From Thermoproteota archaeon (GTDB lineage: Archaea; Thermoproteota; Methanomethylicia; Culexarchaeales; B10-G16), in contig QMRB01000008.1 of NCBI GenBank assembly GCA_003649185.1, positions 1 to 33,247 of the forward strand: DNA of 33,247 nt. The letters run 5' to 3'. This document shows, piece after piece, positions 1-33,247 of the stretch; positions within the stretch are counted from its first letter, which is position 1, and each line of letters begins with the position of its first letter. The notes beneath the pieces were generated by a model, which saw only the letters and a list, made by a program, of their open reading frames with translations, did no database searches and had not been told where the DNA came from. Both the position numbers and the translations under genes were made by a program.

Positions 1-98
1 ACAAACTATATAAGATGTGGCTTAACTGTGGAAAGGTATATGCATGGATAAGGCCAGCTACATGTCTCAGTTAGATTGGTAAAGGGGTTTCAATATTG

Positions 99-664
99 AT
101 GCCGAAAATAATCTTCAACGCCACATATATGCCTGGAAGTGAAATAGTAGAGTTCATATTTAAAATTCAGAATACTCCCGGAGCAATACATAAAGTTTCA
201 AGCGAAATGCCGGCCATAAAATGAACATTCTCTCAGGATTCCACCAATTCATAGATGATGGAAAACTCTTCTATGGTGCTTCTTCACTGATGTAACCGGT
301 TTGAAGCTGAATCTCGAAGAGATTGCTGAGAAGATTAGGAGATTCAACGTAGTCTATGAAGCTAGAATTATAAGTAAAGGTATAAATGGACTGATGTGGA
401 TAGAAGCACTTTCCACTCCAATGGAACGGTGTAAGGGGAACCATATTGGAGGCCAAGTCTCTTGTGAAAGCCTTCGAAAAATTATATGGCATTTTCAAAT
501 TCCCCATTCGGAACAATACTATATGAGACATGGAAGAATATGAGAGAATAATGGAGAACTTCAAATTTAAAGGTTTAAAGGCACTCTTAGCAGTAACTTC
601 ACTTTTAATTCCCATGGACTGGGGTGGGAGGAGAGAATGCATATTCCAAGCTTCAGCAACATAA
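99..664 (+). pseudogene. Relic of an ACT-domain (probably ACT-V4R) regulatory protein
   Basis: A continuous protein can be rebuilt only by changing frame. An ATG at 99 opens a frame reading MPKIIFNATYMPGSEIVEF and then NTPGAIHKVSSEM, which stops at TGA 222. The reading continues in another frame (AGHKMNILSGFHQFIDDGK, stop at 293), then a third (FFTDVTGLKLNLEEIAEKI to about 405), then a fourth stretch from 419 that crosses an in-frame TGA at 524 and ends at TAA 662-664. The first half looks like an ACT ligand-binding domain: NTPGAIHKVS is the typical turn between the first strand and helix. The second half resembles the V4R-type domain that follows ACT in some archaeal proteins, but that is inference. 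At least three frameshifts plus one nonsense codon rule out a working product. Bases 1-98 show nothing I can assign. Confidence 0.75.
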
Positions 665-665
665 C

Positions 666-2423
666 TTAAATTAAGATTAGATTAGCCAGAGATCTAAACA
701 GATAGGCTAGCTGACTGCTTATAATGAAGAGTAGAAAAGAATTTCTAATTGATGGTGGAATCCTTCCACATCGGATAATGCTGTAAATCGAGTATGAGAA
801 GAGAATTTCAACTGGAAGATTGAAGAATAATCTACTCTGCAGAGTACCATTAACGAAGAAGTATGGTATGGAGGATGCTATAAAACTGTAGCTGAGAAAC
901 TTTCCCAAATATCCCATCCTCCATATGATTAAAGCCCCAAACATGGAGAACATGTTTATTAAGAGGTTTGATTGAAATCCTCCATATAGGAGTAGATGGG
1001 AGAAGATAGTATTATTCCAGTAATTTAGAAAACCTATTGGAGATTGATGTCCAACAGTTCCCGCAGCAGCTGAGGCACCCTCCAACCCTCCTATGAGAAA
1101 ACTCTTCAAAATATCGATGAATCCTGAGAAAACTAGGAGGATGAGGATTCTTCTCTCAGCCTTCAATGCAACTGTTAAACTCCTCCTCTCAAAGATTTCA
1201 GCCAATGGGAAGAAGAGAAGGGAGATATAGTATTGGGTGAAGGTCCATGGATGAGTGAAGATTGAGAGGGAGAAGAGGATAGTGGAGCATGCAAAAGTCA
1301 ACTTGGATTTAGACTTTAAAGAATCGAAGAGAAGAGCCATTGAAAAATATATTAAAATTAAAGCTGTAATGTCGGCTAGAAAATAGGAGTACATGTTGAC
1401 GGTCAACTTATAGCCTAGAGAGGTTAGGAGTGCTGAGAGTGAGGCGAAGAATTCATCTCCAGTTGAAGATTTAACTAGAAAATAGGTGGATAAAGTTAGG
1501 AGGGGATTGAGTATTAGGGGGAGAAACTTCACAACCAGCCAGACATCTAAATTAGTTAAACGTTTAAGCAGTAGGAGGAGAAGAACTATTATAGGTCTCG
1601 AACCGCCTGAAACTTTAAACGCATTGAGAAGATCTATCTCAGCCATTAAAGTATAGTTAACATAGTATTTTATGTCGACTCCTACAGGGAGACCAGCCGG
1701 ATTAACCGTGGGAAGATATGGATATATGGCTGAGAACATTGAGATTAACGTTGAGAAAAATAATAGAAGCTTCGGATTAAATTTGAGTGGAAGAGCATCC
1801 TGAAAATTTAATTTTAAAATTGATGGGATGGGAAGCTTAAATCCATATGATAGGAGGATTGGAATCCAATGGTACATGAGAAATGTTGTGAAGATGGGGG
1901 TGACCTGCGCAAATACATAGTAGACGGAGAGCTCTAGCATTGCTAGATCTCCGAACAGATAATTCACATTTAACGGATATAGAAGTATCCAGTGGACGGC
2001 TGCAGCTGCTTCGAAGATGGAGAGGAGGAGAAAAAGATAGGTGAAGAATGTTCTCCAAGGCTTAAAAGCCTTAAAGGCTAGGATGATGTGGATAAATGAG
2101 ATTAAGACTAAAGATAGGTTGAAACCTAAAAGGGGAAGAGTGAGGATGGCTAAAACGATTATGAAAAGATCTCTAAATTTTAACCTTCTAATCGTAAGGA
2201 AAAGGGAGAGGAGAAGGATTGGAATTAAAATTGAGTTAATGTTAAAGTTAATGTTGAACTCTGCAATTGAAGTCACTCTATGAACAGTGGGTCTATACTG
2301 GATTTTAAGGGAGGAGAAAAGTAGAAGGAGAGAGAGGAACAGTTGAACAGCAAGGATTAGAGAAACTGTCTTCTCAAACTTCAATCGAGACCACCAGCAT
2401 ATACAACGGTATGAAAGCAACAT
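666..2423 (-). CDS. Polytopic membrane protein, possible GT-C-type glycosyltransferase
   Basis: A 585-residue protein made almost wholly of hydrophobic segments (about 12-14 predicted membrane spans). After the first third comes a loop with PAGLPVGVDIKYYVNY and a later GGSRPIIVL segment. Acidic residues in the first large loops of a protein with this topology are typical of GT-C transferases (ArnT/PMT/Stt3-like), which move sugars from lipid carriers. I cannot see an unmistakable family motif, so that role is inference. The annotated ATG at 2423 gives an odd MLLSYRCICWW leader. A TTG at 2384 preceded by GGTGGT would start MKFEKTVSLILAVQ and looks more natural. It is transcribed away from the small membrane protein at 2538, and its 3' end abuts the ACT-gene relic. 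It could also be a flippase or a polymerase. Confidence 0.6.
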   Translation of the reverse strand: MLLSYRCICWWSRLKFEKTVSLILAVQLFLSLLLLFSSLKIQYRPTVHRVTSIAEFNINFNINSILIPILLLSLFLTIRRLKFRDLFIIVLAILTLPLLGFNLSLVLISFIHIILAFKAFKPWRTFFTYLFLLLSIFEAAAAVHWILLYPLNVNYLFGDLAMLELSVYYVFAQVTPIFTTFLMYHWIPILLSYGFKLPIPSILKLNFQDALPLKFNPKLLLFFSTLISMFSAIYPYLPTVNPAGLPVGVDIKYYVNYTLMAEIDLLNAFKVSGGSRPIIVLLLLLLKRLTNLDVWLVVKFLPLILNPLLTLSTYFLVKSSTGDEFFASLSALLTSLGYKLTVNMYSYFLADITALILIYFSMALLFDSLKSKSKLTFACSTILFSLSIFTHPWTFTQYYISLLFFPLAEIFERRSLTVALKAERRILILLVFSGFIDILKSFLIGGLEGASAAAGTVGHQSPIGFLNYWNNTIFSHLLLYGGFQSNLLINMFSMFGALIIWRMGYLGKFLSYSFIASSIPYFFVNGTLQSRLFFNLPVEILFSYSIYSIIRCGRIPPSIRNSFLLFIISSQLAYLFRSLANLILI

Positions 2424-2537
2424 ATTTATCTTTAAACTGGGCAGATTAAAAGGTTCTTAAATATTTTGAATGTTTTATGTCTAATGATAAATATTAAATA
2501 TTAATGATGGATAATAGTAGGTTTGAGGGAAATTGAC

Positions 2538-2840
2538 ATGAATAAGGATCAAGCAGTAGGTGCTCTACTACTCGTCGGAGGCATAATAGGCATAATAATT
2601 TACGGTTGGCTTCTAATCACTTATCCGCTGATAATGCTCCAGCTAACCGCATTCATAGCTGTGGCAGCAGTTGGACTTATAATTGCATGGATAGGATATA
2701 CACTTGCCACTACACCTCCACCGAAGCCGATGGAGGAGATAGAGAAGGAGCTGGAGGAAGAGCTTAAAACCCTTGAAGAAGAGGAGAAGGAAGAGAAAGA
2801 GAGTGAAACTGAGAAGAAGGAAGAAAAGGGAGAAAAGTAA
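2538..2840 (+). CDS. Small two-span membrane protein with acidic Lys/Glu-rich tail
   Basis: About 100 residues. Two hydrophobic segments (roughly residues 5-28 and 33-57) form a hairpin. They are followed by a short proline linker (TTPPPKPMEE) and a cytoplasmic or surface tail of about 40 residues that is nearly all Glu and Lys and probably helical. I start at the ATG at 2538 because GAGGG lies a few bases upstream; a TTG at 2523 in the same frame would add five residues. The gene stands alone between divergent and convergent neighbours. No family is recognised. The charged tail could be a docking helix or simply a solubility tail; the sequence does not decide. Confidence 0.6.
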   Translation: MNKDQAVGALLLVGGIIGIIIYGWLLITYPLIMLQLTAFIAVAAVGLIIAWIGYTLATTPPPKPMEEIEKELEEELKTLEEEEKEEKESETEKKEEKGEK

Positions 2841-2844
2841 AATT

Positions 2845-2868
2845 AAACTTTTATTTTACATTTTGATT
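2845..2868 (+). terminator. T-rich terminator after the small membrane protein gene
   Basis: Just after the TAA at 2838-2840 come three closely spaced runs of T (CTTTTATTTTACATTTTG) with no stem-loop. That is the usual form of archaeal intrinsic termination. The next gene is convergent. Confidence 0.4.
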
Positions 2869-2893
2869 TAAGTCTTGGAAAAAGAGGGGGATT

Positions 2894-4501
2894 TTAGAAG
2901 CGTCTTTCCCTCCAAATCTTCACGAAAATTACTGCAAGCAGTATGGCCATCACGATGAATATGCCGAGCAATATATACATTATCGGTATTAACGGTGATG
3001 GTGGAGGCGGCTTAACCTCCACGCTCACAGTGTTAGATTGAATATTATCCGCCTTTGCATAAACCGTGTAGACGCCTTCCCTTTCAAATGTAACTGTAAA
3101 TGTAACCTTCCCATAGGTTGAAGTCGGCTTAGTCTCATATATCTCATCATTCAGATATAATGTTACATCTTTATTTGCTATGGTCTTTCCATATTGATCT
3201 ACCACTACAACTATAAACTTCACTTTTCCACCCAACTCTACAATATTTTTATCAGCTGACAGTAGAACTGTTGTAACTATTTGCGGAGGCGGAGTGACAG
3301 TTATGGTTATATCATTCGACCTTTTAGTGTCTGCTTTTGCGAAAAATATGTGGACACCTGTCTTATAGAAGGCTATCTTAAAGCATGCTTTACCATTACT
3401 GTCGGTTTTATTTGTAGAGTAAAAGCTGTTATCCACATAGAGAGTTACCGTAACATTCGGCATAGGTTTATTAAATTGATCATAAACCGTCGCTGTTAAA
3501 GTTGCATTCTCACCTACAGAAACCTTATCCTTATCGGTTTCAAGGGTTATCAAGGTCACCTTGGAGGGAGGAATATACAGTTTAACATTTATCCATAAGG
3601 TTTCAGATATTGTATTATTGGCCACAGCATAAACGTAGAATTTACCTGTATTGGTGAAGGTTACATCGAAAACCGCTAAACCATCCGTATTAGTGGCTCC
3701 ATAAGTGTTAAGCGTATCATTAACATATAGATATACCGTGATATTCGGCATTGGATCTGAAAATTGGTCTAGAACAGTCACGGTGAAACGTACAGTCCCA
3801 TACTGATCTATCGATGTTGCATTGGCCGAAATAGCAACCGTTGTAACCGTGGAAGGAGGCTTTATAACAGTTATATAAATAGTGTTGGATTGTTTAATTC
3901 CAGCTTTAGCATAAACTTGGAAAATTCCTCCCCTATTAAAGGTTACAGTGAAACTTGCCACACCGTCAGATCCAGTATATTTAGAAGCTTCAAGAGTTCC
4001 ATTAACGTAAAGTTTAACGTTTACACCACCCATCACATTACCATATTGATCTTTGACGAGCGCGGTAAATTTAACTGCCCCACCATAATTGATCTCAGTA
4101 GTATTGGCTGACAGTGAAATACTTGAAACAGAGGGAGGGCTGAGAATTTTAAATGTATGTGTATCGCTCTGTCCACTGCTTTGATCCTTAACAGTTATAG
4201 TGTAATCTCCAGTATCCCAATTGCTAGGTATACTGATAGATTTTGTAATTTTTCCATTCGAGTCAGCTGTTCCCTCATCAACCCATACAGTTCCCTTTGG
4301 ACCGTCAAGTTGAAAGGCAACTTTTCCACTCGGCGTTGCACCTGTAACTGTAAAGGTTATGGTTTGTCCGAGATAATATGTTGATTTATCCGTTGTCACC
4401 TGTATGGTTGCTGAAACATTTTTTAAATTTAGGTTGAAGAAAACGAATGCAGTTAACGCTATAAGCGTGAGAAGAGAAATGAAATATACCCTGTATTTCA
4501 A
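2894..4501 (-). CDS. Membrane-anchored surface protein with four Big_1-like Ig repeats
   Basis: 535 residues. The N-terminus (MKYRVYFISLLTLIALTAF) is a signal peptide or anchor. Residues about 30-125 form one domain of the MG2/Ig type (DKSTYYLGQTITFTVTG). Four tandem repeats of about 90 residues follow, each with the pattern V(S/T)xIxLxA...V..G..V.FT..V.DQ(Y/F)...(P/I)..NV.V.LYVN, then a DG or YGK turn, then (F/Y)...G.(F/Y).VYAKA...SN.I.I.V. This is the layout of bacterial Ig-like Big_1 (invasin/intimin) domains. Proline-rich linkers (KPPS, TPPP) separate the repeats. A C-terminal helix (IMYILLGIFIVMAILLAVIF) with a KIWRERR stop-transfer tail anchors it with the repeats outside. Many NxT/NxS sites suit N-glycosylation. 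It lies 12 bases downstream of the 4514-5059 gene, so the two form one transcription unit. Confidence 0.8.
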   Translation of the reverse strand: MKYRVYFISLLTLIALTAFVFFNLNLKNVSATIQVTTDKSTYYLGQTITFTVTGATPSGKVAFQLDGPKGTVWVDEGTADSNGKITKSISIPSNWDTGDYTITVKDQSSGQSDTHTFKILSPPSVSSISLSANTTEINYGGAVKFTALVKDQYGNVMGGVNVKLYVNGTLEASKYTGSDGVASFTVTFNRGGIFQVYAKAGIKQSNTIYITVIKPPSTVTTVAISANATSIDQYGTVRFTVTVLDQFSDPMPNITVYLYVNDTLNTYGATNTDGLAVFDVTFTNTGKFYVYAVANNTISETLWINVKLYIPPSKVTLITLETDKDKVSVGENATLTATVYDQFNKPMPNVTVTLYVDNSFYSTNKTDSNGKACFKIAFYKTGVHIFFAKADTKRSNDITITVTPPPQIVTTVLLSADKNIVELGGKVKFIVVVVDQYGKTIANKDVTLYLNDEIYETKPTSTYGKVTFTVTFEREGVYTVYAKADNIQSNTVSVEVKPPPPSPLIPIMYILLGIFIVMAILLAVIFVKIWRERRF

Positions 4502-4513
4502 GACTCAACCTCC

Positions 4514-5059
4514 TTAACCTGTGACTTGAAATGTGAATTGTAGGCCGCTGTTGTCAGCTATTATATTTCCACCCTTCGTCAGCCAATTGCTCCAAACGAA
4601 GATCTTAACGGTATATGTTCCGGTGTTGGCATTATCGGGAAGCCTATATCCAACACCCACGGAAACTTTTCCGTCAGGACCTAACTCATAATATGTAAAG
4701 CCCAAGAAGACAGGAGTATCTCCATACATTACCTGTACGATTAGAAGATACTTGGTGGGTGAGGTGAAGAAGTAATAGTACGGCCCTGAATTAACATAGT
4801 AGCCTATGGCCATCTCGACAGTTGCATTTATAAGAACAAGTTCACCCCTCGCGAATATGCTTTTGGGATTACCATATTGATCTGCAGTGGAAGCAGCAAC
4901 TATATGCATTGGAAGATTCTCTGAAGGGGCCATATAACTTGCAAGCGAAGTGAAATATGTGTAAGCCAATGTTGAAACAACTATTACTAGTAGAGTTAGA
5001 AGAGCCAGCTTCTTTCCATCGAGGACTATAACGATCTCCCTAGGCTCATTACTGGACAA
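4514..5059 (-). CDS. Membrane-anchored extracellular beta-domain protein, partner of the Ig-repeat protein
   Basis: 181 residues. After a short charged start (SSNEPREIVIVLDGKK) there is one membrane span (about 17-38), then about 140 residues rich in beta strand, Tyr, Ser and Gly. The region beginning ADQYGNPKSIFARGELVLINATV recalls Ig or cell-adhesion-like domains such as CARDB. No catalytic motif is visible. The start is TTG at 5059, supported by GGTG five bases upstream; no better in-frame start exists. The short gap to the Ig-repeat gene suggests co-expression and probably a shared surface structure. A pilin is possible, but I see no class III signal peptide, so I do not call it one. Confidence 0.65.
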   Translation of the reverse strand: MSSNEPREIVIVLDGKKLALLTLLVIVVSTLAYTYFTSLASYMAPSENLPMHIVAASTADQYGNPKSIFARGELVLINATVEMAIGYYVNSGPYYYFFTSPTKYLLIVQVMYGDTPVFLGFTYYELGPDGKVSVGVGYRLPDNANTGTYTVKIFVWSNWLTKGGNIIADNSGLQFTFQVTG

Positions 5060-5075
5060 TTTTTACACCAATATT

Positions 5076-5095
5076 ATTTATAAGCCGTATAAAAT
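5076..5095 (-). promoter_or_regulatory. TATA-box region of the 5059-2894 surface-protein operon
   Basis: On the minus strand two TATA-like words (TTTTATAC and TTATAAAT) occur 17-36 bases ahead of the TTG start at 5059, so the leader must be very short. The downstream end of the tnpB element lies immediately upstream, so the insertion sits at the edge of this promoter. Confidence 0.45.
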
Positions 5096-5097
5096 AT

Positions 5098-6303
5098 TTA
5101 AATATTAAGATAATTTGTTTTCCAATAGTAATTGTATTGACACTCTCCCGCTGAAGCGGGGAGATTCTCCACTTTCAGGGATAGAGGTTTTAGGCCACAG
5201 GCCAGCTCTACCCCCTCATGTGGAGTTAAGGGGCGTGTCAAGGCGCCTCCGTCCCCAAGCATGTAGCTTAGGGACAACTTGGCTATGTTGATGGCTCCGT
5301 TGAGGTCTGTGTTGTATTCCAAGCCGCAGTTAGGACATTTGAACAGCCCTTGGCTCACCCTTTTCCCCTCTTTTCCGCATCTATGGCATGTCTTTGAGGT
5401 GTTGTATTCAGGAATCACTAGAACGGGTATGCCCTCCCACTCGGCCTTGTATTTGATATATTCGGTCAGGCGGTAGTATGGCATTCGATTAACTATGCGG
5501 TTCAGGGTTCTCCCTCTATTTTTCTTGCGTATCCCCTTCAGGTTGCCTATGACTATCGTTGCCCCCAGCTCCTTAGCCCTATTTACCACTTCTCTGGAGA
5601 TTTTGTGTAGAACGTCATCCACCCTTCTGTGTTCTTTCCTTCCAATTTGTTTAATCTTCTTTAGGAGCCTCTTCTCTCCGAGCCTCCGCCTAAGCCAATC
5701 GTAATGCCTCCTTATGCCCCTTACTTCTCTGCCGTAGAACTTTGGGTTCTGGACTTCCCCGTCTACTAGCTCCACTTTAGTTGCTATATTTCTGTCTCCT
5801 ATGTCTATCGCTATTATTCTACGTGGATTAGGTTTAGGCTTCTCTACCTCCTTCTGGACTACTATGTGGAGCCACCACTCTCCGTCTTTTTTGAACAGCT
5901 TTGATTCGCATATCTCCATGTCTGGCTCTATCGGTCTATGCGGCTTAATGGCAACCCAGACGCCTCCCCGCCTACCCTTAACGGGAATCCTAGCCCAATA
6001 CTCGGCAATCTTCGTATCTCGACGCTCAATCTTTAGCAAATCCTTCCTAATGGAGAGCGGGTACTCCTTCCCCTCCTTCACCTTCTTGTAGTATCTCAGG
6101 GCTTGTTGCTTGTAAGCCGAATATAGTGGGACATCCCTTTCCCCGCGCAGGAAGCGTTGAAGATTCTCGTACTCGGTCTCTAAAAGACGTTGCTTAACCC
6201 TGGTTAGATGCACGATTTTGGCCTTAACGGTTAACCTAGCCTTCATCGGAGCCGCAGACTCCGATACTTTAAACTTGGAAGCCCTATTTAAATTTAACCG
6301 CAA
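5098..6303 (-). CDS. tnpB: TnpB (IS605 OrfB family) RNA-guided nuclease homologue
   Basis: 401 residues, normal for TnpB. The RuvC-I Asp is D167 (IAIDIGDRN). The zinc ribbon is C306-x2-C309...C323-x2-C326 (TCHRCG...CPNCG). The RuvC-III Asp is D333 (NTDLNGAINIAK). The RuvC-II segment reads ATIVIGNLKGIRK, so the place where a Glu normally follows IVI is Gly253; either the catalytic Glu lies elsewhere or the enzyme is weakened. TnpB proteins cut DNA under guidance of an omegaRNA made from the element's 3' end and help retain the element. The start is TTG at 6303 with GGGGAG five bases upstream; an internal ATG at 6246 (MKARLTVKAKIVHLT) also matches the family start. The tail after AGECQ (YNYYWKTNYLNI) probably reads into flanking DNA. 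Confidence 0.9.
   Translation of the reverse strand: MRLNLNRASKFKVSESAAPMKARLTVKAKIVHLTRVKQRLLETEYENLQRFLRGERDVPLYSAYKQQALRYYKKVKEGKEYPLSIRKDLLKIERRDTKIAEYWARIPVKGRRGGVWVAIKPHRPIEPDMEICESKLFKKDGEWWLHIVVQKEVEKPKPNPRRIIAIDIGDRNIATKVELVDGEVQNPKFYGREVRGIRRHYDWLRRRLGEKRLLKKIKQIGRKEHRRVDDVLHKISREVVNRAKELGATIVIGNLKGIRKKNRGRTLNRIVNRMPYYRLTEYIKYKAEWEGIPVLVIPEYNTSKTCHRCGKEGKRVSQGLFKCPNCGLEYNTDLNGAINIAKLSLSYMLGDGGALTRPLTPHEGVELACGLKPLSLKVENLPASAGECQYNYYWKTNYLNI
5120..5260 (-). ncRNA. Predicted omegaRNA of the tnpB element
   Basis: By analogy with characterised TnpB systems, the guide scaffold overlaps the 3' end of tnpB and ends at the element's right boundary. Here the segment contains the strong CTCCCCGCTTCAGCGGGAG hairpin (5145-5163), followed on the minus strand by TGTCAATAC, then host DNA starting near AATTACTATTGG that would serve as guide. 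Boundaries are approximate; no expression evidence is available. Confidence 0.3.
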
Positions 6304-6353
6304 TTCATCTCCCCACTAAAGATGGAGAGTTTTCTTGCGGTAGCTTTATAAAA
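6304..6353 (-). promoter_or_regulatory. tnpB promoter and leader hairpin that includes the ribosome-binding site
   Basis: On the minus strand TTTTATAAA (6345-6353) is a good TATA box. Between it and the TTG start lies a perfect 5-bp hairpin, CATCT (6320-6324) with AGATG (6306-6310). The GGGGAG ribosome-binding site (6309-6314) spans its loop and 3' arm, so folding of the leader could limit translation. Confidence 0.45.
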
Positions 6354-6389
6354 ATGGATTCTCATAATTGAGTTTAAGGTGAAAATATT

Positions 6390-6690
6390 TTGAAACGTAC
6401 AATGGTTGTAGAATATTTGAGATGGTCTGCTCCTTTAAACATGAGGAAGTTTTCAGCAGAGCGCTGAATAGAATAAATTATGTGAAAGATGCATCAATGC
6501 ATATCCATATGGAGCTGTGAAGAAGGGGAAATATGGAAGTCCAATAGTCCACGATCTATATATAGGCGGTTCAGCCTGTGTTGAGAAATGTTCTACAGGA
6601 GCATTATCCTTCAATAGAGCTGTGAAGCTTATAGAGGCTCTTATCGAAGTGAAAGTTAAGCAGAGTCAAGTCATGATAGGGAGAGAATAG
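6390..6690 (+). pseudogene. Relic of a polyferredoxin (4Fe-4S electron carrier of an AOR)
   Basis: Fragments of a four-cluster ferredoxin are readable in different frames. A TTG at 6390 reads MKRTMVV. A deletion then moves the frame to GCRIFEMVCSFKHEEVFSRA and NRINYVKDAS, ending at TGA. Another frame continues YPYGAVKKGKYGSPIVHDLY, ACVEKCSTGALSFNRA and VKLIEALIEV to TAG 6688-6690. In intact relatives the middle reads CPYGAV and CDLC; here these are YPYGAV and HDLY, so several cluster-binding cysteines are gone, and a block containing the second cluster motif is missing. It lies directly upstream of the AOR relic, the usual arrangement for a ferredoxin serving a tungsten aldehyde:ferredoxin oxidoreductase. 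Confidence 0.75.
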
Positions 6691-6952
6691 TAAACATTGA
6701 GAGATTCTTCATAGTTAGGGAGGAGGTTAGAAGGAGAGATGATAGACTTCCTAAGAGATTTCTCCATGAACCTATGTCCAGCGGACTGTTCGAAGACTTA
6801 ATTGTAGAGTTGATCAGATGCTCAACAAGTATTATGAGGTGAGAGGATGGAATCCACGTTTCGGAATACCTAGAGAAGGAAAACTTGAAGAGTTGGGGTT
6901 AAGATATGTTTCGGAAGATTTGAAGAGGAATGGTGTTGAGTTACTTGGATAA
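6675..6952 (+). pseudogene. C-terminal remnant of an aldehyde:ferredoxin oxidoreductase (AOR) gene
   Basis: About 90 codons match the end of AOR-family enzymes. ERIVNIERFFIVREEVRRRD then DRLPKRFLHEPMSSG is read in one frame from about 6681. After a frameshift near 6813, MLNKYYEVRGWNPRFGIPRE then GKLEELGLRYVSEDLKRNG runs to TAA 6950-6952. Complete AORs have about 600 residues, so about 85% has been deleted, including the tungstopterin and 4Fe-4S motifs. The remnant ends inside the last codons of the convergent nucleotide-sugar dehydrogenase gene (6941-6952 shared). With the ferredoxin relic it records the loss of an aldehyde-oxidising module. Confidence 0.8.
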
Positions 6953-8344
6953 GGCCAGCTTCATCCCTGAAATTTTACCGCCCATAGATATATATAGAAT
7001 GTTATCGGTGAAGCATTTATTTCTATAAATATTTCTCCCATCCAAGATTACGGCAGGCTTATTCATAAGCTCTACGAAAACTCTTTCAGGCAGCTGTTTA
7101 AATTCGTCATGATCTGTAACTATGATAGCTGCATCTGAACCTTTGAGAGCCTCCTCAAGAGATGTGAAAACTGCTCCTTTAAAGTTTAATTTTATATCTC
7201 CTTCAACCCATGGATCGTGAACATAAACTTTGAAGCCCTGATTTATAAGGCTATATATAAGTGGATATGCTGGTGAAAGCCTTGTATCAGACGTATTTCC
7301 TCTAAAAGCTAAACCTAAAACTGCAATCTTAACAGATTCAAAATGTTTATCTAAGTTTTTTAAAGCTTTCAGAAGCAGGTTTAATGCATATTTAGGCATT
7401 TCATCATTTATTCTTCTAGCATTTGAAGTTATGGGGAGATTAAGATCCAGTTGATCTGCAATCCACATAACATATCTAGGATAGATAGGTATGCAGGCTC
7501 CGCCAACCCCTATGCCAGGTATATGAAGATTACAGTAGGGTTGACTGTTACATGCCTCTCTTATCTCCATGAAATCTAATCCCATTTTTAGGCAGAGCTT
7601 GGATAGTTCATTGGCCAATGCTATGTTAACATCTCTATAGATTCCTTCGAAGAGTTTTGCAGTTTCAGCTGCCGTAGTGCTGCTCAGTTTTATTACTCCT
7701 CTCCTTGCAATCAGGGAATATAGTGTTGATATAATTCTAGTCGATTTTGGACCTATCCCTCCCACTATTTTCGGATAGTTTTCCTCTATGTCTTTCAATG
7801 CTCTTCCAACCATAACCCTTTCAGGACTATAGGCCAATCCGAAGTCAACTTCAACTTTCAATCTACTTATGGATTCTAGAAGTGGTTTGGCAAGGTTTAT
7901 TGTTGTTCCAGGTGGAACACTTGATTCCAAGACCACTAAGTCGCCTCTCTTCAAGCCTCCTGCAATATTTTTTAGAGCGTCAATTAGGGCTGAAAGATCC
8001 GGTTCACCGCTATCAAGATCTATACTTGTTGGAACGGCCACCAATTTAATATTTGAAAATTTAGATGCATAAACTCCATCCGTAACGGCTTTGAACATTC
8101 CTGATGAAATGTAACTTTTCAGTATGGGTTGAAGGGAAGGTTCATCTCTAAATTCAAATCTACCTGAGTTAAGCTTTTCAACCCAGGATTTATTGACATC
8201 TACTCCTAAAACTTTTGCACCAGCCCTCAGCCATGCAGCTGCAAGTGGTAGACCAACCCTGCCTAAACCGTAAACTGAAACATTTAATCTACTCTTCTTT
8301 AACGCTTCCAGTAGATCTTCATTGGATGATTCTAGAAGGTTCAT
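6941..8344 (-). CDS. UDP-sugar 6-dehydrogenase (UDP-ManNAc/UDP-GlcNAc dehydrogenase type)
   Basis: About 467 residues, normal for the UDP-glucose/GDP-mannose dehydrogenase family, which oxidises C6 of a nucleotide sugar to a carboxylate with two NAD+. The N-terminal Rossmann motif is VYGLGRVGLPLAAAWLRAG, followed by GVDVN. ESSVPPGTT and YSPERV come next. The catalytic Cys is in GVGGACIPIYP (C284), and the C-terminal domain has LGLAFRGNTSDTRLSP and VHDPW. The SPER and GVGG.CIP pattern points to the WecC/WbpA branch acting on N-acetyl sugars, making UDP-ManNAcA or UDP-GlcNAcA. I choose ATG 8344, with GGTG just upstream; GTG 8353 and TTG 8356 are possible. It opens the glycan locus and is divergent from the SDR gene. 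Confidence 0.85.
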   Translation of the reverse strand: MNLLESSNEDLLEALKKSRLNVSVYGLGRVGLPLAAAWLRAGAKVLGVDVNKSWVEKLNSGRFEFRDEPSLQPILKSYISSGMFKAVTDGVYASKFSNIKLVAVPTSIDLDSGEPDLSALIDALKNIAGGLKRGDLVVLESSVPPGTTINLAKPLLESISRLKVEVDFGLAYSPERVMVGRALKDIEENYPKIVGGIGPKSTRIISTLYSLIARRGVIKLSSTTAAETAKLFEGIYRDVNIALANELSKLCLKMGLDFMEIREACNSQPYCNLHIPGIGVGGACIPIYPRYVMWIADQLDLNLPITSNARRINDEMPKYALNLLLKALKNLDKHFESVKIAVLGLAFRGNTSDTRLSPAYPLIYSLINQGFKVYVHDPWVEGDIKLNFKGAVFTSLEEALKGSDAAIIVTDHDEFKQLPERVFVELMNKPAVILDGRNIYRNKCFTDNILYISMGGKISGMKLALSK

Positions 8345-8422
8345 CTTGAGCACCAAATAAACTTTTTTTACCTAAAATAGAGTTTACTTTACTCTTTATA
8401 AACATTTTTCACATAAAAATCA

Positions 8423-8519
8423 TGCTCCAAAAGAGATTGAAATATAAAGATATCGGTTTAGTATTGATATACACCATTATATTTTGATTCGAGAAGCTTA
8501 AAAACCATTATTTGGAGCA
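8423..8519. repeat. 9-bp inverted repeat in the dehydrogenase/SDR divergent promoter
   Basis: TGCTCCAAA at 8423-8431 and its exact reverse complement TTTGGAGCA at 8511-8519 flank the 79 bases between the two divergent genes. They could be paired sites for one regulator acting on both promoters; chance is not excluded at this length. Confidence 0.35.
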
Positions 8520-8571
8520 AATCATTAAACTATTAATTTCACATGTCCAACATATATTCAATGGTGATCCG

Positions 8572-9429
8572 ATGAATTGGATGATGAAACCGGTTCTCAT
8601 AATTGGAAATGGACCGGTTTCTGATCTCCTCGTTGAAAAGCTCATCGAGAAATATGCATACATATATTTTTGGGATCCATTTGAAAATGAGATTCCCCAA
8701 TACGAGGAGATAAAAGCAGTGAGGAAAAAACTGGAGGAGATTGATGGAGGGGAAATGTTTCTCAGAAGCCCCACATCGATCTTCTACATAGTTTCAAATG
8801 GAATTTTAAAGGAGAAAAATGAATATGCATTAAACATTTTAAACAGAGTTTTCGAGGAAACATCGGATAGGAGAACTAGATTTGTGATGGGAACATATTT
8901 TAACGATTATAGAGGCGAGGAAATTGTAAAGGAAATCTATAAGCTAATGGAGAAGAATGGAAGAGGATACAAAACACTAATAGATCTCGGAGAAATTTAT
9001 GGAGAGAGGGTTAAGGAGGGAATAGTGTTCAAAATTTTATGTAAATTTAAAGAAGAATGTCCAAACATAACTCTACCTATAAGTCCAAGAGAGAAGAGAA
9101 GCTACATCCACATAGAAGATGCTGTGGACGCATTGATAAAGACAGCTGAAAAAGCAGAGGGAATAGGAATTTACAGTGTGAAGGGATCTATAGTGGAGAA
9201 TAGGCGGATAGTTAACAGGATAATAAGATTACTGGGCATTGAAGCTGTCTGCAATATAAAATTCACTAAGGGAGAGAAAGAAAAGAAAAATTTGAAAGCA
9301 AACTATCTAAGCTGGTTTAAACCTAGAATAAAGCTTAGAGAAGGATTGGAGAGAACTGTCGGATGGTTTGAATCCGAATATGGACCTATCCTTGTATGTC
9401 CAAATCACCATTTAAAATTCGATGATTAA
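8572..9429 (+). CDS. Divergent extended SDR (NAD-dependent epimerase/dehydratase-like) protein
   Basis: About 285 residues with the fold signature of extended short-chain dehydrogenases: an initial strand and loop (PVLIIGNGPVSDLLVEKL), LIDLGEIYGERV where relatives have R..NVYGP, RSYIHIEDAVDALI (usual RD.VHVDDVA.A), and KPRIKLREGLERTVGWFE at the end. Key features are degenerate. The glycine motif is GNGPVS instead of GxxGxxG. Around DYRGEEIVKEI, where Y-x3-K is expected, no lysine stands at the right spacing. It may be a pseudo-enzyme or a structural/regulatory subunit rather than an epimerase. The ATG at 8572 follows GGTGAT at a good distance and is preferred to TTG 8512. It ends sharing 4 bases with the flippase stop. 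Confidence 0.65.
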   Translation: MNWMMKPVLIIGNGPVSDLLVEKLIEKYAYIYFWDPFENEIPQYEEIKAVRKKLEEIDGGEMFLRSPTSIFYIVSNGILKEKNEYALNILNRVFEETSDRRTRFVMGTYFNDYRGEEIVKEIYKLMEKNGRGYKTLIDLGEIYGERVKEGIVFKILCKFKEECPNITLPISPREKRSYIHIEDAVDALIKTAEKAEGIGIYSVKGSIVENRRIVNRIIRLLGIEAVCNIKFTKGEKEKKNLKANYLSWFKPRIKLREGLERTVGWFESEYGPILVCPNHHLKFDD

Positions 9430-10925
9430 ATAAATCTGGATAAAATGGATTTAATGAACTTTCTAAATTCAACATCAATAATATAGGTTAACGCAAAATA
9501 GATTATTGAACCTAACAGAACACCTTTAAGGGAAACTAGTAGAGCATCATAAAACTTAACATACGATTTTAAACCTCCACCCCACAAATATAGAACAATA
9601 AACATTATGGAAGAAGAGAAAGCATATTTAACAATCTGCCTCCAAGGAAATGAAAGATTCAACAAAGACTTAGCATCAAAATAAAACTTTAAGAGAAAGG
9701 AGAAGTTAAGGAAAAATTTCAACGAAAACCATAGAAAGACGATTAAGGAGGGATCTTCAGATGATAATCCCATAAAATGCAGCATTAGAAAAATGCCAAT
9801 TAAATATACGAGTCTAAAGAGTATTCTAATGGAAGGCACATAGAAAAGTCTACTTTTAAGATAATCATAGAAGGTTATATTATCTTTCAGCTCCACCCTC
9901 TCCGTTGCAATGAGACAGCTTGAATATATGTTTGAAAGGCAGAGAGTTACGGCTTGAAGAGCAGCTATGGCAAGAGCATCCGAAGAAACTGTATATGAAC
10001 TTCTGAGAAGCGATAAAAATGATTTTGACATTGCAGTTGCACCGAAAGCCATGGGGAAAGCGAACATAAGCATAAAGCTAACAGCATCGTTCACATCTTT
10101 GGCGCCTCCACCACTTAAAAGCTTAGGGTAAAGAGCTGAAGCTAGAAAGCGAGAGTAAAGAACAACAGCTATCACAGTGTTAATAGCTTTAAAATGGCCG
10201 ACTGGAACCGTTGACTGGAGAAGTAAAGTGACAAGCATAATATCTAAATTGTTTAGAAAACTCGGTATAAGACTATAGGCTGGAAGCCATCCAAGCTTAA
10301 CCCATTTAACTGAAAGATCTCTTCTAAATTTTTCTGAAAATTCCCCTCTCAAAGATAATGCAAGGAATAAGGCATACATATATCTAGCTATAATATGTGA
10401 TAGTAGGGCTCCTGGAAGACCATAATTCTTCACAACTACAAGAAAGTAGCCTGCGATAAGCTTAGTGGGCTCTAAAATTAGCTGTCCATAACCAATATAT
10501 TGGGGTGCTGCTCCCTGAGCCAAAGCTGTAAGAGTATTGCTAAAATATTCAGCAGGAATCTGTATAGTTAAAATGGAGATAATTAATGGTAAATTATCTT
10601 TAAACCCGGAAGATAAAACAATATTTGGAGATATTATGGGAAACAGGAGAACTGCAATTAACATGAGAAGAGAGTTTAAGAAAAATCCAGTCCTACCAAC
10701 TTTGAAACCTCTTCCAGTATATCTTGTCAACCAATAATTTGTGATGCTGGAGGGAATTATGAAATATTGGAGGAGAACTCCTAGAAAACTCCATAATCCA
10801 AACTCGGATTCGCTAAGCCTCCTTGAAGTCATGGTTATAAACATCATGCCTGTGAAGACGCTTATCAAGTTGGAAATGAAGTTGACTAGGCCGACGTATC
10901 TTAGACGAATTCTTCTTCCATTCAT
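9426..10925 (-). CDS. Polysaccharide flippase (Wzx/MATE-MVF superfamily)
   Basis: 499 residues with about 12-14 membrane helices. The start NFISNLISVFTGMMFITMTS followed by RRLSESEFGLWSFLGVLLQY is the classic first-helix pair of oligosaccharide flippases (TM1, then RxL...EFGxW...). Family members move lipid-linked oligosaccharides across the cytoplasmic membrane for export or N-glycosylation. No catalytic residues are expected. It is transcribed toward the SDR gene and divergently from the GT4 gene at 11007; the 80-base spacer holds TTATTATAATTATAATAAG-type AT-rich promoter sequence. The acceptor glycan cannot be inferred. Confidence 0.8.
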   Translation of the reverse strand: MNGRRIRLRYVGLVNFISNLISVFTGMMFITMTSRRLSESEFGLWSFLGVLLQYFIIPSSITNYWLTRYTGRGFKVGRTGFFLNSLLMLIAVLLFPIISPNIVLSSGFKDNLPLIISILTIQIPAEYFSNTLTALAQGAAPQYIGYGQLILEPTKLIAGYFLVVVKNYGLPGALLSHIIARYMYALFLALSLRGEFSEKFRRDLSVKWVKLGWLPAYSLIPSFLNNLDIMLVTLLLQSTVPVGHFKAINTVIAVVLYSRFLASALYPKLLSGGGAKDVNDAVSFMLMFAFPMAFGATAMSKSFLSLLRSSYTVSSDALAIAALQAVTLCLSNIYSSCLIATERVELKDNITFYDYLKSRLFYVPSIRILFRLVYLIGIFLMLHFMGLSSEDPSLIVFLWFSLKFFLNFSFLLKFYFDAKSLLNLSFPWRQIVKYAFSSSIMFIVLYLWGGGLKSYVKFYDALLVSLKGVLLGSIIYFALTYIIDVEFRKFIKSILSRFI

Positions 10926-11006
10926 TCCGAAACCTCTGCGGAAACTTATTATAATTATAATAAGTTAAGGTAAGTTAACTTTAATTATACGTTGTGATTG
11001 GGGCGC

Positions 11007-12017
11007 ATGAGCATGGAGAATTACAGTATCATCGCTGAAATTTTAATAGCATCATTCCTATCAACTTTCATTGCAATGCCCATTATAATGAAAGTTATGA
11101 GGAGATTGAATATTCTTGGAATAGATGTCCATAAGCCTGATAGACCTGATGTACCTGAGATGGGTGGAATAGGCATAATACTTGGAATAGCTGTGGGAGC
11201 TTTCATAATTTATGCTTGGACTGGAAATTCAAAGTATTTGGCATATATATCCACAGTTAGCTTTGTAGGTTTAATCGGATTGATAGACGACCTCTATATT
11301 TTGAAAGCCAAAGTTAAGACTATGCTGACCATTATGGGTTTTCTTCCACTTCTCATATTTGCAATTCAATATCCCAGCCAAATAGTTTTAGGTAGACCTG
11401 AACTTCCATTTATAGGTAGGCTTAGACTCACAATTATTTATTGGCTTCTCTTACCATTTGCAATAGCGGTTCCAGCAAATGCAGTGAACATGATGGATAC
11501 ATATAATGGGGTTATGTCTGGAAGTGTAGCTATAGCTTCATCATCCCTTCTCATATCCTCCATAATATTGGGAAGATGGGATTCAGCATATATGTCGGCT
11601 ATACTTTTAGGAGCAATCTCAGCATTCTATTATTATAACAGGTATCCTGCAAGGGTTTTCGCAGGAGATGTTGGAAGCTTATCGGTGGGTGCAGCGATAG
11701 GAGCAATCTCAGTTCTAGGAAGAGTGGAGATTATAGGTGTAACCGTCTTAATGCCATTTATAATGAACGCTTTCCACTCCCTCTCAAGTTTAGGTGGACT
11801 TTTAGAGAGGAGAGAGATTAAGGAGAGACCTGTAATAGTTGAGGGGGGAATTTTGAAGGCTAATGTGAAGAAAGGAGCACCTGAAACACTTGCAAACTTG
11901 CTTCTCAGAAAAGGGGAGGCTACAGAACTGGAACTGATAAATGCATATCATCTATTAGCCCTTATAGCTGGACTTCTCGGAGTGATAACGGCTATACTGA
12001 TGAGAGTGAAAATATGA
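11007..12017 (+). CDS. GlcNAc-1-phosphate transferase-like GT4 (AglH/WecA/MraY superfamily)
   Basis: About 336 residues with 10 predicted membrane spans. All landmarks of the polyprenyl-phosphate N-acetylhexosamine-1-phosphate transferases are present: HKPDRPDVPEMGGIGI near the N-terminus, the Asp pair GLIGLIDDLY, NAVNMMDTYNGVMSG (nucleotide/Mg binding) and FAGDVGSLSVGAAIG. The enzyme puts the first sugar phosphate from a UDP-sugar on dolichyl phosphate at the inner membrane face. ATG 11007 is chosen; TTG 10998 or ATG 11013 are alternatives. It shares ATGA with the next gene, so the two are translationally coupled. In this locus it probably starts the N-glycan or surface glycan lipid carrier. 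Confidence 0.85.
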   Translation: MSMENYSIIAEILIASFLSTFIAMPIIMKVMRRLNILGIDVHKPDRPDVPEMGGIGIILGIAVGAFIIYAWTGNSKYLAYISTVSFVGLIGLIDDLYILKAKVKTMLTIMGFLPLLIFAIQYPSQIVLGRPELPFIGRLRLTIIYWLLLPFAIAVPANAVNMMDTYNGVMSGSVAIASSSLLISSIILGRWDSAYMSAILLGAISAFYYYNRYPARVFAGDVGSLSVGAAIGAISVLGRVEIIGVTVLMPFIMNAFHSLSSLGGLLERREIKERPVIVEGGILKANVKKGAPETLANLLLRKGEATELELINAYHLLALIAGLLGVITAILMRVKI

Positions 12018-12259
12018 GAGTTTTTGAGAGAGTAAAGGAGTTGGCGCTAATAATGATTATAGCTTGGATAAGCATGATAATAATGCTTATCATAATAGAT
12101 AGATTTATAGTTCCGATTACACTGATGAAAAAAGGATATATGATGCTGCTGTTCGAATCGCTGTTGAAGATAACTCTCTCAAGTATTATTGCAGTTGGAT
12201 GGCTTTATCTATGGAGAAATCTCGTAAAGAGATATATTAAAAAATTCGGTGGAAATTAG
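12014..12259 (+). CDS. Small two-span membrane protein coupled to the GT4 gene
   Basis: 81 residues: an amphipathic start, two hydrophobic helices (about 9-32 and 41-65), and a basic C-terminal end (RNLVKRYIKKFGGN). Its start overlaps the stop of the GlcNAc-1-P transferase gene by ATGA, so it is made together with it and may be an accessory subunit. No recognised family. Its TAG stop shares 4 bases with the stop of the convergent TrmB-family gene. Confidence 0.6.
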   Translation: MRVFERVKELALIMIIAWISMIIMLIIIDRFIVPITLMKKGYMMLLFESLLKITLSSIIAVGWLYLWRNLVKRYIKKFGGN

Positions 12260-13062
12260 TGGAGAGGTAAACCTTCCCTCCACCTCTTCTCAAAGGCATC
12301 TAGGAAAACGCAGATCAACCCTCTATTCTCAGTGTAATGCGGCCTATAAAGTACAGGTTTCCAATATCTCTCCTCCTCTTCGGCAGCCCAAATCAGGAAG
12401 AGAAGTTTACTTTTATCGGCAATTGTACCTCTCGTCGGATACCACTTTTCAGGTGCAATTCTCACCTTAGCACCCATCTTGAAAAGTTTTTCAGCAATTC
12501 TTCTAGATTGAAGAGTGGAGGTACACATTAAAACTTTAACGCTAACTCCACGTTTCAAAGCATTCTTCAAGTAGGCTTCAACTTTAGGAAACCATGAGAA
12601 AAGCTCTGTGAATATTAGAAGCTCCTCCACAGCATTGGAGATTAAACTTCTAGTCTTCTCCTCCATTTCATATAGATCTTTAAGGGGTTGGAGGAGAATT
12701 CCAGGTTTAATTCTAAGCCTATGCTTATAGTAAAGTTCCTCAAGTCTCGGTTGCAGAGAGCTGAACATGGCATTTATATCTGAAATCTCCTTTGAAAGAA
12801 GTTTACGTCTATATTCAATGTAATTTTGAAATGCTTCCTTAGGTTCAACTGCTTCAAATCTTCGAGGCCGCCCCCCAATAACCTTAACGAAACCCTTCTC
12901 CTCCAACTGCTCCAAAATTCCATAAACTCTTGGAAGCGGAACCTCGGAAAGCTTGCTTACCTCTTCAGCAGTCAACTCAGCCTTTTCAAGCAATGCTAAA
13001 TAAGCTTTAGCCTCATACTCGGTGAGGCCGAGTGATTTAAACTTCAAAACCAACTCGTACAT
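12256..13062 (-). CDS. TrmB-family sugar-sensing transcriptional regulator
   Basis: 268 residues. The N-terminal 70 residues form the TrmB winged helix (LGLTEYEAKAYLALLEKAEL, TAEEVSKLSEVPLPRVYGIL, EQLEEKGFVKVIGGRPRRFE). A coiled segment (about 75-125) follows, then a PLD-like effector-binding half. Members bind sugars or nucleotide sugars and repress or activate transport and metabolic genes. It is divergent from the DUF354-Gfo/Idh-nucleotidylyltransferase operon, with a 67-base promoter region carrying an inverted repeat (separate entry). The simplest model is local control of the glycan genes, but the effector is not readable from sequence. Confidence 0.85.
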   Translation of the reverse strand: MYELVLKFKSLGLTEYEAKAYLALLEKAELTAEEVSKLSEVPLPRVYGILEQLEEKGFVKVIGGRPRRFEAVEPKEAFQNYIEYRRKLLSKEISDINAMFSSLQPRLEELYYKHRLRIKPGILLQPLKDLYEMEEKTRSLISNAVEELLIFTELFSWFPKVEAYLKNALKRGVSVKVLMCTSTLQSRRIAEKLFKMGAKVRIAPEKWYPTRGTIADKSKLLFLIWAAEEEERYWKPVLYRPHYTENRGLICVFLDAFEKRWREGLPLH

Positions 13063-13078
13063 AACATTAAAGTATATG

Positions 13079-13105
13079 GTGAAACTTATATATCATAATT
13101 TTCAC
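13079..13105. promoter_or_regulatory. Inverted repeat GTGAAA-N15-TTTCAC bracketing a TATA box
   Basis: Between the divergent TrmB gene and the DUF354 operon, GTGAAA (13079-13084) and TTTCAC (13100-13105) are exact reverse complements. The spacer contains TTATATAT (13086-13093), which is well placed as TATA box for transcription starting near 13117. A dimeric regulator bound here would block TBP. Known TrmB sites are also short spaced palindromes containing GTGA/TCAC, so this is a candidate autoregulatory operator. Confidence 0.5.
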
Positions 13106-13141
13106 TCGTTTTATGTAAAAAACAGTTAAATGGGATTGGGC

Positions 13142-14179
13142 ATGCTAATATGGCTTGAAGCATTAACACCTAAACAGGCTTTACTAATGATATCGATTAA
13201 AAGAGAACTTGAAAGAAGAGGTCATCACTGTATAATAACAACTAGGAGACATGACTATACAGTGGGAATCTTCAGAATATGGGGGGAGAAGCCGAAAATA
13301 ATAGGGAGATATGGCGGTGAAACATTATATGGCAAGTTGAAGGCAAGTCTAAGCAGAAGCATGAAACTTGCAGAATATATTGGAAGAAAGGAGAAAAGGC
13401 CAGAAATACATATATCCCTCTCCTCTCCAGACGCTTCGAGAGTGGCTTTCGGATTGAGAATACCCATAATCCTTTTAAATGATACGCCCCATTCAACCTA
13501 CGTTAATAGATTGACGCTTCCCCTAGCCGAAAAAGTTATAACACCTAGGGCGATACCTAAAAAACTCTTCAAATATGCCGTAGAAGAAGACAGGATAATT
13601 CAATATAATGGTGTAGATGAAGTTGCATGGATAAGAAGATTTAAACCAAATAGAAAGGTTCTAAGAAAACTTGGATTGAGAGAGAAGGATAAAATCATAG
13701 TAATTAGAGGAGGAGAATTTAAGGCATCATATTATCAGAGGAAAGGAAACATCATGGTTGACAAGATCATTGAAAAATTAGAAGAAGAAAACGTAAAGAT
13801 AGTCTACTTTCCGAGATATAGGGATGAGATGGAGAGGATGAGGAGAAAGCATCCAAAAATAATAATTCCGATAAAGGCTGTGGATGCTCAGAGTCTAATG
13901 AAATTTTCAACATTGGTTATAACTGGAGGAGGAACAATGGCTAGGGAAGCGGCACTTATGGGAACTCCATCAATATACTTATTCCAAGCTGAATTACCTG
14001 TAAACCGCTGGTTGATGGAGAAGGGCTTTCCAATTAAGAGGATTACGGATTACGAGAAGCTTATAGATTACTGTATGAGAATTTTGGAGAATCCCGATAA
14101 ATATAAAATAAACACTTCGAAGATTCTCTCCAAGCTTGAAAGCCCAATCCAACCTATAACAAAATTATTGGAGGAATAA
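13142..14179 (+). CDS. DUF354 family protein (glycosyltransferase GT-B-like)
   Basis: About 345 residues. The start MLIWLEALTPKQALLMISIK followed by RELERRGHHCIITTRR is typical of DUF354, an archaeal family with the two-Rossmann GT-B fold related to UDP-GlcNAc 2-epimerase and MurG-like transferases. The C-terminal half has the nucleotide-sugar site pattern VITGGGTMAREAALMGTPSI, resembling the G-G-x-x-T/M-x-E-A loop of MurG. The substrate is unknown; a role in surface sugar transfer or epimerisation fits the locus. ATG 13142 matches the family start; ATG 13130 adds MGLG. It is first in an operon with the Gfo/Idh and nucleotidylyltransferase genes (2- and 7-base gaps). Confidence 0.75.
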   Translation: MLIWLEALTPKQALLMISIKRELERRGHHCIITTRRHDYTVGIFRIWGEKPKIIGRYGGETLYGKLKASLSRSMKLAEYIGRKEKRPEIHISLSSPDASRVAFGLRIPIILLNDTPHSTYVNRLTLPLAEKVITPRAIPKKLFKYAVEEDRIIQYNGVDEVAWIRRFKPNRKVLRKLGLREKDKIIVIRGGEFKASYYQRKGNIMVDKIIEKLEEENVKIVYFPRYRDEMERMRRKHPKIIIPIKAVDAQSLMKFSTLVITGGGTMAREAALMGTPSIYLFQAELPVNRWLMEKGFPIKRITDYEKLIDYCMRILENPDKYKINTSKILSKLESPIQPITKLLEE

Positions 14180-14181
14180 AT

Positions 14182-15138
14182 GTGAAGAAAAAATTAAATG
14201 TTGCAGTTATAGGATGCGGATTCTGGGGTTGGAATCATCTGAGAGTTCTAAATGAAATTCCAGATGCAAATCTAGTGGCAGCAGCAGATATAAATTCTGA
14301 AAGGCTTAGAATAATAAATGCAAGATACAACGTTAAAACCTATAGAGATTATAAAGAAATGCTTGAAAAAGAGAGCTTAGATGCCGTAACGATCTGCACA
14401 CCCTCAAACACCCATTCCAAGATAGCTCTAGACGTAATACATTCAAATGTACATTTATTAGTGGAAAAACCTATGACGACGACTGTGAAAGAAGCAGTAG
14501 AAGTTGTTAGAGAAGCTGAGAAGAGAGGACTTAAACTTTTAGTTGGACATATAGAGAGATATAATCCAGGTGTTGAAAGGGTGAAGAAACTAATAGAAGA
14601 AGGAAGGATAGGTAAACCAGTTTTAATTTCGTCGAGAAGAGTTTCACGGTGGCCTATAAGGATAGGGGATGTAGGGGTGATAAAAGATCTCGCAATACAC
14701 GACCTTGACATCATGAGATATCTTACAGGAAAAGAACCTACAGAAATATATGCGATAGCAGGAAGCATACATCATAAATATGAGGATTATGCGCATATCA
14801 CCCTCAAATTCAATGGAACACCCACAGCGTTTATAGAGTCAAATTGGCTGACACCTAAAAAGATAAGAGAATTAAATGTTACGGGAAGTGATGGAATGAT
14901 AACCTTAAACTACATTACACAGGAGATTAAAATAGCCGATTCGGAAGGCACATATATACCGTCGGTGAAATGGAATGAGCCTTTAAAAAATGAACTTCAA
15001 CACTTTGTAAACTCGGTTCTAGGCAGAGAGAAACCTAGGGTAAATGGAAGAGATGGAGCAATAGCAGTATATCTCTGTGAAGCAGCTTTAAGATCTGCCT
15101 CCACAGGGAGGCCGATGAAAATAAAACTTCCATTATAG
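14182..15138 (+). CDS. Gfo/Idh/MocA family oxidoreductase (UDP-sugar 3-dehydrogenase-like)
   Basis: 318 residues, the normal length. Rossmann start VAVIGCGFWGWNHLRVL with the acidic AADIN, then TICTPSNTHSKIA and the signature LLVEKPMTTT (EKP lysine, binds cofactor and substrate). The catalytic-side motifs are HIERYNPGVERV and DLAIHDLDIMRYLTG (His/Asp). These resemble WlbA/WbpB, which oxidise C3 of UDP-GlcNAcA before transamination. Given the 6-dehydrogenase in the same locus, oxidation of UDP-GlcNAcA/ManNAcA is plausible, but other nucleotide sugars are possible. The start is GTG at 14182, two bases after the DUF354 stop. It is mid-operon. Confidence 0.8.
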   Translation: MKKKLNVAVIGCGFWGWNHLRVLNEIPDANLVAAADINSERLRIINARYNVKTYRDYKEMLEKESLDAVTICTPSNTHSKIALDVIHSNVHLLVEKPMTTTVKEAVEVVREAEKRGLKLLVGHIERYNPGVERVKKLIEEGRIGKPVLISSRRVSRWPIRIGDVGVIKDLAIHDLDIMRYLTGKEPTEIYAIAGSIHHKYEDYAHITLKFNGTPTAFIESNWLTPKKIRELNVTGSDGMITLNYITQEIKIADSEGTYIPSVKWNEPLKNELQHFVNSVLGREKPRVNGRDGAIAVYLCEAALRSASTGRPMKIKLPL

Positions 15139-15145
15139 GTGAAAT

Positions 15146-16366
15146 ATGTTGAAAGGTGTAGTTCTCGCAGCGGGAAGGGGAAGTAGATTAAACCCTCTGA
15201 CGAGAACTAGACCTAAGCATCTTCTACCAGTAGCAGGGGAACCCATGATAATACGCGTTGTCAAGGAACTTAGAAAGGCAGGGATAGGTGAAGTGGGCAT
15301 CATAGTTCACTATCAAAAAGAGAAGCTTATGAAGATGATTGGGGATGGAAGAAGATATAATGTTAAAGTAACATATTTAGAGCAGAGTGAGATTCTTGGA
15401 ACGGCACATGCCATAGGAGAAGCAGAAAACTACATAGGAGATGAAAGATTTCTAATAGTATATGGAGATGTAACGGTGAAGAGTAATGTTATTAGAAAAG
15501 CTTTAAAGCTTCACCGAGAAAAAGAAGCATCAGCAACCATAGTGTCCGTACAGGTTGACGATCCCTGGAATTATGGTGTATTCGAAATAAATGACGAAGG
15601 AATGGTTAAGAGAATAGTTGAGAAACCCGAGAAGGGAAGAGAACCAAGCAAATGGATAAACGCTGGAATCTACATTGTGGAGGGAAGAAAAATTTTTAGA
15701 GCTGTGGATAAAACTCCCAAATCCCAGAGAGGAGAATACGAATTCACAGATACATTGCGAATATTGATAGATGAAGGGGAGAAGGTGATTGCATGTAGAC
15801 TGAGCGGAGACTGGTGGTTTGACATTGGAAGACCATGGGATCTATTAGAAGCAAATAGAAAGATTATGCTGGAAGAAGTGGAAAAAGGATCTTGGAGAAG
15901 TGGAGTGAAGCTTGGAAGAAACGTCAAAATATATTCTAATGTGGAATTGAGAATGCCGGTCATTGTAAATGATAACTGTATAATAAAGGAGGGAGCCATA
16001 ATAGGACCATACACGTATTTGGGTAGAGGAGTTAAAATTGGAAATGGAAGTGAAATAAAAAACAGCATAATACTTGATGAAACGTGGATAGGATCAAACT
16101 GCACAGTTGAACATACCATAATAGGAGCTAACTGCACAGTTGAAGGACACGTCCATTTTAAATGTAGAAATAGAGATGAAAGCAATGTTTTCATGAATAT
16201 TAAAGGCGTGAAAATTGATAGTGGAAGAAAATGTTTAGGTTCAGTGATCGGAGATTTAAGTTTTATAGGTTACGCATCTATAGTGGAGCCTGGAATGACA
16301 ATTTATCCCTCAAGCTTAGTGATGAGGAGAAAAATTGTTTATAGAGATGTGGAGGGATTTTACTAG
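15146..16366 (+). CDS. Bifunctional GlmU-like sugar-1-phosphate nucleotidylyltransferase/acyltransferase
   Basis: 406 residues, like archaeal ST0452-type enzymes. Residues 1-235 are the nucleotidyltransferase domain: VVLAAGRGSRLNPLTRTRPK (signature with catalytic Arg and Lys), YGDVTV (metal Asp), VEKP and NAGIYI, DTLRILIDEG, WWFDIGRPWD. Residues 245-400 form a left-handed beta-helix of hexapeptide repeats (VIVNDNCIIKEGAIIGPYTY and onward, IGSNCTVEHTIIGANCTVEG), as in acetyltransferases. It could convert GlcN-1-P to UDP-GlcNAc or make dTDP-glucose; the fused beta-helix favours UDP-GlcNAc. It ends the operon with a TAG sharing 4 bases with the stop of porB. Confidence 0.8.
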   Translation: MLKGVVLAAGRGSRLNPLTRTRPKHLLPVAGEPMIIRVVKELRKAGIGEVGIIVHYQKEKLMKMIGDGRRYNVKVTYLEQSEILGTAHAIGEAENYIGDERFLIVYGDVTVKSNVIRKALKLHREKEASATIVSVQVDDPWNYGVFEINDEGMVKRIVEKPEKGREPSKWINAGIYIVEGRKIFRAVDKTPKSQRGEYEFTDTLRILIDEGEKVIACRLSGDWWFDIGRPWDLLEANRKIMLEEVEKGSWRSGVKLGRNVKIYSNVELRMPVIVNDNCIIKEGAIIGPYTYLGRGVKIGNGSEIKNSIILDETWIGSNCTVEHTIIGANCTVEGHVHFKCRNRDESNVFMNIKGVKIDSGRKCLGSVIGDLSFIGYASIVEPGMTIYPSSLVMRRKIVYRDVEGFY

Positions 16367-17262
16367 CCACTCTCCATCAAATGCTTATATTCCATCCACA
16401 GTTCATCCACATGTCTCTTTAGAAGATCAATCTGCTCATCACTGATTTTTGAAAATCTTCCCTGAAGTTTTAGATAATCCTCTATCGGCTTCCTCTTAGA
16501 CTTATCCAATAAACTTTTGCTTACACCGGTGAGCCTGAAAACTCCATTCTCAATTTCATATAGAACCCACATGCCGGTTAGAACGGCTAACCGTCCAACT
16601 TCAATAGTTTTATCGCTTGGAAATCTCCAACCAGTAGGGCATGGAGCATGAAGATGAATATATTTAAATCCATTAATTTTCGCTGCTTTTCTAACTTTTG
16701 CAATGAAATCGAGAGGATATGCAATCGAAGCTGTAGCAACATATGGAACTCTATGAGCAGCCATAATTAATGGAACATTCTTCTTAAATTCAGTTTTACC
16801 TCTCCAAGTGGTGGTTGTCCAGGCTCCATATGGGGTTGCACTGCTCCTCTGTATACCTGTATTCATGTAAGCTTCATTATCATAGCATATGTAAATTATA
16901 TTTTCATTTCTCTCCGCAGCGCCACTTAAAGCTTGAATACCTATGTCAGCTGTTCCTCCATCACCAGCCCAAACTACAACTTGAACATCCTTTTTCCCTA
17001 AAGCCTCGAAGCCGGCTCTAATACCAGATGCAGTTGCAGCTGAAGCTGCAAATGCTATGTTCAATACTGGAACTTTGATAGCGCTTTTAGGGTATGGTCC
17101 TTGAATAATAGAAGTGCAGCAGGCGGGAACCACAAGGATGAATTTGCCTTCCAATGCTTTTCCAAGCATTCTTAAACCTATCGAGGCTGGACATCCAGGG
17201 CATGCAGCATTACCTAGAAGCACATATTCCTCTAAAGGTAAATCTCGAATAGAGATACTCAT
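16363..17262 (-). CDS. porB: Pyruvate:ferredoxin oxidoreductase, beta subunit
   Basis: 299 residues. It carries the thiamine diphosphate and one 4Fe-4S cluster: NAACPGCPASIGLRML and PACCTSIIQGPYP contain cluster cysteines, and VVWAGDGGTADIGIQALSGAAERN is the TPP-Mg site (GDG...N). A further NEAYMNTGIQRSSATPYGAWTTTT loop contacts pyrophosphate, as in all archaeal PorB. The complex turns pyruvate and CoA into acetyl-CoA, CO2 and reduced ferredoxin. It is last in porGDAB, with an ATGA overlap onto porA. A 2-oxoacid relative (VOR) is a less likely alternative. Confidence 0.9.
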   Translation of the reverse strand: MSISIRDLPLEEYVLLGNAACPGCPASIGLRMLGKALEGKFILVVPACCTSIIQGPYPKSAIKVPVLNIAFAASAATASGIRAGFEALGKKDVQVVVWAGDGGTADIGIQALSGAAERNENIIYICYDNEAYMNTGIQRSSATPYGAWTTTTWRGKTEFKKNVPLIMAAHRVPYVATASIAYPLDFIAKVRKAAKINGFKYIHLHAPCPTGWRFPSDKTIEVGRLAVLTGMWVLYEIENGVFRLTGVSKSLLDKSKRKPIEDYLKLQGRFSKISDEQIDLLKRHVDELWMEYKHLMESG

Positions 17263-18452
17263 CTAAACACCTCCCTTCTAAGATTTATCCAAATGGGTGG
17301 AAACTCGCCGACTCCGCTTTCAATGATATGGTAAAGCTTTCTTCCCATCTGGATGAAGTCTTCAACCCTAATATCCCTTCCACCTAAACCTGCAATGAAA
17401 CCTTGAACAGGTATATGGAGATCGCTTAAAGCCGATTTAATTTCTCCATGCATTATTCCTCCAAAACCAAAACTGTAATCCCTATCCACGACGCCTATAA
17501 TTCTTTTATTCCTACAGATATCTCTCAGCTCTTCATATGGGAATGGTCTAATAGTTCTAAGTTTAACTGCTCCAATATTATATCCCTCATCCCTCAAGAT
17601 GTCAACTGCATCTTTAGCATCACCAGCTGAGGAGCCCATACAGATAAGAACAGCATCTGCATCACTACATCTGTAAGGCTCTATAAGACTATCATAATAT
17701 CTACCTGTTATTTTTCCATATTCTCTGCCAGCTTCAACTATGATTCTTCTCGCATTACCCATGGATCGTTCAATTTCATATCTGAATTCCATGAAGTTTC
17801 TGGGATAAGCGAGATTACCGTGGGTGAGAGGATTTGCTGGGTCGAGGATGAAGGGAAGCCTTCTAGAGCCAGGTGGAGGAAGATAACCATCAACATCGGA
17901 TTGATTGGGAATTGATACAGGTGTAGCAGTATGTGATAAAATGAAAGCATCCAACGTCACCATTACAGGTTGAAGAACTTTTTCATCTTCACTGATTCTA
18001 AATGATTGAATAGTTAGATCTAAGACTTCCTGATTATCCTCGGCGAAAAAGATAATCCAGCCGCAATCTCTATGGGCTAAGACATCGTTATGCTCGCTCC
18101 AAATCGACCATGGAGGAGCAAGAGCTCTAGTTACAACTGCCATCACCATTGGAAACTTACCTAGACCAGCCCACCAGACAACCTCCGACATATACATTAA
18201 TCCATGAGAGGAAGTTGCTGTGAAAGCCCTTGCACCTGTAGCTGAAGCTCCTATACATGCAGCCATAGCGCTATGCTCACTTTCAACACGAATATATTTT
18301 GCGTTTAGCTCTCCGTTCTCAACGAATTGAGCAATTTTCTCAACGATGGTTGTTTGAGGCGTAATGGGATATGCGGCAACCACTTGTACTTTCGCCAATT
18401 TAACGGCATTTGCAACGGCATAATTGCCAGTTAAAACTTTACTTACACCCAT
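17259..18452 (-). CDS. porA: Pyruvate:ferredoxin oxidoreductase, alpha subunit
   Basis: 397 residues, full length. Domain I (about 1-240) has the pyrimidine-binding AAYPITPQTTIVEKIAQFVE, ESEHSAMAACIGASATGARA and TATSSHGLMYMSEVVWWAG. The RALAPPWSIWSEHNDVLAHR segment is close to POR alpha subunits. Domain II (about 250-370) has the VDRDYSFGFGG-type C-terminal fold. It forms the core heterotetramer with the other three subunits. It starts two bases after porD and overlaps porB by four. Confidence 0.9.
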   Translation of the reverse strand: MGVSKVLTGNYAVANAVKLAKVQVVAAYPITPQTTIVEKIAQFVENGELNAKYIRVESEHSAMAACIGASATGARAFTATSSHGLMYMSEVVWWAGLGKFPMVMAVVTRALAPPWSIWSEHNDVLAHRDCGWIIFFAEDNQEVLDLTIQSFRISEDEKVLQPVMVTLDAFILSHTATPVSIPNQSDVDGYLPPPGSRRLPFILDPANPLTHGNLAYPRNFMEFRYEIERSMGNARRIIVEAGREYGKITGRYYDSLIEPYRCSDADAVLICMGSSAGDAKDAVDILRDEGYNIGAVKLRTIRPFPYEELRDICRNKRIIGVVDRDYSFGFGGIMHGEIKSALSDLHIPVQGFIAGLGGRDIRVEDFIQMGRKLYHIIESGVGEFPPIWINLRREVFR

Positions 18453-18454
18453 CT

Positions 18455-18718
18455 CTACTCCTCCCTAACCATAGTTATAGCTTTGAAAGGACAGATATCT
18501 GCGCATATTCCACACCCTTTACAATAATCATAATTTATTTTAACGGTAAGTTTATCTTCACCAATCCTTTCAATTGCACCTTCAGGACAGTAAAGCCAAC
18601 ACATAAGACAGTGTTTACACTTCTCCTGATCAATTATAGGTTTAAATGACCTCCATATGCCGGTTAAACCGGCTGCACCCTCCTCAGGTTTCGAGACTGG
18701 AATTATAAGTTTAACCAT
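18455..18718 (-). CDS. porD: Pyruvate:ferredoxin oxidoreductase, delta subunit (2[4Fe-4S] ferredoxin)
   Basis: 87 residues with two complete cluster motifs, CKHCLMCWLYCPEGAI and CKGCGICADICPFKAI, carrying electrons from the TPP site to free ferredoxin. It starts at an ATG preceded by GGTGGG at the end of porG and lies second in porGDAB. All eight cysteines are present. Confidence 0.92.
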   Translation of the reverse strand: MVKLIIPVSKPEEGAAGLTGIWRSFKPIIDQEKCKHCLMCWLYCPEGAIERIGEDKLTVKINYDYCKGCGICADICPFKAITMVREE

Positions 18719-18721
18719 AAT

Positions 18722-19282
18722 TTAACCCACCTTTATAGAGTTATAGGCTATTCGAGCCGCTTCAGCGTTAAGTTCACCTATTCTTCCACTCCAATTCGCC
18801 TTTATAGAATTCATAACGGAATTTAAGGACACCATTCCTGTAACTTTGGCTATAGCTCCAACCATAGCTGTATTCACTGCAGGAAAACCGGCAAAGTATA
18901 ATCCAAGCTTAATTGCAATGCCTGAAGCATCTACAACTGCAACTCTAAAACCTCTAAAATCGAATTCTTCAGGTCCTTTAACGCTGTTAAAGATTAGAAG
19001 ACCATTCTTCTTCAATCCTTCTGAAACATCTAAAACTTTAAGAATTTTCGGATCGAAAACTGCAACCACATCGGGATTGTATATTTGGGAATGCCTTCTT
19101 ATCTCGGAAGAAGATATTCTTGCAAAAGCAGATACAGGGGCACCTCTCCTCTCGGCACCAAACATGGGGATACTTTGACCCCACTTCCCCTCTAGAAATG
19201 CTGATTCTACGAGAATTCTTGAAGCTGTAACAACGCCTTGACCGCCACGACCATGAAATCTGACCTCCCATAAATCGGGCAA
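18722..19282 (-). CDS. porG: Pyruvate:ferredoxin oxidoreductase, gamma subunit
   Basis: 186 residues. It begins WEVRFHGRGGQGVVTASRIL and continues SIPMFGAERRGAPVSAFARI, both invariant stretches of the gamma chain, which binds CoA. The only sensible start is TTG at 19282 (MPDLWEV), since the nearby ATG is out of frame. First gene of porGDAB; the upstream 97 bases to tRNA-Gly must contain the operon promoter. Confidence 0.88.
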   Translation of the reverse strand: MPDLWEVRFHGRGGQGVVTASRILVESAFLEGKWGQSIPMFGAERRGAPVSAFARISSSEIRRHSQIYNPDVVAVFDPKILKVLDVSEGLKKNGLLIFNSVKGPEEFDFRGFRVAVVDASGIAIKLGLYFAGFPAVNTAMVGAIAKVTGMVSLNSVMNSIKANWSGRIGELNAEAARIAYNSIKVG

Positions 19283-19379
19283 AGAAATCCCTTAAAAAGA
19301 TTAAACTTAGCAATGTAAAAATCTTTCCTTCAACAGTTAAATACATAAGATTTATTCAGAAGAAGATATAGAGGAGAAT

Positions 19380-19460
19380 GCGGCGGCGGTCGTCTAGCCT
19401 GGACTAGGACACAGGCCTTCCGAGTCTGTGACCCGGGTTCAAATCCCGGCCGCCGCACCA
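19380..19460 (+). tRNA. tRNA-Gly(UCC)
   Basis: Cloverleaf: acceptor GCGGCGG/CCGCCGC, D stem GTCT/GGAC, anticodon stem CAGGC/GTCTG with loop CTTCCGA (anticodon TCC), short variable loop TGAC, T arm CCGGG-TTCAAAT-CCCGG, discriminator A and encoded CCA. No intron. Confidence 0.93.
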
Positions 19461-19566
19461 GCTATACATTAAAATATGAGTTGAAAATTTCATCAAAAAT
19501 AATAGAAATATCAACATCTTTACGATAATTACTTAACTAAATTTATTCGAATGTACTGTGATTAAA

Positions 19567-20169
19567 ATGGAGTTGAGTGAAAATTTAAGTAAATCATGGG
19601 AGTTCATGACCAAACTAACAGAGAATATAGGCAACTTGATAATTCTAATAATTTTAAACATCATTCCAATAGTAAATTTCACTTTATGGGGATATGCTGC
19701 CAGAATTGTAAGGGAGGGAAGAAGATTGGATAAGCCTCCAAGGATTGAAAACTACGTCGACATGTTTATAGATGGACTAAGAGTTCTCCTCGTCATCCTA
19801 CTATACATGGCAATTCCCCTAATAATAGGATTCATAGGATTTTTAGGAATAATTATAGCGGTGATTTTAGGTTTTATACTTCTAATAATTGGAGCAATGG
19901 GAACAATTCACATGATGAAAACTAATAGTCTCCCAAAAGCCTTCGCAATATCAGAGATACTGAACCTCATAGGGAGAACTGGATGGGGAAGATATATTGG
20001 ATGGTTGATAACCACATTTATAATTTCAATTATAATTTTAGCTATAGGTTCAATCCACTGGGTTATAGCTGGAATTATAGGTGTATTTTACATAGTTTTC
20101 TTGGCTAAAAGCGCCCATTACATATATCCAGAGGAGGAAAATGAAGCGAAAAATCTAACGGTTAACTGA
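19567..20169 (+). CDS. DUF4013 family membrane protein
   Basis: About 200 residues with four to five membrane segments. The opening SWEFMTKLTENIGNLIILII, LNIIPIVNFTLWGYAARIVR and the RxG...P...Y..MF.DGL loop (RRLDKPPRIENYVDMFIDGL) are diagnostic of archaeal DUF4013 proteins, whose function is unknown. I start at ATG 19567, with GTGAT upstream; GTG 19558 is in frame. Its neighbours (tRNA-Gly, aminotransferase) give no strong clue. Confidence 0.75.
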   Translation: MELSENLSKSWEFMTKLTENIGNLIILIILNIIPIVNFTLWGYAARIVREGRRLDKPPRIENYVDMFIDGLRVLLVILLYMAIPLIIGFIGFLGIIIAVILGFILLIIGAMGTIHMMKTNSLPKAFAISEILNLIGRTGWGRYIGWLITTFIISIIILAIGSIHWVIAGIIGVFYIVFLAKSAHYIYPEEENEAKNLTVN

Positions 20170-20219
20170 AACAGAAAAGTTTAGAAAAGATTAAAGAATA
20201 GAGTTTGAAGGGAAAGGAA

Positions 20220-21425
20220 ATGAATAATAAATGGATGGAGGAATTTCCAGCCCTAAAAAAGTATAGGATTTATCTTAACACTGCCGGTACAGGTTTACTT
20301 CCAAAGAAAACTGCAAGGGAAATAGAGGAGTTCACTGAGAAAACATTGAGAAACAATTGGGAAAATATGGAAAATGAACTGGTGAAACCGGCTAAGAAAG
20401 AGATCTGTAAACTCATAAACTGCAGTGAAGATGAAGTCTCCTTCAGTGTACAGACCACTGACGGATTGAAAAGAATACTTTTAGCCTTAAATCCGAAGCC
20501 AGGAATGAACATTGTCGGTGTAGATCTAGAATTTCCATCCATATCGATGGGAGTGAAAACTTTATGCAGAAATTTTGGATGCAAAGTAAAAATAATAAGG
20601 CATAGAAATGGAGTTTACTATATCTCAGACTTCGAGAAAGCCATAGATGAGAATACATTGGCAGTCGCTATAAGCAGCGTTCAATGGATAAATGGAACTA
20701 TGATAGATCTTAAAGAAATCAGTAGAATTGCACATGAGAAGGGGGCATTGGTAATAGTGGATGGGATACAGCATGTTGGAGCGGTAAAATTGGATGTGAA
20801 AGAGACAGATATTGATGCTATGGCTGTTGGAGGAGAAAAATGGTTACTTACATCTAACATTGGATCGGGATTTATATATGTAAAGAGGGAAATAATGGAC
20901 CGTCTTAATCCACCGATCTATGGACTATTAAATTTTGAAGAGCCATATGGAGGATGGGGAGAATGGTGGCCGCTGAAGGAAAAGGATCTGTGGAAACCGC
21001 TAAGAATTGCAAGAGACGTATCTAAACTGGACTGGGGAGGAGGAAAACCATACATTCTAATAGCAGCATTGAAATCATGTATAGAATATATTAACGATCT
21101 AGGTATTGATTGGATAGATGAACATAACAAGAAGCTTAAGCATAAGATTCTTGACGAGGCCTTGTCAAGGGGATATGAAATAGTCGGATTCACAGAGGAT
21201 AAAAGGTTATGGTCATCCATAACCACCATCTCTCTCGGATTAAAATATGAGGACGAACTTAACCTAGCTAGAAAATTGAGAGAGAAGAAGATGATGATAT
21301 CATATAGAGGAGCTGCAGGAATCGGGGGAATAAGAATATCGCCACATCTATACAATGAGAAAGCTGAGATTGAAACATTAATGGAAGAGATGGAGAAAAT
21401 TAGAAGAAGATTAAATAAAAATTAA
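20220..21425 (+). CDS. Class V aminotransferase (cysteine desulfurase/isopenicillin-N epimerase-like)
   Basis: 401 residues, a fold-type I PLP enzyme. YLNTAGTGLLPKKTAREIEE is the N-terminal signature of this branch. TTDGLKRIL holds the phosphate-binding turn, ALVIVDGIQHVGA the cofactor Asp181 and His185, and GGEKWLLTSNIGSGFIYV the Schiff-base Lys207. The C-terminal domain has RISPHLYN. Such proteins act as selenocysteine lyases, cysteine desulfurases or other PLP lyases/epimerases. I do not see the SufS/NifS mobile loop with its catalytic Cys, so sulfur transfer is unproven. ATG 20220 follows a purine-rich ribosome-binding site; TTG 20205 is less likely. Confidence 0.8.
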   Translation: MNNKWMEEFPALKKYRIYLNTAGTGLLPKKTAREIEEFTEKTLRNNWENMENELVKPAKKEICKLINCSEDEVSFSVQTTDGLKRILLALNPKPGMNIVGVDLEFPSISMGVKTLCRNFGCKVKIIRHRNGVYYISDFEKAIDENTLAVAISSVQWINGTMIDLKEISRIAHEKGALVIVDGIQHVGAVKLDVKETDIDAMAVGGEKWLLTSNIGSGFIYVKREIMDRLNPPIYGLLNFEEPYGGWGEWWPLKEKDLWKPLRIARDVSKLDWGGGKPYILIAALKSCIEYINDLGIDWIDEHNKKLKHKILDEALSRGYEIVGFTEDKRLWSSITTISLGLKYEDELNLARKLREKKMMISYRGAAGIGGIRISPHLYNEKAEIETLMEEMEKIRRRLNKN

Positions 21426-21480
21426 AACTAATTTAAATTTAATCTTGCCGATGAACATTTAAACGTAAAAGGGAGAAGGA

Positions 21481-22149
21481 ATGAGAAGACCCTACTATGG
21501 AATGGAATATGGAAAAACTATTAGAATACTTACGTTAATAGCCATCTTCAATTTCATATTGGGCTACGACACGCCTATAGCAACCTTAACAGGTGTAGCA
21601 ATTCTATTGTTAATTACATATCTTTATCTATCTTCAAAGTATGGCAGAAAATTTCTAATTGAAGATATTAAAAAAATGTTGAATTTCAAAGGATTTAATA
21701 GAATATTAGAAGTAGAAACTGGATATGGATTCATAGCTATCGAGTTGGCTAAAAACTTGGAGAAGGGAGAAGTTGTAGGAGTGGACTCAACTATAGGAAG
21801 AGTAAGAATAGCTGAAATGAATGCTAAACTCGAAAAACAGGAGGAAAAAATTAAATTCTTGAAGATGAATCCAGAGGAATTAAAATTCAAAGAAGAAGAA
21901 TTTGACATTGTAATTGTTAATTTAATAACAAGCCGAATACCAGAGGAGAAGAGAAAAAGAATAATCTTGGAAATGTATAGGGTGGCGAAAAGAGGGGGAA
22001 GAATAATAATAGCTGATACATCGGTGGAGAAATATCTAGAGGTATTGAAAGAAAAAAATGCTGAAAATATTTTAGAGATTCCGCTAAGCTTAAAGACTAG
22101 AATCTGCTTTTATGGACGGCCCAAAGCAGTTATAGTTGAAAAGAGATGA
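21481..22149 (+). CDS. Membrane-anchored class I SAM-dependent methyltransferase
   Basis: 222 residues. Residues about 10-55 make two hydrophobic helices (ILTLIAIFNFILGY and TLTGVAILLLITYLYL). A class I methyltransferase core follows: motif I ILEVETGYGFIAIELAKNL, the acidic strand-2 end GEVVGVDST, motif II/III (EEFDIVIVNLITSRIP) and RVAKRGGRIIIADTS. Motif I lacks the usual GCG, having ETGYG. Substrate unknown; a membrane position hints at lipid or quinone methylation. The start ATG 21481 follows GGGAGAAGGA. It is separate from the aminotransferase (about 55-base gap). Confidence 0.7.
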   Translation: MRRPYYGMEYGKTIRILTLIAIFNFILGYDTPIATLTGVAILLLITYLYLSSKYGRKFLIEDIKKMLNFKGFNRILEVETGYGFIAIELAKNLEKGEVVGVDSTIGRVRIAEMNAKLEKQEEKIKFLKMNPEELKFKEEEFDIVIVNLITSRIPEEKRKRIILEMYRVAKRGGRIIIADTSVEKYLEVLKEKNAENILEIPLSLKTRICFYGRPKAVIVEKR

Positions 22150-22249
22150 GAAACTTAAAGAACTTTTGGAACTTAAAAGCAGCTATACTTGAAATACCAC
22201 TATTCATTCAATCCAACATGATCTTAAAAGATGGCTATACTGGAAGTTT

Positions 22250-24619
22250 TTATAACGTTTGAGAGGAAATATTGCAGTAATGTGTTAGAAGTTCACCTAT
22301 AATTCTCCTCATCATCTTCATGGCTTCAGGCGGCGTAATGTTCAATGCATCGCAAGTATACTTCCAAGTACTTCCCTGTAATATTTTAACTATTAGTAGA
22401 AGTTCATCTTTTTTGGAGAGTTTAGGCCGCCTATTTGGATCATCATAAAAGTAGCATTTGGCAAGTTCCAAAGCGCCATCTACAACTCCCTCAAGAGTCA
22501 TAGGTCCCCAAACATATATTCTCAGCCGTTCCCTTTGAATCCTTGAGAGGTCGGGGGAAATGCCCATCTTAATAGGTGTACTGCTGGAAGTTAATATTGC
22601 ATATGCCACTTCAGGTTCTAAATCTCTATAGGTTGAATATAGTGAACATATAATTCTCCTTCTAAACTCAACATTAGCATTTGAAATAAGTCTGGCCACC
22701 CTTTCATTTAAAGGTTTAATGACGAGAACTGTATATTCCCCACTGATAGGATTTCTATCTGGACTTATATGGACAGGTATGAAACCATTCCTCAACCAAA
22801 AGTTAAGCAACCTCTCGGAAACTCCGAAGCCTGCTCCAACCCAGTCATAGCCTCTTTCAGCCGCCTCTTCACAGATTCTAGTTAACATTAGAGAGCCTAT
22901 TCCCCTACTCATCAGCTCGACGTGGGTTGCTATTCTAACGATTCTCCACCCTTTAAATTTAGCGAAATCTGAGCTTCTAAAGTGTTTTATGAACCTGTCA
23001 GGGATTATGTTTCCTTGAATTCTTGCACCCTTTAAGAGCTCTTCGCAAATACTGGATGGAAGAGGCCCCTCCTCAGCCAACTCTACACTACAGACCACCT
23101 TTCCACTAGGCGTTTTAAGCATTCTGACAGTGTGATGAGGAGCATCCGCCATCATAACTAGATCTTTAGGCTGATTCCTATAGTGAGCTAAAATGTAGAT
23201 TCCTATAAATTGTCTCAGCTCCTCCTCATCCTCCAGAAAAAGCTTTTCCAAATCTGGTTTGACGTAGTTTAAATTCAAACTCTCAATATATTTTAAATCT
23301 TCAGCTTCAATATGGGCTGGCTCAGCATCAAGTAACAAAGCATCAAAGAGCCATCTCTCCACCGGATCATTTTCAGCATATCTTATAGGTTCCTTCAATT
23401 CATATTCTAAAACCTTCGTTTCAGGATCATCCTTTAAGGCTTTTAAAAAGCGAATGGAGAAGCCTCGCCCTGCACCTTCATATCCATGTATGGTTGATGA
23501 GAAAACCAATCTTTTAAAGGATCTCCAAATTGAATGGAGCATTGGAATCGGAATTCCAGCAGCCTCATCCACGGCTATTAGATCAGCCCTTCTACTCACA
23601 GCATCCAATGGCTCCCTATAATCCAAGATTACTTTGCCACTTTCAATTCTAACAATATTACCTCCCCTTTTTAACACATCCAGAATTTTTAAATGTAAAG
23701 CTTTGAAAGCTTTAAGAGCCAACTCCATTAAAGATTGAATATTACTAGGTGAGGGAGCTGTTATGAGAATTTTAACCGGACTTTTTCTTCGGCTTAAAAC
23801 TTTTCCAAGCGCCACTAATCCTATACCTAGTGAGCAGGATTTTCCACGTCCCCTATCGGCAGTTATAACCACCGCTATTCTACCTTTAGGTCTAACCGCT
23901 AATCGTTCAAGAAGTCTTAAAACATTAACCTGATCCTGTGTTAAAGCTAAACCATAAATTTTCTGTGGAAATATAGTTTTAGACGGCTTATTCAAAGACT
24001 TTTTAGAAAAGTATTCACCTCTCAAACCTAGAAGCTTTAAACCTTTAACGAAGACTTCTTTGTCACTATTGTAAATGAAAATTCCGTCATACTTGTGAAG
24101 CTTCTTGATAAATCTTTTAACAAATATTCTTCTCAACTTTGAAGCTGGATATTGAATTGTAGCCAACTCAAGTCTAAGTTTACCCAACTTTTCAGGCCAT
24201 GAATCCAAAGATGGAGTTAACATTAAAATTGCACCTCCACCTCTAACTACACCGATCAACCTGCCGAGATCGTTAGGATTCAAATCGTTGACAAGGTCTA
24301 AAATGAGTATATCGAAGGTTAAACCCATCACTGATTCACTTCCCTTAAAGCTTACAGAAGTAAATTTCAAATGAGATTCGAATGGTAAAATAAATTTTGA
24401 AATGGTGTTAAACCTTAGAATAGCATCATCATAAAAGGGATGATAAGCATATAATATGTTGAGAGATTTCCTGAAGCGTAGTAGAACTTCGCAGAGATCT
24501 TTCAACAAGTTTCCAGCAGAATTGGAAAGCCTTTCCACATCATCTCCACATACCACGAAGATTCGCCTATGATTATAGAGGTTAGCCTCATACATTATGT
24601 TCTCCAGTGAAGAATTCAT
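22250..24619 (-). CDS. tmcA: RNA cytidine acetyltransferase TmcA (Kre33/NAT10 family)
   Basis: 789 residues, normal for archaeal TmcA. The order is an N-terminal DUF1726-like domain, a RecD-type helicase module with Walker A TADRGRGKSCSLG (about 253-265) and Walker B DEAAGIP, then the GNAT domain (VRIATHVELMSRGIGSLMLT with the acetyl-CoA loop) and a C-terminal tRNA-binding part. It makes N4-acetylcytidine with acetyl-CoA and ATP; in archaea targets include tRNA and rRNA, favouring thermostability. The start is ATG 24619, with GGGGTGAT six bases upstream; TTG 24637 would lie inside the ribosome-binding region. Confidence 0.92.
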   Translation of the reverse strand: MNSSLENIMYEANLYNHRRIFVVCGDDVERLSNSAGNLLKDLCEVLLRFRKSLNILYAYHPFYDDAILRFNTISKFILPFESHLKFTSVSFKGSESVMGLTFDILILDLVNDLNPNDLGRLIGVVRGGGAILMLTPSLDSWPEKLGKLRLELATIQYPASKLRRIFVKRFIKKLHKYDGIFIYNSDKEVFVKGLKLLGLRGEYFSKKSLNKPSKTIFPQKIYGLALTQDQVNVLRLLERLAVRPKGRIAVVITADRGRGKSCSLGIGLVALGKVLSRRKSPVKILITAPSPSNIQSLMELALKAFKALHLKILDVLKRGGNIVRIESGKVILDYREPLDAVSRRADLIAVDEAAGIPIPMLHSIWRSFKRLVFSSTIHGYEGAGRGFSIRFLKALKDDPETKVLEYELKEPIRYAENDPVERWLFDALLLDAEPAHIEAEDLKYIESLNLNYVKPDLEKLFLEDEEELRQFIGIYILAHYRNQPKDLVMMADAPHHTVRMLKTPSGKVVCSVELAEEGPLPSSICEELLKGARIQGNIIPDRFIKHFRSSDFAKFKGWRIVRIATHVELMSRGIGSLMLTRICEEAAERGYDWVGAGFGVSERLLNFWLRNGFIPVHISPDRNPISGEYTVLVIKPLNERVARLISNANVEFRRRIICSLYSTYRDLEPEVAYAILTSSSTPIKMGISPDLSRIQRERLRIYVWGPMTLEGVVDGALELAKCYFYDDPNRRPKLSKKDELLLIVKILQGSTWKYTCDALNITPPEAMKMMRRIIGELLTHYCNISSQTL

Positions 24620-24702
24620 TGTAAAATCACCCCTCAAAATTTGGAATTATAGGGGCATTCAATAATTCTGGAAGGAGAAATATTAATTTTACATGTTTAA
24701 GG

Positions 24703-25290
24703 CTAAGTTGAAATCATAGCTATAAAATTGAAAAGCTTCTTCCAATCTACCAGAGTATTTATGCAGCCATCTCTGAGTAGAGGAATACCCTGCCCAACAA
24801 CTCCAAACTTTTCACATAGAAAACTGCCGAGAAAAAGCTCCTTGAAACAGGCAACACCTAAGCAAGCTTTAGGTTTAACTTTCTCGAAGATCTTTGCAAT
24901 CATGCTTCCGCCGGGAATTATGAATACTCCTTTATAACCAAGCTTCAAAGCGAAACGGTAAACTTTTCCAATCATACATTTCCCACAATCTATACAATTA
25001 TAGCCGAAATCTCCAAGTTCAGCTGGACAATTCGAACTTCTCAGACACTGTGGAAGTAAAAGTATTCTCTCCGCATATGGAACAAGTGAAAATTTAACTC
25101 TATTTGCCTTATTCTTCAAATCTACATAGAGTTTAAGAAGCTCCATTTCGTCAACGTTAAATTTATGGGCAATGCTATCCAACTTGTTAAATATAAGTGT
25201 GCTGAACTTCAGTTTGAGAAGACTCTTAACAGCCTTTAACAGCAAACTATCTCTTTCCCGATGAACATTCAAACCGAACACCAAAACCAT
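24703..25290 (-). CDS. DUF116 protein, cysteine-rich (predicted Fe-S)
   Basis: 195 residues. A charged helical N-terminal part is followed by RILLLPQCLRSSNCPA and CIDCGKCMIG, then KACLGVACFKE, giving cysteines at about 82, 88, 99, 102, 105, 143, 148 and 176. This is the DUF116 pattern, an archaeal/bacterial family thought to bind Fe-S clusters; its function is unknown. It lies 65 bases upstream of tmcA in the same direction and might be co-transcribed. Confidence 0.8.
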   Translation of the reverse strand: MVLVFGLNVHRERDSLLLKAVKSLLKLKFSTLIFNKLDSIAHKFNVDEMELLKLYVDLKNKANRVKFSLVPYAERILLLPQCLRSSNCPAELGDFGYNCIDCGKCMIGKVYRFALKLGYKGVFIIPGGSMIAKIFEKVKPKACLGVACFKELFLGSFLCEKFGVVGQGIPLLRDGCINTLVDWKKLFNFIAMIST

Positions 25291-25762
25291 AAAATATTTT
25301 CACATATGAGAATTTAAATTTAAGTAGAGTGTAGAGTAGAAGAAGATCATTTAAAGCAGGTGGAGTAGAAGTATATGAGTGACGATAATCAATCCAACAT
25401 GGAACACTATTAGAATATTTAGAGGCTTATCATGACTCTGCTCAAAGTTAAAAATTTAAAGACATATTATTTGACATTGAGAGGATGGGTTAGAGCAGTT
25501 CGGCTATAATTGTAAAAGAGAAGAACCTGAACCTATACCGGTTAATAGTGAACATTTAGTGGCATGCCACTTACATGCTAAATAATTTTGTAGCTATCTG
25601 GATTTCAAGTTTATTTCACATAAAAATTTAGGAATTAATTTTATTTAACTCGATCTAATAGTTATCTAATTAATATTGAAGTAGTTCTATGAATTAAATA
25701 TGGAACAAGATAATTGGGCAATATCCTTAAACATTAAGTTAATCGTGCTATCGGCATCAACA
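25291..25762. other. AT-rich gap holding one gene relic
   Basis: Apart from the oppD relic at 25432-25585 I see no gene, RNA or clear repeat. TCAATCCAACATG at 25389-25401 also occurs at 22208-22220; this is a short match without context. Confidence 0.5.
25432..25585 (+). pseudogene. Collapsed oppD/dppD (peptide ABC transporter ATPase) relic
   Basis: An ATG at 25432 reads LLKVKNLKTYYLTLRGWVRAV in frame, the N-terminus of OppD/DppD-type ATPases, and soon stops at 25507. One frame away, GYNCKREEPEPIPVNSEHLV then ACHLHAK runs to TAA 25583-25585, the C-terminal end of the same family (C.YEEP.L.EVE.GHFVACHL). About 260 residues in between, including Walker A, the ABC signature and Walker B, are gone. 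So one internal deletion joined the two ends. No other Opp genes are in the window. Confidence 0.75.
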
Positions 25763-26107
25763 TTACAACATGTAAATTATTTTCCTTCTATGAAAAGTCT
25801 TTTTAACAGCCGTAGGAATATTCTGCTTCCACCCATCTTTGGAATCCTCTCTAAACAGCCATTCGCACATAACTGTATTCGGGTTTACTCTAATATATTT
25901 TTGAGCCTTATTGATTAGGATCTTTAACTCTCTTTCAGACGTATAGTCTAGTGGTTCTCCAGCCATCTCTGCATCGATCCAACATTCATATAGGATTCTG
26001 TTGATCTTCAAGACATCCGGATCTCCATAAAAAGCAGCCATAATCCAATTGTTAGATTCGAGATGTATTCTGTGGAGGTTGAGAAGTTTATCCCTTAAAT
26101 TCTCCAA
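25763..26107 (-). CDS. Small protein of unknown function
   Basis: 114 residues, soluble and helical, with a mixed-charge composition (LYECWIDAEMAGEPLDYTSE, then RELKILINKAQKYIRVNPNT). No recognised family and no membrane segment. The start is TTG at 26107 without a good ribosome-binding site, and the last 20 residues are Lys/Arg-rich, so a decayed 3' end is possible. It is isolated between the oppD relic and nadC. Confidence 0.45.
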   Translation of the reverse strand: MENLRDKLLNLHRIHLESNNWIMAAFYGDPDVLKINRILYECWIDAEMAGEPLDYTSERELKILINKAQKYIRVNPNTVMCEWLFREDSKDGWKQNIPTAVKKTFHRRKIIYML

Positions 26108-26208
26108 ATTGAAGCACTATTTAAAATAATTATTCATCAAACTTAATAATATAACTCCACGGAAAGCTCAGTTTGAATGGTCGTAGTGCTTGAAAGAAGT
26201 CTTCAACT

Positions 26209-27063
26209 TCACCTGATTAGATCAACAACTTTAAGACTTATATCTATAGGTTTTGAAGAATGGGTTATCCATCCACTACTTATAACGTCAACATCATATT
26301 TGGCATATTCCCTAACGTTTTCAGGTCTAATTCCCCCTGAAACTTCAATGATAATGTTATCTCTTAAACCGGAAGTTTTCAAAAGGTTAACGGCGACTTC
26401 CACATCGCTGGGGGAAAAATTGTCCAGCATTATTATGTCAGCCCCCGCCTTTGCAGCCTTCAAAGCTTCATCCGGATCTTTAACTTCCACTTCAACTTTT
26501 CTCGTAAAACTCGCAGATCTCTTGGCTTCAGATACAGCTTTATATAGGTCTCCGAAGATGAAGATATGATTATCCTTTATTATTATGGCATCACTTAAGC
26601 TTAACCTGTGAGTATCTCCTCCACCAGCAATAACTGCTCGCTTCTCAAAATATCTTAAACCAGGCAGAGTTTTCCTTGTTGCTGCAATCTTCACCCTTGG
26701 ATTAACACTCCTAGCATAATCTACAAGTTTCCTTGTGGCAGTGGCAACACCGCAACAATGGCTGAGAAGATTTAAGATAAGCCTTTCGAGAAGAAGTATC
26801 TTCCTCGCTGAACCTATAAGCTCCATTAGAATTGTGTTTTCATCGAAACATTCACCATCATCCACCTTTAAATCAACCTTCAATCCAAAATCTTCAAGAA
26901 TTATCTTTAAATCCCTCATGCATGCTGCAACTCCCTTTTCCTTCGCGATTACATGTGCCTTAGCAATCAGCTCCTCACGTATTAGAATTGTTGAGGTTAA
27001 ATCCCAGAATGGCACATCCTCTCTTAACCATTCCAAAAATTTCGATTTTAAGAGCGTCTCCAA
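26209..27063 (-). CDS. nadC: Nicotinate-nucleotide pyrophosphorylase (carboxylating), NadC
   Basis: 284 residues, normal. The type II PRTase signatures are present: FWDLTSTIL at the start, AATRKTLPGLRYFEKRAVIA with GGGDTHRLSLSDAIIIKDNH, EVEVKDPDEALKAAKAGADI, MLDNFSP and IIEVSGGIRPENV. It converts quinolinate plus PRPP to NaMN and CO2, the last step of de novo NAD ring formation. The start is TTG at 27063, 16 bases inside the end of nadA, so the two genes are coupled. No nadB or aspartate dehydrogenase gene is in the window. Confidence 0.92.
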   Translation of the reverse strand: METLLKSKFLEWLREDVPFWDLTSTILIREELIAKAHVIAKEKGVAACMRDLKIILEDFGLKVDLKVDDGECFDENTILMELIGSARKILLLERLILNLLSHCCGVATATRKLVDYARSVNPRVKIAATRKTLPGLRYFEKRAVIAGGGDTHRLSLSDAIIIKDNHIFIFGDLYKAVSEAKRSASFTRKVEVEVKDPDEALKAAKAGADIIMLDNFSPSDVEVAVNLLKTSGLRDNIIIEVSGGIRPENVREYAKYDVDVISSGWITHSSKPIDISLKVVDLIR

Positions 27064-27989
27064 GGCACCTCGACCCCTAAGAGCTCATAGGATCTCTCAA
27101 GTATTTTCATCACTTTACTTGAAAACTTCTCGGAAACTTTAACTGGATATACATGTTCTCTAATGCTTCTTAAAATCTTCTCCAGAGTTATCTTCTTCAT
27201 ATTTATACATATGGCGTCCTTACATGCTGGATGAACCATCTTCCCAGCACATTCCTTGGAGATCCTGTAGGTTAAACCTATCTCAGTTCCTATGATAAAA
27301 TTTTTATTAGCGGATGTTTTCACATAATTTAACATTTGGCCCGTACTACCTATATAATCTGCAAGCCTCCTAACGCTTTTCAAACATTCCGGATGAACTG
27401 CAACATTCACATAATGAAGTTTTTCCTTAAGATTTAAAATGTGTTCGGGCTTTATCTTCAAGTGTACTGGGCAGTGGCCATGTGGAGGAATTGGAATAAC
27501 AGTTTTCCCTGTTTTTTCTTCCACATATTCAGCTAGCTGCCTATCCGGCCCAAAAATTATGGTGTCTGCTTCAAGCTGAGAAACCAGTTTGACTGCACTT
27601 GAACTTGTAACTATATAGTCTGCTTCAGCCTTAACGTCAGCTGTAGTGTTAACATAGATTACTATGGGGGCATGTGGATATTTATCTCGGGCTTTCCTCA
27701 CAATCTCCGGATTTATCATAGCCGCCATTGGACATTTAGCGTTGAAGTCAGGGATTAAAACGGTTTTACCTCTCGCTAGAATAGATGCCTGCTCAGCCAT
27801 AAAGTAAACTCCTGCAAACACGATAATTTTAGAGGTTAAATTCATAGCTTTAATTGAGAGTTGAAGACTGTCACCTACAAAGTCCGCTATATCCTGAACG
27901 TTTGGAGACTGATAGTTGTGGGCCAATATGGTTGCATCAACAGTTCTCTTCAATTTCTCAATGAAAAATTGTATATCACCATTTAACAT
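27048..27989 (-). CDS. nadA: Quinolinate synthase NadA
   Basis: 313 residues with the NadA three-fold repeat: ATILAHNYQSPNVQDIADFV, GDSLQLS, and cysteines for the 4Fe-4S cluster in KCPMAAMI, VHPECLKSV and HPACKDAICINMKKI. It condenses iminoaspartate with DHAP to quinolinate in the cytosol. The start codon follows AAGGGG on the minus strand. It is the first gene of nadAC, divergent from the NAD-kinase-like/HTH gene. Confidence 0.92.
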   Translation of the reverse strand: MLNGDIQFFIEKLKRTVDATILAHNYQSPNVQDIADFVGDSLQLSIKAMNLTSKIIVFAGVYFMAEQASILARGKTVLIPDFNAKCPMAAMINPEIVRKARDKYPHAPIVIYVNTTADVKAEADYIVTSSSAVKLVSQLEADTIIFGPDRQLAEYVEEKTGKTVIPIPPHGHCPVHLKIKPEHILNLKEKLHYVNVAVHPECLKSVRRLADYIGSTGQMLNYVKTSANKNFIIGTEIGLTYRISKECAGKMVHPACKDAICINMKKITLEKILRSIREHVYPVKVSEKFSSKVMKILERSYELLGVEVPWRRS

Positions 27990-28040
27990 ATATAAAACCC
28001 CTTAGAATAGAGATAATAGATATAGATAAGTAGTTATGAT
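27990..28040. promoter_or_regulatory. nadA / NAD-kinase-like divergent promoter with TAGATA repeats
   Basis: The spacer contains AGATA-aTAGATA-tAGATA (28010-28029), reading CTATATCTATTATCT on the other strand. This gives a TATA-like box for nadA and a tandem 6-7-base repeat that could be a regulator site. Confidence 0.35.
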
Positions 28041-28082
28041 ATGGACAATATTTGCTTCAATCCTCACTTGGAGATGCAAAAA

Positions 28083-29093
28083 ATGCGGAGAATTAGAAGG
28101 GCAACTCTATATGTGCCGAGAGGAGGATTAAAGGTAAAGGTGAAATTGAAAGAGATTTTGGAGAGATATGGAATTGAAAGCATGAATTTCGATTCTTCAG
28201 ATAAAATTTCAGGTAAAGATTCAGATATCACCATAATTGTTGGAACCGACAGCGATCTCCTAGGACTTCTCCAAACAGCTAAAGGGAGAATACCGCCAAT
28301 ATTCCATATAAGTCCACCGGCAATAGAAACATTCTTCTCATCGGTAAATTGGGAGAATATGGAGATTGGAGTTGAGAGGATTGTTGAAGGAGACTTTAAG
28401 GTGGAAGATCTAACCCGAATTAAAGCCTGCATCGAGGGGGGCAGAGAAGTTTATGCACTCAACGAAATAGCTCTCTTCGCATCTAAAAGCGCTTTACTGG
28501 TGGAATATGCCTTAGAGATAAATGGGGAGAGCATCTGGAGAGATCTCTCTGATGGGGTTATAGTATCAACACCAACAGGATCCACAGCCTATGCATATTC
28601 AGTTGGAGGACCAATAATATCAAGGGAAGCCGATGTTCTAGCGATAATCCCCGTAAATTCCCTGAACCCTAATAGGAGAGCACTTATAGTGCCTGACAAT
28701 TCGAGGATAATTCTTAAAGATATAAATAGTAGGGTGAAATGTGAAATCATTGCAGATGGAATAACAAGGTATAGGGTGAACAGGAGAGTTGAAATTTTAA
28801 AGGCTGAAAACTCCATCAAAATGGTAAGGTTAATGGATGGATTATCCGAAACCATTAGAAGAAAAATTAAGTTAATCCATGAAGTAAAGGATATGCCTCC
28901 AAGCGCAAAGTTCGTTCTCAAAATATTGGAGATGCATGGAGAGTTAAGTATGGATGAATTGGAAGAACTTACGGGTTTACCTAAACGCACAATAAGATAT
29001 GCGCTCTCACTTTTGACTAAAAGGGGACTTGTAAATAAAATTTACAATTTGAGAGATGCACGTAGAAGATTATATAAAATAGCTAGGATTTAA
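28083..29093 (+). CDS. NAD-kinase-like protein fused to a C-terminal winged helix
   Basis: 336 residues. Residues 1-255 follow NAD kinase: the ATP-side motif GGDGTLL appears as GTDSDLL (Asp56 kept, both glycines lost), then LNEIAL (NE) and DGVIVSTPTGSTAYAYSVGG, the NAD-binding core. Residues 271-336 are a MarR/IclR-like winged helix (KFVLKILEMHGELSMDELEE, LTGLPKRTIRYALSLLTKRG, LVNKIYNLRDARRRLYKI), which NAD kinases do not have. Being divergent from nadAC, it may sense NAD(P) and regulate NAD synthesis, or be a self-regulating kinase. I prefer ATG 28083, with GGAG upstream; ATG 28041 is in frame. Confidence 0.8.
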   Translation: MRRIRRATLYVPRGGLKVKVKLKEILERYGIESMNFDSSDKISGKDSDITIIVGTDSDLLGLLQTAKGRIPPIFHISPPAIETFFSSVNWENMEIGVERIVEGDFKVEDLTRIKACIEGGREVYALNEIALFASKSALLVEYALEINGESIWRDLSDGVIVSTPTGSTAYAYSVGGPIISREADVLAIIPVNSLNPNRRALIVPDNSRIILKDINSRVKCEIIADGITRYRVNRRVEILKAENSIKMVRLMDGLSETIRRKIKLIHEVKDMPPSAKFVLKILEMHGELSMDELEELTGLPKRTIRYALSLLTKRGLVNKIYNLRDARRRLYKIARI

Positions 29094-29197
29094 ACTTTCA
29101 ACTAAACTTTAAATTTCACATTTTAATTAGCTATATGGATATTCTGAAAGCTGTAGAGGAAAAAATTTATGAAATAAATTTTATTCATAGAACAGGG

Positions 29198-29298
29198 GCC
29201 TCGGTAGTATAGTCCGGTCAAGTATTCAGGCCTCTCGAGCCTAATTCGCTGCGTGGGGAAAGCCTGAGACCCGGGTTCAAATCCCGGCCGAGGCACCA
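29198..29298 (+). tRNA. tRNA-Glu(CUC) with a 23-nt intron
   Basis: Acceptor GCCTCGG/CCGAGGC, D stem GTAT/GTAT (G-U closed), anticodon stem CAGGC/GCCTG with loop CTCTCGA after splicing (anticodon CTC), variable AGAC, T arm CCGGG-TTCAAAT-CCCGG, A and encoded CCA. Without removing an intron after base 37, the anticodon stem would not close. Confidence 0.9.
29238..29260 (+). other. tRNA-Glu intron (canonical 37/38, BHB)
   Basis: 23 nt. Loop bases CTCT (32-35) can pair with GGGG near the intron end, flanked by three-base bulges CGA and AAA, which is a bulge-helix-bulge for the archaeal splicing endonuclease. Confidence 0.8.
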
Positions 29299-29304
29299 CA
29301 AACC

Positions 29305-30138
29305 TTAACATTCCATAATGGTCTTTGCAGATTCGACGATTCCTTTAAGCTTCTTAGAGCTTATCTTCGTCAATCTTCCAACTTCATCAAAGGATAATGC
29401 AACCAATTGTTTCAGTAGAATTATCCCTGCCGATGAAAATCTTTCCCTCAAATTTTCATTCAACCCTCTAATATACGTTATAGGATAAAGCTTCTTCTTT
29501 TCAATCATAATTCTTAAATTCCAGGGTTCAGGTGAATTCCAGCCTATATGGAGGATTCCTCTACAGTCCGCATATCTCCTTGCATGTTCAGAGAGCTTCG
29601 TATTACAGACGATTATAGCAGTATCTATCTTCAAATTATTCAATCCCAATAGATAGCCCTCATTCAGATCTTCAAGGACAGCTCTAGCTATTCTACTTAC
29701 ATCTAAACCTGTAGGTGTATGATAATTGTAGTGGTGTTTAACCTCCACAATGTATGTTTTTCCATTTCTTATCGCGATGCCATCCACTTCATGCTCCACA
29801 CATCTTCCTCTCAAAATTCTATTTGAATAAACCTTGAATCCATAGTTTTTTAGGATAATTCTAACGTAACATTCGAAATCCGGTTTCGGCTTCATAAGAG
29901 CTAGTGCTCTACGAAGATCCATTTTATGCTTCACTGAGGGCACATATTTCTCCAACTCCTCGAAGACCATTTCGAGAATTATGTTCGTTTTAATCCCATC
30001 ATAAAGCTTGGAGCTTATGTTTTCTGCAACGGTTTCTGCAACGGCTCTACTTGCCCCAAGCCTTAAACAGGTCTGTATAACTTTTTCTTCATCATAAGGT
30101 TGCTTTGAACCGTCAGCTCTGATAACATGAAGCAACAT
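29305..30138 (-). CDS. ATP-cone / PD-(D/E)XK nuclease / HhH protein
   Basis: 277 residues in three parts. Residues 1-85: an ATP-cone (HVIRADGSKQPYDEEKVIQT, then GASRAVAETVAENI), the nucleotide-sensing domain of ribonucleotide reductases. Residues 88-215: a restriction-endonuclease-like fold with HEVDG (D119), YIVEVKHH (E132, K134) and a following TAIIVCNTKLS strand, which matches the PD-(D/E)XK D-x12-E-x-K spacing. Residues 231-277: a helix-hairpin-helix-like DNA-binding end (LVALSFDEVGRLTKISSKKL). It is probably a nucleotide-controlled nuclease in DNA repair or defence. It ends 6 bases from the tRNA-Glu, so it lies in a tRNA-adjacent position. Start ATG 30138. Confidence 0.75.
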   Translation of the reverse strand: MLLHVIRADGSKQPYDEEKVIQTCLRLGASRAVAETVAENISSKLYDGIKTNIILEMVFEELEKYVPSVKHKMDLRRALALMKPKPDFECYVRIILKNYGFKVYSNRILRGRCVEHEVDGIAIRNGKTYIVEVKHHYNYHTPTGLDVSRIARAVLEDLNEGYLLGLNNLKIDTAIIVCNTKLSEHARRYADCRGILHIGWNSPEPWNLRIMIEKKKLYPITYIRGLNENLRERFSSAGIILLKQLVALSFDEVGRLTKISSKKLKGIVESAKTIMEC

Positions 30139-30236
30139 TTTATTTTACCGTGAAATAGTATTAACTCAGCTTTTAATTAACATAACCACCATTGAAGGAA
30201 ACTTAAGGCATGAAAATATTTTTTAAGGGATTTAAA

Positions 30237-30677
30237 CTATCTGAAAGATCTGAAGGCACCTTGTTTAGGCGGCAATTTCTCCAACTTGAGTAAACTGTTC
30301 AATTTTTCAATCAATTTGTCGTTGAGCTCTTTAGCTTCTCTCGCAAAATTTTCAACTTTATTCAGTTCTCCGCTTATCACTGCATCATCAATAGACTTCA
30401 AAAGAGTTTGATATCTTCCCAGCTCAGTGAGCAATTTTGGAAATCGCTCTTTAAAGTCGAAGTATAAAGCTCTACTAATATCTTTATAATATATATCGGA
30501 AAGGGAGACTTTATCTTCAATGAAACTTTTCGGATTAGAAAGTTTTATAGATAGATTTTCAAGATTCGAAATTAAAGTTGGGATCAATTCACTCTTAATT
30601 TTATCCAATAGTTCTCTATCCCTTCTATTTTCACGTCTATAAACATTGTAGAGGTATAATGCCACAAGGAATAACAC
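30237..30677 (-). CDS. Membrane-anchored coiled-coil protein
   Basis: 146 residues from GTG 30677: half a membrane span (LFLVALYLYNVY), then a basic stretch (RRENRRDRELLDKIKSEL) and long amphipathic helices with heptad Leu/Ile. No recognised family. GTG leaves only a short hydrophobic segment. A GGTGAT at 30710-30715 lies five bases from an ATA at 30704, which would complete the span (YEFLAIFIVLFLVALYLY), so a non-AUG start upstream is likely. Confidence 0.5.
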   Translation of the reverse strand: MLFLVALYLYNVYRRENRRDRELLDKIKSELIPTLISNLENLSIKLSNPKSFIEDKVSLSDIYYKDISRALYFDFKERFPKLLTELGRYQTLLKSIDDAVISGELNKVENFAREAKELNDKLIEKLNSLLKLEKLPPKQGAFRSFR

Positions 30678-30825
30678 GATAAATATTGCTAAAAACTCAT
30701 ATATGGCTTATCACCAAATAAGAAAATTGTTGAAGCAAGATAAAAATTTTATATGTGTTAATATGCTAGATTCACATTTACAAAACGAATATTTTATAAT
30801 AATTTTAAATAAAGAAGTATTTGAA

Positions 30826-31734
30826 ATGTATAAAGATATATTGCTTGAAATAGTGAATATTGGAGTTGACTTCTTCCAGTTTTGGAAGGAGACCAAGAAT
30901 CTATCTTCCGAGAGAAGAATGGAGATTTGGAGAGAAAGATATGTGGAGAAGCATAGAGAGATAATAAGTGCATTGAATGAATTTAGATTCTTCTCAGAAG
31001 AATACTTTATGCAACTTCTTAAAAGTGGAGCATATGCAAAGAGAATTAAACGAATGGAGCATGTTGCAGAGGGATTGCCTAGAAAGATAAGTGAACTCAC
31101 ATTCAAAGCTATAAGCAATCTTAACCTCGAGGAATTGAAGTTGACGGCGTTTATAATTGTTGGAACATTCAACTTTGATGGTGCAACCATCCCATATAGG
31201 GGTAGAGGAGCCGTAGGATTAGGACTTGAAGTAATATGCAATTATCCTAGAAAGATTATAAGCATTTTACTTGCACATGAAATCGGACATGCAATACATT
31301 TAAACACTTACTGTAGATTTAATAAAATACCTATATGCATTAAATTTATGGATAAAATAATATATAACATTGGAAGATCACTTTATCTAGAAGGATTGGC
31401 AGTAGCTTCCTCCATGAGGATAATACCGAATAGAAATGAAAATGAATATCTATTTTACAGTCAAGAAGAGATGAATTGGTGTAGAGAGAATAGAAAGAAC
31501 CTTATATCAAGAATGCTTAAACTGGTAGACCTTACAGATGAGGATACGTATATTAAATATTTTACAGGAAATGCAAAACCCGAAGACATACCATATAGGA
31601 GAATTGCTTATTATGTTGGAAGTATCGTGATAAACAAACTGCTGGAGAATTATGATCTAAATGAACTCTATAAAGTAAGGGTTGAGGAATGGGGAAAATA
31701 CGTGAAGAAGACGTTGATTGAACTGTCAAAATGA
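30826..31734 (+). CDS. HExxH zinc metalloprotease (gluzincin-like)
   Basis: About 303 residues. The zinc motif LLAHEIGHAIHLN (residues 151-155) is followed by a third ligand Glu in SLYLEGLAVASS (E189), the gluzincin arrangement seen in several poorly characterised archaeal/bacterial families such as DUF2268-like proteins. No signal peptide or membrane span, so it is cytosolic. ATG 30826 begins a helical N-terminus (MYKDILLEIVNIGVDFFQFW). The in-frame ATG 30703 adds an AT-rich, unconvincing leader that overlaps the divergent gene. Substrate unknown; stands alone. Confidence 0.7.
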   Translation: MYKDILLEIVNIGVDFFQFWKETKNLSSERRMEIWRERYVEKHREIISALNEFRFFSEEYFMQLLKSGAYAKRIKRMEHVAEGLPRKISELTFKAISNLNLEELKLTAFIIVGTFNFDGATIPYRGRGAVGLGLEVICNYPRKIISILLAHEIGHAIHLNTYCRFNKIPICIKFMDKIIYNIGRSLYLEGLAVASSMRIIPNRNENEYLFYSQEEMNWCRENRKNLISRMLKLVDLTDEDTYIKYFTGNAKPEDIPYRRIAYYVGSIVINKLLENYDLNELYKVRVEEWGKYVKKTLIELSK

Positions 31735-31759
31735 GTGAGAACGTTAAAAGTAGGAAAAT

Positions 31760-33076
31760 TTACTTTCTCAATTTAACATATTCATATGCTTCCAAAGCGT
31801 TATCAAAGCAGTAATGTACACGTTGAAAACTCCTTCTAAATTCCGCAACTTTCTCCCTTATAGCCTTCGGATCCTTCCCATCGATTATAACCGATTTAAT
31901 GAAGTCAGCTATCTCCACCATCTCATTTTCCCTCATACCGAGCCTTGTAACTTCTGAAACTCCAAGCCTCATACCGCCCGGATTCTTGTAATGTCTACCC
32001 AACCTTACATCCCAGGGTAGAAGATTTCTGTTAACAAAGATGTTTGCTTCCTCCAGCTTCGCCTCTACTGGTGCACCTCCACCGAACTCTGAAACATCAA
32101 TCAATATGGTATGAGAAGCGGTAAAACCCTTCTTTTCACCTAGAACTTTGAATCCCCGTTCATATAATGCTTGGGCAAGAGCCTTAGCATTCCTCACAAT
32201 CTGTGAAGCATAAGTTCTTCCAAAAGCTAACATTTCAGCCAGAGCAACAGCTAAGCCTGCAACGTTATGGAGATGATGATTACTTACGAGGGCTGGAAAT
32301 GTAGTATTCTTTATTAGATCCCCATATTTCTCCACTGAAAGTATCATTCCATGTTGTGGTCCAGGTAAAGTCTTATGGGTACTCATGGAAATTACATCAA
32401 CACCCTCCTCGAAAGGTTTCTGGAAGCAGCCGCCAGCTATCAACCCGGCAACATGGGATGCATCATACGCAACCACTGCATCAAGGCTGTGAAAGACATC
32501 CGCCAACTCTTTAATTGGATGTGGAAAGAGAAAGACACTTGCACCGAACAGCGCCAATTTAGGTTTCACACCCTTCTTAGCTAGAGCATTAATTCTTTTA
32601 ATAGTTCTGTCAACATCTATATTCAACTCTTCCTCATCATAAGCGAAATAATTAACATTTAATCCGCGTACAGCGCCTGCAGTGCCTTTAAATTTTCTTC
32701 TGGCAGCTGAAATATGGCCGCCCCTAGGAATTGGAAGAGCAAAGATATGGTCTCCCGGCTCCGTGAAGACGGTGTAGAGCACTAGATTTGCCACAACTCC
32801 GGATATGGGTCTAACATCAGCGAAATCGGCATTATAAAGTTTCTTGGCGAGCTCCATCGCCATAACTTCTACTTCATCTAAATATTTGCATCCAGCATAA
32901 ACTCTATCGCCAGGCCAACCTTCAGCATATCTATTACAGAAATCGGATATTATTGCTTCTCTAACAGCAGAACTTGGAACATTCTCACTGGCAATAAGCG
33001 GAATAGACCTTTTAAACCACAGGTGATGCGCCTCTAAAAGCTCAAAGATCCGCTCATAGTAAGATCTAGGATTCAA
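31760..33076 (-). CDS. glyA: Serine hydroxymethyltransferase (archaeal type)
   Basis: 438 residues, normal for archaeal SHMT. Cofactor residues lie in YDASHVAGLIAGG (Asp205, His208) and MSTHKTLPGPQHG (Schiff-base Lys235); NRYAEGWPGDRVYAGCKYLD is the N-terminal active-site loop. It interconverts serine and glycine with transfer of a one-carbon unit to a (methano)pterin-type carrier. The start is TTG 33076, with a strong GAGGTGAG six bases upstream; the nearer ATG is out of frame. Confidence 0.92.
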   Translation of the reverse strand: MNPRSYYERIFELLEAHHLWFKRSIPLIASENVPSSAVREAIISDFCNRYAEGWPGDRVYAGCKYLDEVEVMAMELAKKLYNADFADVRPISGVVANLVLYTVFTEPGDHIFALPIPRGGHISAARRKFKGTAGAVRGLNVNYFAYDEEELNIDVDRTIKRINALAKKGVKPKLALFGASVFLFPHPIKELADVFHSLDAVVAYDASHVAGLIAGGCFQKPFEEGVDVISMSTHKTLPGPQHGMILSVEKYGDLIKNTTFPALVSNHHLHNVAGLAVALAEMLAFGRTYASQIVRNAKALAQALYERGFKVLGEKKGFTASHTILIDVSEFGGGAPVEAKLEEANIFVNRNLLPWDVRLGRHYKNPGGMRLGVSEVTRLGMRENEMVEIADFIKSVIIDGKDPKAIREKVAEFRRSFQRVHYCFDNALEAYEYVKLRK

Positions 33077-33120
33077 TGCATTCTCACCTCACCACGAAAT
33101 ATCATGTAGAAATTATAAGT
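33077..33120 (-). promoter_or_regulatory. glyA promoter and ribosome-binding site
   Basis: On the minus strand CTTATAATT (33110-33118) is a TATA box. GGTGAGGTGAG follows (around 33083-33093), a near-perfect complement to the 3' end of archaeal 16S rRNA ahead of the TTG start. Confidence 0.5.
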
Positions 33121-33189
33121 GTTTCTTCAATTGGAAAGAAAAAATTTCAGCAAATTCTTTACAATTATGAAAACAATACTGAAGGAGAA

Positions 33190-33247
33190 AGGCTCAGCCG
33201 GTTGATCCATCATCAACTATCAGTCAAGGCTGAACTCCTCATCGCCA
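33190..33247 (-). ncRNA. C/D-box sRNA (2'-O-methylation guide), cut by the window edge
   Basis: On the minus strand the order is: box C GCGATGA (33239-33245, one base off RTGATGA), a 15-nt guide, D' CTGA (33220-33223), a TAGT spacer, C' TGATGA (33210-33215), a 12-nt guide, D CTGA (33194-33197). GGC and GCC flank the ends and can form the terminal stem. The 12-nt guide complements CCGGTTGATCC, the 5' end of archaeal 16S rRNA. The sRNA's 5' end may lie beyond base 33247. Confidence 0.75.

Follow-up and report, generated by a model that had tools for sequence, protein, structure and literature searches.

Whether a protein that resembles NAD kinase, carries a winged helix and is encoded beside genes of NAD synthesis is an enzyme or a regulator is the question raised by this locus. 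It lies in a 33,247-nucleotide stretch of DNA from a Thermoproteota archaeon (contig QMRB01000008.1, positions 1 to 33,247), which is referred to here as the window. The sequence-only reading had proposed that the NAD kinase fold was reused as a NAD(P)-sensing regulator of nadA and nadC. Comparative genomics, through the gene neighbours and a palindrome shared in trans, gave this proposal strong support, the ligand remaining inferred. We consider it likely that the fusion protein is a dedicated transcription factor for NAD supply that senses NAD(P) and binds the palindrome. The genes and domains concerned are the following.

26209-27063, minus strand: nadC, quinolinate phosphoribosyltransferase (TIGR00078, 315 bits), overlapping nadA
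27048-27989, minus strand: nadA, quinolinate synthase (TIGR00550, 324 bits)
28083-29093, plus strand: NAD-kinase-like/winged-helix fusion gene, with its probable true start at ATG 28083 and the reading frame open from 28041
28083-28835, plus strand: NAD-kinase-like domain, the predicted ligand-sensing part (PF20143, 74.7 bits; best fold matches are solved NAD kinases)
28890-29063, plus strand: MarR-like winged-helix DNA-binding domain (PF12802, 30.6 bits; helices and wing present in the model)

The strands confirm the divergent arrangement of the fusion gene and nadA-nadC that had been described, and nadA and nadC overlap each other. The open reading frame of the fusion gene (28041-29093, plus strand) encodes 350 residues. 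ATG 28083, the start adopted in the earlier reading, is most likely the real one, since a predicted operator (28044-28055) lies within the open stretch that precedes it and homologues also start close by. Directly downstream of the fusion gene lies a tRNA gene of 98 bases (29198-29295, Rfam RF00005), which probably bears an intron.

Pfam models placed NAD_kinase_C (PF20143) at residues 140-263 and a MarR_2 winged helix (PF12802) at residues 284-341, the latter above its curated cut-off of 27; the N-terminal NAD_kinase model (PF01513) had no Pfam match in the protein. An AlphaFold model computed from a 28-row alignment (A1) reached a pLDDT of 85 and a pTM of 0.70. Its top structural matches were solved NAD kinases (7qvs, E 4.7e-27), and in the model the C-terminal winged helix forms a separate helical domain. 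The claimed combination of a NAD kinase fold with a C-terminal winged helix was thus borne out by the Pfam matches, the model and the structure matches. NCBIfam NAD kinase models aligned over residues ~50-277, the best at 118 bits against an equivalog cut-off of 326, a cut-off that the canonical NAD kinase of the same genome (L002:1009-1857, GGDGT present) also fails to reach, at 258 bits. A third protein of the NAD kinase superfamily in this genome is AcoX-like (368 aa, L001:880-1986, contig 11) and adjoins a tRNA synthetase gene.

In comparison with NAD kinases (PF01513/PF20143; the archaeal PRK03708 type), the fusion protein shares the fold, the NE, D-G and TPTGSTAY motifs of the NAD site and the best PDB matches. 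It differs from them by a degenerate GGDGT loop (G-x-D-[KRS]-x) and the added winged helix, and by forming a separate clade that occurs as a second copy alongside the canonical kinase. The criterion of a NAD kinase fold with NE and TxxGSTAY is met, whereas the GGDG phosphate-binding criterion of a competent kinase is not, since the motif reads GTDSD. The motifs lie as follows.

28242-28256, plus strand: degenerate GGDGT motif, reading GTDSD; G1 and D3 invariant in 144 family members, position 4 mostly Lys/Arg
28461-28466, plus strand: NE motif of the NAD site; N invariant across the family
28548-28592, plus strand: NAD-binding core SDGVIVSTPTGSTAY; D, G, G, S and Y invariant, T, P and A nearly so
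28569-28592, plus strand: TPTGSTAY motif
28755-28769, plus strand: DGxxR motif; D and G invariant, Arg in 139 of 144 members

Both the fusion and the motif change recur in homologues. Position 4 of the GGDGT motif is Lys in 67 of the 144 members, Arg in 57, Ser in 13, Gly in six and Cys in one (K/R/S in 137/144). The N of NE, the D-G of SDG, the G-S-x-x-Y of the core and the D-G of DGxxR are invariant in the same set, and the TPxGS(T/S)AY core is conserved. Judged from the invariant NAD-site residues against the variable fourth position, the dinucleotide side is strongly constrained and the ATP-phosphate loop is not. The earlier description of NE and TPTGSTAY as kept and GGDGT as altered to GTDSD therefore holds, with the refinement that the motif Asp is retained. 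This invariant Asp is one of the points in favour of a DNA-binding protein that still functions as a NAD kinase and so couples regulation to NADP synthesis. Such a reading also draws on the intact GGDGT of the deepest member of the family (L112, Baldrarchaeum) and, from general knowledge, on enterobacterial NadR as a precedent for an enzyme that is also a regulator. We regard it as unlikely, however, given the substitutions at position 4 in members whose own genomes keep GGDG in their canonical NAD kinases, and given that the genomes checked encode a canonical kinase as well.

The fusion is not a chance join, as it is conserved in well over 100 genomes. It was found in about 29 of 100 relatives searched, and a profile search with the C-terminal half gave strong matches in some 136 of the 398 genomes sampled from the phylum (rows with E < 1e-28, including a few fragments). 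Group f18 contributes more distant members (E 1e-13 to 1e-19), and the fusion is also present in Asgard archaea and Korarchaeia; the named records comprise Nitrosopumilus, Nitrososphaera, Terraquivivens, Thermofilales, Geoarchaeota, Methanodesulfokora, Baldrarchaeum and Njordarchaeota. Scanning the genome contigs with a single sequence recovered no relatives; it took the profile of the C-terminal alignment (A2) to find them. When 31 representative fusions were placed in a tree with 21 canonical NAD kinases, all of the fusions grouped in one clade (support 100/97). The family is one ancient clade of single origin, and this origin, like the fusion itself and the conservation of its motifs, is established by computation. 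Nearly all fusion-bearing relatives checked also encode a separate canonical NAD kinase. With midpoint rooting the deepest branch is the GGDGT-bearing Baldrarchaeum protein, and kinase activity may therefore not be lost everywhere. This Asgard member, whose gene ends at 8453 of L112, could represent an evolutionary intermediate with kinase activity.

The neighbourhoods of the family, also established by computation, point to NAD synthesis and salvage. The fusion gene adjoins nadA in six family-level groups (the window, f14, f34 of the Thermofilales, f11, f62 and f18). The usual neighbour order is nadA-nadC-aspartate dehydrogenase, of which the window has nadA-nadC only. The fusion gene is mostly divergent from nadA; in three f18 genomes (L059, L060, L224) it is co-directional and upstream of it. 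In two Asgard genomes without nadA (L095, L111) it lies 32 and 78 bases upstream of a nicotinate phosphoribosyltransferase gene, and this enzyme is encoded in every nadA-less fusion genome tested. The regulatory proposal would have been refuted had homologues never occurred near NAD genes, which is not the case. In other genomes without nadA the fusion gene adjoins an MFS transporter of the aromatic-acid-symport type (Korarchaeia, L156; f47, L212; f35, L219; f18, L229, L055 and L056), an ABC uptake system (L217, L218) or an APC permease (f27; L036, L221, L236). We infer that these transporters are niacin carriers, although no substrate has been shown. In Candidatus Terraquivivens (L037-L040, L042), mostly without nadA, the neighbours are genes for ribosomal protein L15e, enolase and prefoldin; no target of the fusion protein is evident among them, and the sole nadA there has no palindrome site.

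Two further neighbours were observed. In ammonia-oxidising archaea the fusion gene is immediately preceded by a gene for a PfkB-type sugar/nucleoside kinase, perhaps one that acts on pyridine nucleosides. In one genome (L199, G376; fusion gene 11015-11992) a divergent sodium:solute symporter gene, a candidate pyridine transporter, lies close by, with a perfect GCAATTATTGC between the two.

L044:8490-9359, same strand as the fusion gene: PfkB-type kinase gene, with equivalents in L041, L045-L047, L092 and L226 (gaps ~30-70 bases in most)

The divergent intergenic regions of fusion loci share the element GGCAANNNTTGC, identified by comparison. In the window the region between nadA and the fusion gene contains two predicted features.

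28044-28055, no strand assigned: predicted operator GACAATATTTGC, a degenerate copy of GGCAANNNTTGCC, positioned with respect to nadA as it is in relatives
28020-28030, minus strand: TATA-like box of nadA, CTTATCTATAT, inferred from sequence and from the same arrangement in relatives

The window copy is degenerate (GACAATATTTGCT) and lies ~25 bases upstream of the TATA-like box of nadA, as in relatives. Motif counts in the window and in its own genome were not significant, and the other matches in that genome are not near NAD genes. The predicted operator in the window thus rests on position and comparison rather than on counts, with no binding data. Control of nadA by a NAD+ riboswitch (nadA motif) was also considered and rejected: Rfam at the gathering threshold gave no such match upstream of nadA and only the tRNA in 25500-29400, and the palindrome lies upstream of the TATA-like box.

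Counted over all 147 fusion loci, the motif showed no overall enrichment (49 observed versus 48 expected), because the fusion gene is mostly not adjacent to its targets, and the test was therefore moved to nadA promoters with controls. The palindrome TGGCAANNNTTGCCA also marks nadA promoters in genomes whose fusion gene is remote from nadA. In Nitrosopumilaceae, where the two genes are far apart, the GCAANNNTTGC core is complete in eight of nine nadA promoters, at about -86 to -97, and departs at a single position in the ninth; a complete core is also present in the nadA promoter of f30 (L083). A further set of 20 nadA promoters, beyond the first, was drawn from genomes searched as fusion carriers with the gene elsewhere. 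Defining a site as at least seven of eight core positions within 160 bases of nadA, with independent scoring also made, we found one in 20/20 of these and in 2/20 promoters from genomes without the fusion (Fisher p 3.4e-9); perfect cores numbered 13 and none, respectively. Most of the 20 positives come from related Nitrososphaeria/ammonia oxidisers, so the p-value overstates their independence, and in two of them (G108, G303) the fusion match itself is weak. The exact 13-mer GGCAANNNTTGCC occurs once genome-wide in each of five Nitrosopumilaceae (G072, G079, G105, G128, G168), immediately before nadA, in the gap that separates it from the aspartate dehydrogenase gene. The only copy in G283 sits between the fusion gene and an MFS gene. 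The operator and its link to the fusion are in this sense computational results.

A different protein might regulate through the palindrome, the fusion protein being a paralogous enzyme of NAD metabolism that merely co-occurs with NAD genes. There are no binding data for the fusion protein to exclude this, and some fusion genomes (L078; L075, L076) have no site near nadA. Yet the presence of the site tracks the fusion across the two sets of promoters, and a site is found in the fusion gene's own intergenic region in f14, f34, f11, f62, f53 and f47, as expected for a neighbouring regulator that controls itself. We therefore consider another regulator very unlikely. Still less credit can be given to the idea that the winged helix serves oligomerisation or protein contact without specific DNA binding, in a divergent NAD-related enzyme. 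Winged helices can serve protein contacts, and DNA binding by the fusion protein is without a test; this idea, however, has to contend with the helix conservation across the family (LP-RTVR-AL), the MarR score above the Pfam cut-off and the co-conserved palindrome.

The site is not general at nicotinate phosphoribosyltransferase promoters, a possibility that was rejected because only a few of 30 have it (G283, G189, G114). Operator-like sites (GGCAAAATTTGC, GGCAATTCTTGC, GGCAAAACATGCC) were observed 52-85 bases upstream of this gene in L362, L371 and L360. A clear palindrome is missing in some Thermoproteaceae-like genomes, where conservation of the operator is weak.

Returning to the preferred reading of a NAD-supply transcription factor, we propose that a NAD kinase fold was duplicated from the housekeeping enzyme and joined to a MarR-like winged helix. 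Retention of the dinucleotide site and loss of the ATP-phosphate loop would have turned it from a kinase wholly or mainly into a sensor of NAD(P). Acting as a dimer or larger oligomer, the protein would bind the palindrome GGCAANNNTTGCC through its winged helices, between its own gene and nadA, and in other archaea upstream of distant nadA or uptake genes, so that NAD precursor synthesis or uptake could be matched to how much NAD(P) is present. Inferred here, without experiment, are the identity of the ligand (NAD or NADP), the lost kinase activity, oligomeric DNA binding and the sign of regulation. Archaeal activators usually bind upstream of BRE/TATA, and this is where the site falls at nadA in the window, in f14 and in the ammonia oxidisers. 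In f34, f11 and f62 there is also a second site, which overlaps the start codon of the fusion gene itself; from site position alone this suggests self-repression, and the protein would probably repress its own gene. By inference, the Lys/Arg at position 4 of the GGDGT motif may reach the 2'-phosphate of NADP. A more specific version, in which these are pan-archaeal (TACK and Asgard) NADP(H)-sensing factors that take the product of the kinase reaction rather than its substrate as signal, clamp the 2'-phosphate of NADP with the Lys/Arg found in place of the ATP-loop glycine, activate nadA from an upstream site and repress their own gene, is possible, but we hold it only tentatively and with doubt prevailing.

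Regulators of NAD genes in bacteria provide the closest functional parallels. NadR is a bacterial NMN adenylyltransferase/ribosylnicotinamide kinase with an HTH domain in enterobacteria, a pathway enzyme joined to DNA binding; to our knowledge, NadR and NiaR are confined to bacteria. NiaR is a niacin-responsive repressor that controls niaX, nadC and pnuC (PMC5343564). Both are NAD-pathway regulators like the fusion protein, but their sensor domains are not homologous to its own and the domain order differs. NrtR, a Nudix-fold repressor of bacterial NAD genes, likewise uses a nucleotide-enzyme fold as sensor fused to a winged helix (PMC6800001). It works alike in that this pair of domains controls NAD synthesis genes, whereas its sensor fold is unrelated, its operator is different and it is bacterial. 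No Nudix, NMNAT/RNK or NiaR sensor domain was among the Pfam or NCBIfam matches of the fusion protein. With MarR-family regulators it shares the MarR_2 match and a short inverted repeat as predicted site; the stand-alone MarR dimerisation helices are absent, and the domain is attached here to a large sensor derived from an enzyme. The family has a conserved inverted repeat associated with a MarR-type fusion (an association only, without binding data). It also meets the criterion for a class of NAD-gene regulators, namely conserved linkage to NAD synthesis or salvage genes and a shared operator.

In the open-access literature searched, we found no account of a kinase-HTH regulator, nor of any NAD regulator or NAD-gene regulon in archaea, and all the NAD-gene regulators described there (NrtR, NadR, NiaR) come from bacteria; within that literature the family is apparently undescribed. 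The proposed assignment would give ammonia-oxidising archaea, Thermofilales, Thermoproteaceae-like genomes, Korarchaeia and Asgard archaea one ancient regulator with a defined operator and targets predicted by name. It would add the NAD kinase fold to the NAD-enzyme folds turned sensor, with the GGDGT-bearing Asgard member as a possible intermediate, and would correct the annotation of proteins that sequence alone would name NAD kinases. Small stand-alone proteins (~79-91 aa) that resemble the winged helix alone were also observed, in f27 genera without the full fusion.

G064:C2:63953-64180, G147:C1:1252700 and G392:C1:2469540, no strand assigned: winged-helix-like small proteins of f27 genera
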